DNA of 64,000 bases from Sphingomonas sp. QA11 (GTDB lineage Bacteria; Pseudomonadota; Alphaproteobacteria; Sphingomonadales; Sphingomonadaceae), in contig NZ_CP098774.1 in the NCBI RefSeq assembly GCF_028473665.1, positions 3,128,501 through 3,192,500 on the forward strand. The letters run 5' to 3'. The notes under the pieces were generated by a model. The model did no database searches, was not told the DNA's origin, and saw nothing but the letters and a program-made list of their open reading frames with translations. Both the position numbers and the translations under genes were made by a program. Shown here one piece after another: positions 1 through 64,000 of the stretch. The first letter of the stretch is position 1. The number at the start of each line of letters is the position of its first letter.

Positions 1-357
1 CTCGAATGGCCTGGCGATCTGCTGCACGAAGCGGGGCACGTCGCGGTGACCGATCCTGCGTTGCGCCCGACCCTCAGCGAGGTGCGCTCCGATCCTGCCG
101 AGGAGATGGCCGCCATTGTCTGGTCCTATGCCGCGGCGCTCGAGATGGATCTGGATCCGGCGATCGTATTCCACGAGCATGGCTACAGAGGCGGCGGCGA
201 TTCGATCCTCGAGAATTTCACGGCCGGCCGTTATTTCGGCGTACCGATGCTGGAATATTACGGCATGACGCTGACCGAACGCTTCGCCGAGGAACGCGGG
301 ATGGCGCCCTACCCGTTCATGCTCTCCTGGCTACGCACCCGGACGAGCGCTGAATGA
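1..357 (+). CDS. Hypothetical protein with HEAGH zinc-protease-like motif (5' truncated by window)
   Basis: The reading frame is open from base 1 and ends at the TGA at 355-357, so the start lies outside the window. The visible 118 residues begin LEWPGDLLHEAGHVAV, which contains HEAGH, an HExxH pattern typical of zinc metallopeptidases. About 20 residues later comes an acidic stretch (DPAEEMAAI) that could supply further ligands. The rest is soluble and rich in aromatic residues, with no membrane segment. I do not recognise the family. The gene is convergent with the epimerase gene downstream, with a gap of about 65 bases. A metallopeptidase-like fold is inferred only from the motif. Confidence 0.7.
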   Translation, partial: LEWPGDLLHEAGHVAVTDPALRPTLSEVRSDPAEEMAAIVWSYAAALEMDLDPAIVFHEHGYRGGGDSILENFTAGRYFGVPMLEYYGMTLTERFAEERGMAPYPFMLSWLRTRTSAE

Positions 358-421
358 CCGGCACGCCCGGACACCAATGGATCGCGTTGCGCATCTTCGG
401 ATCGGGGTTTCAAAACTAGCC

Positions 422-1924
422 TCAATGGAGCAGCCGGGCCTCGCGGAAGGGATGCAGCACCGCCGCTTTCCGAGGCGCCGGCCCGCCCAGGATCGCCGCC
501 AGCGCATCGTCGATGCGGGGATAGTGGAAACGAAAGCCATGGAAGACCGCCTTCACCGGAAGCACCTTCTGTCCGCCAAGCATCAGCTCCCCGGCGAGAT
601 CGCCGAGCAACAGGCGAAGTGGCAGTGCCGGGAGCCGCAGGATCGCGGGACGCCCGAGCGCGCAACCGACAGCACGGGCGAAGTCGCCGTTGCTGACGGG
701 ATTGGGCGCGGTCGCATTGAGCGGGCCGCTGATCTCAGGATCGGCGGCCGCGGCGACGATGAGGCGCACCAGATCGTCACGATGGATCCAGCTCGTCACC
801 TGCTTGCCTGTCCCGATCGGCCCGCCCAGCCCGAATTCGAAGATCGGCAGCAACCCGCCCAGCATCCCGCCGCTTGAAGCGAGCACCAGCCCGGTGCGCA
901 GCAGCACGACGCGAGTACCGGCACTGGCTGCACGCATGGCCGCCGCTTCCCAGGTCGCGCAGACATCCGCCGCGAAGCCGCTGCCCCGCGCCACGGTTTC
1001 GTCCAGGATCGTGCCGTCATCGATGCCGTAGAAGCCGATCGCTGAACCGCTGACCAGAACCGCGGGACGCCGATCGAGCCGTTCGAACAACAGGCCGAGC
1101 GCTCGCGTCACCTCAAGCCGGGATTCGACGATCCGCCGCCGACGTATCGCGGTCCAGCGGCCGCCCGCAATCGGTTCTCCAGCGAGGTTGATCGCCACGT
1201 CGCAGCGAAAGTCGCCGGGCAGAGTGGCAAGATCGGCAACGATCCGCACCGGTGTCGCAAGCCCGAGCGCATTGCCCGGATTGCGGGTCAGGACAGTTAC
1301 GTCGTGGCCGGCCTCGACCAGCGCGGCGACCAGACGGTTTCCGACGAAGCCGGTGCCGCCAGTCACGAGAACCGCCTGCCGCCCCGGCAAAGCGTGCGCC
1401 AGCTCAGCAGCGGGGCCATCGCCGAGCCGCTCGTTGCGGGTTGCGGCGAGCAGGTCCCGCACGCCCGAGACCGCGACGCCCGCCGCGGCGATGGTCAGCA
1501 GGATGGAGACAGCGCCATGGCCGTGGAGGACGATCGCGTCAGGCAGACTCGCCCGGCCAACCAGCACCGGCACGAGCATGGCGAGCAACACACCGTAGTT
1601 GAGCGTCAACAAGGTGTGAGTCACCCGTTCGCTCGCGGGTAGCGCGCGGATGCGATCCTCCTCGACGAAATCCCACAAGGTGATGCCCGTCTCGACCGCC
1701 AGTGCTGCCAGCAGTACCAGCGCCGGGACGCCGTGCAGTTCAGTCCAGCCCAAAGCCAGGAAGACCAGCGCGTAGATCAGGTTCCGCGCACCATGGAGTC
1801 GAAGTTCCGTCGCCTGGCCGGGTTTCCAGGGTAGCCGCAGGGTCAGTTCATGGTGATAGAGCGTGTCGAAACCGCCCATTGCGACCTGAAGCAGCAACAG
1901 TGCAACGAAGACCGGATCGTTCAT
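422..1924 (-). CDS. TIGR01777-type SDR epimerase with N-terminal membrane domain
   Basis: This is a 500-residue fusion. Residues 1-160 are hydrophobic with several probable membrane helices. Residues 183-480 form an NAD(P)-binding Rossmann epimerase with the nucleotide loop VTGGTGFVGNRL, the INLAGEPIAGGRW segment and the SGSAIGFYG motif that mark the TIGR01777/YfcH family. YfcH itself is about 300 residues and lacks the membrane part, so the fusion places the epimerase at the inner membrane. The substrate is unknown. The start ATG overlaps the stop of the upstream DUF4166 gene (ATGA at 1921-1924), so the two are translationally coupled. Family assignment is firm; the physiological role is not. 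Confidence 0.88.
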   Translation of the reverse strand: MNDPVFVALLLLQVAMGGFDTLYHHELTLRLPWKPGQATELRLHGARNLIYALVFLALGWTELHGVPALVLLAALAVETGITLWDFVEEDRIRALPASERVTHTLLTLNYGVLLAMLVPVLVGRASLPDAIVLHGHGAVSILLTIAAAGVAVSGVRDLLAATRNERLGDGPAAELAHALPGRQAVLVTGGTGFVGNRLVAALVEAGHDVTVLTRNPGNALGLATPVRIVADLATLPGDFRCDVAINLAGEPIAGGRWTAIRRRRIVESRLEVTRALGLLFERLDRRPAVLVSGSAIGFYGIDDGTILDETVARGSGFAADVCATWEAAAMRAASAGTRVVLLRTGLVLASSGGMLGGLLPIFEFGLGGPIGTGKQVTSWIHRDDLVRLIVAAAADPEISGPLNATAPNPVSNGDFARAVGCALGRPAILRLPALPLRLLLGDLAGELMLGGQKVLPVKAVFHGFRFHYPRIDDALAAILGGPAPRKAAVLHPFREARLLH

Positions 1925-2604
1925 CTCGCATCTCCCGGGCGGTATTCAGTGAACATGCCGCATTGATGGACCAGCGCGCCGAACCAGGGATGGTCGAGCG
2001 CCAGGGTGAAGGCGAACCAGCCATGGTCGCAATCCACATGGCCGATGCTGAGCCGGCCGGGATTGAGCCAGCGCGGCAGGCGCAATCGGAGCGGACCGAG
2101 GCGCCAGAAATAATGGTCGCTGTCGAAATACAGCGCCTCGTTCTCGACCCGAAGCCGGAGCGCGATGCCAAAACCCATGCCGAGATACTCCTCAAGCCCG
2201 GTGGGGCCGGCGAAGCGCTTGGAACTATGGATCACCTGCGGAAAGCCGGCGCGGCGGCTGTACTGGCGAGTCCAGAACTGGCCGCCCCCGCTCGCATCCT
2301 CGGTCACGCACACCGCCGCCGCGACGCTGGTGTCAGTGCTCAGCGGCAACGGCGCCCCGACCAGGCGGCAGGCCTGGGCGAACGCCCAGCCGAGACGGCT
2401 CATCCGGCATTCGACGATCTCGCCGACATAGCTGATCGTCTGCGTGGCCAGCGCCTTGCGCCCGAAGCGTGCCCGAACGGCCGGCGGCAGGTTGGCCCAG
2501 CCAGCCTCGCCAAGCAACTGGCGGAAGCGCGGATCGACCATGGTGACGCCGGTACGCGGGGCATGCTGCGGAATGGGGACCGGACGCGCTGCAAGGGTGG
2601 ACAT
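1921..2604 (-). CDS. DUF4166 domain-containing protein
   Basis: A 227-residue soluble protein that fits the DUF4166 family: FRQLLGEAGWANLPPAVRARF near the N terminus (residues about 27-47), a central QFWTRQYSR block and a C-terminal CDHGWFAFTLALDHPWFG block. The family is uncharacterised, but it often occurs beside TIGR01777 epimerases, as here, where the stop overlaps the epimerase start. The ATG at 2604 follows an AGGAAGAG ribosome-binding site directly. A promoter and a dyad lie just upstream at 2625-2668. It is presumably involved in envelope or lipid modification together with the epimerase (inference). Confidence 0.82.
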   Translation of the reverse strand: MSTLAARPVPIPQHAPRTGVTMVDPRFRQLLGEAGWANLPPAVRARFGRKALATQTISYVGEIVECRMSRLGWAFAQACRLVGAPLPLSTDTSVAAAVCVTEDASGGGQFWTRQYSRRAGFPQVIHSSKRFAGPTGLEEYLGMGFGIALRLRVENEALYFDSDHYFWRLGPLRLRLPRWLNPGRLSIGHVDCDHGWFAFTLALDHPWFGALVHQCGMFTEYRPGDAR

Positions 2605-2624
2605 CTCTTCCTTCTGTTCCGGTT

Positions 2625-2668
2625 ATTTCTGTTAAATCAGAAATTACAGATTTTACAAACAGAGTCAA
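2625..2668 (-). promoter_or_regulatory. Promoter with overlapping operator dyad for the DUF4166-epimerase operon
   Basis: On the minus strand, TTGACT (2663-2668) is followed after 16 bases by TAATTT (2641-2646), a plausible -35/-10 pair. Overlapping the -10 and running downstream is the dyad ATTTCTG-TTAAAT-CAGAAAT (2625-2644, 7-base arms). The block is much richer in A+T than its surroundings. The geometry fits a repressor site; no regulator gene lies next to it. Confidence 0.5.
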
Positions 2669-2846
2669 GGACTGGTCGCACCGAGGGGTTGATTGCGAAC
2701 CGATCGGCGGGTGCGTCCCAGAGAGGCCGACCATGGCGAAACCGGGCCGTTCCATCGGGCCGACCGGCCTTGCTTCGTATCGATATTGCCGTTGACGGGC
2801 GGATGATCGACAAGGTCGCATCACTTCTGATCAATGGGGGAATGCC

Positions 2847-4613
2847 ATGCGCCGTCTGTTCCTGGCTGCTTTGATTGCCACGATACCGGTTTCGGCCGGA
2901 GCCACGCCGACGAGCGATCTCAGCTCGGTAATAACCGACCATTGGGCATGGTATCTGAAGTCCAATCCGATCTACGCGACCACGCTGGGCGTCCATGATT
3001 ATGACGACCAGATCGGAGATTTCAGCCTGGCGGAAGCAGACCGCCAGGCGGCACAGGCTGGCGTCTTCCTCAAGCGGCTCGATGCGATACCGACCGCTCA
3101 GCTCTCTCTGGAGGACCAGACCAACAAGGCGATCCTGCACCGCATCCTCTCCGAGCAGATCGAAGCCAACAGCTTCGGCGAGCGGATGATCACCTTCTCG
3201 ACGCTGGGAAGCTGGTTCCAGAGTTTCGCGGGACTCGCCGATGTCGTGCCGGTCCGCACCAAGGCAGATTTTGTGAGCTACACGACTCGCCTCGCCCTGT
3301 TCCCCAGGGCGAACGCCCAGGCGCTCGCGGTGACGCGGCAGGGTGTCGAGGGAGGCTATGTCCTTCCCTGCGCCGCGCTTGCCGGCTTCGAGAAGACGAC
3401 CACCGGCGTCATCGCCGAGAACCCGGAGGATTCGCGGTTCTTCGCGCCGTTCAAGGGCAACCGGCCGATTGAAATGACCGAGGCCGAGTGGAATACGATG
3501 AAGGCGAAGACAAAGACGCTTATCAGCGGCACCCTCAACCCCGAATATCGCAAGATCGATGCTTATTTCCGCACCGGCTATCTGCCGAAATGCCGCGCGT
3601 CCTATGGCGTGTCGGCGCTTCCCCAGGGCCAGCAATATTACGCCTTCCAGGTTCGCCAGCAGACGACGACCGAGATGACGCCGGGCCAGATCCATGAGCT
3701 CGGCCTCGGCGAGGTGAAGCGCATCCGCGCCGAGATGGATAAGATCGCCCAAAAGGCCGGCTATGCCAGTCGCGAGGCATTCATCCAGGATCTTCGCACC
3801 AACCCGAAATACTACCCGAAGAGCGCGGGCGAACTGATGAGCGCGGCGGCGCTTCAGGCGAAGGCCAACGACGGCAAGATGCCGACGCTGTTCGCCACCC
3901 TCCCCCGCCTCCCCTATGGCGTGCGTGCCGTCCCGGCAGAAACGGCCGAAGGAACGACCACCGCTTATTATATGCCCGGCTCGCCGCAGGCCGGGATTTC
4001 CGGCACCTATTACGTCAACACCTCGAAGCTGGATCAGCGGCCCCTGTACGAACTACCGGCGCTGACCACCCATGAGGCCGTTCCCGGCCATCACAACCAG
4101 ATCGCGCTCCAGCAGGAGATGAGTCTCCCCGACTTCCGCAAATATGTTGCGGGGTTCAATGCCTTTGTCGAAGGCTGGGGGCTCTATGCTGAACATCTCG
4201 GCATCGAGATGGGCATCTACGACACACCCGAAAAGGACATGGGCCGCCTGTCCTACGAAATGTGGCGCGCCTGTCGCCTGGTCGTGGATACGGGATTGCA
4301 CGCGCAAGGCTGGACCAAGGAACAGGCGGTTGCCTTCATGAAGGCCAATACAGCGCTGACGGACGCGAATATCGATGCCGAGGTGAACCGCTACATCAGC
4401 AATCCTGGCCAGGCACTCGCGTACAAGCTCGGCGAGCTCAAGATCCTCGCGCTCCGGCACAAGGCGGAGTCGAAACTCGGCCCGAAATTCGACGTGCGGC
4501 GATTCCATGACGCCGTGCTTGGACAAGGCGCGGTTCCACTCGACATTCTCGAAACGCAGATCGATCGATGGATCGCAACCGAGCAGGTCGCCCCTTCAGC
4601 GCAGAAGCAATAG
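2847..4613 (+). CDS. DUF885 family secreted peptidase-like protein
   Basis: A 588-residue protein with a Sec signal peptide (MRRLFLAALIATIPVSAGA, probable cleavage near residue 19). The DUF885 hallmark HEAVPGHHNQ is at about residue 409, followed by FVEGWGLYAEHLG about 35 residues later. The first motif resembles the zinc site of gluzincin peptidases and the second supplies the likely third ligand. Length matches the family (about 580-610). It is predicted to be a periplasmic metallopeptidase or carboxypeptidase; the substrate is unknown. The ATG is preceded by GGGGGAATGCC, a good ribosome-binding site. It is a single gene, divergent from the DUF4166 operon. Confidence 0.9.
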   Translation: MRRLFLAALIATIPVSAGATPTSDLSSVITDHWAWYLKSNPIYATTLGVHDYDDQIGDFSLAEADRQAAQAGVFLKRLDAIPTAQLSLEDQTNKAILHRILSEQIEANSFGERMITFSTLGSWFQSFAGLADVVPVRTKADFVSYTTRLALFPRANAQALAVTRQGVEGGYVLPCAALAGFEKTTTGVIAENPEDSRFFAPFKGNRPIEMTEAEWNTMKAKTKTLISGTLNPEYRKIDAYFRTGYLPKCRASYGVSALPQGQQYYAFQVRQQTTTEMTPGQIHELGLGEVKRIRAEMDKIAQKAGYASREAFIQDLRTNPKYYPKSAGELMSAAALQAKANDGKMPTLFATLPRLPYGVRAVPAETAEGTTTAYYMPGSPQAGISGTYYVNTSKLDQRPLYELPALTTHEAVPGHHNQIALQQEMSLPDFRKYVAGFNAFVEGWGLYAEHLGIEMGIYDTPEKDMGRLSYEMWRACRLVVDTGLHAQGWTKEQAVAFMKANTALTDANIDAEVNRYISNPGQALAYKLGELKILALRHKAESKLGPKFDVRRFHDAVLGQGAVPLDILETQIDRWIATEQVAPSAQKQ

Positions 4614-4679
4614 AGTGCCATTCCCGGTTGCCCCGGCTCGCAGAAGCGGGTCGGGGCAGCCCGTCTGGTTCGGGCAATC

Positions 4680-5447
4680 CTACTCAACCTTCTCCTTCGG
4701 CAGCACCATGTCGGGCTCGGGACCGAGCCGCCGGAGCACCACGTCGAAACGGCCGTTTTCGATGCGGATTTCATTGAACGACGGCGGTGTATCGCGAGTC
4801 CGTTCGGAGAGCGTCCCCGCCCCGATCATCCGGATCTTCCGGCCACCAGCTTCGCGCACCACGTCGAACGGGTCATGGACATGGCCGGTCAGCACCGCGC
4901 TCGCGCCGGCCACGGCCAGCGCCTTGAACGCCTCCGCTCCGTTACGGGTCGAGGAGCGCATCCGCTCATGCGCCCCGATCAGCGGGTGATGGCAGGCGAC
5001 GAAGACCAGCGCATCCTTCGGCGCAGCCTCGACCAGCGCCAGCGCCCGTTGCAGCGCACGAGAACTTACATGCCCCTTCGACCAGTCGAGCCGCCACTGG
5101 GCGCGCGCCGTCGTGACCATCGGCACGATCGCCACGCCCGGCAGGTCGAGCGGCCGTTCGATCAGGCGCTCGATCGCCCCGATCCGGTCGTAGGGGCGAA
5201 AGAGCCGCGCCAAAGGGTTGAAATAGGGCAGGTCGTGGTTGCCGACTTCCACGGTGACCGGCACGCCCAGCCCCTGCAGCCAGGCGAGACCGGCGGCGAA
5301 CTCACGACGCCGCGCATGCATCGTCAGGTCGCCGGTCATGACTACCGCATCGGGCTTCTCGGCCTGCACCAGACCATCGAACCAGGCGATCGCGGCGCGG
5401 TCCTCGCGACCGAAATGCACGTCGCTGACGTGGAACAGGCGGATCAT
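4680..5447 (-). CDS. Calcineurin-like metallophosphoesterase
   Basis: A 255-residue cytosolic phosphoesterase with the full metal-binding set: DVHFG at residues 9-13, GDL at 39-41, GNHD at 69-72, a CHHP block in the middle and GHVHDPFD near the C terminus. This is the dinuclear metal centre of the calcineurin/CpdA superfamily. The substrate cannot be read from sequence; cyclic nucleotides, nucleotides or phospholipid products are possible. Its start overlaps the stop of the lipid-kinase gene (ATGA, 5444-5447), which hints at a shared phospholipid role (inference). Confidence 0.9.
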   Translation of the reverse strand: MIRLFHVSDVHFGREDRAAIAWFDGLVQAEKPDAVVMTGDLTMHARRREFAAGLAWLQGLGVPVTVEVGNHDLPYFNPLARLFRPYDRIGAIERLIERPLDLPGVAIVPMVTTARAQWRLDWSKGHVSSRALQRALALVEAAPKDALVFVACHHPLIGAHERMRSSTRNGAEAFKALAVAGASAVLTGHVHDPFDVVREAGGRKIRMIGAGTLSERTRDTPPSFNEIRIENGRFDVVLRRLGPEPDMVLPKEKVE

Positions 5448-6274
5448 CCCTGCGCCTTCGTCGCGATGAACATCTCCCGTCCCATGCCGCAGCGAATGAC
5501 GATATCCGGATCGAGCATCACCGGCTCGCCATCGAACAGCGCCAGTGCCGGCCGGGTCCCGGCGATGCGGAACCGGGTTGCGCGGACTTGGGTCACCTCA
5601 GCCGCGGCGACCCAGTCGCCGGTCAGCCACTCCCAGCCGAGCGACGCGATCGCCCGCCAGTCGCGCGCGTCCACGGCCGCCACATCGAGATGGTCAACTT
5701 CGGGCCGCACGAACACAGCCTGCGCATGATGGCGGAACCCGGGCACGCCGGACAGGCGGATGCCCCCTGAAAAAGTGCGGCGCCACGCCGTCCTGATCGC
5801 ACGGACCAAGCCGCGGACCCGGCCGGCACGCACCAGCTCGCGTGCACGTACCCAGGTCGCGGCGGGGCCCAGGATCAAGCCGACAAAGGCACGATGCGGA
5901 CCGGCCTCGACCATCGGCAACGCGACGAGGCGTCCCTGCGCCCCGGCGGCACGGATGATCGCCACCGGGTCGGCCTCGCCATGCAGCAGCTTGGCCAACA
6001 GGTTCATCGTGCCGCCCGGCAGGATGAGGATCGCACCCTTCCATTCGGCCAGGGCGCAGGCAGCGGCGTTGATCGTCCCGTCCCCGGCGAACAGGACGAC
6101 CGTATCGACTCCTGCCGCATCCAGTTCCGCGGCCTCTGGAAGATCGTCCGCCGGAAAGGCGGTTCGTCCGGCTAGCGCCAGATCATGCTCGGCAAACACG
6201 GCCTCGATCGCTGCCGCCTTTTCCGTCGTTGCCGTGCCGGAGGCGGTGTTGGTGATGAACCACAGTTTCTGCAT
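5444..6274 (-). CDS. Diacylglycerol kinase family lipid kinase
   Basis: A 276-residue protein of the DAGK catalytic family (YegS/BmrU type). It has an N-terminal nucleotide-binding strand, the FAGDGTIN loop at residues 62-69 and the PGGTMNLLA motif at residues 86-94, which is the signature of this fold. No membrane helix is seen, as expected for the soluble YegS-like enzymes. It would phosphorylate diacylglycerol or a related lipid with ATP. It is the first gene of a two-gene minus-strand operon with the metallophosphoesterase, and is divergent from matB across a short gap. Confidence 0.88.
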   Translation of the reverse strand: MQKLWFITNTASGTATTEKAAAIEAVFAEHDLALAGRTAFPADDLPEAAELDAAGVDTVVLFAGDGTINAAACALAEWKGAILILPGGTMNLLAKLLHGEADPVAIIRAAGAQGRLVALPMVEAGPHRAFVGLILGPAATWVRARELVRAGRVRGLVRAIRTAWRRTFSGGIRLSGVPGFRHHAQAVFVRPEVDHLDVAAVDARDWRAIASLGWEWLTGDWVAAAEVTQVRATRFRIAGTRPALALFDGEPVMLDPDIVIRCGMGREMFIATKAQG

Positions 6275-6357
6275 GGCGATCCCAACGCGCGAGGGAGAGA
6301 ATGGTGACGCATTGCCCGGGACGAGATAGGCAGCGCGCGAAAACAGCGGAGAGACTC

Positions 6358-7875
6358 GTGCCGAACCTGTATGACCGTTTCGTCGAATGCTTTACACCCC
6401 GGCTCGACGAGCCGTTCATCGTTCGACCCGACGGCACGTCGATCACCTACCGCGATCTCCATGCCGCGACGGGACGGATCGCTAGTTTGTTCCTGTCGCT
6501 CGGGATCGGACGGGGCGACCGGATCGCGATGCAGGTCGACAAGTCGGCTGAAGGGCTGCTGGTCTACTTAGCGACACTGCGGATCGGGGCGATCCACCTG
6601 CCGCTCAATCCGGCCTATACGCCCCGCGAGCTCGACTATTTCCTGCGCGACGCGGAGCCGACGCTGTTCGTTTGCAGCCCGGCGAACGAGCCGGTGCTCG
6701 GGCCGCTCTGCCGGGAGATCGGCGTTCCCAACGTGATGACCCTGGGCAAGGCAGGCGATGGCAGCCTGCCCGAAGCCGCCGAGGCGATGCCGACCGAGTT
6801 CGCGACCGTCGATGTGGCGAACGACGAACTGGCCGCGATCCTCTATACCTCCGGCACCACCGGGCGCTCTAAAGGCGCGATGCTGACTCACGACAATCTC
6901 GGCTCCAATGCCGAGACACTGGTAGAGCTCTGGCGCTTCACGCGCGACGACGTGCTGCTTCACGCGCTGCCGACCTTCCACACCCACGGCCTGTTCGTCG
7001 CGACCAACATCATCCTGCTCGCGGGCGCGCGGATGATCTTCCTGCCGGCGTTCGATCTCGACGCGATGATCCGGCTTCTGCCGCAGTGCACCGCGCTGAT
7101 GGGCGTGCCGACCTTCTATTCGCGCCTGCTGTCCCGGCCCGATTTCACGCACGAACTGGTCAGGGATATGCGCCTGTTCGTCTCGGGTTCCGCGCCACTA
7201 TCGGCCGAGGTCCACCGCGAGTTCAGCGCCCGCACCGGCCACGCCATCCTCGAACGCTATGGCATGACCGAGACCAACATGAACAGTTCCAACCCCTATG
7301 ACGGAGACCGGGTGCCGGGAAGCGTCGGCTTCCCACTGCCGGGCGTGGAGATCCGCGTCACCGATGCGGAGACTGCGACGCCATTGGCGCAGGGCGCAAT
7401 CGGCATGATCGAGGTACGCGGGCCAAACGTCTTCAAGGGCTATTGGCGGATGCCGGAGAAGACGGCGGAGGAGAAGCGCGCCGACGGATTCTTCATTACC
7501 GGCGATGTCGGCAGCGTCGACGAACGCGGCTATCTGTTCATCTCCGGCCGGCAGAAGGACCTGATCATCTCCGGCGGGCTCAACGTCTATCCCGCCGAGG
7601 TCGAGGCACTGATCGACGAGATGGCGGGCGTCGCCGAATGCGCGGTGATCGGGGTGCCGCATCCCGATCTTGGCGAGGGCGTGGTCGCTGTCGTCGCGGC
7701 CAAGGTGCCGGGCGCCGTGGACGCACAGGCAGTGAAGGCAGCACTGGCCGATACGCTGGCGGCGTTCAAACGACCGAAACAGATATATGTGGTCGACCAG
7801 CTGCCGCGTAATGCGATGGGCAAGATCCAGAAGGCCGAACTGCGCGGCACCTACGCTCGAACCTTTGCCGATTGA
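6358..7875 (+). CDS. matB: Malonyl-CoA synthetase (MatB-like acyl-CoA ligase)
   Basis: This enzyme makes malonyl-CoA from malonate, CoA and ATP. The sequence shows the ANL-superfamily motifs: P-loop YTSGTTGRSKGAML, the HALPTFHTHGLF block, ERYGMTETNMNSSNPY, the GDVG/SGRQKDLIISGG hinge and the C-terminal catalytic lysine in RNAMGKIQK. TETNMNSSNPY and the HTHGLF segment closely match characterised MatB enzymes rather than general fatty acyl-CoA ligases. I chose the GTG at 6358, preceded by GGAGAG, because it gives 505 residues, the family length. An in-frame ATG at 6301 also has a purine-rich site and would add 19 residues. No malonyl-CoA decarboxylase gene (matA) is visible. Confidence 0.88.
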   Translation: MPNLYDRFVECFTPRLDEPFIVRPDGTSITYRDLHAATGRIASLFLSLGIGRGDRIAMQVDKSAEGLLVYLATLRIGAIHLPLNPAYTPRELDYFLRDAEPTLFVCSPANEPVLGPLCREIGVPNVMTLGKAGDGSLPEAAEAMPTEFATVDVANDELAAILYTSGTTGRSKGAMLTHDNLGSNAETLVELWRFTRDDVLLHALPTFHTHGLFVATNIILLAGARMIFLPAFDLDAMIRLLPQCTALMGVPTFYSRLLSRPDFTHELVRDMRLFVSGSAPLSAEVHREFSARTGHAILERYGMTETNMNSSNPYDGDRVPGSVGFPLPGVEIRVTDAETATPLAQGAIGMIEVRGPNVFKGYWRMPEKTAEEKRADGFFITGDVGSVDERGYLFISGRQKDLIISGGLNVYPAEVEALIDEMAGVAECAVIGVPHPDLGEGVVAVVAAKVPGAVDAQAVKAALADTLAAFKRPKQIYVVDQLPRNAMGKIQKAELRGTYARTFAD

Positions 7876-7881
7876 ACCCAG

Positions 7882-8307
7882 ATGACGAAGGAAACCAGGA
7901 TGCTGCCGGCCCGTACCTATAGCGTTTCGATCGATCGCGACTGGCGGGCGCTGTACGACGAGATCTGGCAACCCGCCTTCTTCGCGAAATGGGCGTCGGG
8001 CCTTGCCGAATCCGATCTCCGGGCGGACGGCGATGCCTGGCTGGCCGATGGGCCGGAAGGCCCGATCCGCATCCGCTTCACCCCGCATAACGACTATGGC
8101 GTGATGGATCATTTCGTCGATCCGGGCACCGGCGGAGAAATCCACATCCCCTTGCGTGTCGTGCAGAATGGCGCGGGCGCCGAGGTGATGTTGACACTCT
8201 ATCGCCAGCCGGACATGGACGACGAGCGGTTCGCGGCCGACGCGAAATGGATCAACCGCGATCTCAACACGCTGAAGGCGCTGTTCACGCCGCAGCGAGG
8301 TCGTTGA
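7882..8307 (+). CDS. SRPBCC-like small protein
   Basis: A 141-residue soluble protein. The opening RTYSVSIDRDWRALYDEIWQP and the pattern of a damaged-looking substrate pocket followed by a long C-terminal helix (AADAKWINRDLNTLKALF) resemble the polyketide-cyclase/START (SRPBCC) fold. Its start lies 6 bases behind the matB stop, so it is probably co-transcribed with it. It could bind a hydrophobic ligand or acyl product; no catalytic residues are evident. Fold assignment is by pattern only. Confidence 0.75.
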   Translation: MTKETRMLPARTYSVSIDRDWRALYDEIWQPAFFAKWASGLAESDLRADGDAWLADGPEGPIRIRFTPHNDYGVMDHFVDPGTGGEIHIPLRVVQNGAGAEVMLTLYRQPDMDDERFAADAKWINRDLNTLKALFTPQRGR

Positions 8308-8377
8308 CCGGGCGGGCACGAATGTGCCAGTGGGCGGCGGATCGGACGTAGGCGACGCCAGCCCCCGGACCGATCGC

Positions 8378-8451
8378 GCGGGTGTAGCTCAATGGCAGAG
8401 CAGAAGCTTCCCAAGCTTACGACGAGGGTTCGATTCCCTTCACCCGCTCCA
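8378..8451 (+). tRNA. tRNA-Gly (anticodon CCC)
   Basis: The 74 bases fold into a cloverleaf. The acceptor stem is GCGGGTG paired with CACCCGC, followed by discriminator T and an encoded CCA. The D stem is GCTC/GAGC, the anticodon loop TTCCCAA gives anticodon CCC, and the T arm contains TTCGATT. The anticodon stem has a mismatched first pair (G-A) above four good pairs. It stands alone between the SRPBCC gene and the flavoprotein gene. Confidence 0.95.
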
Positions 8452-8541
8452 GTTCTTCGGCTCTCCAGCCCGCATTCGGCACGCTGAGGCCAGGTCGACC
8501 GCGCCGTCAACGAACAGCGCAATGGGGGAGAAACGGGTTCC

Positions 8542-9789
8542 ATGACGACGAACGCACCTCGAATCGTGATTCTCGGCGGCGGGCACGCCGGCGCAAATGC
8601 CGTCGCCTCGCTGCGCCAGGCCGGGCATGACGGCGAGATCGTGATGATCTCCGACGAATCGGTGCTGCCCTATCATCGCCCACCGCTTTCCAAGGCCTAT
8701 CTCAAGGGCGGCTCGACGCTCGAGGCGCTCTATCTGCGCCCGGCCAAATTCTACGACACCAACAATATCGAAGTATTGCTCGACGCGCGCGCGACCGGGA
8801 TCGACACGGCACGCAAAATCGTCACGCTGGCCGACGGGCGTGAGATCGCGTGGGAATTGCTGATCCTCGCCACAGGCTCGGTCGCGCGGCGGCTCGATGG
8901 GCCGGGCGCCGACCTTGATGGCGTGCATGTGCTGCGCGACATCAAGGACGCGGAGGCGCTTCACGCGCGGATCGGCGAAGGATCGCGGCTGGTGATCATC
9001 GGCGCTGGCTATATCGGGCTCGAGGTCGCTGCCTCAGCGCGCGACCTGGGCGCGGAGGTCACCATCCTTGAACGCGAGCCACGCATCCTCTCGCGCGTGG
9101 CGTGCGAGGAATTGTCGGGCTTCTTCCACCGCTTCCATGCCGATCGCGGCGTGGTGTTCCGCACCGGCGTGTCAGTCGCGGCGCTGCACGGGGAGAAGGG
9201 CGAGGTCTGCTCGGTCGAGCTTTCCGACGGCGAGGTGCTGCCCTGCGATGCCGTGCTGGTCGGTATCGGCGGATCGCCCTGCGACGCGCTGGCGATCGGC
9301 GCCGGCCTGAAATGCGACAATGGCGTGATCGTCGACCTGGCGGGACGCAGTTCGATCCCCGGCATCTACGCGATCGGCGACATGACTCGCCGGCCGATGC
9401 CGCATTATGGCGACCGCATGTTCAGGTTGGAAAGCGTGCCCAACGCGGTCGACCAGGCCAGAGCCGTGGCAGCCGACATCATGGGCAAGCCCCTGCCCGC
9501 GCCCGACCTGCCGTGGTTCTGGTCCGACCAGTACGAACTTAAGTTACAGATCGCGGGCGTGCCGTTCGACGCCGACCGCCAGATCGTGCGGCACACGCCG
9601 GACAAGGAGAACAGCTTCTCCATCTTCCACATGAGCGGCGACCGGGTCGTCGCGGTCGAGGCGGTGAACGCGGCCGGCGACTTCGTGGCCGGCAAGAAGC
9701 TGATCATGGCCGCGCAACCGGTGGATATCGCCAAGCTGTCCGATCCGTCGATCGCGGCGAAGACGTTGCTGGCGACGAGCGGCGACTGA
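8542..9789 (+). CDS. Ferredoxin-reductase-like FAD/NAD(P)-dependent oxidoreductase
   Basis: A 415-residue flavoprotein with the N-terminal FAD dinucleotide loop ILGGGHAGANA, the YHRPPLSK motif, the NAD(P)H loop IIGAGYIGLEVA at about residue 155 and the FAD-binding GIYAIGDMT near residue 275. The arrangement fits reductases that pass electrons from NAD(P)H to a 2Fe-2S ferredoxin in cytochrome P450 or Rieske oxygenase systems (rhodocoxin/putidaredoxin-reductase type). No ferredoxin or oxygenase gene is adjacent, so its electron acceptor is unknown. The ATG at 8542 is preceded by a purine-rich tract. Confidence 0.9.
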   Translation: MTTNAPRIVILGGGHAGANAVASLRQAGHDGEIVMISDESVLPYHRPPLSKAYLKGGSTLEALYLRPAKFYDTNNIEVLLDARATGIDTARKIVTLADGREIAWELLILATGSVARRLDGPGADLDGVHVLRDIKDAEALHARIGEGSRLVIIGAGYIGLEVAASARDLGAEVTILEREPRILSRVACEELSGFFHRFHADRGVVFRTGVSVAALHGEKGEVCSVELSDGEVLPCDAVLVGIGGSPCDALAIGAGLKCDNGVIVDLAGRSSIPGIYAIGDMTRRPMPHYGDRMFRLESVPNAVDQARAVAADIMGKPLPAPDLPWFWSDQYELKLQIAGVPFDADRQIVRHTPDKENSFSIFHMSGDRVVAVEAVNAAGDFVAGKKLIMAAQPVDIAKLSDPSIAAKTLLATSGD

Positions 9790-9846
9790 CGGCGGAAGGC
9801 CCGGCGCGATCACCCTTCTGCTTTACCAGCGTAGCGAGGGATCAGT

Positions 9847-11232
9847 TCACCCAACCCGCTCGAAGCTGACCGTCCGCTTGTCCGGATCAGCCGCGACCAG
9901 CTTGACCTGGAGCGCGTCGCCAGGCTCCACCTGATGCGCCACGACGCGTGCCACCACGGGCAGGTCGCGGAGCTGCATGCGGGCGCCGCGATCGTCCAGG
10001 TCGGTGACGACCGCCGGGAACACCTCGCCCTCGCGTCCCTGGAGCATCGTGGCCTCCGCCATGTCGATCACTGCCCGGTCGATCTGGCCGCCCAGCGCAT
10101 CGGCGCGAGCCATGACGGACGGCAGTTGCGTGAACGCGGCCGTCACGACATCCGGCACCGGCTGCCCGTTGGCGATCGCCAGCGTGGCGCGCACGACATA
10201 GCGATCGGCGAGGCGACGAAGCGGCGCGGTGGCATGGGCATAGGTCGCGGCCATTGCGGCATGCCAGGGTACGACGCCTTCGCGATACGGCACATAGCTT
10301 GCCCCCTCCCCGGCGCGGCGGATCGCCAGCATGAAGGCAGCCTGTTTCGGATTTTTGGCGTCGAGCGTGCGGTCGAACTGGTCGAGCGTCGCATTCTCCG
10401 GCCATGTCAGCCCGAAGGCCCGCGCGGTGAGGCGCAACCGCTTGACCGCTCCCTCATTAGGCGCGGCCATCACGCGGAACAGGCCGGTGTGGTGGGCCTG
10501 GAGCGCATCGGCAATGGCAAGGTTGGTGGCAAGCGACATCGCCGCGTTGCGCATCTCCGATTCGAGCACCGGGCGGAACAGCAGCTTGAAGCGGCCGTCG
10601 CCGATCGAGTCGACCTCCTGCTCGGGCGGATCAACGCGCGCGGCGCCACGCCGGTCCTCGGCGGCCTGGATGCGCCGCGCGAGTTCGCCGAAATCGGCGG
10701 GGAGATCGCTGTCCCGCACGCTGTCATAGGCCAGCTTCGCCCTGCTGCGGATGACGGCACGCTCGGCACCGTCGAGATTCACCGCGCCGTCGGGCGCGAC
10801 ACGCACGGTGAAGATCACCGCCGGTCGGGGACCAGCCGGCAGCAGGCTGGCGGCGCCTTCGGCCAGCACGGGCGGATAGAGCCCGGCCTTTCCATCGGGA
10901 AGATATTGCGTCGCGCCGCGCCGCCATGCCTCGGCATCGAGCGGGTCGCCGTCATCGACGAACCAGGCCACATCGGCGATGGCATAATGGAGCAGCAGGT
11001 CGGCGCCGCTGCGATCGACGGCGAATGCCTGATCGAGATCAGTCGAACTGGCCGGGTCAAGCGTGACGAAGGGCTGGTCGGTACGGTCGACATGCCCGGT
11101 CGGCGCGCGCTTCGCCGCGGCCTCGGCGGCGGCAAGCACGGCGGGAGGAAAGGAGTCCGGCACCTGATACTGGGTGCGGATCGCGGCAAGGCCGGCGGCC
11201 AGCGCGTTGTTGGGATCGGCGAGCGCCTTCAT
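9847..11232 (-). CDS. RNB-domain ribonuclease (RNase II/R family)
   Basis: About 461 residues with the RNB catalytic core: TLDPASSTDLDQAF near residue 70 carries the aspartates that bind magnesium, and the block PYREGVVPWHAAMAATYAHATAPLRR (about residues 300-325) matches the second half of the domain. A short S1-like segment ends the protein. It lacks the cold-shock domains of full RNase R, so it is a shorter 3'-5' exoribonuclease-like form. I favour the ATG at 11232; another in-frame ATG at 11289 would add 19 residues, and neither has a clear Shine-Dalgarno sequence. Confidence 0.87.
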   Translation of the reverse strand: MKALADPNNALAAGLAAIRTQYQVPDSFPPAVLAAAEAAAKRAPTGHVDRTDQPFVTLDPASSTDLDQAFAVDRSGADLLLHYAIADVAWFVDDGDPLDAEAWRRGATQYLPDGKAGLYPPVLAEGAASLLPAGPRPAVIFTVRVAPDGAVNLDGAERAVIRSRAKLAYDSVRDSDLPADFGELARRIQAAEDRRGAARVDPPEQEVDSIGDGRFKLLFRPVLESEMRNAAMSLATNLAIADALQAHHTGLFRVMAAPNEGAVKRLRLTARAFGLTWPENATLDQFDRTLDAKNPKQAAFMLAIRRAGEGASYVPYREGVVPWHAAMAATYAHATAPLRRLADRYVVRATLAIANGQPVPDVVTAAFTQLPSVMARADALGGQIDRAVIDMAEATMLQGREGEVFPAVVTDLDDRGARMQLRDLPVVARVVAHQVEPGDALQVKLVAADPDKRTVSFERVG

Positions 11233-11376
11233 CGATGCATGCGGTACACCGTGGACGGGGCGTGGGGAAGACGGATGCTGCCAGAACATCGCGAGGGAAC
11301 AGGAGGCGCGCTGGTTCGCTTAGAGGAATTCCTGCCGGCCGTTCGTCCGGCTCCCCTTTGCACGGGAGCGCCGTCG

Positions 11377-11721
11377 TTGAAGAAGAATTCCCTTATTCTG
11401 ATCATACTGGGCCTGTTGCTGCTGGCAGTGGGTACATCGATGCAGTTTGGCGGCACCGCGCCCAAGGCCGATCCCGCGCTGGTGCAGCGATGCCAGGAAC
11501 AGGCCCGGGAGCGCGGCATGGATGCGGCGACGGCCGCTCAGTGCGAGAATACGGCGTTCGCGACAGCTCTTACCGCGACCGACGCCGATGCCGCGGCGCG
11601 GACGATCAGCACGGCGAACGGCAGCGAGATCGGCGGCACCATGCTCGCGATGTTCCTGATCGGTCTCGGGCTCATCCTGACGATCGGCGGCGTCATAGCG
11701 CGGCGCGCGCAGCGGCGCTGA
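11377..11721 (+). CDS. Small two-helix membrane protein
   Basis: A 114-residue protein starting at a TTG preceded by GGGAG eight bases upstream. Residues 4-20 (NSLILIILGLLLLAVGT) and about 91-108 (AMFLIGLGLILTIGGVIA) are membrane helices. Between them is a charged loop with two cysteines (RCQEQARERG, QCEN). The frame is open far upstream, but that part is antisense to the ribonuclease gene and unlikely to be coding. I do not recognise the family. The next gene begins 62 bases downstream. Confidence 0.72.
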   Translation: MKKNSLILIILGLLLLAVGTSMQFGGTAPKADPALVQRCQEQARERGMDAATAAQCENTAFATALTATDADAAARTISTANGSEIGGTMLAMFLIGLGLILTIGGVIARRAQRR

Positions 11722-11783
11722 CACATCATTTCAACAGACCAGGGGCATCGGGTGGAAAGACCCGTCAACAGGAGAGGAAAAAC

Positions 11784-12215
11784 ATGCGCAATATTGCAGT
11801 GATCGGGGGCCTCGCGGCGACCATATTAGCGTTTTCCGGAGCGCCGCGCCTTACCGCGATGAGCGATGCCGCCGGTCTTCCCCAGGCGCGGAACGCAAGT
11901 TGCGACGACCCCAAGACCGCGTTCGACAATGTCTATTGCGAGCGCAAGGTCTATATGCAGGCCGACACTGACCTGAACGCCGCGTACAAGAAGCTTCGTA
12001 CCCTGTTGAAGGTGGCGGATCGCACCACCTTGCTCCAGTCGCAACGGACCTGGATCAGGCAGCGGGATTCGCGCTGCGGCCTGACCGAAGGCGCTTCGAT
12101 CAAGATCGACCTGGTCTGCGCCAAGGACATGACGATCGAACGCACCAACTGGCTGAACGACCGGTCGCGCGAATGCACGAGCTCCGGCTGCCGATCGAGC
12201 AAGCTGGACGAATAG
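11784..12215 (+). CDS. LprI/DUF1311-like secreted protein
   Basis: A 143-residue protein with a signal peptide (MRNIAVIGGLAATILAFSGA) and a cysteine-rich mature part. The segment CERKVYMQADTDLNAAYKKL and then QSQRTWIRQRDSRC is characteristic of the DUF1311/LprI family, some members of which inhibit lysozyme. Periplasmic location is predicted. The ATG follows GGAGAGG by seven bases. The following lipoprotein gene begins five bases after this stop, so they are probably co-transcribed. Lysozyme inhibition is a family inference only. Confidence 0.85.
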   Translation: MRNIAVIGGLAATILAFSGAPRLTAMSDAAGLPQARNASCDDPKTAFDNVYCERKVYMQADTDLNAAYKKLRTLLKVADRTTLLQSQRTWIRQRDSRCGLTEGASIKIDLVCAKDMTIERTNWLNDRSRECTSSGCRSSKLDE

Positions 12216-12220
12216 GCGCG

Positions 12221-12787
12221 GTGCGACGCCTCCTGCCGGCGCTCAGCGCGCTGCTCCTGCTGGGCGGGTGCTGGACGGGGCTGCCATGGTTCGCCGCCTC
12301 GGAGTCGGTCACTGTCATTCCCGATGGCAGCTATCGCCTGGCAGAACCTGGCGCGCCGCCGGAGGGCGCCGATGTCCTGCACATATCCCGCCAGAAGGAT
12401 CGCTCGCTGCTGATCGGCGGGGTGGATGCGCCGTTGCGCGCGATCATCGTGCCACTCGGCGGCGCCGCGGCCAATGCGAACCGCTATATCGTGCAGTTGC
12501 AGAAGCTCGATCCGCGCAGGCCACCCAAGGCGATGTTCCTGATGCTCGACAACGAGCAAGGGCGGTACCGGATCGCCGTGCTGCGATGCGGATCGGTCGC
12601 GGCGGCGGCGGCGGGAAGATCGGGAGGCTCCGTCGCGCGCGATCCGCAATCAGCATCGACCTGCATCTTCGGGGATCGGGGCACGCTCGTCACGACTCTC
12701 CGCGCAGCGGCGGAGGCTGAACCGGCGCTTGATCTAGAGCTGGTGCGGGTTGACGGGTCAGACGCGGAGAGAGCCATTCGTCGTTGA
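12221..12787 (+). CDS. Putative lipoprotein of unknown function
   Basis: A 188-residue protein. From the GTG at 12221 the N terminus is VRRLLPALSALLLLGGCW, a lipoprotein signal with lipobox LGGC (lipidated Cys about residue 17). An upstream ATG at 12173 in the same frame lies inside the preceding gene and would put 16 polar residues before the signal, so GTG is preferred. The mature part is mixed beta-strand with VAAAAAGRSGG low complexity near residue 145. Function is unknown. The five-base spacing to the LprI-like gene suggests one operon. Confidence 0.75.
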   Translation: MRRLLPALSALLLLGGCWTGLPWFAASESVTVIPDGSYRLAEPGAPPEGADVLHISRQKDRSLLIGGVDAPLRAIIVPLGGAAANANRYIVQLQKLDPRRPPKAMFLMLDNEQGRYRIAVLRCGSVAAAAAGRSGGSVARDPQSASTCIFGDRGTLVTTLRAAAEAEPALDLELVRVDGSDAERAIRR

Positions 12788-12886
12788 GCCAAGGCGATGA
12801 AGACCGCGCGGACCAGCATTGTCAGACCCATGCAGTCATGTAACACCAGAGCATATCGACACAGCCAGACGGGACAGGTGTCTGCC

Positions 12887-13843
12887 ATGACCTCCAGGAT
12901 TCCCGCCCTTTGCTGGCTCATCGCCATCGTCCTGCTGGCGGCGCCTGCCGAGGCGCGAACCGGCCGGGCGAAGATCGCGCTGACGTTCGACGATCTGCCC
13001 GCGCTCACCATCCTGAACGACCAGCCCTATGTGAACTACCTGAACGATACGATCCTGCGCGGATTGAAGCGGCACAGGATTCCGGCGACCGGGTTCGTGA
13101 ACGAATCCAAACTCGACGAGATCGACCGGGTCCAGCAGATCGCGGTGCTCGGCAAATGGCTCGACGCATCGATGGATCTCGGAAATCACACCTTTTCGCA
13201 CGAATCTCCCAATAGCCTGGGTGCGGCTGGCTATATCGCCGATATCGCCAAGGGGGAGCCGGTCACCCGCGGACTGCTGGCGGCCCGGAACCGTCGCATC
13301 GGCTGGTTCCGCCACCCCTATCTGGAAACCGGGACGCCAGAAGCGGTGAAACACGAAATCGACGACTGGTTGCGCGCGCACGGCTATCGCATCGCGCCGG
13401 TCACGATCGACGCCGATGACTGGGAATTCGCCGAACCCTATGACGATGCCATCGCCCATCGCGACGAAGCGCGTCGCAAACGGATTCGTAGCCAGTATCT
13501 CGACTATACGCACAAGATGATCCGCTGGTATCGTAGCGCTGCCCACGCGCTGTTCGGTCGGGACATCGCCTATGTCATGCTGCTGCACGCAACACGGCTT
13601 AACGCCGACTGCATCGATGACCTGGCCGCCATGCTCAGGCGCGAGAATTTGCAGCCTGTGAGTCTCGAAAACGCCATGAGGGACCCCGCCTACCGGACCC
13701 GTGACCCCTATGCCGGGAAGGACGGGATCGAATGGCTCGAACGATGGTCGATGGCGCTGCACAAGGACCTGCCCTGGGACAGTTTCACCGATATCCCCAA
13801 GGAGATCGAGGCCGATTACGACAAGGTCGATCGCGACCGCTGA
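12887..13843 (+). CDS. Secreted polysaccharide deacetylase (NodB-like, CE4)
   Basis: A 318-residue protein starting at the ATG at 12887, which gives a clean signal peptide (MTSRIPALCWLIAIVLLAAPAEA). An ATG at 12797 would add 30 polar residues before the signal. The NodB motifs are visible: LTFDDLPA holds the catalytic Asp pair, GNHTFSHESP holds the metal-binding histidines and FRHPYLETG is motif 3. It would remove N- or O-acetyl groups from an envelope or extracellular polysaccharide, or from peptidoglycan. The long C-terminal region after residue 200 is less conserved. Single gene. Confidence 0.88.
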   Translation: MTSRIPALCWLIAIVLLAAPAEARTGRAKIALTFDDLPALTILNDQPYVNYLNDTILRGLKRHRIPATGFVNESKLDEIDRVQQIAVLGKWLDASMDLGNHTFSHESPNSLGAAGYIADIAKGEPVTRGLLAARNRRIGWFRHPYLETGTPEAVKHEIDDWLRAHGYRIAPVTIDADDWEFAEPYDDAIAHRDEARRKRIRSQYLDYTHKMIRWYRSAAHALFGRDIAYVMLLHATRLNADCIDDLAAMLRRENLQPVSLENAMRDPAYRTRDPYAGKDGIEWLERWSMALHKDLPWDSFTDIPKEIEADYDKVDRDR

Positions 13844-13925
13844 CGAGCGGATTTCGGCCCGACATTGGGATATGGTAATGTAGGCGACAGCGCGGCTCCA
13901 GCATCGCGGCGTACCGACCGGCGCC

Positions 13926-14939
13926 ATGACCCGCCCGACCGCGCCCTTGCTTCGCCCGCTCCTGACCCTGTCGGGGCTTCTCTGCCTTGCCGCCTGCGGC
14001 GATCCGGCACCAAGCCCGACCGCGCCCAAGCCGGCCAAGGCGGAATCGGTCGCCCATGAATCCGAGCTGCTGAAACTGATCCTCGCCCCGGAGGCAGTGC
14101 GGCGACTGGGAATCGCGACCGAGAAAGTCGGAACGGGATCGGTAGCGCGAGTGCGGGCGACGGGCGGGGAGATCGTGGTGCCGTCCTTCGGCGCGGGCGG
14201 CGTGCCGACCAGCTCGGCCAGCAACCTTGCACAGATCGGCGCGCTACAGGCGGCGGCGGATGGGGAAATCGCGCGGACCCGGGCACAGGTGTCGATTGCG
14301 CGCATCACCTATGACCGCGCCGGCGCACTGGTCCGCGAGGAAGCCGGCAGCGTCCGTGCCCGCGACGAGGCGGCGGCCGCGCTGGCCACCGCGCAAGCGG
14401 CAGCCGGTGCCGCAACGGCGCAACGGCGATTGCTCGGGCCCTCGGTCCGGTCGATGAACAACCAGGATGCGCTCTGGGTACGTGTCCCCGTGTTCGGCAC
14501 TGATGTCGGCGCGATCGCACGCAGCCGGGCTGCGATGATCAGTCCGCTGGGCGATAGCCATAGCCGCACCTCTCGCGCCGCGCATCCGGTGCAGGCCCCA
14601 CCCTCCGCCAATGCGACTGCTGGCACGGTCGACCTGTTCTACGCGCTCGACAATCGCGACCGGCATTACCGCGTCGGCCAGCGTGTGTCGGTGACGTTGC
14701 CGCTCGGCGAGCACGAGGCGGGCCTTTCCATCCCCACGGCGGCGATCGTCCGCGACATCAATGGCGGCGAATGGGTCTATACCCGGATCGCGCCGCAAAC
14801 CTTCCTGCGGCGCCGGATCGAGACGGTCTCGAGCGCTGACGGCCGGACGATCCTGTCGCGTGGGCTGGAGCCGGGTGCCGAGGTGGTGACCGACGGGGCC
14901 GCCGAACTGTTCGGTACCGAATTCGGGGCGGGCAAGTAG
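13926..14939 (+). CDS. RND efflux periplasmic adaptor lipoprotein
   Basis: A 337-residue HlyD/CusB-type membrane fusion protein. The N terminus [15 protein letters not shown] is a lipoprotein signal with lipobox LAAC. An alpha-hairpin (residues about 95-160, rich in Ala/Arg/Glu) is flanked by half lipoyl-like and beta-barrel segments, including [19 protein letters not shown]. It links the inner-membrane pump to the outer-membrane channel. It is the first gene of a five-gene block: the pump gene begins one base after its stop. The substrate is not evident; CusB-like adaptors usually serve metal or drug pumps. Confidence 0.88.
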
Positions 14940-14940
14940 C

Positions 14941-17900
14941 ATGCTCGCCTGGCTCGTTCGCGCCGCGCTGACCCAGCGCGTCCTGGTCCTCGCCATGGCG
15001 GGGCTGCTGATCGTCCTGGGGCTGCGCGCCTCAAGCGACGTGCCGCTCGACGTCTTCCCCGAATTCGCGCCACCGATGGTCGAGATCCAGACCGAAGCGC
15101 CCGGCCTGTCGACCGAGGAGGTCGAGAGCCTGGTGACCGTGCCGATCGAGACGGCGGTCAACGGCGTGCCCGACCTGGCGACGTTGCGCTCCAAATCGGT
15201 GCTCGGCCTGTCTTCCGTCGTCATCCTGTTCGATCGCGGCACGGACGTGATCCGCGCACGCCAGCTGGTGCAGGAACGCGTGACACAGGTGCAGGCGCGC
15301 CTGCCCGCCGCCGCGCGCCAGCCGGTGATGCTACCGCCGCTTTCCTCGACCAGCCGGGCGATGAAGATCGGCATCTCGTCGAAGAAACTCGATCAGATGC
15401 AGATTTCCGAGCTGGTGCGCTGGACGATCCGGCCACGGCTGATGGCGGTGCCCGGCGTCGCCAATGTCGCGGTATGGGGCCAGCGCGACCGGCAATTGCA
15501 GGTGCTGGTCGATCCCGACCGGCTGCGTGCGGCGGGCGTGACCCTGGCCGAGATACGCGCGGCGGCGGGCGATGCCGTGCTGGTCGGCGGGGGCGGCTTT
15601 GTCGATACGCCGACCCAGCGGCTCGCAGTGCAACAGGCCGGATCGGTGCAGACCGCCGCCGACCTGTCGGCCGCGATCGTCAAGCAGAGCGGCGATGCGC
15701 CGGTGCGGATCGGTGATGTCGCGCGCGTGATCGACGGCCATGCCGCGCCGATCGGCAATGCCATCATCGACGATGGCCCCGGCATCATGCTGATCGTCGA
15801 GAAACAGCCAACCGCCAACACGCTTGACCTGACGCGCCATGTCGAGGCGGCGATCGCCGAACTGAAGCCCGGCCTGAAGGACGTGAAGATCGACACGACG
15901 ATCTTCCGCCCGGCGACCTTCATCGAACGGTCGATCGACAATCTGACGCGGGCATTGATGATCGGCTGTCTGCTGGTCGCGGTCGTGTTGTTCGTGTTCA
16001 CCCGCGACTGGCGGCAAGCGACGATCAGCCTGGTCGCGATCCCACTGTCGCTGCTCGGCGCCTGGCTGACCCTGTTGTGGACGGGGGCCACGATCAACAC
16101 GATGGTGATCGCGGGGCTGGTCATCGCGCTGGGCGAGGTGGTCGATGACGCGATCATCGACGTGGAGAATATCGCCCGGAGGCTGCGGCTCAACCGCGAG
16201 GCAGGCAATCCGAAATCGGCATTCGACGTGGTGTTCGGCGCCTCATTGGAGGTGCGGTCGGCGGTGGTGTTCGCCTCGCTGATCGTGATGCTGGTGTTCC
16301 TGCCGATCTTTTTCCTGGGTGGTGTCGCCGGCACCTTTTTCCGGCCGCTCGCCATCGCCTATGTGCTCGCGATCGGGGCCTCGTTGCTGGTCGCTTTGGT
16401 GGTGACGCCCGCCTTGTGCCTGTATCTGCTGCCCAACGCGCCCTTGAAAACGGAGCGCGACACACGGTTCGTCGCGGGGCTCAAGCGGCTCTATGCCGGT
16501 GCCTTGCCGGGGATCATCGCACGACCGCGACTGGCGCTGGGGGTGATTGCGGGCGGGCTGCTGTTCTCGGCGGTGGGCTATGCCGGCTTCAAGGACCAGT
16601 TCCTGCCCGATTTTCGCGAGACCGATTTCCTGATGCACTGGGTGGAGAAACCCGGCACCTCGATCGCGGCGATGGACCGGATCACCATCGCCGTCTCCAA
16701 GGAACTCCGCGCGATTCCCGGTGTACGCAATTTCGGCGCGCATATCGGCCGCGCCGAGGCCGCCGACGAGGTGGTCGGGCCGAACTTCACCGAACTGTGG
16801 ATCAGCCTGGACGAGAAGGCGGGCTACGACGCCAGCGTGAAGAAGATCCAGGGGGTGATCGATGGCTATCCCGGCCTGTTCCGCGACGTGCTCACCTATC
16901 TGCGCGAGCGGATCAAGGAAGTGCTGACGGGTGCTGGCGCGACCGTGGTGGTCCGCATCTTCGGGCCTGACCAGATCGAACTGCGCGCGGCAGCGGAGCG
17001 AGTGAAGGCCAGGATCGCGCCGATCGCCAATGTCTCCGACCTGAAGGTCGAGCAGCAGGTGCTGGTGCCGCAGATCCTGATCCGTCCCCGCGCCGCCGAT
17101 CTGGCGACGATGGGCCTGACCGCGGGCGAAGTGCGCCGCCAGGCACAGGCGCTCGTGGCGGGGCAAAAAGTTGGCGAGATTTATCGCGATCAGAAATCCT
17201 TCGATGTCGCGGTCTGGGGCGAACCCGGGGTGCGCGACGATCCGCATACGCTGGCTGATCTGATGATCCAGGCGCCAAGCGGGGCACCCGTGCGGCTGAA
17301 GGATGTCGCCGATATCCGGATCGTGCCCGCCCCCAACGAGATCAAGCGCGAGAATGGCCAGCGCCGCATCGACGTGACGATGAACGTCAAGGGCTCCGAT
17401 CTGGGTGGTGTCGCCCGCGCGGTCGAGGCAGCGGTGGCCGGCGTGCCGTTCGCTCAGGGCTATCATCCGCAGATCCTCGGCGAATATGCCGCGCTGAAGG
17501 AATCGCGGCAGCGGCTGGCGGTCACCGGATTGCTCTGCATGATCGGCATCCTGTTGCTGGTGTGGATCGAGTTCCGCTCGCTGCGCATCACCGGGCTGGT
17601 CGCGGTTAGCCTGCCCTTCGCGCTGGTCGGCGGCGTGATCGGCGTGGCGATCACCGGGGGCGTGCTGTCGCTGGGGTCGCTGGTTGGCTTCGTGACGGTG
17701 ATCGGCATCGCCGCGCGCAACGGCATCATGCTGCTGTCGCATTACAACCACCTGCGCGACGAGGAGGGCGAGGATTTCGGCCCGGCGCTGATCATCCGCG
17801 GCGCTGAGGAACGACTGGTGCCGATCCTGATGACCGCGGCCTGTGCCGCGCTCGCGCTGCTGCCGCTGGTGATCGCCGGCAACGCGCCGGGGCATGAGAT

Positions 17901-18042
17901 CGAGCACCCGATGGCGATCGTCATCCTTGGCGGCCTCGTCTCCTCGACCGTGCTGACGCTGTTCCTGCTGCCGGCTTTGTACAGCCGCTTCGGGCGGGAG
18001 CGCCCGACCAAGGATGCGTCGATCGAAGGAGCAGTCGCATGA
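14941..18042 (+). CDS. RND efflux transporter permease (CzcA/HME-like)
   Basis: A 1033-residue resistance-nodulation-division pump. The N-terminal helix is followed by the [20 protein letters not shown] segment, typical of the heavy-metal efflux branch. Helix 4 has [19 protein letters not shown], with the paired aspartates of the proton relay. The usual two repeats of one helix, a large periplasmic loop and five helices are seen. It exports substrate from the periplasm or inner membrane using the proton gradient. Metal specificity is suggested by the branch but not proven. Its stop overlaps the start of the outer-membrane factor gene. Confidence 0.92.
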
Positions 18043-19433
18043 TCCGCCGCCTGACGCCGTTCGCGCTGCTGGCGACATCGGCCTGCATGACCGCGCCGGC
18101 ACCCCCGCCAACCATCGCCCCGGCGAGCGCCGCCGGGCCGTTCGAGACCCTATCGGTCGCAGCGATCTCGCCGGTGCCGGACGACTGGTGGCGGCTTTAT
18201 GACGATCCGGCGCTCGACCGGCTGGTGCGCGCGAGCCTCGCCGCCAATGCCGATCTGCGCGTCGCTTTCGCCAATCTCGACGGCGCGCGCGCGGCCCTGG
18301 CCCAGGCGCGAGCCGCACGGTTGCCGCAGGTGACGATCGAGAGCAGCGCCGGCATCGACAATCCATCGGGCCAGCCGAGCGCGGCGAGCGTGGCGGCCAC
18401 AGACTACGATATCGGCGCCGCCGTGAACTGGGACGTGGACCTGTTCGGGCGACTGCGCGCCGGATCGCTCGCCGCGCGGGCGGATGCCGGGGCGCAGGCG
18501 GCGGCGCTGGATGGGCTGCGCGTCGCGGTAGTGGCCGATACGGTCTCGGCCTATGTCGATTTGTGCGGGGCGAACCGCGCGATCGCGGTGGCGCGCGAGG
18601 TGCTCGCGGCGCAGGACCGGTCGACCGCACTGGTCCGCGAACAGCTTGCGGCAGGCGAGATCTCGCCGCTGGAAGTGTCGCAATCCGCGGCGCTGCTAGC
18701 CTCGGCGCGTGCCGTGTCGCCTCCCTTCGAGGCCACGCGGAAGAACGCGCTGTACCGTCTCGCCACATTGCAGGGCCTGCCGCCAGCCGAGGCGCGCGGC
18801 TTCGACCTCGGCTGCATCGCCCCGCCCCGCCTCACCCAACCGATTCCGGTCGGTGACGGCCAGGCGTTGTTGCTGCGGCGACCCGATATCCGCGAGGCGG
18901 AACGACGGCTTGCCGCCGCCGCTGCGCGGATCGGTGTGGCCCAGGCCGATCTCTATCCCAAGATCAATCTCGGCGGTGCGATCGGGCTGCTCTCGGGCGG
19001 CTTCGCCGCGACCGCCTCGCCCCTGATCTCCTGGGCATTCCCCAATCAGGGCCCCGCGCGGGCGAGGATCGCGCAGGCACGGGCGAGTGAACGCGCTGCG
19101 CTCGCGGGCTGGGATGTCACCGTGCTGCGCGCCTTGCGCGAGACCGAAGGGGCGCTGGCCGCGTACGATGCCGAGGCACGGCGCAATGCCGATCTGAAAA
19201 CGGTGCTCGACCAGTCGGTGCTGTCCGCACGCCGCGCCGCCGCCCGTGTCCGGCTGGGCGATGCCGCCTATCTGGTGCAATATGATGCGGAGCGCACCCG
19301 TGCGACCGCCGCGTTGCAGCTCGCCCAGTCCGACCTTGCGCTTGCGCAGGCGCAGGTAACGCTGTTCCGCGCGCTTGGCGGCGGCTGGCGGAATGCGCCC
19401 GTTCCTCTCGCGCCCGGAGGCCCCGCGCGGTAG
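18039..19433 (+). CDS. Outer-membrane efflux lipoprotein (NodT/TolC family)
   Basis: A 464-residue outer-membrane factor. The lipobox LLATSAC (Cys16) marks it as a lipoprotein of the NodT class. [23 protein letters not shown] is a near-standard start of the first OEP repeat, and [20 protein letters not shown] and [15 protein letters not shown] are further family blocks. It forms the exit channel for the adaptor-pump complex. The ATG overlaps the pump stop (ATGA). The response regulator gene begins six bases after its stop, so the whole set is one operon. Confidence 0.92.
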
Positions 19434-19439
19434 AGACGC

Positions 19440-20117
19440 ATGATGCGGATTCTGATCATCGAAGATGACGCCGAAACCAGGCGCTTCGTGGCCAAGGGGC
19501 TGAGCGAGATCGGCCATCACGTCACCACCAGCGAGGATGGGCGCGACGGACTGTTCCAGGCCACCGACGGCGCCTTCGACGCAATCGTGGTCGATCGCAT
19601 GATGCCCGGGCTCGACGGGCTGGCGCTGGTGCGCATGCTGCGTGCCGGCGGCACGACAACGCCGATCCTGATGCTGACCGCGATTGGCGGCATCGCTGAC
19701 CGGGTCGAGGGGCTTGAGGGCGGCGCCGACGACTATCTGGTCAAGCCCTTCGCCTTTTCGGAGCTTGCCGCGCGCGTCCAGGCGCTCGGCCGGCGCCCGG
19801 CGGCGCAGGCCGAGCCCAACAGGCTCGCGGTCGGCGATATCGCGCTTAACCTCGACCGGCGCACCGTCGAGCGCGGCGGACGGCGCATCGCCTTGCAACC
19901 CCGCGAATTCGCCTTGCTCGCCGAGCTGATGCGCAACCCGCGGCGGGTGATGACCCGCACGATGCTGCTCGAACGCGTGTGGGACTTCGATTTCGACCCG
20001 AAGACCAACATCGTCGAGACTCATCTCAGCCGCCTCCGCGCCAAGCTCAACGCCGGGTTCGATACCGACGCGATCGAGACGGTGCGCGGGGCCGGCTACA
20101 TGATCCGCGGCGGATGA
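19440..20117 (+). CDS. OmpR-family response regulator
   Basis: A 225-residue two-domain regulator. The receiver domain has acidic Glu8/Asp9/Asp10, the phospho-acceptor Asp52 in VVDRMMPGLDG and the Lys in LVKPFAFSEL. The C-terminal winged helix (QPREFALLAELMRNP, VWDFDFDPKTNIVETHLSRL) is the OmpR/PhoB DNA-binding type and resembles metal-responsive regulators such as CusR. It ends with ATGA overlapping the sensor kinase start. It probably controls the efflux genes in front of it (inference from operon position). Confidence 0.92.
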   Translation: MMRILIIEDDAETRRFVAKGLSEIGHHVTTSEDGRDGLFQATDGAFDAIVVDRMMPGLDGLALVRMLRAGGTTTPILMLTAIGGIADRVEGLEGGADDYLVKPFAFSELAARVQALGRRPAAQAEPNRLAVGDIALNLDRRTVERGGRRIALQPREFALLAELMRNPRRVMTRTMLLERVWDFDFDPKTNIVETHLSRLRAKLNAGFDTDAIETVRGAGYMIRGG

Positions 20118-21454
20118 TGCGCGCGCCCTGGCGATCGACCTTCGGCCTTGCGGCCTGTGTCAGCCTCGTCTTCGCGATCATCACGCTCGGTATTGGCGGC
20201 GTGGTGTATGAGGTGACTCACGAAGCGCTCGAGGTGCAGCTCGACCATCGCATCGCGACCGAGACAGAAGCGTTGCTGGCCGAAAGCGGCCATGCCGGGA
20301 TCGACCGGCTCGCCGCCGCGATCCGCCGGCGTGATGCCGCGTCGAGCACGGCGAGCCTCGGCTATATCCTCGTTGACCGGAACGGACGCCGCATAGCGGG
20401 CAAGCTCGATGCGGCCGCGCCGAAAGAAGCAGGGTTCCGCGAATTCCTCTATCACGAGCGCGGAACCAGGGTGGCACAGGCCCTGACGACATTGCTACCG
20501 GGCGGCTTTATCCTGGTGGTCGCGGCCGACCGGGCAGTGATCGACGAGATCGACGCGACCATCCTCAAGCTGTTCGGCATCGCCCTCGGCGCGATGCTGC
20601 TGCTGGGGGTGGGTGGCGCCTGGACGGTCGGCGCGGTGACGCGGGCAAGGCTGCGGCGGATCGATCGTACCGCGCTGGCGATCATCGGCGGGGACCTGAC
20701 CCGGCGCATGCCCACGGACGGGTCGGGCAGCGAGTTCGACCAGGTCTCGGCCACGCTCAACCGCATGCTCGACCGGATCGCCGCGCTGCTGGAGAATCTG
20801 CGCCAGGTGTCAAGCGACGTGGCGCACGACCTCCGCACACCGCTGACCCGGCTGCACAACCGGCTGGACGAAGCGCTGGTGGACAGCGACGGTGCCACAC
20901 GCCGCGAGGCAATCGAAGCGGCGGCGGCAGAATCGCGGGAGCTGCTGGAAATTTTCGCCGCACTGCTGCGCATCTCCGAAATCGAGGCGTTCGGCGTGCG
21001 TAGTGCCTTTGTCACCGTCGATATGAGCGCGCTCGTCACCGAGATGCTGGACACCTATCGTCCCGACGCGGAAACGAGCGGCCATCGCCTAAGGGGAGCG
21101 ATCGAGCCGGGCCTGGCGGCACAGGGCGACCGCCGGTTGTTGCGCCAGCTGCTCGCCAACCTGCTCGACAATGCGCTCCGCCATACGCCGCGCGGTACGG
21201 AGATGGAGGTCCGGCTGACATCGACCGGTCGCACGATATCGCTATCCGTTGCCGACAATGGACCCGGCGTCGACCCGGCGGAGGCCGGTACGCTGTTCCA
21301 GCGCTTCGCGCGATCGGAGCGCAGCCGCTCAACACCCGGCCATGGCCTTGGCCTCTCCCTCGTCGAAGCGATCGCAGCGGCTCACCACGGCGAGGCGACG
21401 CTGGATATGACCGACGGCTTCCGCATCACCGTGACGCTGCCCCGGCCCGGCTGA
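20114..21454 (+). CDS. HAMP-domain sensor histidine kinase
   Basis: A 446-residue membrane kinase. Residues about 9-30 and 150-172 are the two membrane helices enclosing a short periplasmic sensor. HAMP follows, then the H-box SDVAHDLRTPLTRLHNRL, the N-box LANLLDNALRHTP, DNGPGV and GHGLGLSLVEAIA. The start ATG at 20114 overlaps the regulator stop. The pair with the regulator forms a two-component system co-transcribed with the pump. The signal is unknown; the short periplasmic loop fits direct sensing of an ion or small molecule. Confidence 0.92.
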   Translation: MMRAPWRSTFGLAACVSLVFAIITLGIGGVVYEVTHEALEVQLDHRIATETEALLAESGHAGIDRLAAAIRRRDAASSTASLGYILVDRNGRRIAGKLDAAAPKEAGFREFLYHERGTRVAQALTTLLPGGFILVVAADRAVIDEIDATILKLFGIALGAMLLLGVGGAWTVGAVTRARLRRIDRTALAIIGGDLTRRMPTDGSGSEFDQVSATLNRMLDRIAALLENLRQVSSDVAHDLRTPLTRLHNRLDEALVDSDGATRREAIEAAAAESRELLEIFAALLRISEIEAFGVRSAFVTVDMSALVTEMLDTYRPDAETSGHRLRGAIEPGLAAQGDRRLLRQLLANLLDNALRHTPRGTEMEVRLTSTGRTISLSVADNGPGVDPAEAGTLFQRFARSERSRSTPGHGLGLSLVEAIAAAHHGEATLDMTDGFRITVTLPRPG

Positions 21455-21457
21455 GAC

Positions 21458-22228
21458 CTATTTGGTCTCTTTCGCCCCGGCCTTGGTGAAATCGATCCTG
21501 ATCCGCACCCAGGCGCCGATGAGCGGCTTGCCGCCGATCCGCGGCGGGCGGACGCGGAATTGCCACGCAGCAAGACGCATCGAGCGAGCCAGGCCGGAGC
21601 CCACCGGGGATTCACCGAGCTGGCGGCAATTCTCGACATGATAGTCGGCGATCGTCTTGCACGCGATCATCGCCCAGCTCCCGTACGGGACGCCGCTCGA
21701 CGGGAGATAGGTCGAAAGCTCAGCATCGGTCGGCTCGCGATACCATTCAGCGTCATAGAGCCGTTCGCCGCCGGGCCCCTCGCCCGGCCCATAAGCCGAG
21801 CCGCTGTCCTTGCCGGCGCCGGTGTCGCCGGCGCCGGGCGCGTCATTGCCGCGCGTGGTCGGCAGTTTCGAGATGTCGGCGGCGTGGAACAGATCGCCTT
21901 CGTTCAGCCACGGATTGACCGGGGTCGGCTCCGGCGCGGCGGGAGGAGTCGGCGAGGGCGGTGCTGGCGAGGCGCCGCCCGCCGCCTGCTTCTTGCGCGA
22001 GACGGCGCGCGGGCTTGGGTTCTTTTTGGCCTCCAGGTTTGCGTCGGGCGCGATGCTGAAGGTCTTTTCCTTTTCCTTCGGCGCCGGTGGCGCGAGATGC
22101 GGCGAGAGAGTCAACAGGCCGATCACGACCAGTATCTCGAGCACGAGCGCCAGCAGGAAGGAGGTGGCGCGGCTGCGAATCGAAGCGCGACGCCGGTCCG
22201 GCAGATCGTGGTCGGATGCCGAATCCAT
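21458..22228 (-). CDS. TonB-like energy transducer protein
   Basis: A 256-residue protein with one N-terminal membrane helix (residues about 22-46), a proline-rich, basic linker (residues about 48-105) and a C-terminal block ending AWQFRVRPPRIGGKPLIGAW, reminiscent of the TonB/TolA C-terminal domain. It is anchored in the inner membrane with a periplasmic domain. No exbB or exbD gene is near. It converges with the sensor kinase gene three bases away. Assignment to the TonB group is by architecture; the C-terminal domain is divergent. Confidence 0.7.
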   Translation of the reverse strand: MDSASDHDLPDRRRASIRSRATSFLLALVLEILVVIGLLTLSPHLAPPAPKEKEKTFSIAPDANLEAKKNPSPRAVSRKKQAAGGASPAPPSPTPPAAPEPTPVNPWLNEGDLFHAADISKLPTTRGNDAPGAGDTGAGKDSGSAYGPGEGPGGERLYDAEWYREPTDAELSTYLPSSGVPYGSWAMIACKTIADYHVENCRQLGESPVGSGLARSMRLAAWQFRVRPPRIGGKPLIGAWVRIRIDFTKAGAKETK

Positions 22229-22319
22229 CGGCGGGAACGCCTAGACGCCGTGGACGCGCGCCGCAACGACCCGGTATCGACATGACATTCTTTTTAATCG
22301 CGTGCCCGGCTTGCGCTGC

Positions 22320-23798
22320 TCAGAACAGCCCCGGCACCTCGCGTTGCGGCGTATCCGGCCGTTCGGGCATCAGCAGCTCGCGTTGCGGGCCGCCCCCGGC
22401 GACCGAGGTCCTGACCGATTGCGCAGCCTGCCCCGTCGATTGAGTGGCTTGTCCCACCGAAGCGACCGCGGAACAGCTACGCCCGGCAAGGAAATCGAGC
22501 GCGGAACGAGTCGAGGCCTCGAGCGGATCGCCGAGCTGGTGGTTGAGATCGTCGGTTGCCTGGCAGCTTGCCTCCATGAAGGGCGCGAGCCCATCGAAAT
22601 AGGCGCCCTGGCGCGCGGCATTCTGCGTCGCGAAGGCGATCACGCGCAGCCGGTCGTCGCACGCGGTGCGATCAAGCGCGATCTGGCCGACCGGCTTGCC
22701 ATAGGTGTTGGTGCCGATCAGCGCCGAGCGGTTGTGCAGGAAGGGCGTGAAGGCGTTGATGACGAGTTCGCTCGCCGAGGCGGTGCCCCCGGTGCCGATA
22801 AAGGCGAGCCGGGTCGGCGAGGTCGATTGCGGCTGCGGCGCGAACATGCGGGTCGCATTCTCGGAGGCTTTCTCCGGGCGGAAGGTGACGTAGTCGAACA
22901 CCTCCGAGGTCGAACGGTTACCGCCGAGCAGATCGCCCATCAGCTCCGCGATCGAGATCAGCCCGCCGCCATTGTAGCGCAGATCGACGATGATCTCGGT
23001 GATCCCCTGCGCGCGGAACTGGGCGAAGGCGCTGCGCAGGGCCGGATCGGCGGTGGTGATGAAAGTGCGCAGATTGACATAACCGACCTTGCGCCCGCCA
23101 TCGTCGATCACCCGGGCGCCGTAGCGCGACGAAACCGGCGTCAGCGTGAAATCGGCCTTTGCGACACTCACGTCGCGCGTGCCGGCCACATCAACGACCC
23201 GCAGCAGGCGAGTGGTGCCGACGGTGTTGGGGCCAAGCGCGTTGGTCACGCCCGCCGTACCCTCCGCCGCGATGATCGCGCTGACAGTACGCAGGTTCGA
23301 GCTATTGGTGCCGATCGCGAGGATCTCCGTGCCGCGATCGATGCCGGCGGCGAGGGCCGGCGCGCCTTCGAAGGATTCCGTGACGGCAATGCGGCGCGCA
23401 GCCGTATCAGCGGCCAGCCGGAAGCCGAAACCGGCGCTCGACCCGGAACTATAATAGGCACTCTCCTCGGCAATCGAGGTGAGATAGGTGAAATAGCGGT
23501 CGCGGCGCTGGCTCCGCGCGGTGGCGGTCAGGGCGTCGAGATAGTCGCTGGCGGTGGCATAGGGCGCGGGATCGAGACTGGCGGGGAGCGTCTCCGGGAA
23601 GAGATACCATTCGCGCAACTGCGCCGCGATCCAGTCCTGACGCTCGCGCAGCGAGCACCCGCTGGCCACCGGTGTCGGGGTGGGTGTCGGGGTGACGCCG
23701 ACCGGCCCGCCGCCGCTGCTGGCGGTGGAGGAACCGCCCCCGCACGCGGAAAGCATCGCCACAATAGCCAGGAGCGCTGTCGCCGGCCGGTACTTCAT
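22320..23798 (-). CDS. S41 family serine protease, lipoprotein
   Basis: A 492-residue protein starting at the ATG at 23798, which follows GGGGGAAG; an upstream ATG at 23819 is weaker. The signal ends in SACGG (lipobox), followed by a Ser/Gly/Thr-Pro linker. The C-terminal half has the S41 core: RYNGGGLISIAELM, the TASASELV serine site near residue 338 and the TYGKPVGQ lysine block. A PDZ-like segment precedes it. It is similar to periplasmic C-terminal processing proteases and to a sphingomonad group of secreted S41 lipoproteins. Targets are unknown. Confidence 0.88.
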   Translation of the reverse strand: MKYRPATALLAIVAMLSACGGGSSTASSGGGPVGVTPTPTPTPVASGCSLRERQDWIAAQLREWYLFPETLPASLDPAPYATASDYLDALTATARSQRRDRYFTYLTSIAEESAYYSSGSSAGFGFRLAADTAARRIAVTESFEGAPALAAGIDRGTEILAIGTNSSNLRTVSAIIAAEGTAGVTNALGPNTVGTTRLLRVVDVAGTRDVSVAKADFTLTPVSSRYGARVIDDGGRKVGYVNLRTFITTADPALRSAFAQFRAQGITEIIVDLRYNGGGLISIAELMGDLLGGNRSTSEVFDYVTFRPEKASENATRMFAPQPQSTSPTRLAFIGTGGTASASELVINAFTPFLHNRSALIGTNTYGKPVGQIALDRTACDDRLRVIAFATQNAARQGAYFDGLAPFMEASCQATDDLNHQLGDPLEASTRSALDFLAGRSCSAVASVGQATQSTGQAAQSVRTSVAGGGPQRELLMPERPDTPQREVPGLF

Positions 23799-23982
23799 GA
23801 GACTTCCCCCCTGACTCAAGCGAAGTACCGGGCCGAATCGGTCTTGTCAGCAGAAAGTCGAACCATCCGGCCGGGATCGTTGCACCGTGTTGGCACGGCG
23901 TTGCCCGTTCTGCCGCTCCGGGCAGCGATTGCCCGTGAGGCCGGACCGGCATGAGGAGGCGCCAGCCGCTATCGAGGACTGG

Positions 23983-24738
23983 CTAGATTCCGTCGGGCAC
24001 CACCGCCCTGCTTTCCGCCTCGAGCCGGGCGGTGAGATCGGCGATGCACGCATCGACCACTCGCTGGTCGGTCGAGCGCACGACGAAATTGGCGCCGGTC
24101 TTCCCTTCGCGGAAAAAGGGATAGCTGCCGATCGCCACGCCTTCATGCGCGCGCTCGACCTCGCCGAGCAGCACCGCGACCTCGCTTTCCGCGACCCAGC
24201 AGCCGATCGTGCGCGAGATCACCGGCAGGCCGCCCTCGAGCGTCCCGGTCAGCGCGTCGAGCATGCCGGCGGTGATGTGCGGCACGCCCGCCATCACGAA
24301 GATGTTGGCGATGCGGATGCCCGGCGCGCCCGACATGCGGTTCTCGATCAGCTCGGCGCCCTCGGGCACGCGCGCCATGCGTTTGCGCGCCTCGGTCAGC
24401 CCGCCGCGCGTCTCGTAATAACGCTCCAGCACCGCCAGCGCCTTGGGATGATGCACCACGGGGACGCCAAGCGCCTCGGCGATCGCATCGACGGTGATGT
24501 CGTCATGAGTCGGGCCGATGCCGCCGGTGGTGAAGAGATAGTCGTTGCGGGTGCGCAGCACATTGACGGCCTCGACGATCGCCGCCGTGACGTCGGGCAC
24601 CACGCGCACCTCGGCGAGGCGGATGCCCTGCACGTTGAGCCACGCCGCGACCTGCGCGACATTCTTATCCTGGGTTCGGCCGGACAGAATCTCGTCCCCG
24701 ATCACCACCAGCCCGGCCGTCCAGATGCGCTCGCTCAT
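23983..24738 (-). CDS. CinA N-terminal-like molybdopterin-binding protein
   Basis: About 251 residues of the MoaB/Mog superfamily. From MSERIWTAGLVVIGDEILSG the domain matches the N-terminal half of CinA (competence/damage-inducible protein A), with TTGGIGPTHDDIT as the phosphate-binding loop. The C-terminal nicotinamide-mononucleotide deamidase half of full CinA is absent, which is normal for this stand-alone form. The upstream ATG at 24789 would add 17 residues. It is divergent from the map gene. Confidence 0.87.
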   Translation of the reverse strand: MSERIWTAGLVVIGDEILSGRTQDKNVAQVAAWLNVQGIRLAEVRVVPDVTAAIVEAVNVLRTRNDYLFTTGGIGPTHDDITVDAIAEALGVPVVHHPKALAVLERYYETRGGLTEARKRMARVPEGAELIENRMSGAPGIRIANIFVMAGVPHITAGMLDALTGTLEGGLPVISRTIGCWVAESEVAVLLGEVERAHEGVAIGSYPFFREGKTGANFVVRSTDQRVVDACIADLTARLEAESRAVVPDGI

Positions 24739-24803
24739 ATGGCAGCGCATAGACCCGTAACCGCGCCCTCGCAAAGTCCGCCGTTGCACGCTATATCGCC
24801 GGG

Positions 24804-25631
24804 ATGACAGACTATGTAACCGTCACCCCGGATGCGCCCGCCGGCCGCACAGGCGCGATCAAGCTCCATGGGCGCGAGGCGTTCGATGGCATGCACAAGG
24901 CAGGCCGCCTCGCCGCCGAGACGCTCGACATGGTCGTGCCGCACATGGTGCCCGGCGTCACCACGGCCGATATCGACGACATGATCCGCCAGTTCATCGT
25001 CGATCGCGGCGGCGTGCCCGCGACGCTCGGCTATCGCGGCTATACCCATTCGAGCTGCATCTCGATCAACCATGTGGTGTGCCACGGCATTCCCAGCGAA
25101 AAGACGCTGAAGGCCGGCGACATCGTCAATGTCGACGTGACCCCGATCCTTGACGGCTGGCACGGCGATTCGAGCCGGATGTACTTGATCGGCGACGTGC
25201 CGATAAAGGCGAAGCGACTGGTCGACGTGACGTATGAATGCCTGATGCTCGGCATCGAGCAGGCCAGGCCCGGCAATCACCTGGGCGATGTCGCGAACGC
25301 GATCCAGGTCCATGCGGAGAAGCATCGGTACGGCGTGGTGCGGGATTTCTGCGGCCATGGCCTGGGCCAGCTGTTCCACGACGCGCCCGAGGTGGTGCAT
25401 GTCGGCCGACCCGGCACCGGGCCGGAACTGAAGCCGGGCATGATCTTCACGATCGAGCCGATGATTAATATCGGCCGCCCCGACGTGAAGCTGCTCGACG
25501 ACGGCTGGACCGCGGTGACGCGCGACCGATCGCTCTCGGCGCAGTTCGAGCATTCGATCGGCATCACCGAGGACGGCTGCGAAATCTTCACGACCAGCCC
25601 CAAGGGCCTTCACCAGCCGCCCTATTCCTGA
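24804..25631 (+). CDS. map: Methionine aminopeptidase type I
   Basis: This enzyme removes the initiator methionine from new proteins. The 275 residues show the pita-bread metal site: NVDVTPILDGWHGDSSRM (two Asp), CGHGLGQLFHDAP (His), FTIEPMINIG (Glu) and QFEHSIGIT (Glu). The substrate His lies in HGIPSEK. It is slightly longer than E. coli Map (264 residues) because of about 15 extra N-terminal residues. The 3' end overlaps the convergent terminase-like gene by 10 bases. Confidence 0.95.
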   Translation: MTDYVTVTPDAPAGRTGAIKLHGREAFDGMHKAGRLAAETLDMVVPHMVPGVTTADIDDMIRQFIVDRGGVPATLGYRGYTHSSCISINHVVCHGIPSEKTLKAGDIVNVDVTPILDGWHGDSSRMYLIGDVPIKAKRLVDVTYECLMLGIEQARPGNHLGDVANAIQVHAEKHRYGVVRDFCGHGLGQLFHDAPEVVHVGRPGTGPELKPGMIFTIEPMINIGRPDVKLLDDGWTAVTRDRSLSAQFEHSIGITEDGCEIFTTSPKGLHQPPYS

Positions 25632-26155
25632 AGGCCGCGCCGGGCGAGTTCCTCGGCGACGCGCTTTTCGACGCATTCGGCGAAGCGCGCGGCCTCCTTT
25701 GCCTCCCTTTGCGGCCGCTCTTCTTCCAGGCGCATGAACGCCTCCAGCCATCGCCGGGACATATCGGTCTCTTCCGGCTCCTTCTCGCCCGCCCAGGGAC
25801 GGGGACGGCGACTGGCGAGCCATTGCTTCGCCGCGCCGACATCAGCCGGGACATGGATGGTGACGGGCACGACCACCGGCTCCTTCGCGCCGCCTGGGTT
25901 GAAGATCTTCACGTCCTGATACTCATAACCGCAGGCGCGCTCGTACAGCGCGCGTTCGACCCGGTCGTCGGCGAGTTCCTTGCCGGCCCTGAGCGCTTCG
26001 GCGAAGGCTTCGTGTTCGGCACGCCAGCGATAGAAAGTGCGCACGCAGACGCCGAGGATATCGGCGATCTCGCGATCGGTGGCGCCATTGCGACAGAGCT
26101 TGCGCGCCTGCTCGGCGAAGTCGGGGCGATAGACGCTGGGGCGGCCTTTGGACAT
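25622..26155 (-). CDS. Phage terminase small-subunit-like protein (orphan)
   Basis: A 177-residue soluble protein. The N terminus has a helix-turn-helix (KLCRNGATDREIADILGVCV, then RTFYRWR), followed by ALYERACGYEYQDVKIF and a VPADVGAAKQWLASRRP block, the pattern of small terminase subunits that recognise phage packaging sites. No large terminase, portal or other phage genes are adjacent, so this is a remnant or a repurposed DNA-binding protein. The C-terminal 50 residues are a charged helix (EEERPQREAKEAARF). It overlaps map by 10 bases. Confidence 0.8.
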   Translation of the reverse strand: MSKGRPSVYRPDFAEQARKLCRNGATDREIADILGVCVRTFYRWRAEHEAFAEALRAGKELADDRVERALYERACGYEYQDVKIFNPGGAKEPVVVPVTIHVPADVGAAKQWLASRRPRPWAGEKEPEETDMSRRWLEAFMRLEEERPQREAKEAARFAECVEKRVAEELARRGLQE

Positions 26156-26531
26156 GGCGGCGAGTTTAGCGGGGAGTGGGCGTTCATTGAATCAACCGCG
26201 CGCCGCTGGATGCCGCGAAGGGTGCGTGTGACAAAAGCCGGGGCGGATTTTCGGGCGTGGGCGAGAGGTTCACGAGGAGGAAAGCGCGAAAGAGCAGGTC
26301 GGGCGTTGGAGACTTTTGTCATGCCTGTCCGGCCGGGAGGCATGGACATCGGTAGCGACATAGTGAAAGTGCCGCGGGACAATTGCACGTGCCAAGCGTG
26401 CCATACCCTGAGGATAGCGAGATTCGATCAATTAGTAAATTGTCACCATTACTACCGATCAATCAATAAACTATCGCCGTTAGCCTATTCCATTTATTCT
26501 ATTATCGGCAGCTTCCTTTTGCGACAAGATC
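26156..26531. other. Non-coding gap with inverted TGACAAAAG repeats, becoming AT-rich
   Basis: No gene is seen in these 376 bases. A nine-base inverted repeat, TGACAAAAG (26229-26237) and CTTTTGTCA (26313-26321), brackets about 75 bases. From about 26400 the sequence turns markedly AT-rich and stays so into the next two genes. It could hold the end of a mobile or exchangeable segment; no terminal direct duplication was found by eye. Confidence 0.55.
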
Positions 26532-26852
26532 TCAATGCGATTCTAAGGCAGCAGCGGCCACGTAGCTCACAGCCGTAAGCGCAAAATACGATAGCCAAAT
26601 AATGACAGGACTTATATTCATATGTAAAATTAAATTTATTACCAGAAATATAATAAACACAATATTAATGAATAAGAATATATAAAAAGTATATGTACCA
26701 CCCTTCCCTATTTTAGATCTTACCGCAGCTATAGATACAATTGCACAACATACCGTACCGATGATTAGATTAATCCAAGCAGAATCGAACTTCGTGCTAA
26801 ATAATGTATATATTAGCAAAACCGGAAGCACGCCGATTAATAAATTTCTCAT
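26532..26852 (-). CDS. AT-rich four-helix membrane protein, candidate partner of the RHS protein
   Basis: A 106-residue, very hydrophobic protein with four probable membrane helices (residues about 2-17, 26-44, 54-76 and 82-102). The start is eight bases behind the RHS stop, so the two are almost certainly co-transcribed. Codon usage is strongly A+T-rich, unlike the genome around it, as is the adjacent RHS C-terminus. Small genes directly behind polymorphic toxin tips usually encode immunity proteins; a membrane immunity protein would fit a membrane-acting tip. I do not recognise the family, and the immunity role is inference. Confidence 0.7.
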   Translation of the reverse strand: MRNLLIGVLPVLLIYTLFSTKFDSAWINLIIGTVCCAIVSIAAVRSKIGKGGTYTFYIFLFINIVFIIFLVINLILHMNISPVIIWLSYFALTAVSYVAAAALESH

Positions 26853-26860
26853 AAAAACCC

Positions 26861-29800
26861 TTAAAGGCCAAATGGAGAGTTGATCTTTAGAGCAGGAAGC
26901 ACGCTAATTCCGCAGCTGGGATCGCTTAATGCTACAAGCGCAGCACCAGAAACCCCAGCGAACGCTCGGACTTGAGGTGACGCGGTTATCACTCTTCCTA
27001 ATCCGATCCGAATTGCCGATCCCCAACTCCGTTGCAGCCTCGGTTCGTTGCTAGGTTTGAAGAGGCGATCTTCCGATGCGGACCGATTCTGCGCTCCCGT
27101 GATCGCGCCTCCAACGTCTATCGCGAGGTTGATCGGATTGAGCGCCCCCACTACACCTCCAAGCACTGAATTTGTAATACATTGTTTAAGATCAAATTTC
27201 GGCGCTTCTGGCGCTTTCTGTAACTTAGGTTTCGGCACGATAATTGCCGTAACTATAATATCAGGAGGATTACTGGCATCAATCTCACCACCAAGATCAA
27301 AATTTGGCTGAGCGCTACCATCGCCGCCATTTCCACCACTACCGCCACCCCCGCCTGGGCCGGAACTATTCCCGCAAACTACAGGCTCGCCCGCCGCTTC
27401 CCCCTCCTCTTTAGCACTCTCACAGCTCAACCCTGATGGATCAATTCCATTAACCGGGTCTCCGTGGACATAATTATACAAGTTCATGCCATCGTCATAG
27501 CCGATGGGATCAGTCTGCAGGAACCGGCCGAGCCGCGACGAGTAGATGCGCGCCTTGTAGTAATAAAGGCCCAGTTCCGGCAGATAGGCCTGCCCAGTGT
27601 ACTGGAACCGTCCGATATTGCCGCTGCCAGGCACACCATATTCGTCATAGCTGTTGATGCCGATCGCGGCGCCCGAGGCGTTGGTCACTGCCACGACCGA
27701 ACCACGCTCATCGGCATGTAGCCAGCGCCGGTCGCTCGTGCCCGAACCCTCGTACCAGACCACCGGCTCATCGGCGCCGGGGCCATAGACATAGCGCCGT
27801 TGCACCACCCCGGAACTGTTGAGCTCAGTCGCCATATGATTGCCATCATACACAAATCGAGTTTGTACCGTTCCGGTATATTCGACCAGACGCCCAAACC
27901 CGTCGTAACGCAGCGTGGTACCTCCCGATGCGCCGGTCAGCAAATTCTCGGCGCTGTAACTGTAGGTATTGCTGCCGGTGCTGGTGAGATTGCCGCGTGC
28001 GTCATAGCCAAGGCTGCCGCCGCCCACGGTCGTCATCTGGTTCAGCCCGTTCACCGCATAGGCGCGGTCGACATTGGCGCTGCCGCTCCAGGCATAGGCG
28101 TCGTTCGACCGCGTCATTGACACGATCTGCCCCGCCGGGTTGTAACCGAACCCAAGGCTCTGGTCATAGGCTACTCCCGACAGGTCCTGCCCGAGCGAGG
28201 TCAGCCGCGAAGCGTTGTCGAACCCGTAGCTGGTGGTCGTGCCGTTGCCGCGTGTGATGCCGGTACGGCGGCCGAGATTATCGTAGCCATAGGTTGCCAG
28301 CACCCCGACGCCCGAGGCAGCACCATTCTCCCGGATCGCTGTCATCTCGCCCGTCACGAGATAATCATAGGTGACGTAGAAGCCGTCATTCCATTGCTGG
28401 ACGGTGCGGCGCCCGGCAAGGTCATATTGATAGGCGAACGTCCCGAAACCCTGGTTGTGACTGGTCAGCCTGCCAAGAGCATCATAGCCGAAGCCATCGG
28501 TTATCCCGTCGCTGCGGCTCGCAACCGTCATCCTGCCGAGCAGGTCATAGAGGTAGCTGACATCATATTCCGGCGATGGCAGGTCCTTGAACCCCACCCG
28601 GTTGAGATTGTCATAGCTATAGCCAATCGTCTGACCATCGCGCAGCCGGCGGCTAGTGACGTTGCTGGCGGCATCATAGCCGAGTTGTTCGTAGTCGGTC
28701 GCCGAGCTTGCCTGCGCGCCCGGCGTCATCACCGGATAGCGCGTGACCGTCAGCCGGTCATAGCCGTCATAGTCATAGCCAGTGCGGTTGTTTACCGCGT
28801 CCGTGACGCTCAGGACCTTGCCGTTGTCGGAATACCCATAGGTAACATCAACCGAAGCGTCGGCGGTGCCGAGGGCGCGGGTAACCTTCCAGATGCGGCC
28901 CAGCGTATCATATTCGGTCTTGCTGATACGGTCGGGACCTTGAGTCCCCGTGGTGGACAGGGTGCAGGCCACGGGCAGCGACCCGTAGGTCGCTGGATTC
29001 ATCCGCTGCGTGGCGCAATCGACACGGCCGAGCGCATCGTAGCTGGCCTGCGCGAGCGCATAGATCGTCCCGCCCGAGGCAAGCGTGCGCACTATCGGCC
29101 GGGCGTTCGCGTCATAGCTCGTATCGATCGACTGGAGCGAGGCGAATGTGGCCCAATCACCGTCCGACTGGCTGTTGACAGTGCCGTTCTCGACCCTGGT
29201 CAGCAGGCCGTTGGTATAGGTGTTGCGCACTGCCCGATTCTTCAAGCTGCCGCCGCCGTCCGGGTCGGGCGAGACGGTCCCGATCAATTCCCGCGCTGCA
29301 TTGTATCGGTAGCGCACGGTATCGGCAGTGCCGGCGAGCGGTCCATCCACGGTCAGCAGATTGCCGAGCCCGTCAGAGGTAATCGTGCGGGCGGCAATCA
29401 GGGTTCCCGCGCCATTTCCGTTTGAGGCGCTGATGACATTGCCATTCGCGTCGTAGCTCCGGGTGCTGACCACTTCATCAGTCGTTCCCGCGCAGGAACT
29501 GGTCGTTTGACAGGCAGAGGTGCCAGTCAGCTGATATACGTTGTTAACCAGCGTATAGCTGTACCGCGTCTGCGGTCGCACCGCGCCGGCACTCGGCGCG
29601 GGGAGCGTTACCGACGTGACGCCGCCGTGCGTCGCATCATAGGCGTAATTAGTGGCGTTTCCCCGCGCGTCGGTCGTGCTGTTGGGCTGGTTGCACGTCA
29701 GCGGATTGGCGCAGCCCGCGTCATAGCTCGCGCTGGTCGTGATCGACGACGCCCCCGCCTTCGCCACCATCTGCGTCTGGGTGACGTTCCCGCGACTGTC

Positions 29801-30940
29801 GTAGCTGTACGCGGTGTAGTTGCCTTCGGGTTGAGTCACGCGCGTCAGGCGCCGGCTGCCGTCATATTGATAGCTGGTGGTCTTGGCGAGCGCATTGGTC
29901 ACCGAGGTGGGGCGACCGACCGTCAGATTGGAGACGACGGTGGTCGTCTGGCCGAGAGCGTTGGTCGCCGTCATCGTCGCCGTGTTGCCGCTCACGCTGC
30001 GGGCATAGCTGGTGGTGACGCCCTCCTTCACCACTGAGGTGACCTTGCCGGTATTGATCGTGGCGCTGGTCGTGTCCGACGCCGAGCCCGGCCGGCGAAT
30101 GGCGTTGACGGTGGTTGTCTTGGTCACGCGCCAGACGCGACCGCCCATGTCAGTGACATCAGTCACGCCGGCCGTCGGATAGGCGTAGCTTACGGTGGCA
30201 AGAGGAGCACTCCCCGCCTGCGCATTGTAAAACGCCGCCCCCGTTCGTTGCGTGAAGGTCGCCGGTGGACCACCGGTGCCTCCGAAGCCGTCGGAGGCAT
30301 AGGAAAACACGACTGAATAGCCATAGCTGTTCGAGACCCGCTCAAGGCGTGGGGCAAAGCTGCAACTGATCGGATCGTCGGGCTGCTGCTGGCGTGAACA
30401 TTGCGTCCAGAAGCCATATTCGAGCGAGACCGTCTTGCCGTTGGGCGACGTGATCAATCCCGGCAGCAGGATGCAGGAGGGCTGGACGGTGCCGTTGCAG
30501 TAATTGGTGATATCGGCCCCCGGCGTCGGGTCTCCGAAGGTGATCGTGGTACCGTTGCCGTCGCCATAGACATAGGAGCTCCCCGACCCCGACAGCGTCT
30601 CTCCCCTCGCCTGCGCATCCGGAAACTTGGCGGTCCTGGTGCCGAAATCGATATAGGTGCCGCTGCTGACGACATTGAGGAGAATATGGTCCCACTGGCT
30701 CATGCCATTCGTGCCATTGAAGCCACTATTGCCGACCACCCGCAACAATTCGAGCGCTGCCTGTCCCGAGCCGATCGACCCTTCCGCGAAGCTGGTGAGG
30801 AAATCGCCCTGGACCAGATCCACGCCATTCTGGTCGGCCTGGCGGAACTCGGGCGCGGTCTGCGCCATCGCCGGCGCGCTCAGGAAGGTCGATGTCAGCA
30901 GCGCGCAAAAAGCCGCCGCCCGAAAACGGGAGGTGTGCAT
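26861..30940 (-). CDS. Secreted RHS/YD-repeat protein with RHS core domain
   Basis: A 1359-residue protein with a Sec signal (ending LSAPAMAQ), a DQNGVDLVQGDF start typical of secreted sphingomonad RHS proteins, about 900 residues of YD repeats (such as YDALGRLTSHNQG and YDNLGRRTGI) and the RHS-associated core ending NLYNYVHGDPVNGIDPSGL near residue 1170. YD repeats form a hollow shell that can encapsulate a C-terminal tip. The tip here is about 185 residues: a Gly-rich linker (GPGGGGGSGGNGGDGS), a DIIVTAIIVPKPK segment and a hydrophobic C-terminal part with VLGGVVGALNPINLAIDVGG. Base composition drops in GC at the core/tip border. No known toxin motif is recognised. Confidence 0.93.
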   Translation of the reverse strand: MHTSRFRAAAFCALLTSTFLSAPAMAQTAPEFRQADQNGVDLVQGDFLTSFAEGSIGSGQAALELLRVVGNSGFNGTNGMSQWDHILLNVVSSGTYIDFGTRTAKFPDAQARGETLSGSGSSYVYGDGNGTTITFGDPTPGADITNYCNGTVQPSCILLPGLITSPNGKTVSLEYGFWTQCSRQQQPDDPISCSFAPRLERVSNSYGYSVVFSYASDGFGGTGGPPATFTQRTGAAFYNAQAGSAPLATVSYAYPTAGVTDVTDMGGRVWRVTKTTTVNAIRRPGSASDTTSATINTGKVTSVVKEGVTTSYARSVSGNTATMTATNALGQTTTVVSNLTVGRPTSVTNALAKTTSYQYDGSRRLTRVTQPEGNYTAYSYDSRGNVTQTQMVAKAGASSITTSASYDAGCANPLTCNQPNSTTDARGNATNYAYDATHGGVTSVTLPAPSAGAVRPQTRYSYTLVNNVYQLTGTSACQTTSSCAGTTDEVVSTRSYDANGNVISASNGNGAGTLIAARTITSDGLGNLLTVDGPLAGTADTVRYRYNAARELIGTVSPDPDGGGSLKNRAVRNTYTNGLLTRVENGTVNSQSDGDWATFASLQSIDTSYDANARPIVRTLASGGTIYALAQASYDALGRVDCATQRMNPATYGSLPVACTLSTTGTQGPDRISKTEYDTLGRIWKVTRALGTADASVDVTYGYSDNGKVLSVTDAVNNRTGYDYDGYDRLTVTRYPVMTPGAQASSATDYEQLGYDAASNVTSRRLRDGQTIGYSYDNLNRVGFKDLPSPEYDVSYLYDLLGRMTVASRSDGITDGFGYDALGRLTSHNQGFGTFAYQYDLAGRRTVQQWNDGFYVTYDYLVTGEMTAIRENGAASGVGVLATYGYDNLGRRTGITRGNGTTTSYGFDNASRLTSLGQDLSGVAYDQSLGFGYNPAGQIVSMTRSNDAYAWSGSANVDRAYAVNGLNQMTTVGGGSLGYDARGNLTSTGSNTYSYSAENLLTGASGGTTLRYDGFGRLVEYTGTVQTRFVYDGNHMATELNSSGVVQRRYVYGPGADEPVVWYEGSGTSDRRWLHADERGSVVAVTNASGAAIGINSYDEYGVPGSGNIGRFQYTGQAYLPELGLYYYKARIYSSRLGRFLQTDPIGYDDGMNLYNYVHGDPVNGIDPSGLSCESAKEEGEAAGEPVVCGNSSGPGGGGGSGGNGGDGSAQPNFDLGGEIDASNPPDIIVTAIIVPKPKLQKAPEAPKFDLKQCITNSVLGGVVGALNPINLAIDVGGAITGAQNRSASEDRLFKPSNEPRLQRSWGSAIRIGLGRVITASPQVRAFAGVSGAALVALSDPSCGISVLPALKINSPFGL

Positions 30941-30995
30941 GGCAATTCTCCAATGTCAGCAGATCAGGTGTGCGGCTCTTCGCGAGCCGACGACG

Positions 30996-31208
30996 CTATG
31001 GCGCGCCCGTCACCTTGAGGTTCTTGCGGTTATCAGCCTTGTCGTGCGTGTATTCGGCCTTCACGCCGTTGTTGACGGTGCCCGAATGCTCCACCTTCAC
31101 CAGGCGGCCCTTCGCGTCATAGGTGTAGGTGATCGTCTCCGCCGCCCAAGCCTGAAGCGGCGCCACGGCGCACAGAGTCAGAAGGGCTGCCGTACCGAAT
31201 ATCCGCAT
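30996..31208 (-). CDS. Short secreted single YD-repeat protein
   Basis: A 70-residue protein with a signal peptide (MRIFGTAALLTLCAVAPLQA), followed by one YD-type repeat (ITYTYDAKGRLVKVEHSG) and a half repeat (AEYTHDKADNRKNLKV). It is 55 bases upstream of the large RHS gene on the same strand and probably in the same transcript. It is far too short to form an RHS shell. It could be a relic of an RHS 5' end or a small accessory protein that packs against the big one. The SD is GGGGGAAAT just before ATG. Confidence 0.8.
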   Translation of the reverse strand: MRIFGTAALLTLCAVAPLQAWAAETITYTYDAKGRLVKVEHSGTVNNGVKAEYTHDKADNRKNLKVTGAP

Positions 31209-31331
31209 ATTTCCCCCGGGGGCGGCGCTTACAAAACACTGACGCCACCCTTTTCGCTATCATGATGCGGGCCGACAAACCAAGGCGCAATATATCCGAT
31301 ATGGCGGGAATTATATTCCACACCCAATGCT

Positions 31332-32537
31332 TCAAAAATACCGCCGGATGGTGCGCGCCAACAACAGCCAGGCTGCGACGATCAGTCCGCTCGCCAGCAC
31401 GAAAGGTGCCCCCGGGAAGTAAACCCCCTTCGCATCGGCGAAATGGCCGAATACCCAGGTCATCACCAAGGGCCCGATGATCGAGGTAAGGCCGACCGTG
31501 CTGGCGACCGCGCCCTGCAGTTCGCCCTGGGCATCCTCCTCGATCCGGGTGGTCATCATGCCCTGGATCGCGGGGAAGGCGACACCGGTCGCCGCGCCGA
31601 TGACGATGGCCAGATAGATCATCCATCCCGTCGACGCGAAGGCGAGCAGGACATAGCTGGGCAGGCCGAACATCAGGCTGACCAGCGCGCAGCGACGTTC
31701 ACCGAAGCGGGCGATGGCAGGACCGGTGACCAGCCCCTGCGCGATGGCGATGGCGATGCCGAACAGCGCGACCGAGAGGCCGATCTCGAGCGGCGACCAG
31801 CGGAGCCGCTCGATCAGGAAATAGCCCCAGGTCGAGAGTTGCGACTGGGCACCGAGCTGCATCAGGAAGATCGTCGCGAGGCAGCCAAGCACGAAGGGAT
31901 AGCGCCCCATGCGGACCAGCGTGCCGAACGGGTTGGCGCGCGCCAGGGTGAAGGGGCGGCGGCGCTCCGGCGGCAGCGTCTCGGTGAAGATGACATAGCC
32001 GATCACCGCGCCGGCCAGAGCCAGCACGCTCGCCGCGACGAAGGGCAGCCGCAATCCGATCGTGCCGAGCACGCCGCCGATCGCCGGGCCGAGCACGAAG
32101 CCCGAGGCCCCTGCCCCGCCGAGCAGCCCGAACAGCCGCCCGCGCTGTTCAGGCGGATAGAGATCGGCGATGCAGCTGTTCGCCGCCGCCCAGGTCGCGC
32201 CCATCACGCCGGAGATGATCCGCCCGGCGAACAGCCAGCCGAGCGTCGGCGCCCAGGCCATCATCGCATAGTCGACCGCGAGCACGAGGAGCGTGCCGAG
32301 CAGCACCGGACGCCGCCCGAACCGGTCGCTCAGCCCCCCGATCACCGGGGCGAACAGGAACTGCATCGCGGCATAGGCGAACAGCAATTCGCCGCCGATC
32401 AGCGCGGCATGGGCGACGTCAGTGTCGCTCAGGCTTTCGACCAGCGACGGCAGGATCGGGATGATCAGCCCGATCCCTGCCATATCGATAAAGACGATAA
32501 ACGCGATCAACGGCAGCCGATTGTCGGTTCGCGCCAT
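31332..32537 (-). CDS. Tet/TCR-type MFS efflux transporter
   Basis: An MFS pump of about 401 residues with twelve helices. GGLSDRFGRRPVLL between helices 2 and 3 is the MFS motif A of drug/H+ antiporters, and GRIISGVMGATWAAANSCIAD and GLLGGAGASGFVLGPAIGG (motif C) fit the TetA/TCR branch. Substrate may be tetracycline-like drugs or unrelated metabolites. I prefer the ATG at 32537, since GGGGG lies seven bases upstream; the ATG at 32543 overlaps that element. It is divergent from the next gene. Confidence 0.9.
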   Translation of the reverse strand: MARTDNRLPLIAFIVFIDMAGIGLIIPILPSLVESLSDTDVAHAALIGGELLFAYAAMQFLFAPVIGGLSDRFGRRPVLLGTLLVLAVDYAMMAWAPTLGWLFAGRIISGVMGATWAAANSCIADLYPPEQRGRLFGLLGGAGASGFVLGPAIGGVLGTIGLRLPFVAASVLALAGAVIGYVIFTETLPPERRRPFTLARANPFGTLVRMGRYPFVLGCLATIFLMQLGAQSQLSTWGYFLIERLRWSPLEIGLSVALFGIAIAIAQGLVTGPAIARFGERRCALVSLMFGLPSYVLLAFASTGWMIYLAIVIGAATGVAFPAIQGMMTTRIEEDAQGELQGAVASTVGLTSIIGPLVMTWVFGHFADAKGVYFPGAPFVLASGLIVAAWLLLARTIRRYF

Positions 32538-32717
32538 TACCATCCCCCAGAAGCGTCACCCTCCGGACGCGCCGCCCTTATGCAGATTTCGGCACGAAAG
32601 CCCATCGAGGAAGATCGGCACGGTGATGGCGACACAGGGAAGAAGGCGGCGGTCGGGATCGTTTACGAAAACGGCCCGTTATGCTAGGAAGGCACCACGC
32701 CACAGTCTGGAGATACG

Positions 32718-33116
32718 GTGCAGATAGCGAAGCCAATAATCGTACCGGGCAACACCTTCACCGCCCTGCGCCTGTTTGCCGGGTCGGTGTGGCTGACGGT
32801 CGCGACGACGCTTCTCTGTGCCCTTCTACCGGTCGGCCTGCCGCAAACCAGCGCGGTCGGTTCGGCATTCAATCCATCGAACAGTGTCGTCGCGCTGCGC
32901 AGCGCCGAGCCGGCTTCCCTGCTCGCGCGGACCGACGCGGCGCGCGCGCAGGATCCCGACACCGGAAGCGCCTTGTTCGCGCCGGCCATCATGGCCGCCC
33001 TCCGGTTCGTTCCGCTAGCGGTAGTCGCCTTCCATAACCTGGGCCAGCAATCACTGGCTGCCCTAACACCGATCGGGTCCGCCTACCCCCGAGGTCCGCC
33101 TTCCCGGAAAACCTAA
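32718..33116 (+). CDS. Hypothetical membrane-associated protein
   Basis: A 132-residue protein starting at GTG, preceded by GGAG seven bases upstream. Residues about 16-36 (LRLFAGSVWLTVATTLLCALL) form a membrane helix and residues about 88-104 (FAPAIMAALRFVPLAVVAF) a second hydrophobic segment. No motif is recognised. It is divergent from the MFS gene, and a small membrane protein gene follows. Confidence 0.65.
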   Translation: MQIAKPIIVPGNTFTALRLFAGSVWLTVATTLLCALLPVGLPQTSAVGSAFNPSNSVVALRSAEPASLLARTDAARAQDPDTGSALFAPAIMAALRFVPLAVVAFHNLGQQSLAALTPIGSAYPRGPPSRKT

Positions 33117-33223
33117 GCCCGGCACCGGCCTTGCCGGATGCCGAGCGTGTCATAGCGAGGCGCATGATGGACTACCCACACGCCTGTCGCGCCTTCCATC
33201 ACATTTCCGGCGAGGAGAGAACG

Positions 33224-33331
33224 ATGGCCAGAAAGACCAAACGACCACCCTGGTGGTTCGCAGCCGCCCTCTGGGCCGGCCTTGCGGCAAGCGTGGCGAT
33301 GATCGCCGCCGTCGCAACGACCGCCCCCTAG
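33224..33331 (+). CDS. 35-residue single-helix membrane protein
   Basis: The ATG at 33224 follows CGAGGAGAG, a strong ribosome-binding site, and gives 35 residues: a basic start (MARKTKRPPWW) and one membrane helix (AAALWAGLAASVAMIAAVA). Type II topology with a positively charged cytosolic tail is expected. It is below usual gene-finder limits. It lies 84 bases upstream of the K+/H+ antiporter gene and may be an accessory subunit of it (inference from position only). Confidence 0.65.
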   Translation: MARKTKRPPWWFAAALWAGLAASVAMIAAVATTAP

Positions 33332-33341
33332 CACATACCCA

Positions 33342-33368
33342 GCCGGCGGCCCCCCGTGGTCCGCCGGC
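33342..33368. other. Inverted repeat in the ybaL leader
   Basis: GCCGGCGG (33342-33349) and CCGCCGGC (33361-33368) form an eight-base GC hairpin with an eleven-base loop between the small membrane protein stop and the antiporter start. No U-run follows, so it is not a clear terminator. It may be an mRNA structure element. Confidence 0.35.
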
Positions 33369-33414
33369 ACCGCCCCGCGCGGCGGAATCCCTATCGTCCC
33401 AGCGAGGAGAACCA

Positions 33415-35076
33415 ATGCATCATACCCCCCTGATCGCCACCATCGTCGCCGCCCTGTTCACCGCGTTCATCACCGGATCGATCGCGCATCGGCTGAAGGT
33501 GTCGCCGATCGCCGGCTATCTGCTGGCGGGCGTGATCGTCGGCCCGTTCACGCCGGGCTATGTGGCCGACGGGAACCTGGCCAACGAGCTCGCCGAGATC
33601 GGCGTGATCCTGCTGATGTTCGGTGTCGGGCTGCACTTCTCGCTGCGCGACCTGCTGTCCGTCCGCAAGATCGCGGTACCGGGCGCGGTGGTGCAGATCG
33701 CCGTGGCGACGCTGCTCGGCATGGGGCTGGCCTGGCTGCTCGGCTGGGGGTTGTTCGCCGGGTTCGTGTTCGGCCTGGCCCTGTCAGTCGCCAGTACCGT
33801 GGTGCTGTTGCGCGCGCTTCAATCGCGCAAGCTGGTCGAGACGGAACGCGGACGGATCGCGATCGGGTGGCTGATCGTCGAGGACCTCGCGATGGTCCTC
33901 GCCCTTGTGCTGCTGCCGCCGCTCGCCGGCGTGATCAACGGCGCGAACGGCGCCGGGGCCTCGTCCCTGATGATGCCGCTGCTGATCACCTTCGCCAAGG
34001 TCGCCGGCTTCATCGCGCTGATGCTGGTGGTCGGGCGGCGGATCATCCCCGCAGCCCTGCACTGGGTGGTCCATACCGGCTCGCGCGAGCTGTTCCGGCT
34101 TGCGGTGCTGGCGATCGCGCTGGGTGTCGCGTTCGGTGCGGCGTATGTGTTCGACGTATCCTTCGCGCTCGGCGCGTTCTTCGCCGGCATGATCCTGGGC
34201 GAGACCCAGCTCAGCCGCCAGGCGGCGGAAGAGACACTGCCGCTGCGCGACGCATTCGCCGTGCTGTTCTTCGTCTCGGTCGGCATGCTGTTCGATCCGT
34301 CGGTGGTGGTGCGCCAGCCGCTGCCGCTGCTCGCCACCGTCGGCATCATCGTGTTCGGCAAGTCGATCGCCGCCTATCTGATCGTCCGCCTGTTCGGCCA
34401 TTCAAACCGCACCGCGCTCACGGTGGCGGCCAGCCTGGCGCAGATCGGCGAGTTCTCGTTCATCCTTGCAAGCCTCGGTTCCAGCCTGAACATCTTGCCG
34501 CAGGCGGCGCGCGACCTGATCCTGGCCGGTGCGATCATCTCGATCTTCCTCAACCCGTTCATCTTCTCGCTGATCACGTCGCGATTGAGCAAGGCCGACG
34601 GGGAGAAGGACGACACCCCCCGGCCGCTGCCGCGCACGGGCCATGCCATCCTGGTCGGCTATGGCCGGGTCGGCGGCCTGATCGCCTGCGAGCTTGCCAC
34701 GCGGGGCCGCGAGATCGTCGTGATCGAGGACCAGGACGTCCCGGCGAAACGCGCGGAGGCCGACGGCGTCACGGTCGTGCAAGGAAATGCCGTCGACCCG
34801 CAGACCCTGGAGGAGGCGGGAATCCACAACGCCGTGAAGCTGCTCATCACGATCCCCGAAGGCTTCGAGGCCGGGGCGGTCGTTGAGCGGGCGCGGGCGC
34901 TCAACCCGGCGATCCGCGTGATCGCGCGGGCCCATTCGGACGCCGAGGTGCAGCATCTGGAGAAGCTGAAGGTGGCGCATGTGGTGATGGGCGAGCGCGA
35001 GATCGCGGCGCGGATGCTCGAACTCGCGGCACAGGAAGTGGCCGAAGCTGATGGAGCCTCTTCGGCGTCCGCGTGA
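33415..35076 (+). CDS. YbaL/Kef-type monovalent cation:proton antiporter
   Basis: A 553-residue CPA2 antiporter: about 12-13 helices in residues 1-395 (including the ADGNLANELAEIGVILLMFG and GWLIVEDLAMVLALVLLPP helices), then a TrkA-N domain whose nucleotide loop is HAILVGYGRVGGLIACELA at about residue 407. YbaL/KefB/KefC exchange K+ (or Na+) for protons under ligand control by the RCK domain. The ATG at 33415 is preceded by GCGAGGAGAACC; longer frames upstream are non-coding. No glutathione-linked ancillary gene (KefF) is near. Confidence 0.92.
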   Translation: MHHTPLIATIVAALFTAFITGSIAHRLKVSPIAGYLLAGVIVGPFTPGYVADGNLANELAEIGVILLMFGVGLHFSLRDLLSVRKIAVPGAVVQIAVATLLGMGLAWLLGWGLFAGFVFGLALSVASTVVLLRALQSRKLVETERGRIAIGWLIVEDLAMVLALVLLPPLAGVINGANGAGASSLMMPLLITFAKVAGFIALMLVVGRRIIPAALHWVVHTGSRELFRLAVLAIALGVAFGAAYVFDVSFALGAFFAGMILGETQLSRQAAEETLPLRDAFAVLFFVSVGMLFDPSVVVRQPLPLLATVGIIVFGKSIAAYLIVRLFGHSNRTALTVAASLAQIGEFSFILASLGSSLNILPQAARDLILAGAIISIFLNPFIFSLITSRLSKADGEKDDTPRPLPRTGHAILVGYGRVGGLIACELATRGREIVVIEDQDVPAKRAEADGVTVVQGNAVDPQTLEEAGIHNAVKLLITIPEGFEAGAVVERARALNPAIRVIARAHSDAEVQHLEKLKVAHVVMGEREIAARMLELAAQEVAEADGASSASA

Positions 35077-35168
35077 GGCACCGGCTTTCGTCTCGGCTGG
35101 CTGCGCCCGATTCAAGGTGCGCCCTGCCGTCCACGCCGCCGGTTGACCGACTATGCTATAGTCGAGCG

Positions 35169-35711
35169 ATGATGACTGATGACAAGACCTTATCCAAAAC
35201 CATGTCCCTCTGGCTGCGCCACCGCCCGGATGCAGCCGGACTGGCGCTCGACGACGCCGGCTGGACTGATGTCGACGCCGTGCTCGCCGGGCTCGCCCGC
35301 AAGCAGATCGCCTGTGGCCGGGAGCGCCTGCTCTCCATTGTGGAGAACAGCGACAAGCAGCGATTCGAGTTGTCCGCTGACGGCACCCGCATTCGCGCTC
35401 GGCAGGGGCATTCGGTTGACGTCGAACTGGGCTGGCCGCAGGTCGCGCCGCCGGAATTCCTCTACCACGGCACCGTCGAGCGCTTCCTGCCGGCAATCCG
35501 GACGGAGGGACTGCGACCAATGCAGCGGCATCATGTCCACCTGTCCCCCGACCAAGAGACCGCGACGATCGTCGGCAGCCGGCGCGGCGAGGCGGTGATC
35601 CTCACCATCCGCGCCGGGACGATGGCGGCGGCGGGCCACATCTTTTTCCTCACGGACAATGGAGTCTGGCTGACCGACCATGTCCCACCGGACTATCTGA
35701 TCGGCATCTGA
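35169..35711 (+). CDS. kptA: RNA 2'-phosphotransferase (KptA/Tpt1 family)
   Basis: A 180-residue enzyme that moves a 2'-phosphate from RNA to NAD+, making ADP-ribose 1''-2''-cyclic phosphate. In yeast Tpt1 it completes tRNA splicing. The sequence has the full set expected: SLWLRHRPDAAGLALDDAGW at the N terminus (RNA-binding Arg/His), HGTVERFLPAIRTEGL in the middle and HVHLSPDQETATIVG with the NAD+-binding Arg/His pairs. The in-frame tandem ATG at 35169/35172 is the likely start. Bacteria have no spliceosomal-type tRNA splicing, so its cellular RNA substrate is unclear. Confidence 0.93.
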   Translation: MMTDDKTLSKTMSLWLRHRPDAAGLALDDAGWTDVDAVLAGLARKQIACGRERLLSIVENSDKQRFELSADGTRIRARQGHSVDVELGWPQVAPPEFLYHGTVERFLPAIRTEGLRPMQRHHVHLSPDQETATIVGSRRGEAVILTIRAGTMAAAGHIFFLTDNGVWLTDHVPPDYLIGI

Positions 35712-35830
35712 GCCGCGACAACGCGCGACACTGCCGCAAAATAGGGCAGCCCCTGCCCGTCTGCACGAGCGTTAGGCATCTGTTGATCCCAGAACCGTCA
35801 CGCGCCCGGCGGCGTTCCTGGCTCGCGCGG

Positions 35831-35847
35831 CTGGCACGCTTGTTGTA
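35831..35847 (+). promoter_or_regulatory. Sigma54-like promoter upstream of glnB
   Basis: CTGGCACGCTTGTTGTA matches the sigma54 consensus YTGGCACG-N4-TTGCW at all eight bases of the -24 element and at TTG of the -12 element; the expected C after TTG is T. Transcription would begin near 35858, about 70 bases before the glnB start. Nitrogen genes glnB-glnA are classic sigma54/NtrC targets. The GC dinucleotide of the -12 element is imperfect, so this is a good candidate rather than proof. Confidence 0.5.
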
Positions 35848-35848
35848 A

Positions 35849-36265
<417 letters not shown>

Positions 36266-36312
36266 CGCGGCGCAGCATGATGTGACAGCAGGCCTCCGGG
36301 CGAAACATGATT

Positions 36313-36327
36313 CCCGACAGAGTCGGG
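36313..36327 (+). other. Hairpin in the glnB-glnA intercistronic region
   Basis: CCCGAC and GTCGGG (36313-36318 and 36322-36327) pair as a six-base stem with an AGA loop, 32 bases before the glnA start. It might stabilise or separate the glnB and glnA parts of the transcript. No U-run follows. Confidence 0.35.
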
Positions 36328-36359
36328 CAAACGACATTTCCAGAAAGGGCATGGGGTAT

Positions 36360-37772
36360 ATGGCGAATTCGGCGAGCGACGTCCTGAAGATGATCAAGGA
36401 CCAGGAGATCGAGTGGGTCGACCTGCGATTCACCGATCCGAAGGGCAAGTGGCAGCATCTGACGATGGTTTCTTCCGTCGTCGGCGAGGACGAGCTGACC
36501 GACGGGTTCATGTTCGACGGATCGTCGATCGCCGGCTGGAAGGTCATCAACGAATCCGACATGATCCTGAAGCCGGATCTCGACGCGATCTGGACCGACC
36601 CCTTCTCGGCCACGCCGATGCTGATCCTGGTCTGCGACATCGTCGAGCCTTCGACCGGCGAGCTCTATGCCCGCGACCCGCGCTCGACCGCGAAGCGCTC
36701 CGAGGCGTATCTCAAGACCACCGGCATCGGCGACACGATCTATATCGGCCCGGAAGCCGAGTTCTTCATGTTCGACAATGTGCAGTTCGAGACGAGCTAC
36801 GCGACGAGCTATTACAAGATCGATGATATCGAGCTGCCGACCAACACCGGCCGCGAATATGAGGGCGGCAATCTCGGCCATCGTCCCCGCGCCAAGGGTG
36901 GCTATTTCCCGGTCGGCCCGGTCGACAGCGCCGTGGACATCCGCGGCGAGATGGTCTCGACCATGCTCGAGATGGGCCTGCCCTGCGACAAGCACCATCA
37001 TGAGGTCGCGGCCGCGCAGCACGAACTGGGCCTGACCTTCGGCACGCTGACGCTGACCGCCGACCGCATGCAGATCTACAAATATGTCTGCCACCAGGTC
37101 GCGCAGGCTTACGGCAAGACCGTCACCTTCATGCCGAAGCCGATCAAGGAAGATAACGGCTCGGGCATGCACACCCACCTTTCCATCTGGGAAGCGGGCA
37201 AGCCGCTGTTCGCGGGCAATGGCTATGCAGGCCTGAGCGATACCTGCCTCTATTTCATCGGCGGCATCATCAAGCATGCCAAGTCGCTGAACGCCTTCAC
37301 CAACCCGTCGACCAACAGCTACAAGCGGCTGGTCCCGGGTTATGAGGCACCCGTGCTGCTCGCTTATTCGGCACGCAACCGTTCGGCATCGTGCCGCATC
37401 CCGTACGGCACGGGCGCCAAGGCGAAGCGTGTCGAAGTGCGCTTCCCCGATGCGATGGCCAATCCGTATCTCTGCTACGCGGCGCTGCTGATGGCCGGCC
37501 TGGACGGCATCCAGAACCGCACCCACCCGGGCGAGGCAATGGACAAGAACCTGTACGACCTGCCGCCGGCGGAGCTCGCCCAGGTTCCGACCGTCTGCGC
37601 GTCGCTGCGCGAGGCACTCGAGGCGCTGGCGGCCGACAATGACTATCTGCTCAAGGGCGGCGTGTTCACCCCCGACCAGATCGAATCCTATATCGAGCTG
37701 AAGATGGAAGACGTGGCGCGCTGGGAAATGACGCCGAGCCCCGTCGAGTACGACATGTATTATTCCTACTGA
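36360..37772 (+). CDS. glnA: Glutamine synthetase type I
   Basis: A 470-residue GSI subunit that makes glutamine from glutamate, ammonia and ATP in a dodecamer. [19 protein letters not shown], the [10 protein letters not shown]-type block ([14 protein letters not shown]), [18 protein letters not shown] and the adenylylation Tyr in [12 protein letters not shown] are all present. That Tyr shows it is of the GSI-beta kind under GlnE and PII control. The ATG at 36360 gives [20 protein letters not shown], a standard start; an in-frame ATG at 36282 is not used. It ends before a strong terminator. Confidence 0.97.
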
Positions 37773-37792
37773 TCGACCATGTTCGAGAGGGA

Positions 37793-37827
37793 GGGCGTCC
37801 GGAGCGATCCGGGCGCCCTTTTCTTTT
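37793..37827 (+). terminator. Rho-independent terminator of glnBA
   Basis: GGGCGTCCGG (37793-37802) and CCGGGCGCCC (37809-37818) form a ten-base stem with one T-G wobble and an AGCGAT loop, immediately followed by TTTTCTTTT (37819-37827). It lies 21 bases after the glnA stop. Confidence 0.9.
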
Positions 37828-38132
37828 GGCCCGCCTCCGCCCCGGCCGGCGTTTGACAGGCGACGGTTCGCGGACCATTCTCGCCCAATGCAGATTCCTG
37901 CTCGTCATCATCGCTTTCGCGACCATTCGGGGCAGCTCGCCGCACGCGGCTAGCCCGGGTCCCGCGCGGCATTTGCGCGGCGCCCGGGCGTTATCCCCCC
38001 AAGGACACCAGCGCCGCCGATCCGGCCGCCTGGACTTTCAGCGGATGGCCATATCGTGATTTTTCAGTCTTTACCGGCGCCCCAAAGGGCGCCTGCTCCT
38101 TCGACCAACCCGGCGCGCGGAAAGGGCGTCCC
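37828..38132. other. Gap with short GC hairpin upstream of the HemD-like gene
   Basis: No gene with good coding signals is seen here. GGCGCCC (38076-38082) and GGGCGCC (38087-38093) form a seven-base stem with a CAAA loop about 40 bases before the next start; there is no U-run on the plus strand. It may be a leader structure. The remainder shows nothing recognisable. Confidence 0.5.
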
Positions 38133-38936
38133 ATGTCTGTCTGGGTGACGCGCGCCGCGCCCGACAATCTCGTGACGGCACGCCGCCTGAAAGGCATGGG
38201 CTATGGCTCGGTCGTCGTGCCGGTCATCCGCACCCGGCCCATCGACCACGAACCGGTCGAAGGCCGCCCGGACGCGATCGTCTTCACCAGCGCGCATGCG
38301 GTCCGCCATCATCAACGCCCCGCGGTCAACGACACGGTTCCGGTGTTCGCGGTATCCGAGGGCATCGCGCGCGTCGCGCTGTCGACGGGCTATGCCAACG
38401 TCACCTCCACCGGGGACGACGAGGATATCCTGCTCGGCCTTCTCGCCCATATCCTGCCGCCCGGCGGCAGAGTGGTGGAATTCTGCTCCCCCCGCACCGC
38501 GCACGGACTGAGCCGGTCCCTTGCCGCCCGGGGCTTTCGCGTCGATCACCTGCCGGTCTACGACACGGTGCCGGTCGATCCGACTGATATGGAAGGCGCG
38601 GCGGCGTTCGCCGCGGGCGTGGGCGGGATCGTCATCCATTCACGCGCGGGCGCGCGTTCCGTTCGCCGGATCATCGAGCTGAACGGCTGGCGCGGACGGA
38701 TATGGTGTATTTCACCCGCGAGCGCAGCTTACCTGTCCGGTCTTGACGGGGTGCACCTGTCCTGCGCCACCCGGCCGACGGAAGCGGCACTGCTGGATCT
38801 GGTTCGGCGCGAGGCACTGCCGACACGGTGGCCGGCTGAAGCCACAGCGGATCGCAAGGCGCTTCTGCCCGTGCGCATGCCGATCAGCGGCACGACCAGG
38901 CCGCGGCCAGCCAATGATCCCGTACCGTCGGACTGA
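38133..38936 (+). CDS. Uroporphyrinogen-III synthase-like protein (HemD family)
   Basis: A 267-residue protein with the two-lobed HemD pattern: VWVTRAAPDNLVTARRLKGMG at the start, DAIVFTSAHAVRHH at the end of lobe 1, and VVEFCSPRTAHGLSRSLAARG, LPVYDTVPVDP and GGIVIHSRAGARSVRRIIEL in lobe 2. HemD closes hydroxymethylbilane to uroporphyrinogen III in haem synthesis. HemD is poorly conserved in general, so assignment rests on the block order. No hemC gene is adjacent. The C-terminal 40 residues are a Pro/Arg-rich tail not typical of HemD. Confidence 0.75.
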   Translation: MSVWVTRAAPDNLVTARRLKGMGYGSVVVPVIRTRPIDHEPVEGRPDAIVFTSAHAVRHHQRPAVNDTVPVFAVSEGIARVALSTGYANVTSTGDDEDILLGLLAHILPPGGRVVEFCSPRTAHGLSRSLAARGFRVDHLPVYDTVPVDPTDMEGAAAFAAGVGGIVIHSRAGARSVRRIIELNGWRGRIWCISPASAAYLSGLDGVHLSCATRPTEAALLDLVRREALPTRWPAEATADRKALLPVRMPISGTTRPRPANDPVPSD

Positions 38937-38947
38937 TCGGGGCGACG

Positions 38948-40855
38948 ATGGACGGAAGGCGGAACGAAACCGCCTGCCAGTTCGTCCTTTCCACGATGAA
39001 CATCCGCATTGCCCTCGCCGACCGGCGGCTCCATCTCGTCGCCGGCGGTATCGCTGTATTTTGTGCCGTGGTCCCGATCGCGCTGGCGATGATGCCGTGG
39101 GGCATGTTCAAATCCACCATCGAAACCAAGCTGAGCGATCGGTTCGGGCGGCGGGTAACGATCGGCGCGGTCGATCGACTCGACGGCTTCTCCCTGTCGC
39201 CCACGATCGCGATCAGCGATCTGCGCGTGCCGCAGGCAGGCTGGGCCGGGCCGGGCAACCTGATCCGCATCGAGCGCGCGACGGTGCGCTTTCCGGTACT
39301 CCCCCTGCTGCTCGGCCGCTTCCGCCCAGGCACGATCGAGGTCGATGGCGCACATATCGTGCTGGTCCGCGACAAGGATCGACGCGTGAGCTGGGCAAAA
39401 CCCGGCGCCGGCCGGGAAAGCGCCGGCGGATCGCTATCGCTGCGCAGCCTGCGGATCGCGAACAGCAGCCTCTCCTATCGCGACGCGTTCCAGGACAGAG
39501 CCTTCACCGCGAAAATCTCCGCTGACCCGAAAACCGGCGTGACGCTAAACGGTACCGGCACTGTCCGGGGCGAAGCGGTCACGCTCGCCGCGCACGGCCC
39601 CGCGATCGACCAGGCTCCAGACAAGCCCTGGCCGTTCCGCGCCACGATCGGCGGCGCAGCGCTCGACATGACAGCGGCCGGGACGATGGATATGCCACTC
39701 GATATCCGCCACATGGCGCTCGACGTGACCGCCCGAGCCACCGACCTGAAATTCATCGACGCGATCATCGAGGCGGGACTGTTCGGCACGCGTTCCGTCC
39801 ACATGACGACGCATGTCCGACGCGACGACGGCGTGTGGAAGATCACCGGACTGAAAGGCACCATCGGCCGATCCGACATTGCGGGGCAGCTCGAAGTGCG
39901 CAAGGCCGAAGGCCGGACAAAGCTCAAGGGCACGCTTGCCTCCGACGCGCTTGACTTCGACGACCTCTCTTCCCCTGCCGGCCACGCCGCGGCGCTCGCC
40001 AGACGCCAGGCGATCGGGCCGCGACTCGTGCCCGATACCCGGATCAACCTCCGCAAGATCACTCGCACCGATGGTACGATCAGCTTCACGGTGAAGCGCC
40101 TGATCAGCGAGAAGCCTTCAGCACTGGCGGCAATGCGCGGCACGCTGACCATCGATCGCCAGCTGCTGACGATCTCTCCTTTCACCCTCGACCTGACGCG
40201 CGGAAAGATCGACGGGTCGGCGCTCGTCGACCAGCGCGGCGGCGGGCCCGTGCCCATGGTGACGATCGACCTGGCGCTACGCGGATCGAGTATCCCTACT
40301 CTGGCCGGCGGCGACGATGTCGTCGGACGCGTCGACGGCCGGGTGCGGCTCAAGGGACCTGGCAGCACGATCCGCGAGGCGGTCGGCAGTTCGGACGGCA
40401 CGATCGGCCTGGTCGCCCGCGATGGCGCGCTGCCGGCGAAGATCGCCTCCCTGCTCGGCTTCGACGCGGCCCGCGGCCTCTTCACCGACAAGGACGAGCG
40501 CGCCGGGCTGCGCTGCGTCGTGATCCGGCTGGCGATGCGCCGGGGCGTCGGGACAGCCGATCCGTTCCTGATCGACACGACGCGCAGCCAGACCAGCGGT
40601 CGCGGCACGATCAGCTTCCCGTCGGAAGCGATCGCCCTGACCCTGACGGGAGCACCCAAGGAGAAGACGATCCTGCGCTTCCCCGCGTCGGTGACCGTCG
40701 CGGGCACGATCAAGGCGCCCGACGTGCATCTCCCCGAAGGCGCGAAATCCGCGGGCTCTTTCTTCAAGGCACTCGGTCGATCGATCGCCGGCAAGCAGGG
40801 CCCCCGCGCGACCGATGCTGATTGCGCCGGGCTGGCGACACGCGCGCTCGGGTAG
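38948..40855 (+). CDS. AsmA-family envelope protein
   Basis: A 635-residue protein anchored by one N-terminal helix (LHLVAGGIAVFCAVVPIALA, about residues 27-46) with a large periplasmic beta-rich region. FGRRVTIGAVDRLDGFSLSP and GDDVVGRVDGRVRLKGPG are AsmA/DUF748-type blocks. AsmA-like proteins are thought to form long hydrophobic grooves moving phospholipids to the outer membrane. A second in-frame ATG at 38996 would remove 16 polar residues before the helix and may be the true start. The gene begins 12 bases after the HemD-like stop. Confidence 0.88.
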   Translation: MDGRRNETACQFVLSTMNIRIALADRRLHLVAGGIAVFCAVVPIALAMMPWGMFKSTIETKLSDRFGRRVTIGAVDRLDGFSLSPTIAISDLRVPQAGWAGPGNLIRIERATVRFPVLPLLLGRFRPGTIEVDGAHIVLVRDKDRRVSWAKPGAGRESAGGSLSLRSLRIANSSLSYRDAFQDRAFTAKISADPKTGVTLNGTGTVRGEAVTLAAHGPAIDQAPDKPWPFRATIGGAALDMTAAGTMDMPLDIRHMALDVTARATDLKFIDAIIEAGLFGTRSVHMTTHVRRDDGVWKITGLKGTIGRSDIAGQLEVRKAEGRTKLKGTLASDALDFDDLSSPAGHAAALARRQAIGPRLVPDTRINLRKITRTDGTISFTVKRLISEKPSALAAMRGTLTIDRQLLTISPFTLDLTRGKIDGSALVDQRGGGPVPMVTIDLALRGSSIPTLAGGDDVVGRVDGRVRLKGPGSTIREAVGSSDGTIGLVARDGALPAKIASLLGFDAARGLFTDKDERAGLRCVVIRLAMRRGVGTADPFLIDTTRSQTSGRGTISFPSEAIALTLTGAPKEKTILRFPASVTVAGTIKAPDVHLPEGAKSAGSFFKALGRSIAGKQGPRATDADCAGLATRALG

Positions 40856-40866
40856 GGACCGGTCCC

Positions 40867-41193
40867 TTATTCCGGATGCTTGATGACTGACTGACGGTGG
40901 CGTCGAACCTTGCCGAAGTGCAGGGATAGATAAAGACCAAGCGCGAGCCAGCCGATCGCAGCGGCCGCCAGACCGGCCATGAAGCCGCTGGCAGGTAGCC
41001 AGGCGATCATCAGCCCAGCACCGAGGAACAGGTTCGCCGATCCCCACAGAAAATTCACGAGCGGCGATGAATCGCCAACGCCACGCGGCGTCGCGAAAGG
41101 CGACGGAAACGGATCACCGCTCAGGCCGCTGGTTAGGTGGGGGATGGCATTGCAGAGCAGAGCCCCCGACAGGAATAGCAGAACCAACCCCAT
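40867..41193 (-). CDS. Hypothetical three-helix membrane protein
   Basis: A 108-residue protein with membrane helices near residues 2-18, 46-64 and 71-92, and a basic C terminus (HFGKVRRHRQSVIKHPE). AGGAG lies seven bases before the ATG. I do not recognise a family. It converges with the AsmA gene, 11 bases apart, and is probably transcribed alone or with the oxidoreductase gene upstream (35 bases). Confidence 0.72.
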   Translation of the reverse strand: MGLVLLFLSGALLCNAIPHLTSGLSGDPFPSPFATPRGVGDSSPLVNFLWGSANLFLGAGLMIAWLPASGFMAGLAAAAIGWLALGLYLSLHFGKVRRHRQSVIKHPE

Positions 41194-41228
41194 TCATTGT
41201 CTCCTTGACGGCTCGCGTTGTGCCACGA

Positions 41229-42203
41229 CTACGGAATGAGTACCGTTGCCCCCCTGGTCTCGCCTGCTTCGAGCGCGCGGTGCGCTTCCGCTGCATCCCC
41301 GAGCGCGAAGGTCTGGCCGATCTCCGGCACGATCGCACCTTTCGCCAACATCTCGAACACGCGATCGGTGCCCTTCTGGCGCTCCTCATGGTCGACATAA
41401 TAGTCGAACAGGGTCGGCCGGGTGACGAACAGCGACCCCTTCGCGGCCAGCACCCCAAGCGCGAGGCCACTGATCGCGCCGCTTGCATTGCCATAGCTGA
41501 CGATCAGGCCACGCCGCGCCGTCGCGGCCAGCGAGACCTCCCAGGTCGCCTTGCCGACGCCGTCGAGAACGACGGGCACACCCTCGCCCCCGGTGATCGC
41601 GCGAACCTCCTTCGCGACATCGACCTGCGTGTGGACCAGCACATGGTCGGCGCCGGCCACCCGTGCCTGTTCAGCCTTGTCGGCGGTGCCGACGCTGCCG
41701 ATCACGGTTGCACCGATATGCTTCAGCCAGCCGACCAGCAGATGCCCTACCCCGCCCGCGGCGGCGTGGACCAGCACGGTCTGGCCGGGCTGCACCCTGG
41801 CGCAACGCTCGATCAGGAATTCGGCCGTGCACCCCTTGAGCAGCAAGGCAGCGGCGGTACGATCGTCCACCGTATCGGGCAATGTGATCACCTGCGCCGC
41901 GGGAAGATTGCGTTCAGTGGCATAGGCACCGCGCGAGGGACCGAACGTGCCGACCCGGTCGCCGGCCGCAAAGCCCTCCACACCCGGGCCAATCGCCTCG
42001 ATCACGCCCGCCGCCTCGCCACCAAGGCCGGCCGGCAGTTCGGACGGATAGAGGCCGCTGCGGAAATAAGTGTCGATATAGTTCAGGCCGACCGCAGTGT
42101 TGCGCATCCTGACCTCGCCGGGACCGGGATCGGGCAGGTCGATATCGGCCCATTTGATCACCTCGGGTCCGCCAGTCTGCTCGATCCGTGCAACGCGCGC
42201 CAT
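41229..42203 (-). CDS. NADPH:quinone oxidoreductase (zeta-crystallin-like)
   Basis: A 324-residue member of the medium-chain dehydrogenase family of the zinc-free quinone reductase type. From the ATG at 42203 (AGGAGACC six bases upstream) it begins MARVARIEQTGGPEVIKWAD. AVGLNYIDTYFRSGLYPSELP and VHAAAGGVGHLLVGWLKHIG (NADPH loop) are family blocks, and no structural or catalytic zinc cysteines are seen. It would reduce quinones with NADPH, by one-electron transfer. It is divergent from the aldehyde dehydrogenase gene. Confidence 0.93.
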   Translation of the reverse strand: MARVARIEQTGGPEVIKWADIDLPDPGPGEVRMRNTAVGLNYIDTYFRSGLYPSELPAGLGGEAAGVIEAIGPGVEGFAAGDRVGTFGPSRGAYATERNLPAAQVITLPDTVDDRTAAALLLKGCTAEFLIERCARVQPGQTVLVHAAAGGVGHLLVGWLKHIGATVIGSVGTADKAEQARVAGADHVLVHTQVDVAKEVRAITGGEGVPVVLDGVGKATWEVSLAATARRGLIVSYGNASGAISGLALGVLAAKGSLFVTRPTLFDYYVDHEERQKGTDRVFEMLAKGAIVPEIGQTFALGDAAEAHRALEAGETRGATVLIP

Positions 42204-42323
42204 ATGTCGGTCTCCTGATGGGATCAGTTGCAAATAGTCATCGCGTTTCAGGTTGCAACGTTTCGCGTTGACCGCCATCTAGACGGCTCAACCGTACCGC
42301 AGGTTCAAAAATCGGAGGCGAGG

Positions 42324-43748
42324 ATGAAGAGCTACCTCAAGCAGTATATCGACGGTTCCTGGGTCGAGAGCGAGGGCGGCAAGCGCCATGAGGTGATCGA
42401 TCCGGCGACCGAACAGGCCTGCACCGAGATCACCCTCGGCACGGCCGCGGATGTCGACAAGGCAGTCGCCGCCGCCCGCCGCGCCTTCGAGAGCTGGTCG
42501 CAGACCAGCGTCGAGGAACGGGCCGCCCTGCTCGGCCGGATCATCGAGGAATACAAGGCGCGAATCCCCGATCTCGCCGCCGCGATCAGCCAGGAAATGG
42601 GCGCGCCGATCGGCTTCGCCACCGCCGCCCAGGCACCGAGCGGCCTCGGCCATTTCATGTCGACCCTGAAGGCGCTGAACGATTTCACGTTCGAGGAACG
42701 GCTCGGCCGCGCCCGCGTGGTACACGAGCCGCTTGGCGTCGTCGCGATGATCACGCCGTGGAACTGGCCGCTCAACCAGATCTGCGCGAAGGTCGCCCCC
42801 GCGCTCGCCGCCGGCGACACGATGGTGCTGAAGCCAAGCGAGGAATCGCCCGCCTGCGCGATAATCCTGGCTGAAGTGCTGGAAAAGGCGGGCGTGCCCG
42901 CGGGCGTGTTCAACCTGGTCAATGGCGACGGTCCGGGCGTCGGCGCCGCGCTGTCGAGCCACAAGGACGTCGACATGGTAAGCTTCACCGGATCGACCCG
43001 CGCCGGCATCGCCGTGGCGCAGGCGGCCGCCGCGACCGTCAAGCGAGTCCATCAGGAACTGGGCGGCAAGGCGCCCAATCTGGTGCTCGAGGGCGCCGAT
43101 CTCGCCGCCGTCCTGCCGCCGACGGTCGCGGGCGTGCTCGCCAATTCGGGCCAGAGCTGCATCGCCCCGACCCGTCTGCTGGTCCATGCCTCGCAGGTCG
43201 GCGACGCGACCCGGATCGTGAAGACGATGATGGAGGCGACCCAGGTCGGCGATCCATCGGTGATGGGCGCGCATATCGGCCCCGTCGTCAACAAGGCGCA
43301 ATATGAGAAGATCCAGGGACTGATCCAGTCGGCGATCGACGAAGGCGCGACCCTGGTCACCGGTGGTACGGGACGGCCCGACGGACGCAATGCCGGTTAT
43401 TTCATCAGGCCGACGCTGTTCACCGGCGTGACCCCCGACATGCGCATCGCGCAGGAGGAAACGTTCGGTCCCGTGGCGACGATCACCTCCTACGACACGC
43501 AGGACGAGGCGATCCGAATCGCCAACGACACGCCCTATGGCCTGTCAGCGACGATCTCCGGCGATCCCGCCGCCGCCGCCAAGGTCGCGCCGCGGATGCG
43601 GGCGGGGCTGGTGACGATCAACTCCTGGGCGCCGGACGGTGCCGGGCCGTTCGGCGGATACAAGCAGTCGGGCAACGGACGCGAAGGCGGAAAATACGGC
43701 CTGACCGACTTCATGGAAGTGAAGACCGTCGTGGGCGAGCCCGCCTGA
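42324..43748 (+). CDS. NAD(P)-dependent aldehyde dehydrogenase
   Basis: A 474-residue ALDH oxidising an aldehyde to its acid with NAD(P)+. It has VAMITPWNWPLNQICAKVAP, the nucleotide contact SFTGSTRAG, the catalytic Glu in ELGGKAPNLVLEGAD and the catalytic Cys in NSGQSCIAPTRLLV; SWAPDGAGPFGGYKQSGNGR closes the active site. The ATG at 42324 follows GGAGGCGAGG. Substrate cannot be told. It is five bases from the ATP-grasp gene, so probably co-transcribed with it. Confidence 0.93.
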   Translation: MKSYLKQYIDGSWVESEGGKRHEVIDPATEQACTEITLGTAADVDKAVAAARRAFESWSQTSVEERAALLGRIIEEYKARIPDLAAAISQEMGAPIGFATAAQAPSGLGHFMSTLKALNDFTFEERLGRARVVHEPLGVVAMITPWNWPLNQICAKVAPALAAGDTMVLKPSEESPACAIILAEVLEKAGVPAGVFNLVNGDGPGVGAALSSHKDVDMVSFTGSTRAGIAVAQAAAATVKRVHQELGGKAPNLVLEGADLAAVLPPTVAGVLANSGQSCIAPTRLLVHASQVGDATRIVKTMMEATQVGDPSVMGAHIGPVVNKAQYEKIQGLIQSAIDEGATLVTGGTGRPDGRNAGYFIRPTLFTGVTPDMRIAQEETFGPVATITSYDTQDEAIRIANDTPYGLSATISGDPAAAAKVAPRMRAGLVTINSWAPDGAGPFGGYKQSGNGREGGKYGLTDFMEVKTVVGEPA

Positions 43749-43753
43749 CGCCC

Positions 43754-44668
43754 ATGACCCTGACCATCGAGGTGCTGATGCCCGCCGCCGCCAGCGAATA
43801 TGGCGCGGCGGCGGTGGAGATTCTCGACCGGTATCGCGACGCCTTTGCGGCGCACGGGATGACGCTGGCCACCCGGCCCTGGGATCAGGGACCGGGCGAT
43901 GGGGCCGATGCAACGCTAGCGCTGTTCGCCTGGGGCTATCATCTCGACGTCGCCCGGTGGGAGGCGATCCTCGCAGCCTGGCCGGCGGAACGGCTGTTGC
44001 TCAACGCGCCTGCCCTGCTGGCGTGGAACACCCGGAAAACCTATCTGCTCGAGCTCGAGGCAGCAGGCGTCCCGATCGTGCCGAGCCGGTTCGGCCGGGC
44101 CGACGACGCAAGTCTCGCCGCCGCGTTCGACCATTTCGGCGCCGGGGAACTGGTGGTGAAACCGCAGGTATCGGGGGGCAGCTTCCGCACGGTGCGCGTC
44201 CGGCCGGGCGATCCGATCGAGCCGCTCGACGACGCGATCATCCAGCCGTTCGTGCCCGCGGTTTCAGACGAAGGCGAATTGTCCTTCCTGTTCATCGGCG
44301 GCACCTTCAGCCACGCGGTCCGCAAGGTGGCGAAGCAGGGCGATTTCCGCATCCAGCCGCAGTTCGGCGGCCAGTTCAGCCGTTTCGAACCTGAGCCGTC
44401 GCAACTCGCGCTCGCCGAGACGGTTGTGGCCGCGCTGCCCGAACCGTCGCTTTACGCCAGGGTGGACCTGCTGCGCCTCGCCGACGGCAGTCTGGCGCTG
44501 ATGGAGCTGGAAGCGATCGAGCCCGATCTCTACCCGCACATGGCGCCGGAGCTTCCCGCCCGCCTCGCCAAGGCCGTCGCGTCTCAATGTAGTGGCCAGG
44601 TCCAGATCACCAGCGGCGTACCGACCAACACCACGAGGATCGACAGCGGCGCCCCAAGCCGGGCATAA
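43754..44668 (+). CDS. ATP-grasp domain-containing protein
   Basis: A 304-residue protein with an ATP-grasp fold: GELVVKPQVSGGSFRTVRVR is the nucleotide-binding strand-loop, AIIQPFVPAVSDEGELSFLF lies in the middle and ALMELEAIEPDLYPH carries the magnesium ligands. It resembles the RimK/glutathione-synthetase-like group including cycloserine-type ligases. It joins a carboxylate to an amine using ATP; partners are unknown. The last 85 bases overlap the convergent transporter gene, and the tail beyond residue 275 (SQCSGQVQITS) may not be functional. Confidence 0.85.
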   Translation: MTLTIEVLMPAAASEYGAAAVEILDRYRDAFAAHGMTLATRPWDQGPGDGADATLALFAWGYHLDVARWEAILAAWPAERLLLNAPALLAWNTRKTYLLELEAAGVPIVPSRFGRADDASLAAAFDHFGAGELVVKPQVSGGSFRTVRVRPGDPIEPLDDAIIQPFVPAVSDEGELSFLFIGGTFSHAVRKVAKQGDFRIQPQFGGQFSRFEPEPSQLALAETVVAALPEPSLYARVDLLRLADGSLALMELEAIEPDLYPHMAPELPARLAKAVASQCSGQVQITSGVPTNTTRIDSGAPSRA

Positions 44669-46359
44669 TCGCCGAACTGGTATCCGCCCGGCCCGAACAC
44701 CAGCGTGTTGCACTGATGGCCGATCGGGGTGAGGAAATCACACCCCGCCCCCATCGCCGTCGCGATCAGGAACGCCTCGGGCCGGTAGCCGAGATCATGC
44801 GCGAACACAGCGGCGATCGGCGCCATCACCAGCACGGTCGCTGCATTGTTGAGGAACGGCGTCACCGCCATCGCCGCGACCAGGATCAGCGCCACCGCGC
44901 CCCAGGGCGGCAGGGTCGCGCCGAGATGGGCGAGCCATGTCGCGATCACGTCCGACGCGCCGGTGGTCCGCAGCGAATCGCTCACCGGGATCAGCGCGCC
45001 GAGCATGATCAGGATCGGCCATTCGACATTCTCATACGCCTCGCGCACCGGCAACGCGCCGGTGGCCATGACCAGTCCCGCCGCCGCGAAGAAGGCGACC
45101 GCGACCGGCACGTAGCCGCCGGCCGTCGCGCCCATCGCAACCGCCAGGATCAGGATCGGCAGCCAGCCGCGTCTGGAATTGCCCAGCCGGAGCGATCGCT
45201 CCGCCAGGGGCAACGCGCCGAGATCACGAAGCCGTTCCGGCAACAGGCCGAGCGGCCCCTGCAGCACGATCACGTCACCGGCGCTGAGCATCGTCTCCCC
45301 CAGCCTCTTGGTCAGCCGCTGGCCCGCGCGGGATACGGCGATCAGGTTGACGCCATAGCTTTGCTGGAGCCTGAGCCGGCCCGCCGTCTGCCCGATCAGC
45401 ACCGATTCGGCATTGATCACTGCCTCGATCACACCGACCTGATCTTTTTCGCTGCCTTCCGGCACGTCTCGATCCTGTCCCTCCAGCTGGAGCTTGTCCC
45501 TGGCGATGACGCGTTCGAGCGAGTCCGGATCACCGCCAAGGATCAGCGTGTCGCCTTCCTGCAGGACCATGTCCGGAAGCGGCGGCGTGCGCAGCCCGGC
45601 GCGCAACAGGGTGGTGATGGTCACCTCGTGATCGTGACGCTCGACAAAGGCGGTGACCGTCTCGCCCGCCGCCGACGATCCCTCGGGAATCGACGCCTCG
45701 GTAACATAGCCCTTGATGTCGAGCGCCTCCCCCATGGTGGGTGCGGCATGGCGGTCACGCGGCAACAGGCGGTAGGCGAAGCGCAGGAAGACCAGGCCGA
45801 CCAGCAGCAGCCCGAACCCGGTCGGGAAATAATCGAACATGCCGAACGGCTGCCCGGTCATGTCCTCCCGCACCCGGCTGACGATGATGTTGGGTGAGGT
45901 GCCGACCAGAGTCATCAGCCCGCCGAGCAGCGAGGCGAACGACATCGGCATCAGGAAGACCGACGGGCTGGTGTCGTTCTTCTTGGCCATCTGGAATGCG
46001 GCCGGCATCAGCATCGCCAGCGCGCCGACATTCTTGACCAGCGCCGAGGCGATGCCGACCGACGCCGTCAGCACCAGCAATTGCGAGCGCACCCGCTTCA
46101 CCCGTTTCGAGACAAAGGCGAGCGCGATCTCGATCACCCCGGACCGCTGCACCGCCGCCGAGATGACCAGGGCCGAACCGACGATGATGACGATGTCGTC
46201 GGAAAAGCCGGTGAACGCTTCCTTCGGCTTGACGATGCCGAGCGCGAGCGCCGCGAGCAAGGCGAGGATCGCCGTCACGTCGTAGCGGAAACGGCCCCAG
46301 ATGAAGAGCGCCATCATCCCGGCGAGCGTGGCGATCGATAGCATCTGGGGGAGAGTCAT
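44584..46359 (-). CDS. SLC13-family permease with RCK_C domains
   Basis: A 591-residue transporter with about eleven helices divided by two TrkA-C (RCK_C) domains in residues about 215-390. LALGIVKPKEAFTGFSDDIV and MLMPAAFQMAKKND in the first half and VEWPILIMLGALIPVSDSL and PFLNNAATVLVMAPIA in the second are the anion-transporter-like (CitMHS/DASS) blocks. RCK_C domains bind regulatory ligands. Sulphate, dicarboxylate or citrate are possible substrates. The 3' end overlaps the ATP-grasp gene by 85 bases. Confidence 0.9.
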   Translation of the reverse strand: MTLPQMLSIATLAGMMALFIWGRFRYDVTAILALLAALALGIVKPKEAFTGFSDDIVIIVGSALVISAAVQRSGVIEIALAFVSKRVKRVRSQLLVLTASVGIASALVKNVGALAMLMPAAFQMAKKNDTSPSVFLMPMSFASLLGGLMTLVGTSPNIIVSRVREDMTGQPFGMFDYFPTGFGLLLVGLVFLRFAYRLLPRDRHAAPTMGEALDIKGYVTEASIPEGSSAAGETVTAFVERHDHEVTITTLLRAGLRTPPLPDMVLQEGDTLILGGDPDSLERVIARDKLQLEGQDRDVPEGSEKDQVGVIEAVINAESVLIGQTAGRLRLQQSYGVNLIAVSRAGQRLTKRLGETMLSAGDVIVLQGPLGLLPERLRDLGALPLAERSLRLGNSRRGWLPILILAVAMGATAGGYVPVAVAFFAAAGLVMATGALPVREAYENVEWPILIMLGALIPVSDSLRTTGASDVIATWLAHLGATLPPWGAVALILVAAMAVTPFLNNAATVLVMAPIAAVFAHDLGYRPEAFLIATAMGAGCDFLTPIGHQCNTLVFGPGGYQFGDYARLGAPLSILVVLVGTPLVIWTWPLH

Positions 46360-46437
46360 GCGGCCTCATTCATCCGGGATATGCCCGGTCAACTCCCGGC
46401 AGCGGATTTGGGCTCCCGGCAATCGCGGAGCAGACGC

Positions 46438-48270
46438 TCAGGCCGCCAGGTCCGCCGCCTTTTGTTGCTCCGGGCGCTGCAGCGCCGGGCTGGCGAGCGT
46501 ACCGGCATGGGTCACCACGTTCAGCAGCTTGCCTTCATGCTCGATCAACATGTCGCGAGCCAGGAACCAGTCGGCATGCGCGGCCAGCGCAGGATTCAGA
46601 TCGTCGCGCGCGACAGGCCGTTCGAAGGAACGCAGCGCCGCGACCCTGTCGGGCGCGATGATGGTCAGGGGCTGGCGCGCGACGCGGCGCGTATCGGCGA
46701 TCATCGCCCCCGCCGCCGAGGATTTGACGATCGCGAGCACCGGCGGCGACCGGCGAGTCCATTGCTGTTTCCAGCGCTCGATCTCCTCCTCCAGCGCGCG
46801 CAGCAGGGCCGGGTCCTTGAGCAGTTCGGTCGAGTAGCGGCCCATGAAATGATAGGCGATTCGATCTAGCGCGGCGTCGTCGGGATAGAGCGCGCGATAG
46901 ACGGGGATCGGCGTCAGATCAGCGATGCCGAAGGTCGCGGGTTCGTTGAAATAGGGGCTGAACCGGTCGATGACGATCCCGCTCATCCCGCTCGGCGCCT
47001 GAAGGTGCTCGATCCGCGGCATCAGGTCCAGCACGGCACGATAGGCCTCCGCCGTCTCGCCGGGCAGGCCGTAGAGATAATTCCACACCACTCGGATCGC
47101 GAAGGAACGGGAATCGCGCAGCAGCATGATGTTCTGCAGGCCCGACACGCCCTTTCGCATCAGCCGCAGGACGCTTGAAGAGAGCGATTCGATTCCAGGC
47201 TGGATCGCATCGATCCCGGCACGGGCCATCAGATCGAGTTGTTCGTGCGTGAGATTGGCCTTCACCTCATAGAACAGGTTCGGCCGCTCCTCGCGCTCGG
47301 CGAGCACCGGAAGCAAATCCTTAAGGTAGCGGAGCGGCATGATGTTGTCGGCGAGCATGAACCGTTTCACGCCCCACAAGTCGCCGACCGCGTCGAACTC
47401 CTCGAGGATCAGCGCCGCTGGCTTCTCGCGGAACGACATGGTCTCGCCGTTCAGGCCGCAAAAGGTGCAGTGGTTCTTCGCCCCCCACCAGCATCCGCGC
47501 GAGCTTTCCATCGGCAGCGAATAGGGCAGTTCGGGCGGGAGCTGCCGCCGGGCCTGGGCGGCGCGCAGATCGGCGAAGAAATCGGAGAAATCGGGGGTCG
47601 GCGTCACCCGCATGTCCCTGATCGGCTCGCAATGCACTACCCGCCCGGCGGGACGCTCGCCCTTCAGGACATAGCGCTCGCAGAAATCGGGAAAGGCGGT
47701 GTCGGCCTCGCCCGAGAAGAAATGGTCGACGCCGGTGAAGATGTCGGCCAGCGCTTCCCCCATCGGCGACGCGATATTGGCGCCGCCCAGGACGATGCAG
47801 ATCTCCGGCGCGGCGGCCTTGACCCGCAGCGCCAGCGCGGCGGAAGCGAGATTCTGCTGGAAGACCGACGATATCCCGAGGATGCGCGGCGCCAGGGCGA
47901 CGATCTGCGCGGTCAACGCATCGAGAAACGGCCCGACCATCGGCGCGATCGCATCATGCTCCGCTTTCAGCGCCTCCGGTATCGGACCAGGCTCGCCGAG
48001 CCGCGCGCGCATCGTGGATGGATAGGCGTGATCGCGGAACAGCCTTTCACCGACCATCTGCTTGATCGAGGAATCGCTCACCGCGCGATAGGCGTCATAT
48101 CCGGACAGGCTCGCGAGCAGGATGTTGCCGTGCAATACGCGGACGCTCAGGCCCCGCGCCTTGCACGCCGCGGCAAGGATCGCCGATCCGAGCGGCGGCG
48201 TCGCGATATCCGCGAAGGGCGGCACGACGATGCAGATATCGACCTTCTGATCGTCCCGCCTGTCGTCCAC
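46438..48270 (-). CDS. B12-binding radical SAM protein, RiPP maturation type (TIGR03975-like)
   Basis: A 610-residue enzyme. Residues about 10-230 are a B12-binding-type domain (VPPFADIATPPLGSAIL; ILGISSVFQQNL; IVLGGANIAS). The radical SAM core begins at SSRGCWWGAKNHCTFCGLNG, whose CxxxxxxxCxxC-spaced cysteines hold the 4Fe-4S cluster, followed by DAIQPGIESLSSSVLRLMRKG and NYLYGLPGETAEAY. The CWWG..HCTFCGLNG block is the mark of RiPP maturation radical SAM protein 1, which modifies ribosomal peptides. The GTG at 48270, with GGGGAGCAGG before it, is preferred to the TTG at 48285. No precursor peptide gene was found in the window. Confidence 0.88.
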   Translation of the reverse strand: MDDRRDDQKVDICIVVPPFADIATPPLGSAILAAACKARGLSVRVLHGNILLASLSGYDAYRAVSDSSIKQMVGERLFRDHAYPSTMRARLGEPGPIPEALKAEHDAIAPMVGPFLDALTAQIVALAPRILGISSVFQQNLASAALALRVKAAAPEICIVLGGANIASPMGEALADIFTGVDHFFSGEADTAFPDFCERYVLKGERPAGRVVHCEPIRDMRVTPTPDFSDFFADLRAAQARRQLPPELPYSLPMESSRGCWWGAKNHCTFCGLNGETMSFREKPAALILEEFDAVGDLWGVKRFMLADNIMPLRYLKDLLPVLAEREERPNLFYEVKANLTHEQLDLMARAGIDAIQPGIESLSSSVLRLMRKGVSGLQNIMLLRDSRSFAIRVVWNYLYGLPGETAEAYRAVLDLMPRIEHLQAPSGMSGIVIDRFSPYFNEPATFGIADLTPIPVYRALYPDDAALDRIAYHFMGRYSTELLKDPALLRALEEEIERWKQQWTRRSPPVLAIVKSSAAGAMIADTRRVARQPLTIIAPDRVAALRSFERPVARDDLNPALAAHADWFLARDMLIEHEGKLLNVVTHAGTLASPALQRPEQQKAADLAA

Positions 48271-48393
48271 GCCTGCTCCCCGCAATGCCTCGTCGGGCGG
48301 GAAAACACCCCGACGTCCGGCCGATCGTCGCTGGATACCCTGATATCGGCGCCTTGTCGCCTCAATGTCAGCCGGTCGTGCGGAAACGCGCTC

Positions 48394-51300
48394 TCAATAA
48401 TCTTTCGACACACGCAGATTCCCGCTCTGCCGGCCGAGCGTGGAAATGCTCGAAAGGACCGACAGCCAACGCGTCACCCGGAATTCGACCTGAGTCGCCG
48501 AATAGCCCGCGCCGTCAGTGATGATCTCCGCGAACAGCCGCCGGGTGATGTATTTGCCCGCCGCGACTGACGTGCCCGCGCCGGTCTGCGGATCGGCGGG
48601 CAGGATCCGCAGCCGGTCCAGCCCGGCCGCGCGGCGCACCACGTTGATCGGGTTGAGTCCACCGCTGCCGTCACGCAGCGCCGCGACCGCTGCCGCGAGT
48701 TGCAAGGCCTCGGGTGCTGAGAGGTTGGTGATCGAGGTGCCGAACAACAGGCGCGAGAGCAGTTCATCCTCGGGTAGCGCGGGGATGCTCGTGAAGCTGA
48801 TCTCCGGTTTCTGCGCATTGCCGGTCACGCGGATGCTCGCGCTCAGCCCGGTCGAATCCGCATTGGCGGCAATGTCGAGCGACGGGTTGGCCGGCACCTC
48901 GCCCACGAAGAGGATACGCCCACGCTCAAGCTCGAACTGGCGGCCGGCGAACTCGTAGTCGCCATGGACCAGGTCTGCCCGGCCGTTGATCGCCGGATTG
49001 TCCGGCGCACCGCCAAGCTGGAGATCAGCCGACCATTCGCTGTTGAGACCGAGGCCGCTGACGATGAGCTGGTTCGCCGCATGTGCCTTGATCGCGAGCC
49101 GCCAGGGCTTGCGCGGCACCTCATCCTCTTCACCCCCACCCGGCAGGTTGATCTCGCGAATGTTGAGCTGCGGCACCGCGCTTGCCGCGCTGGCCCGACC
49201 GAGCCGGTAACGGCTCTTGTTAAGCACCAGATCGCCGGCGATCACCCCGCCCTGCCCGTCCGACCTGATCGTCAGCGGCCCGGTGACGGTCGCGCCGATA
49301 TCATCGCGGTTGATCATCACCGCATTGTCGGCGCGGATCGCGAGATCGATGCCGAAACCGTTGGCGGCGGCGAGATCGAAGGTTCCGGTCCCGGTGACCC
49401 GCCCACCCTTGCCAGCATCCGCGGCGAACTTGTCGATCACCAGCCGCGACCCACCGAACCGCCCGGACGCCTGCACATTGGTGAGCACGGTGCCGGTCAC
49501 GCCGCCTTCGATCCGGGCATTCTTCGCCTCGACCACGCCGCGAATCTGCGGATCGTCGACCCGTCCACCCAGATCAGCGGCGATAGCGATCGGTCCGGTC
49601 AGGTCGAACAATTCCATGCCGGTGAGTCGCCACAGGGTATCAGCCGGCCCGTCATAGCGAAGCTGCGCGAACAGCCCTGCCTTGGCGAGTTGGCTCGCCA
49701 GGTCTCCCGAGCCGGACAAAGTGAGCTGCGCCTGCGCCCGGCCCACCATCTTCCCGCCGCTCTTGGCGACGGCACGCGCCGCCGCCTTGCCCGGCTGGAG
49801 GATACCGGCGATTCCCACGTCGACCGGCTGCGACGACAGGATCAGCCCCGACCGGGTCAACCCGCGCACCGTCATGTCGACCCGGCCTGTCGGGGCTGCG
49901 CCATGGCCTTGCGCGAAGGAGAGCTTGCCCGACGCCGTTCCGCCAAGCCCGAGCCCGGGATAGCCGATGTCGAGGATCGACAGCGGCATGCGCGACAAGG
50001 TCGCGTCGACCGCGCTCGACGCTTCAGTGAACCGCCCGGCGAGCTGGGCCTCCCCGCCGGCAAAGCTGAGCCTGGTCGAGGCGAGCCGCCATCCGTCGCC
50101 GTCGCGGGTGAACACCGCGGGAGTCGCCAGGCGTAGCGGGCGGCGGTCGAGCGTGCCCTGGGCCGAGACGGCGAAGCTGTCGGGCGTCACCTGGGTGACC
50201 GTCTGGATGTCGAAGGCGCGGCCACGTGCACCGGCGATCGAGGCGCGGATCTCGCCCCGCCCGCCGCGGAGCGACGCATTGGCGGCGAACCGCCCGAGCG
50301 ACAGGGTGCCGCGACGCAGCCCGTTGCCCGTCGCCGTCGCGTCGATTGAGGTGCCGACAGGATCGAGCAGCATGACCGCGTCGAGCCGACCGCGCCGGAG
50401 GGTGATAACGTCGTCAAGCCTGGCCGCGTCAGCTGCCAGATGCGCCTCGATCCGCTGGATCGTGCCCACCGGCCGGAACAGCAATTCGCCCGAAATGCCG
50501 CCACCTGCGATGGCGAGACGGCCTTCGAACCCGCCGGTCACGATCTGCAACGCTCCGTTCGCCCTGGTGCCGATGACGTCGAGCTCGTCGACCTGGATGG
50601 TGCCTTCGGCACCGGACGGCAACAGGATCTCGCCCTTGCCGTCGAACGGCCCGAGCCTCGACCCGCCCCGCGCGGTGAAGGCGAAACCGCGTGTGGTCGG
50701 ATCGAGATGCGCGACAACATTGCTCAGCCCCATCGTTTCATTGGGCCGTTCGAACACCAGGTCGAGCGTCGGCCGCTCGATCTTGCCGTCGAGCTTCAGG
50801 GTGAGCGGACCATAGGTCGCCTGGGTGCCGCGGCCTTCGAAATGGAACGTGCCGTCGCGCCGGCGGATGCCGTTTCCGGCAAGGCGCAGCGACGGCGATG
50901 TCAGGACGAGGTTGTTGAGGTGGAGGATGCCGTCGGGCGTTCGTTCGAGCCCGGTCGTGATTTTCGGCAAGCCGTCCGTCAACGATCGGAAAAAGGCATT
51001 GTCGAGCCGCACTATCTGCGCCGTGCCAGTGCCGATTACCCGTGCGCCTCGCCCTGCCGGGCCCGGGACCACGCGAAGGATGGATCTGACGTCGACAATG
51101 CCGAGACCGGGGATAAGATAGCGGCCGAGCACGCCGTTGACGCCCACTTCGAACTTGCCGGTCACCAGGTCGAGCGTCAGGTTGATCCGACCGGTCAGCT
51201 TGTCCGACTTGACGCGGAGGTCGTCGCCGATGACGAGCTTGCTGGTAACGCGAAGCATCCCGTCGAGGCTGAGATTCCTGAGGATGCCACCGGCGACGTC

Positions 51301-52548
51301 GCCGATGCCCGTCACCCGCGCCGCGGTGAAGCGGATCGGCACCCTGATCGGGGACTTCGAAAAGGTGCCGGCGCCGCCGGCGCGCGCGACCTCGAACCCG
51401 GTATCGTCGAAGGCGAAGCGGTCGGCCTTCAGGCGATAGTCGAAATGCGCGGTGGCGAAGGCGCCGTCCAGGATCGCGCGGAGTTCGATTCCCCGACCAC
51501 TCATGTTCGGGAACAGCGCCTTGGGCTGGAGCAGCCGGGCATGAAGGCGCAGGTTGCGGTACGCGCCCTGCCCGAGATCGACCGTTCCCACCGTATCGAT
51601 CGCAAGCGCGGCGGAACGCAGGGTGAGGGTTCCGTCAAGCCGCCGGTCGGCAAGGGTCGCGGCGCCGCTGACGGCGATGCGCGGTGTCGTCAGCCGCTGC
51701 AACTTGCCCTTGGCGAGCGGCGCCGGAGTAAGGGTGCCGGTCAGCGCGTAGGTGCCCGAGCGGTTGTTCAGCGCGAGATCCACTAGTCGTACCCGACCGA
51801 CATCCGCGCGCGCCATGCCCTTCCACATGGCCCAGGTTCCGTCGCCGGCGATATCGATCGCGATCGGGCGGGCAAAACCGGCGAGCTTCGCCAGCACGCC
51901 GTTCGCCGTGCCCCGGGCATGAACGCCGACATCGAATTTGTTGCGATCCGGCTCGGCATCCAGCTTCAGCGCAAGCGTGTCGCTACCCTCCACCGTGGCC
52001 GAAAGATCGACCAGCGCGCGGCCGGCATGGATATCTGCGCGTCCGGCCAAGCGGCCGGTCCGCGCCACGCCCGTGATCTTCGGGGAAACCGCCAGCCGGT
52101 CGACGCGCAATTCACCGATGCGGATGTCGAACCCCGGCAGCAACGGCCCTCCCTTGCCGGTGCGGATCGTCTGCGGAAGTTTCGCCAGCGTCGCACGCGG
52201 AATGACCAGGCTGCGGATATGCAGCCTGTTGTCGAGCCAGGCGAAGGGCACCCAGCTCAGGTCGGCACGCGGCGCGTAGAAGATCAGGCCCTTGGGGTCG
52301 GAAATACGGACGTCGACCAGCCTCGCCCGGGAAAAGAGCGATCCCTCGATCCGCCCGACGCTGAAGCGCAGGCCATTGGACGGCCGCAGCCCCGCGATCT
52401 GGTCCGCCACCCAGCGATGGCCGATGCTGGTGTCGAGGATAGCCAGCGCCGCCCCCAGCAGAGCGACGATTCCGAGAATTCCGCCAGCCAGCCAGCGCCA
52501 CCAGCGCCGGCGCGGCCGGGCTGCAGGCGGAGTCGCTTCCTCGCTCAA
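48394..52548 (-). CDS. tamB: TamB-like translocation/assembly protein
   Basis: A 1384-residue protein with a cytosolic basic start (PRRRWWRWLAGG), one membrane helix (residues about 19-39), a very long periplasmic beta-rich region and the DUF490 C-terminus (INGRADLVHGDYEFAGRQFEL, RVTGNAQKPEISFTS, ATQVEFRVTRWLSVLSSIST). TamB spans the periplasm and works with TamA, in outer-membrane protein insertion and in phospholipid transport. Its start overlaps the tamA stop (ATGA, 52545-52548). Length is similar to other TamB proteins. Confidence 0.93.
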   Translation of the reverse strand: MSEEATPPAARPRRRWWRWLAGGILGIVALLGAALAILDTSIGHRWVADQIAGLRPSNGLRFSVGRIEGSLFSRARLVDVRISDPKGLIFYAPRADLSWVPFAWLDNRLHIRSLVIPRATLAKLPQTIRTGKGGPLLPGFDIRIGELRVDRLAVSPKITGVARTGRLAGRADIHAGRALVDLSATVEGSDTLALKLDAEPDRNKFDVGVHARGTANGVLAKLAGFARPIAIDIAGDGTWAMWKGMARADVGRVRLVDLALNNRSGTYALTGTLTPAPLAKGKLQRLTTPRIAVSGAATLADRRLDGTLTLRSAALAIDTVGTVDLGQGAYRNLRLHARLLQPKALFPNMSGRGIELRAILDGAFATAHFDYRLKADRFAFDDTGFEVARAGGAGTFSKSPIRVPIRFTAARVTGIGDVAGGILRNLSLDGMLRVTSKLVIGDDLRVKSDKLTGRINLTLDLVTGKFEVGVNGVLGRYLIPGLGIVDVRSILRVVPGPAGRGARVIGTGTAQIVRLDNAFFRSLTDGLPKITTGLERTPDGILHLNNLVLTSPSLRLAGNGIRRRDGTFHFEGRGTQATYGPLTLKLDGKIERPTLDLVFERPNETMGLSNVVAHLDPTTRGFAFTARGGSRLGPFDGKGEILLPSGAEGTIQVDELDVIGTRANGALQIVTGGFEGRLAIAGGGISGELLFRPVGTIQRIEAHLAADAARLDDVITLRRGRLDAVMLLDPVGTSIDATATGNGLRRGTLSLGRFAANASLRGGRGEIRASIAGARGRAFDIQTVTQVTPDSFAVSAQGTLDRRPLRLATPAVFTRDGDGWRLASTRLSFAGGEAQLAGRFTEASSAVDATLSRMPLSILDIGYPGLGLGGTASGKLSFAQGHGAAPTGRVDMTVRGLTRSGLILSSQPVDVGIAGILQPGKAAARAVAKSGGKMVGRAQAQLTLSGSGDLASQLAKAGLFAQLRYDGPADTLWRLTGMELFDLTGPIAIAADLGGRVDDPQIRGVVEAKNARIEGGVTGTVLTNVQASGRFGGSRLVIDKFAADAGKGGRVTGTGTFDLAAANGFGIDLAIRADNAVMINRDDIGATVTGPLTIRSDGQGGVIAGDLVLNKSRYRLGRASAASAVPQLNIREINLPGGGEEDEVPRKPWRLAIKAHAANQLIVSGLGLNSEWSADLQLGGAPDNPAINGRADLVHGDYEFAGRQFELERGRILFVGEVPANPSLDIAANADSTGLSASIRVTGNAQKPEISFTSIPALPEDELLSRLLFGTSITNLSAPEALQLAAAVAALRDGSGGLNPINVVRRAAGLDRLRILPADPQTGAGTSVAAGKYITRRLFAEIITDGAGYSATQVEFRVTRWLSVLSSISTLGRQSGNLRVSKDY

Positions 52549-54578
52549 AACGCCTGCCCCAGAGAAACATAGACCGCGACGCGCGAATCCCCGGGCTGAC
52601 GGTTGATCGGCGTACCCACATCGATGCGGATTGGCCCGAAGCTTGAATAATAGCGTAGGCCGATGCCGGTGCCGAAGCGGAACTGGGTGAATTTGGGCAG
52701 CGGCGTGGTGTAGATATTGCCGCCGTCGAGGAACGGCACCACGCCGAAATTGCCGAACGCCTTCACCCGCGCCTCGATCGAGAATTCAGTCAGGCTCCGC
52801 CCGCCGATCGGATCGTTGTTGGGATCGCGCGGGCCGATACTCTGATAGCTGTAGCCGCGCACCGAAGCGCCGCCGCCGGCATAGAAACGTCGCGACGGCG
52901 CGATCGCGTCTCGCGGCGCGCCTGCGATCGTGCCCAGCCGGATTCGCCCCGCCATCACCACGCTCGGCGTGACTGACTGATAGGCGCTTGCGTCGACCTG
53001 CATCCGCGCATAGCCGAACGCCGAGCCCTCGAGCGAGATTTCGGGCGACAGCCGCCCGCTCAGCCGGAATCCCTTGGTCGGATTGAGCAGGTCGTCGGAT
53101 CCGTCATAGGACAGCGTCGTCGGCAGCGCCCCGATGAAGAAGGTCCGTCGCCGTGGCGCCCCGGTCGAGAGGATCACATCACGCTCGTCCGAGGCAGCCA
53201 GTTCGGCGCCGAGCGACCAGGTCCATTTCTTCTGGAAGAAGATATTGGTCTGCCGCTCCAGGCTGCCAGAGACCGAGAAGGTCCTCGCCTGATAAGCGTC
53301 GCGCGTCAGGTTGGACGCGACGATCTGGCCGGTCAGTACCCGGTCGCGACCCTCGAAATTGTTACGGCGGAACACGACGCTGGCCAGCTGCTCCTTGGTA
53401 CCCAGCACACCGCGCAGGGTCAGCGCGCCTTCGGGCGGGAACAGGTTGCGATTCGTCCAGCTCACCTCGGCGCGCGCGCCTTCGCCGGTGCCGTAGCCGA
53501 TTTCTCCCGCGATGGTGCGCGGGGGCGCGGGCGCGAGCGCGACATTGATATCGACGACATCGGGATCCGCGCTCTGGACCGGCTTGATCTCGACGGTCGA
53601 GACAAGGCTGGTCTGGATCAGCGCGCGGCGAAGGTCGTCAAGCGAGGCGGCATTATAGGGCTCGCCCGGCCTGAATCGCGCGATCTCGAGGATGTGCTTC
53701 GCGTTGAACACCTTGTTGTCGGCCGCCGTGGTGACCGTGCCGAAGCGCTTCTCGCCACCCGGTTGTATCGTCATCGAGAGCGTCGCCGTGTGGGTCGCGT
53801 GATCGACCACGATCTCCGGCTCGCCCACATCGGCGAAGGGAAAGCCCTGCTCGCCGATCCTGGTGCGCAGCGACGCCTCGCCCGCGACCACCCGATCGGC
53901 ATTGACCGTGTCCTGCGCTTTCAGTCCAAAGGCGTCGCGCAGCCCCTTTTCCTTGTCGCCGGCGGCTGCGACACCGGCAAGCGTCACTCCCTCGAACTTG
54001 TAGATCAGGCCCGGTTCGGCATCGAGCACGACCAGCGCCCGCCCGCCATTCTGCTCGACCCGGGTGGAGACCCGTGCGTCATAATAGCCCTCGGCACGGA
54101 GGAGCCCGACCAGCAGCGTCGAATCCTCCCGCGCGCGGCGGTCGAGTTGCGCGGCATTGGCCGGATCGCCTTCATGCGCCTTGAGCGTGGAAAGGCCCAG
54201 GAAACGCTGATGAAGCAGGGGGCTGGTAACGGCGTCGATACCGTCGACCCTGTAACTGTAGCGGGATTCCCCGGTCATCTCGACCGGCGCGGCGGGATCG
54301 ACCGGCTCGGGCGGCATCGCGTCGAGATCCGGCCATTCCACGCCCAGCCCCGGCATGGGCGCCAGCGGCGACTGCGGATCGAGGCCCGAGGATGCGGCAG
54401 TAGATGGAGATAGGGCGGATGGAGATAGGGGAGACGGAGACAATGGAGACGGGGTTAACGGAAGCAGTGGCCCGGTCGCCGCTCCGCCCTCCTGCGCATC
54501 GGCGCAGGGAACGGACCAGATGAAAAGACCCGCGGCGGCGCACCGAAGCGCGGCTCGCCGACCGACCGAAAGCAACAT
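52545..54578 (-). CDS. tamA: TamA-like outer-membrane BamA/Omp85 family protein
   Basis: A 677-residue Omp85 protein. A signal peptide (about residues 1-28) precedes a Pro/Ser-rich repeat (SPLSPSPLSPSALSPS), then three POTRA domains (such as LIYKFEGVTLAGVAA and EKRFGTVTTAADNKVF) and a C-terminal 16-strand barrel from about residue 345, ending FGPIRIDVGTPINRQPGDSR and VYVSLGQAF with the terminal Phe typical of outer-membrane barrels. YAGGGASVRGYSYQSIGPRD is the conserved VRGY motif. TamA-TamB is the canonical pair. Confidence 0.93.
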   Translation of the reverse strand: MLLSVGRRAALRCAAAGLFIWSVPCADAQEGGAATGPLLPLTPSPLSPSPLSPSALSPSTAASSGLDPQSPLAPMPGLGVEWPDLDAMPPEPVDPAAPVEMTGESRYSYRVDGIDAVTSPLLHQRFLGLSTLKAHEGDPANAAQLDRRAREDSTLLVGLLRAEGYYDARVSTRVEQNGGRALVVLDAEPGLIYKFEGVTLAGVAAAGDKEKGLRDAFGLKAQDTVNADRVVAGEASLRTRIGEQGFPFADVGEPEIVVDHATHTATLSMTIQPGGEKRFGTVTTAADNKVFNAKHILEIARFRPGEPYNAASLDDLRRALIQTSLVSTVEIKPVQSADPDVVDINVALAPAPPRTIAGEIGYGTGEGARAEVSWTNRNLFPPEGALTLRGVLGTKEQLASVVFRRNNFEGRDRVLTGQIVASNLTRDAYQARTFSVSGSLERQTNIFFQKKWTWSLGAELAASDERDVILSTGAPRRRTFFIGALPTTLSYDGSDDLLNPTKGFRLSGRLSPEISLEGSAFGYARMQVDASAYQSVTPSVVMAGRIRLGTIAGAPRDAIAPSRRFYAGGGASVRGYSYQSIGPRDPNNDPIGGRSLTEFSIEARVKAFGNFGVVPFLDGGNIYTTPLPKFTQFRFGTGIGLRYYSSFGPIRIDVGTPINRQPGDSRVAVYVSLGQAF
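54404..54460 (-). repeat. Short tandem repeat in the TamA N-terminal linker
   Basis: Copies of a GGAGATAGGG/GGAGACGG-like unit (plus strand) recur across these bases and encode the repeated Ser-Pro-x-Leu linker between the TamA signal peptide and the first POTRA domain. Such repeats can vary in copy number by slippage; the unit length of 15 bases keeps the frame. Confidence 0.6.
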
Positions 54579-54631
54579 TCGCCCGGTCTAGCCGGTCAAA
54601 TCCAGAAGTGACAGTGGCTTGGCGCGCGATC

Positions 54632-54844
54632 TCAGTGAACCGTGCCGATGGCGGTCTCAGCCGAAAGCAGCAGGATCAGCCGCTCGATCTGTCGCCAGCG
54701 GCAGAAATGGAGATAATTGCCGATGTCACGGCTCTCGTCAGCGCGCGCCGCCGCCTCGAGCCCGGCATCGTCGCCGAACATCGCGATCAGCGCGGTGGCA
54801 TCGGCAACCTGGCCGCGGTCGGCGAGATACGGCAAATACGACAT
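54632..54844 (-). CDS. Hypothetical 70-residue protein
   Basis: A small soluble protein with an Ala/Asp-rich first half (YLADRGQVADATALIAMFGD) and a conserved-looking RADESRDIGNYLHFCRWRQI block. The last part, ERLILLLSAETAIG, is amphipathic. I recall similar short proteins as sphingomonad hypothetical genes, but can give no function. It lies alone 53 bases upstream of tamA on the same strand. Confidence 0.6.
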   Translation of the reverse strand: MSYLPYLADRGQVADATALIAMFGDDAGLEAAARADESRDIGNYLHFCRWRQIERLILLLSAETAIGTVH

Positions 54845-55010
54845 TGAGACTCCCCGGAATGGCCCGGGGAAAAGCCATCAAGTCACGTGCCACATCAGCA
54901 GAATCGCCAGCGCCCGCGGGGGCGAGTGGTAAACGCGCCTTCCGGGACAGCCCCACCGATCCCGTAGCGGGACGCTGGCGTCCTGCCGCGGGACATGGCA
55001 GAGGCCAGCC

Positions 55011-55190
55011 ATGGCCAGCAAACCTCCCACTCGCACCCCGCTAGCCGGCGGCGTCCTGATCGCACTCGGCGCGATGGGCGGCGCCGTGACCGGTCTTTTC
55101 CTGTACGAACCGGTTCCGGGCTTCCTGATCGGTACCGGCATCGGCATCGCCCTGGCGGTCGCGATCTGGCTGCTCAACGTGCGGCGCTAG
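55011..55190 (+). CDS. 59-residue two-helix membrane protein
   Basis: The ATG at 55011 opens a frame of 59 codons ending TAG at 55188-55190. A basic start (MASKPPTRTPLAGG) precedes two membrane helices, residues about 13-31 (GGVLIALGAMGGAVTGLFL) and 38-55 (FLIGTGIGIALAVAIWLL), joined by a YEPVPG turn; it ends NVRR. A GCAGAGG site lies upstream. It is too short for standard gene finders and is reported from hydropathy and codon pattern. Function is unknown. Confidence 0.7.
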   Translation: MASKPPTRTPLAGGVLIALGAMGGAVTGLFLYEPVPGFLIGTGIGIALAVAIWLLNVRR

Positions 55191-55235
55191 GCACCAGCGC
55201 AGCATCACCGGCAAGAGCACGCCGATACGGGACAA

Positions 55236-55871
55236 TTAACGCAGCGCCCGTGACAGCCAGACGACGCGGCCGACCACCTCCACCTCCTCCGGCCCGCGCA
55301 ACGGGATCGGCGGGAATGCCAGGTTGTCGCTCGTGACGGCGACACGGCCGCCGGTCTTCGCCACGCGCTTCACCATCAGAGCCCCGTCCAGGCGGATGAC
55401 GAAGATGCCCCCGCGTGCCACGATCTGCCGGTCGCGTTCGTCGATCAGCATTCGGTCGCCATCCTCGATCGTCGGCGACATCGATTCGCCCTGGGCCCGC
55501 AGCACCGCGCTCTGATCTTCCCGCACGCCGAGCGAGGAGAGCAGCCGCGGATCGAACAGTTCGCCGCCCAGCAGCCGATCGTCCTCGGCAAGCCCGCCCG
55601 GCCCGGCCGAGGCAGCGACGTCAAGCCGGCGCACCTGCGCGACAGCCGGGATCGCTGGCCTCGAGGGCCCGCCCAGCAACGCCTCGTCCACGCGGAAATA
55701 CCCGGCGAGCAGCTTGCGGTCGCGCTCCGCCAGCAGGCGCGGCGTGCCGCGTTTCACATATTGCTGGAGATAGGCCGGGTTGCGGTGAAGCATGCGCGAC
55801 AGTGCCGCATAGCTCTCCCCGCTCGCCTCGACGAGACGGTCAAGAGCCGTGCGAGGATCGGGCACCTCCAT
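55236..55871 (-). CDS. S24 peptidase-family repressor (LexA/CI-like)
   Basis: A 211-residue repressor. Residues about 12-50 look like a DNA-binding helix-turn-helix (SYAALSRMLHRNPAYLQQYV). The C-terminal S24 domain has the catalytic Ser in GESMSPTIEDGDRMLID and the catalytic Lys in DGALMVKRV, typical of autocleaving LexA/UmuD/phage repressors. The gene is divergent from a 59-residue Cro-like gene across nested dyads at 55877-55913. It is a phage-type regulatory arrangement now standing without other phage genes. Confidence 0.9.
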   Translation of the reverse strand: MEVPDPRTALDRLVEASGESYAALSRMLHRNPAYLQQYVKRGTPRLLAERDRKLLAGYFRVDEALLGGPSRPAIPAVAQVRRLDVAASAGPGGLAEDDRLLGGELFDPRLLSSLGVREDQSAVLRAQGESMSPTIEDGDRMLIDERDRQIVARGGIFVIRLDGALMVKRVAKTGGRVAVTSDNLAFPPIPLRGPEEVEVVGRVVWLSRALR

Positions 55872-55876
55872 TCCCG

Positions 55877-55913
55877 TTCCAATAGCATAGGAAAATTCCT
55901 AGACAAGTTGGAA
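55877..55913. promoter_or_regulatory. Nested operator dyads between the S24 repressor and Cro-like gene
   Basis: TAGGAA-AA-TTCCTA (55888-55901) is a perfect dyad with a two-base centre, and is enclosed by TTCCAA (55877-55882) and TTGGAA (55908-55913), another inverted pair. The array is AT-richer than its surroundings and sits within 6-43 bases of the repressor start, as expected for autoregulatory operators. Confidence 0.55.
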
Positions 55914-55962
55914 ATTACGGAACAGACAGTGAACACAATCAAGAGACTCGGAAAGGGCTGCG

Positions 55963-56142
55963 ATGTCGGTGCTGGCAAAGATCGATCGGTATTTGAAGGA
56001 GACGGGAATGCCACCCACACGCTTCGGCCGCCTGTCGGTCAACGATCCGCGACTGGTGGGCGATCTGCGAAACGGACGCGAGCTAGGGCAGCGAGTCCGC
56101 GCGCGCGTCGAGGCATTCCTGACTCAAGGGCGCGACCGGTGA
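55963..56142 (+). CDS. 59-residue Cro-like HTH protein
   Basis: The ATG at 55963 is preceded by GGAAAGGG and gives 59 residues. KETGMPPTRFGRLSVNDPRL followed by VGDLRNGREL fits a compact helix-turn-helix, in the place a Cro gene has opposite a CI-like repressor. It ends TQGRDR. The stop TGA overlaps the GTG start of the next gene. It is shorter than usual gene-finder limits. DNA-binding is predicted from pattern and position. Confidence 0.72.
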   Translation: MSVLAKIDRYLKETGMPPTRFGRLSVNDPRLVGDLRNGRELGQRVRARVEAFLTQGRDR

Positions 56143-56450
56143 GCCGCGGTCCCGATGCCGCCACCCTGCTCGTCCGCAGCCTTGAGACCGACTCGCATCG
56201 CGCCGGCTGTCCGGCACGAGTGATGGAGTCGAACTGGACTCGCTGGGCGAGCGCGACCTTCTGCGGGGCACGGCACGAGCTGAGTCTCGACGCAGAGATG
56301 TCACCCGAACTCGACCTTTGGCTCGACGCGCTGCCTGAGGCGGACCTGCCGCTCCGAAGGCATCTCGTCGCCGATATCGTGGTTACTTCGGTACGCCGCG
56401 CGGAAGGTATCGCAACGATCGCGATCGAGGCGCTTACCGTGGAAGAATAA
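56139..56450 (+). CDS. Hypothetical 103-residue protein
   Basis: The GTG at 56139 overlaps the stop of the Cro-like gene (GTGA), so it is translationally coupled. The 103 residues are soluble, with RWASATFCGARHELSLDAEM in the middle and HLVADIVVTSVRRAEGIATI near the end. The pattern looks globular, mixed alpha/beta. I do not recognise the family. Position suggests it is part of the same regulatory unit. Confidence 0.65.
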   Translation: MSRGPDAATLLVRSLETDSHRAGCPARVMESNWTRWASATFCGARHELSLDAEMSPELDLWLDALPEADLPLRRHLVADIVVTSVRRAEGIATIAIEALTVEE

Positions 56451-56453
56451 GCC

Positions 56454-57653
56454 TCAGCCGCGCGTGGCGAGGCGGCGCAGCGTGACCAGCGCCTCCTGCA
56501 GCGAATCCTCATTCTGCGGTGGCGCAGGCGGCATTATCGTCTCGCGACGCCCAACGCCACGCTCAAGCCGGTCAAGCAATGCGTGGATACTGGCGGACGG
56601 ATCGGTCTCGACCCGTGCCGAGGCACGCGGTCGCGCCGGGGCGAAGGGACGTTCCTCCTCAACCGGCCGTTCGGGGCGAAGCGGGCGACTGGTCTTGAAG
56701 AATTGCGACGGCTCCCGCGCCGGGGTCGGCGCGAAGGCGGGCGTCGGCTCGGGCGCCACGATCGGCACCGGAGTATAGGCCGACTCGGGCTCGCGTGCCT
56801 CGGTCGGGGCAAATGCCGGCATGGGCTCAGGCGGCGCGATCGGCGCAGGCGCATAGACCGGCCCGGACGTCTGGATCGGTTCCGGTGCCTGGATCGGCTT
56901 GGCCACCGGCGGCGGGATGAGCGCTGGAGTCCGCTCAGGCTGCGCGACGGGTTCGGCCTCAGGCGTGAAGGCGGGAGCTGAAGTCGTGCTGCGAACCAGC
57001 GGCGTGAGCTCGAACGTCTCGAAGCGCTCGCCCGGATCGAACACCTGCTGCCGCGGCTTGCCCGGCAGCGGAGACGGTTGCGGAGACCAATCGACCGGCT
57101 CCTCGGGGATTGCATGGGGATCATAGGCCGCGAGGGGCATGTCCAGATTGGCGGGCAGATCGCGCTCGGCGAACGGCTCTTCCATCGACAGATCGTCGAT
57201 CTCGTCCTCGCGCTCGTCGGCGCGCGCGTGGACCGGGCGTTGCGCGCGCACTTCGAGGAAGGGCGTGCCAAGCTCGCGATTGGCCGAGAGGGGCCGTCGC
57301 GCGGGTGCATCGGGATGGGCATCGGCACGGCGCAGCACCGGCGCTTTCCCGTCATCCGTCTCACCCGATTTCTGCACGACGATTGCCCGGTCGCCCAGCA
57401 GCAGGAACAGTCCGAACCAGGCGATCAGCGCGGTGCCGCCGCCGGCCGCCAGGATCAGCACCGCGCGCGCGGTCACACCAAGCGGCGGCGCCGCCGCGGG
57501 GATGACCGCGGCAAGGCCGCTGTCGATCACGAGATCCTCGAGCAGGCCGGTCGGGATCAGGGCGAAGGCGAGTGCGATAACGCCGCCGATCACCGCCGCG
57601 ACAAGCGGCGCGACCGGCAGGTTCAGGCGTTGACGGCGGGTGGAGTCGACCAT
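56454..57653 (-). CDS. Hypothetical membrane protein with long Pro/Glu/Ala-rich linker
   Basis: A 399-residue protein. Two membrane helices (residues about 12-35 and 61-86) are followed by a cytosolic or periplasmic region rich in Pro, Glu and Ala (APAPIAPPEPMPAF and similar), with a short coiled C-terminal helix (SLQEALVTLRRLATRG). SIHALLDRLERGVGRRE is a possible binding helix. The start overlaps the 3' end of the glycosyltransferase by 31 bases, so they are likely co-transcribed. It may be a scaffold for the exopolysaccharide machinery (inference). Confidence 0.72.
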   Translation of the reverse strand: MVDSTRRQRLNLPVAPLVAAVIGGVIALAFALIPTGLLEDLVIDSGLAAVIPAAAPPLGVTARAVLILAAGGGTALIAWFGLFLLLGDRAIVVQKSGETDDGKAPVLRRADAHPDAPARRPLSANRELGTPFLEVRAQRPVHARADEREDEIDDLSMEEPFAERDLPANLDMPLAAYDPHAIPEEPVDWSPQPSPLPGKPRQQVFDPGERFETFELTPLVRSTTSAPAFTPEAEPVAQPERTPALIPPPVAKPIQAPEPIQTSGPVYAPAPIAPPEPMPAFAPTEAREPESAYTPVPIVAPEPTPAFAPTPAREPSQFFKTSRPLRPERPVEEERPFAPARPRASARVETDPSASIHALLDRLERGVGRRETIMPPAPPQNEDSLQEALVTLRRLATRG

Positions 57654-58864
57654 GCGTTACCGGATGGCATGGTTTTGGTAAGTTTTTGGTAAACGGGAGC
57701 ATAACGACCGACATTTACGGACCAGTTTCGCTCCGTTTCGACAAAGGCCCGGCCGCGTTCACGACGTGCTTCCCAGACGTCGCGATCGGCGAGCAGGCCG
57801 GCGAGGCTCCGCGCCATCGCGTCAGGATCGCCGGGTGGGAACAGCGTGCCGGTCTCGCCATGGCGGATCAGCTCGCGGTGTCCGCCGACATCGGAGGCGG
57901 CGACGAGACGGCGCTGTGCCATCGCCTCAAGCGGCTTGAGCGGCGTGACGAGATCGGTCAGCCGCATGCGCTTGCGCGGATAGGCCAGCACATCGGTCAG
58001 GCTGTAATAGCGGTCGACCTCGCCGTGCGGCACGCGGCCGATGAAACGGATATGGCCGGAGACCGGCGATGCCGCCGCCTGCGCACGCAGCGCCTGCTCC
58101 ATCGGTCCGCCGCCGACCATAAGCAGATGTGCCCTGGGGCGTGATGCGACCAGCATCGGCATCGCGGCGATCAGATCGTCCAACCCTTCGTAATCGTAGA
58201 AGCTGCCGATGAAACCAACGATCTCGGCGCCATCGAGTCCCAGCGAACGGGCAAGTTCGTGGTCATAGGGCAGAGGCGCGCCGAACATCTCCAGGTCGAC
58301 GCCATTGGGCGAGACGAAGATCTTCGACTGGTCGATACCCCGAGCCACCAGATCGCGGCGCAGGCCCTCGCAGATCACCGCGACCGCGTCAGCCTTGCGC
58401 ACTGCCCAGGTTTCCAGCGCGCGCGTGGCGCGATAGCGCAGCGATCCTTCGCGTCCGGTACCATTACCGACCGCAGCATCTTCCCAGAAAGCGCGAATCT
58501 CATAGACGAAAGGCAGCTTGCGCTTCTTCGCGACGCGCAGGCCGGCGACCGCGTCGAGCACCGGCGAATGGGCGTGAAGAATGTCCGGCCGGAAGGCATC
58601 GACCACCTCATCGATCCGCCGCGCGAAAGCGTCGATCTCGCGCAGCTCGCCGAACGGGCTCGGCAACCGGCGTGGCGCGACGGTGCGGAAGAAATCGATC
58701 CCGTCGACCGTCTCCTCCGCCATCTCGCTCTTGCCGTGACGCGGCCCGGTGACGGCGGCGACGTCCCAGCCACGCCGCATCTGGCTCTTGAGGATCGCGC
58801 GGGTACGGAACGTGTATCCGCTCTGCAGGGGCAGGCCATGGTCGAGGATATGGAGGATGCGCAT
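57623..58864 (-). CDS. Exosortase-A system-type glycosyltransferase (TIGR04063-like, GT4)
   Basis: A 413-residue GT4 enzyme. MRILHILDHGLPLQSGYTFR, then RTRAILKSQMRRGWDV and ILHAHSPVLDAVAGLRVA are standard for the group found with PEP-CTERM/exosortase-A gene sets. The C-terminal Rossmann half has VGFIGSFYDYEGLDDLIAAM, the VGGGPMEQ loop and VTPLKPLEAMAQRRLVAASD with the donor-binding Glu. It adds a sugar to a lipid-linked or peptide-linked acceptor in exopolysaccharide synthesis. It is divergent from the small gene and the ligase-like gene. Confidence 0.92.
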   Translation of the reverse strand: MRILHILDHGLPLQSGYTFRTRAILKSQMRRGWDVAAVTGPRHGKSEMAEETVDGIDFFRTVAPRRLPSPFGELREIDAFARRIDEVVDAFRPDILHAHSPVLDAVAGLRVAKKRKLPFVYEIRAFWEDAAVGNGTGREGSLRYRATRALETWAVRKADAVAVICEGLRRDLVARGIDQSKIFVSPNGVDLEMFGAPLPYDHELARSLGLDGAEIVGFIGSFYDYEGLDDLIAAMPMLVASRPRAHLLMVGGGPMEQALRAQAAASPVSGHIRFIGRVPHGEVDRYYSLTDVLAYPRKRMRLTDLVTPLKPLEAMAQRRLVAASDVGGHRELIRHGETGTLFPPGDPDAMARSLAGLLADRDVWEARRERGRAFVETERNWSVNVGRYAPVYQKLTKTMPSGNAWSTPPAVNA

Positions 58865-58966
58865 GCCATTCTCCCTGCCACGCCACTGCTTAACGGAGCC
58901 TCAACCCGCGCCGGAGTAACCATCCCATGGTCCCCGGGATGGGCTGGGCAAAAAAAGGCGAAGGGC

Positions 58967-59128
58967 ATGATCGACAATTTAGCGCTCGCCATCAGCCACG
59001 GCCTGATGCTGCTCGCCGCCTGGGTCCTGCTGCGCCGTCCCGATCTCGACAAGGAGCCCGATCCAGAGGATTCCACGCCGGCGCCCAAGGGCGTGACATC
59101 CAAGAGCGGGAACCGTCCGGGTGCGTGA
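58967..59128 (+). CDS. 53-residue single-helix membrane protein in the XrtA locus
   Basis: The ATG at 58967 is preceded by AAGGCGAAGGG and gives 53 residues. MIDNLALAISHGLMLLAAWV is a single membrane helix, followed by an acidic, Pro-rich tail (DLDKEPDPEDSTPAPKG) with a basic end. The last eight bases overlap the start of the ligase-like gene, so the two are coupled. It is below common gene-length limits. The function is unknown. Confidence 0.7.
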   Translation: MIDNLALAISHGLMLLAAWVLLRRPDLDKEPDPEDSTPAPKGVTSKSGNRPGA

Positions 59129-60488
59129 TCTCGTCTTCGTCGCCTTTCTTGCTGCGCTCTTCGCCGGCGGCTTTCGCAAGCCGTTCCTGTTCGTGCTGAC
59201 CTATGTCTATATCGACATCGTCTCGCCGCAGCGACTGACCTACATGCTGCTCAATTCGGTGCCGATCTCGCTGATCGCGGTGGCATTGTGCGTGCTGTCC
59301 TGGATATTGGTCGACGACAAGAAGGACAGCCGGGTCGCGCCGCGCCAGTTCATGATCCTGCTGCTCCTGCTCTATTGCTACGTTACGACACTCAACGCCG
59401 ATTTCCCGGTCGAGGCACGGGACAAATGGGACTGGGTCTGGAAGTCGCTTGCGTTCGCCGCCTTCCTGCCACTCACCCTGCGCACCCGGCTGCGGATCGA
59501 GGCGCTGTTGCTGTTCATGATCCTGGGCGCGTCGTCGATCATCATGGTCGGCGGGATCAAGACGCTTGCCAGCGGCGGGGGCTATGGCGAGCTCAACCTG
59601 ATGGTCTCCAACAATAGCGGCCTTTACGAAGGCTCGATCATCTCGACGGTCGCGATCACGATCATTCCGCTGATCCTGTGGTTCTCGCGCTTCGGCACGA
59701 TCTTTCCGCCCGACTGGAAGGTAAAGGTCTTCTGCTACGCGCTGGTCTTCGCCTGCCTGCTGATTCCGGTCGGCACCTCGGCCCGCACCGGGCTGCTCTG
59801 CATCGGCCTGTGCGCTGTGCTGCTGCTGCGCGATGCGCGGCGCAAGCTGCTGTATCTGGGGGTACTTGGCGCGATCGCTCTGGTCGCGGTCCCGTTCCTG
59901 CCCAGCGCCTTCACCGCGCGCATGGGAACGATCAAGACCTACAAGGCGGACGAATCCGCCTCGACTCGGGTCGCCGTGTGGAAATGGACCTGGGAGTACG
60001 CCAAGACCCATCCGTTCGGCGGGGGCTTCGAGACCTATCGCCAGAACGTGCTGCGCTACGACCTCGTCTCGGCGTCGGGTTCCGGCAGCAACGTCACGGT
60101 CGCGAGCAAGCTGACCACCGACAAGGCACGTGCCTATCACAGCTCCTATTTCGAGATGCTTGGCGAGCAAGGCTATCCCGGTCTCGCGCTGTGGCTAGCG
60201 ATCAACCTGATCGGCATTTTCCGCATGGAGATATTGCGGCACCGTTATCGGCGCGCGCCGCCGGACCAGGCCTGGGTCGCGCCGCTGGCCAGCGCCCTGC
60301 AAAGTGGACATCTGATCTACCTGCTCGGCGCCGCCTTTGTCGGCATCGCGCTCAGCCCGTTCGTCTATATGCTGATCGGGGCGCAGATCGCGCTGGACAC
60401 CTATCTGGCGCGCAAGCGCAGCGAGATGGTCTGGCGGCCCATGCGCGCCAGGCGTGCCACTGCCTCGCAAACCCCGGCAGCCATATGA
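59121..60488 (+). CDS. Exosortase-A-associated O-glycosylation ligase-like protein (Wzy_C family)
   Basis: A 455-residue polytopic protein with about twelve helices. FGGGFETYRQNVLRYD and YHSSYFEMLGEQGYPGLALW are the Wzy_C/O-antigen-ligase blocks; the latter is typical of the TIGR03097 group linked to exosortase A. It would transfer polysaccharide to an acceptor (lipid or PEP-CTERM protein) on the periplasmic face. It begins with GTG at 59121, overlapping the small gene. The exosortase itself is not in this window. Confidence 0.9.
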   Translation: MRDLVFVAFLAALFAGGFRKPFLFVLTYVYIDIVSPQRLTYMLLNSVPISLIAVALCVLSWILVDDKKDSRVAPRQFMILLLLLYCYVTTLNADFPVEARDKWDWVWKSLAFAAFLPLTLRTRLRIEALLLFMILGASSIIMVGGIKTLASGGGYGELNLMVSNNSGLYEGSIISTVAITIIPLILWFSRFGTIFPPDWKVKVFCYALVFACLLIPVGTSARTGLLCIGLCAVLLLRDARRKLLYLGVLGAIALVAVPFLPSAFTARMGTIKTYKADESASTRVAVWKWTWEYAKTHPFGGGFETYRQNVLRYDLVSASGSGSNVTVASKLTTDKARAYHSSYFEMLGEQGYPGLALWLAINLIGIFRMEILRHRYRRAPPDQAWVAPLASALQSGHLIYLLGAAFVGIALSPFVYMLIGAQIALDTYLARKRSEMVWRPMRARRATASQTPAAI

Positions 60489-60542
60489 CGGCGGCTCCGC
60501 TCAACACCTGCGCCTCACATCCTTGCGAAAGATGAGATTCCG

Positions 60543-62465
60543 ATGGCCGGATTGTTCCTAGTCCAGACGGCTGACCCTGATTTCGCCGATGCGGCGCTGG
60601 CCGGCGCGCGTGCGCAGTTCGCGCTGCACGGCTTCCGGATGGCGGGCGTGGAACGGCAACTGCCGGGCTGGCGATTGCTGCATCTGCCACATATCATCGG
60701 CGGCCCGGAGAACCTGCTCGCGCAGGGCGACGATCTCGTCGCGATTGCCGGCACCCTGACCTTCGACGGGCTGATGGGCGAAGCGGCGCTGCGCAAGCTG
60801 CTTGAATCGGCGGCGCTGCCGGCACTGGACTGGTCGCGCATCGGTGGCCATTTCGTCGCGTTCGTCCGCAAGGGCGGCCGCAACTTCCTGTTCACCGATT
60901 ATTTCGCGGCCTTCCAGATTTTCCACGATCAGGGCCGAACGGTCTTCTCAACCTCGTTGCTGGCCGCAGCCAAGGCGCTGCCGCGACTGAGCTTCGATAG
61001 GCAGGGCATCTATGAATTCGCCTTCAATGTCGTGCCGATCGGCGACGACACGGTCTTTGCCGAACTCAAGACATTGGGGCCGCGCGAGATCATCGAACTG
61101 ACGGAGCGGGGATGCGTGGCGCATGCCACGACCAAGCCGTTGCCGGGCCTGCTGCGCGACATGCCGCCGGAGGAACGGCTCCGCGACAACCGGGAACGCC
61201 TGGAGAACGTGATCGCCGCCCATGTCGGCCATTTCGGCGACCGGGTGCATTGCCCCCTGTCGGGCGGGCTCGATTCGCGCCTGTTGCTCGCGGCGCTGCG
61301 GGCGGCGGGGAGCCGCCCGGAGGTCTATGTCTATGGGCCGCCGGGCAGCCCGGACGTGGAGATCGCCCAGGCGATCGGCGCTGCCCAGGGCTTTCAGGTC
61401 CGCTGGACGGACAAGCATGCCGCCGATCTCGACCCTGCCGCGTTCGTCGAGCAGGTCGAGCGCAATTTCCATGAATTCGATGGACTGCCCAATTTCGGCA
61501 ACATCTTCGACAATGGCGGCAATGCCATCGCGCGCGACGCGCGCCATGCCGGCGGCGGACTGGCCGCATCGGGCGGCTGCGGCGAGATCTATCGCGATTT
61601 CTTCTTCCTCCCGGATCGGCCGATCACCGCCACCACGGTCGCCAGCACGTTCTTCGCGCGCTTCATCCGGCGCGATGCGACCGCCTTGTTCGATCCGACC
61701 GAGTTCTTGCGCCGGATCAGCGACAAGATCCGCGACGCGCTCGAAATCCCCGGGGAGACTGGACCGATCCCGCGCGCGCAGGTCGAGCAGATCTATCCGC
61801 GGGTGCGGTGTCGCTCGCTGTTCGGGAGGGAGATCAGCATGGAGGCGCGCTATGGCGCCTATCTCATGCCATTCCTCGATCATCAGGTCGTCGCCGGCGC
61901 GATGGCGCTGCCGATGCGCCTCAAACAGGCGGGCCGCTTCGAAGCCCGGCTTCTCGCCGCGATCGACCCGGAACTGGCGCGCCAGCCCTCGGCCTATGGC
62001 CATGACTTTGCCGGTCCGCCCAGTCGCGCGCACCGCATGTCGGAATGGTCCTCCCGAATCCGTCCGGCATGGGTACGGCGCGAGAGCTACGGCATCCGGC
62101 GGCGCCTCCGCCCGATGTCGGACGAACATGGCGGCCTGCTCGGCCCGGCCTATATGAACCGGGTGCTCGACCCCGCCTTCCCGGCGATGCGGCGTTTCTT
62201 CCGGATGGACCAGATCACCGACAGCGGCCTGTGGCGGCGTATCGCGTGTCTAGAATATCTTGCCCATCACCTTGGCTCGCACCTTGTCGACGAGGCCGGC
62301 AGCGGCCGAAAGCTGCCCGCGCGACCCCACCGGCTCGATCCGGTCGGCGAGATCATTGTCGCGAACGACGATCCGGTCGCCGGACCAGTTGCCGACAAAG
62401 GTCGTGTTCCAGCTGAAGCCGGGCGAGAGCCGCGCGACATTGTGCTCCACGATCAATCCGGCTGA
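60543..62465 (+). CDS. Asparagine-synthase-like protein lacking the N-terminal Cys
   Basis: A 640-residue protein. The C-terminal part has the synthetase motif PLSGGLDSRLLLAALRAAGS at about residue 238 (PP-loop binding ATP pyrophosphate), and the N-terminal part resembles the class II amidotransferase fold. The nucleophilic Cys expected at position 2 is Ala (MAGLFLVQ), so it cannot use glutamine in the normal way. The last about 72 codons (after CLEYLAHHLGSHLVD) are antisense to the beta-helix gene and may be a readthrough of the natural end. It is in the exopolysaccharide locus, so a sugar-amidation or glycan-linked role is possible. Confidence 0.85.
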   Translation: MAGLFLVQTADPDFADAALAGARAQFALHGFRMAGVERQLPGWRLLHLPHIIGGPENLLAQGDDLVAIAGTLTFDGLMGEAALRKLLESAALPALDWSRIGGHFVAFVRKGGRNFLFTDYFAAFQIFHDQGRTVFSTSLLAAAKALPRLSFDRQGIYEFAFNVVPIGDDTVFAELKTLGPREIIELTERGCVAHATTKPLPGLLRDMPPEERLRDNRERLENVIAAHVGHFGDRVHCPLSGGLDSRLLLAALRAAGSRPEVYVYGPPGSPDVEIAQAIGAAQGFQVRWTDKHAADLDPAAFVEQVERNFHEFDGLPNFGNIFDNGGNAIARDARHAGGGLAASGGCGEIYRDFFFLPDRPITATTVASTFFARFIRRDATALFDPTEFLRRISDKIRDALEIPGETGPIPRAQVEQIYPRVRCRSLFGREISMEARYGAYLMPFLDHQVVAGAMALPMRLKQAGRFEARLLAAIDPELARQPSAYGHDFAGPPSRAHRMSEWSSRIRPAWVRRESYGIRRRLRPMSDEHGGLLGPAYMNRVLDPAFPAMRRFFRMDQITDSGLWRRIACLEYLAHHLGSHLVDEAGSGRKLPARPHRLDPVGEIIVANDDPVAGPVADKGRVPAEAGREPRDIVLHDQSG

Positions 62466-63257
62466 GCTGTTCTTGACGCCTTCGGGGGCGACGGTGATCA
62501 TCGTCGAATGGTTTTCCTTGTCGGGACCGGCGACGAAGCTGTTGCCCGCAATCCGCCCGGTCGCGCCGTTCGACAGGTCGATCATGTAGTTGGTGGCGTG
62601 GCCCGCGCTGTCGTCGAAACTGTTGTCCAGGATCTCGACCCGAGGCGCGCGAATCTTGACATAATGGCCGCCGGTGCCGCGTTCGAAGCGCGACCGCGTG
62701 ATCTTCACCGTGCCGAAGCCACCGATATAGACTGAATGAGCGCCGTGCCCGGTCGGGTCCTTGCCCAGCCCGGCAAAGGTCGAATGATCGATCGAGATGG
62801 TGCTGCCGGCGTCGTCGGCGGACAGGATGCCGCACTGATTGTCGACGAACATGGCGTTGGTGACGACGAGATCGCCTTTCTCGATCCGGATGCCCGCGCC
62901 GTTGCCGTCGTCGACCAGGACATGAGTGAAGACGATGCCGTCGACACGGGCCGAGGTGCCGCGCAGCACCAGCGTCGCCTTGCCCTCGCACACGCCGCGG
63001 TCGAACACCACGCTGCCCGGCACCTCGGCGACGAACGCCACCCGGCCCGCGTCCTGCACCGCGCACTGGTTGTAACGGCCCGGCGCGATGGTGATCGTGC
63101 CGTCAGCGCCCTTCAGCGCCGCCAGCGCCTCGTCGAGGCGGCCGAAGGACTGGCGTAGTTCCGTCACGGTGAACGGACCCCGGGCGGCAGCTTGCGGATA
63201 TGCGGGGGCGGCAAGCGCGAACAGGCTCAGCGCGAGCAGGGAAACGGGACGGTGCAT
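62250..63257 (-). CDS. Secreted right-handed beta-helix protein
   Basis: A 335-residue protein with a signal peptide (MHRPVSLLALSLFALAAPAYPQ). Short repeating strands with I/V-x-N and GGxG patterns (for instance TNAMFVDNQCGILSADDAGS and VYIGGFGTVKITRSRFERGT) are those of the right-handed parallel beta-helix of pectate-lyase/Pel-like proteins. It may cleave or bind a polysaccharide made by this locus. The 3' end overlaps the asparagine-synthase-like gene by 216 bases on the other strand. Confidence 0.87.
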   Translation of the reverse strand: MHRPVSLLALSLFALAAPAYPQAAARGPFTVTELRQSFGRLDEALAALKGADGTITIAPGRYNQCAVQDAGRVAFVAEVPGSVVFDRGVCEGKATLVLRGTSARVDGIVFTHVLVDDGNGAGIRIEKGDLVVTNAMFVDNQCGILSADDAGSTISIDHSTFAGLGKDPTGHGAHSVYIGGFGTVKITRSRFERGTGGHYVKIRAPRVEILDNSFDDSAGHATNYMIDLSNGATGRIAGNSFVAGPDKENHSTMITVAPEGVKNSSAGLIVEHNVARLSPGFSWNTTFVGNWSGDRIVVRDNDLADRIEPVGSRGQLSAAAGLVDKVRAKVMGKIF

Positions 63258-63355
63258 CGGTTTCTCCGGGGAAAAAGGCGTCGTCGAGGTTACTCCATGA
63301 CCGATGACCGATCAGTTACCGGAACGAACGGGCGTCCTCGCGCATTTTTTGCCCC

Positions 63356-64000
63356 ATGGCGAAGATCATCTATTGCGACGACAGCGAGCCCGGCATCACC
63401 CGCAGGAAGGTCCGGCATGGCTGGGGCTATTGGGATACGGAAGGCAAGCGCATCGCCGATCGCGAGGAGATCGACCGGCTGAACGCGGTCGGCCTGCCCC
63501 CGGCCTATCGCGACGCCTGGTATTGCCCGAAACCCAACGGCCACATCCAGGCGGTCGGCTGGGATGAGAAGGGGCGCAAGCAATATCGCTATCATCCCGA
63601 ATTCCGCGAGGCGCAGGAATCCGCCAAATACGAACTGTGCGCGCCTTTCGGCCGTGCCCTGCCCAGATTGCGCGCCCGCGTTGACCAGGATTTGAAGCGC
63701 CGCGGACTCGACAAGGAGACCGCCGTCGCCGCCATCGTGCGGCTGCTCGATCTCGGCCATGTCCGCATCGGCAACGAAGGCTATGTGAAGGCGAACAAGA
63801 GCTTCGGCGCGACCACGCTCCGCAAGCGCCACGCCAATCTGCGCGGCAAGACGCTGAAGCTCCAGTACAAGGCGAAATCGGGCAAGCTGCGCGTGCTGAC
63901 GATCACCGACGGATCGCTCAGCCGGTTCGTCAGGAAATGCCAGGACCTGCCCGGCCAGCACCTGTTCCGCTGGATCGACGCCGCGGGCGAGGCGCATCCA
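63356..64000 (+). CDS. DNA topoisomerase IB (3' truncated by window)
   Basis: The ATG at 63356 begins MAKIIYCDDSEPGITRRKVR. WYCPKPNGHIQAVGWDEKGR, KQYRYHPEFREAQESAKYEL and the LLDLGHVRIGNEGYVKANKS block are the standard parts of bacterial type IB topoisomerase, including the Arg/Lys of the active site (RYHPEF; the Lys and Arg of later blocks). The catalytic Tyr lies beyond the window. It relaxes supercoils through a 3'-phosphotyrosine bond. An AT-rich stretch (CGCATTTTTTGCC) precedes the start. Confidence 0.9.
   Translation, partial: MAKIIYCDDSEPGITRRKVRHGWGYWDTEGKRIADREEIDRLNAVGLPPAYRDAWYCPKPNGHIQAVGWDEKGRKQYRYHPEFREAQESAKYELCAPFGRALPRLRARVDQDLKRRGLDKETAVAAIVRLLDLGHVRIGNEGYVKANKSFGATTLRKRHANLRGKTLKLQYKAKSGKLRVLTITDGSLSRFVRKCQDLPGQHLFRWIDAAGEAHP

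Follow-up and report, generated by a model that had tools for sequence, protein, structure and literature searches.

What does a RiPP maturase act on when it stands between tamAB and an anion transporter gene, with no precursor gene in view? The question is raised by one gene in the window, the whole 64,000-nucleotide stretch of DNA analyzed here, which comes from a Sphingomonas genome (G000) consisting of one contig of 5.58 Mb. The G+C content of the window is 0.63–0.71 in 2-kb blocks, with the exception of 26001–28000, where it is 0.526. The gene encodes 610 amino acids (aa) from an ATG, or 615 aa from an alternative TTG start at 48285 (Table 1). The original prediction, made from the motifs CWWG and HCTFCGLNG, was that the product is a RiPP maturation radical SAM protein (TIGR03975), and this identity was borne out. 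The protein carries CWWGAKNHCTFCGLNG, in which CWWG is followed by HCTFCGLNG to give a Cx7Cx2C motif, and NCBIfam TIGR03975 matched it with 569.7 bits against a cut-off of 281.85 (E = 7e-171), covering profile positions 1–604 of 606. The motif cysteines were invariant across 30 aligned homologues. A place among hopanoid or bacteriochlorophyll enzymes, named in the prediction as the competing identity, was rejected, with HpnJ at 42 bits, HpnR at 28 bits, and BchE at 17 bits, all far below cut-off.

Table 1. Features of the window gene and its neighbors.
Feature	Coordinates	Strand	Basis
Orphan "clade A" TIGR03975 B12-binding radical SAM protein, copy a, one of three genomic copies	46438..48270	-	Profile, tree
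B12-binding (Rossmann-like) domain segment	47686..47931	-	Pfam PF02310, 30.4 bits, just below cut-off 32.1
Radical SAM domain	47023..47508	-	Pfam PF04055, 54.3 bits, cut-off 29.5
Cx7Cx2C iron-sulfur cluster motif, Cys260, Cys268, Cys271 (610-aa numbering)	47458..47493	-	
C-terminal domain	46519..46737	-	AlphaFold2: three strands, helices, two strands
TamB, upstream neighbor (incidental)	48394..52548	-	PF04357, synteny
CitMHS/DASS-like anion transporter (CitMHS/Na_sulph_symp), downstream neighbor (incidental)	44584..46359	-	PF03600, synteny

An AlphaFold2 model of the whole protein, built on 9 aligned sequences, reached a pLDDT of 87.1 and a pTM of 0.85, with low confidence in the Cx7Cx2C loop (residues 261–277, pLDDT <50). 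The closest solved folds were those of the cobalamin-dependent radical SAM enzymes OxsB, CysS, TsrM, and TokK, and the predicted fold agrees with this enzyme class. The modeled C-terminal domain is possibly a leader-binding winged helix. An RRE domain at this position was considered and rejected: profile comparison with PqqD gave only 7% probability, and the C-terminal fragment modeled alone was poor (pLDDT 49). The only hint of an RRE in sequence was a sub-threshold PqqD match of the enzyme of another genome, G309 (16.9 bits, cut-off 23.4).

We found no precursor-like gene in either gap flanking the gene (46360–46437 and 48271–48393), as had been predicted; three ORFs that touch these gaps (39, 78, and 88 aa) look like chance reading. 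Nor did any short ORF across the whole window match the pattern W-x2-P-x12-[GAS]-x6-[DE]. The prediction had further expected precursors of the Nif11 or NHLP type and proposed a genome search for their leaders. This search returned nothing over cut-off in G000, where the best Nif11 (TIGR03798) match was 19.6 bits against a cut-off of 32.3 and the best NHLP (TIGR03793) match was 11.6 bits. The expectation fails for the clade of the window protein, in which the members located in clusters are paired with lasso-type precursors, as described below. The sub-threshold Nif11 matches (19.6 and 18.9 bits) fell on a 403-aa gene of L102 and a 68-aa gene of L103, both of them lasso-type loci far from the window. 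Proteins of 68–80 aa adjoin a large cyclase-like gene at two lasso-type loci, L103:9771-12163 in G000 and L083:11731-14057 in S. caeni; the L103 member is the one with the sub-threshold match of 18.9 bits.

The neighborhood of the gene, in which TamA (Omp85) also lies upstream together with TamB, looks incidental. A link to tamAB had been proposed; among the five genomes that hold the immediate clade of the window protein (clade A, below), tamAB adjoins the enzyme only in G000 and G144, which are one species. We also compared the 30 best transporter loci, the window's own included, from a set of matches in 69 of 121 genomes. In 11 of the 30, tamB lay 95–1025 bp from the transporter gene with no enzyme gene present (the gap being 95–224 bp in 5 of these, while the other 6 could house a small gene), and the enzyme gene was therefore probably inserted there. 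There was no tamB inside the 1.5-kb flank at 18 of the 30, and the window's own locus shows the radical SAM gene. A conserved tamAB link was thus rejected, and the suggestion that the enzyme acts on an envelope-linked peptide found no support.

To place the enzyme among its relatives, we turned to its distribution and phylogeny. TIGR03975 genes over cut-off were present in 20 of 295 Sphingomonas genomes, and the window-type clade, with at least 46% identity to the window protein, in 10 of 295 (16 tree rows, support 100/100). The other TIGR03975 genes compared showed 30–37% identity (BLAST) and, with the exception of the one in G309, mostly had different surroundings, which in some cases included small leader-like peptides. 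At the family level, 6 genomes besides G000 matched the window protein at E ≤ 1e-60 with 32–42% identity among 397 genomes, which include some from Sphingomonas; the 5 of these 6 loci that we inspected had other neighborhoods. Within the window-type clade, clade A unites the window copy with copies from G144 (same species), G077 (S. caeni), G272 (MAG bin06), and G148 (S. pruni). Its support was 92/84 in the main tree, which omits three long rows (G228, G309, and G244), and 95/92 without G148 in an earlier tree that included them. Genes were called with a home-made caller that missed some, among them the S. pruni clade-A copy and the radical SAM gene in the short locus L001.

All five clade-A genomes have a further copy that lies within or next to a cluster. 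The clade-A copy lies away from the cluster in G000, G144, and G077; in G272 (L077) it is next to the cluster, and in G148 (L080) next to the enzyme of the cluster. Relative to the cluster-located Sphingomonas enzymes, the window gene is an orphan paralogue, and given the arrangements in G272 and G148 the best reading makes it a displaced member of a lasso-type cluster system.

G000 itself holds three TIGR03975 genes over cut-off, namely the window copy (copy a), copy b at 3747977, and copy c at 848279. Beside copy b are genes for a kinase-like protein and an AsnB-like cyclase. At a distance of 4–5 kb, past two genes that we take to be transposase-like and that are not in the G144 locus, come a PqqD-type gene and the gene of a 52-aa precursor peptide (G000:C1:3754488-3754643). 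At the copy-c locus (L029:421-2954), 5 kb separate the enzyme gene from three others: one PqqD-like, one for an HprK-related kinase A (TIGR04352, 234 bits, cut-off 200), and one more. The genes between copy c and the kinase A gene are presumably glmU-like and glmS-like, and the start of a 133-aa protein adjoining the locus is, on our reading, twin-arginine-like. The gene listing of this locus contains no precursor-like gene beside copy c. The original prediction had left open a precursor elsewhere or a new substrate, and had counted a precursor gene elsewhere, in a conventional RiPP cluster, against itself. RiPP clusters that carry paralogues of the enzyme are indeed present elsewhere, and G000 has one of its own; of the two options, a precursor elsewhere is the likelier.

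The genome is rich in lasso-type loci. Besides the cluster at copy b, it contains three B2 genes over cut-off and seven further AsnB-containing lasso-type loci, at G000:C1:4456650 and 3974848 (L104 and L105), 3425319 (L102), L103, L106, L108, and L109. Several of the seven are of the kinase type, and two we assume to be ordinary lasso loci that include a TonB-receptor-like gene. A search of G000 with a model that included the three known precursors found no fourth of the same architecture. Groups of phage tail-collar-related proteins adjoin kinase-type lasso loci in G000 (twice), G271, and G309 (L102:7692-9365, L149:2258-3945, L106:1962-3746, and L072:12373-14110). In the window itself, a diverged asparagine-synthetase-like gene lies at 60543–62465, 12 kb from the enzyme; at 23 bits at best it is no lasso cyclase by score, and the genes beside it are presumably of the exopolysaccharide type.

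We then examined the clusters in which the sister enzymes are found. In all 10 clade genomes, one copy is accompanied by genes for an AsnB-like cyclase, a PqqD-type protein, and a 48–52-aa precursor, the set in G148 being divided between contigs C50 and C103. A kinase-like gene lay within the examined stretch in 8 of the 10 (not in G271 or G215); this label derives from clustering of the proteins with an HprK-related kinase and from weak model matches, far below the cut-offs of the HprK models. The cyclase and PqqD genes matched PF00733 and PF05402 over cut-off, and their best NCBIfam matches were the lasso models NF033535 and NF033536, yet below the cut-offs of these. The B2 leader peptidase (PF13471) was encoded in 10 of 10 clade genomes, never inside an enzyme-bearing cluster. 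In the 8 loci with precursors of the GISYRP type, with domains named from the S. caeni locus, we counted a 2OG-Fe(II) oxygenase (8 loci), an Stf0 sulfotransferase (7), a methyltransferase (7), and a nucleotidyltransferase (6). Tandem precursor pairs occur in single clusters of G272 (L077:3446-3797) and G213 (L153:9269-9710). Two of the 10 cluster copies of the enzyme are interrupted, by an in-frame TAG in G215 and by a frame change in G272, and a second cluster in G240 retains only an enzyme remnant; the enzyme is therefore dispensable.

A comparable cluster was found with a distant enzyme. The TIGR03975 protein of G309 (567.4 bits) is only 31% identical to the window protein, and its locus (L072:3198-14110) holds, nearly all on one strand, a peptide gene, an AsnB-like gene, an Asp/Asn hydroxylase gene, two sulfotransferase genes, a kinase-like gene, a PqqD gene, and the enzyme gene, as well as a 2OG oxygenase gene and three genes for collar-type proteins, one of which was checked. 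Since so distant an enzyme occurs in a similar cluster, the pairing of TIGR03975 enzymes with lasso-type clusters seems to have arisen more than once.

The precursors share a pattern of W-x2-P, 12 residues, Gly or Ala at core position +1, and Asp or Glu at +8. In its strict form, W-x2-P-x12-X1-x6-[DE]8, it was present in 20 of 22 aligned precursors, the exceptions being the G000 copy-b peptide and one G271 peptide. The acid stands at +7 in the G000/G144 peptide and at +10 in that of G309, so that the core start of the latter is unsure and may lie one residue later. As far as the available parts of PMC10368454 describe them, phosphorylated lasso precursors have a lasso leader motif, a Gly1-Asp8 ring, and Tyr at −17; the precursors of the sister loci resemble these, with Trp at −16 in place of Tyr at −17.

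With E < 1e-20 as the threshold, a precursor model of the GISYRP type (A2) matched all 8 of the remaining clade genomes and none of 285 genus genomes without the clade, a match in G168 falling just above that threshold; G000 and G144 have no precursor of this type at E < 1e-20. The model rows came from 7 of the 8 scoring genomes, which match by construction, so that the informative part is the match in G148 and the absence elsewhere, and the Fisher p of 3e-14 is uncorrected for kinship or for this circularity. A weaker match in G253 was dismissed as a chance match inside a 559-aa frame.

Aligned by a ruler of 16 residues from the leader Trp to the presumed core start, which was set post hoc, the precursors differ at core position +6. 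Proline occupies this position in 12 of 12 precursors from enzyme-bearing loci versus 3 of 12 from loci without the enzyme (Fisher 0.0003), a rule that was found after inspection and among precursor rows many of which are related rather than independent. The 12 are 9 of the GISYRP type, the identical peptides of G000 and G144, and that of G309, with two of them from G272, and they span three core types. Two enzyme-lacking precursors examined once the rule was set (G265 and G150) have no proline at +6, giving 3 of 14 in all. The three exceptions (G071, G125, and the second locus of G077) have a common NPGD core, and in the closest enzyme-lacking relatives, GI[FS]YNRGDG (G213) and GISYRIGDG (G250), the proline is gone. 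The G240 precursor beside the enzyme remnant has proline at +6 and was excluded from both counts. In the GISYRP-type loci the 2OG-Fe(II) oxygenase has the same distribution as the enzyme and could explain the proline equally. Taken with the literature on PoyC and BotRMT, the association makes this proline the first candidate for a methylation site.

The window copy is under purifying selection. Between G000 and G144 its Ka/Ks was 0.097, looser than that of its neighbors TamA, TamB, and the transporter (0.024–0.043) and comparable to the values for two copy-b cluster genes, copy b itself (0.071) and the AsnB-like gene beside it (0.118); copy c gave 0.025. The motif and the invariant columns of the clade are intact in the window copy.

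On balance, we favor the reading that the window protein is a C-methyltransferase of lasso-type precursors, an orphan paralogue acting here in trans. By analogy with PoyB, PoyC, and BotRMT, whose chemical type its Cx7Cx2C motif suggests, it would be a cobalamin-dependent radical SAM C-methyltransferase. Such an enzyme would cleave SAM, abstract hydrogen at an unactivated carbon in the peptide core, and pass a methyl group from methylcobalamin to that carbon, presumably before the asparagine-synthetase-like cyclase closes the ring between Gly1 and Asp/Glu. The window enzyme would do so away from any cluster. Its candidate substrate is the 52-aa precursor beside copy b; for the enzyme group, GISYRPTDGLSNLT-type precursors are further candidates. 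The predicted site is the proline at residue 22 when the leader Trp is counted as residue 1, which is core position +6. Among the points against this reading, G000 and G144 already own copy b for their precursor and lack the commonest type of enzyme-linked precursor, and the support of clade A is moderate.

Whether the products are lasso peptides at all bears on this assignment. The clusters might instead make an unthreaded macrolactam, with the enzyme tailoring a new kind of RiPP, which would be compatible with the methyltransferase reading. The cores of the enzyme-linked precursors are short, at 13–17 residues by the ruler, the cyclase and PqqD genes fall below the lasso cut-offs, and the B2 gene stays outside the enzyme-bearing clusters. 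Against this, the same lasso models are the best NCBIfam matches of both genes, and the leader motif and the Gly1-Asp/Glu8 spacing resemble those of lasso precursors in the sections of PMC10368454 at hand; we regard an unthreaded product as unlikely.

We think it similarly improbable that the window copy no longer serves lasso tailoring and now acts on another peptide, or on a small molecule, of the species. In favor of this, G144 has the gene in the same syntenic position, the gene is under selection though no precursor lies near, and copy c likewise has no adjoining precursor-like gene. Yet the flanking gaps and the window are empty of any precursor-like gene or pattern, the tamAB link is confined to one species, and two other genomes have sister copies beside a lasso-type cluster or its enzyme. 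Least probable of all is that the gene is an intact, slowly decaying leftover of a lost GISYRP-type cluster with no present substrate: the GISYRP precursor of the other 8 clade genomes is missing in G000 and G144, the Ka/Ks of the window copy is 2–4 times that of TamA, TamB, and the transporter, and related copies are broken elsewhere, but the frame is open in both genomes with the three cluster cysteines and invariant columns kept, and the Ka/Ks is near that of the copy-b cluster genes.

The methyltransferase reading invites a wider and more tentative one, which we consider possible but would hold loosely. Sphingomonas might have a family of C-methylated lasso peptides whose ring proline at +6 is methylated by B12-dependent radical SAM enzymes. 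TIGR03975 enzymes would then have been recruited to lasso-type clusters at least twice, in the window-type clade and in G309, and orphan copies such as that in the window might serve in trans as a reserve or an additional methyltransferase. If so, lasso peptides would gain a carbon-methylating modification, not found in the lasso literature searched, and a radical SAM tool acting within or beside the macrolactam ring would become available. The proline rule makes the target testable, and the window gene illustrates how an orphan-looking RiPP maturase can be placed through its paralogues.

Among the matches listed from the open-licence literature, as judged from titles and the starts of abstracts, none described a lasso cluster with a B12 radical SAM enzyme. 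By term search, "radical SAM" is absent from PMC13352647 (2026), PMC8498205, and PMC10368454, and in PMC9266682 it was seen only in a passage on epimerases of other RiPPs and in the references. The nearest lasso relatives of the sister loci, as far as these partial texts describe them, are the phosphorylated lasso peptide clusters of paeninodin, pseudomycoidin, SyanA, and Bsf (PMC8498205, PMC10368454). Common to both are an HPr-like kinase, a nucleotidyltransferase, a sulfotransferase, and, by best though sub-threshold matches to the lasso models in the sister loci, a PqqD/RRE-type B1 protein and a C protein, and the sister-locus precursors are alike in the YxxPxL leader with Gly1 and Asp8. 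The sister loci differ in the added B12 radical SAM enzyme and in a B2 gene outside the cluster, and the GISYRP-type loci in an added 2OG-Fe(II) oxygenase.

Among B12 radical SAM enzymes, ApyD of the apy cluster of Burkholderia thailandensis is described, in the part of the report available, as C-methylating an sp3 carbon of a RiPP (PMC10635010). The window protein reached only 42 bits against the ApyD model (cut-off 750), and the partners given there for ApyD are a P450 and an MNIO. Closer in type are PoyB and PoyC of polytheonamide and BotRMT1–3 of bottromycin, presented in the accessible sections of the sources as B12-dependent radical SAM Cβ-methyltransferases (PMC5682303, PMC11285071), with the Cx7Cx2C motif described for PoyC/BotRMT-type enzymes (PMC5682303) and proline as the residue methylated by BotRMT3 (PMC5682303, PMC11285071). 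The window protein shares with these the Cx7Cx2C motif, a modeled cobalamin-type fold, and a RiPP context; it is set apart from them, going by those descriptions, by a clade that goes with lasso-type precursors rather than polytheonamide or bottromycin precursors, and by its own place outside any cluster.
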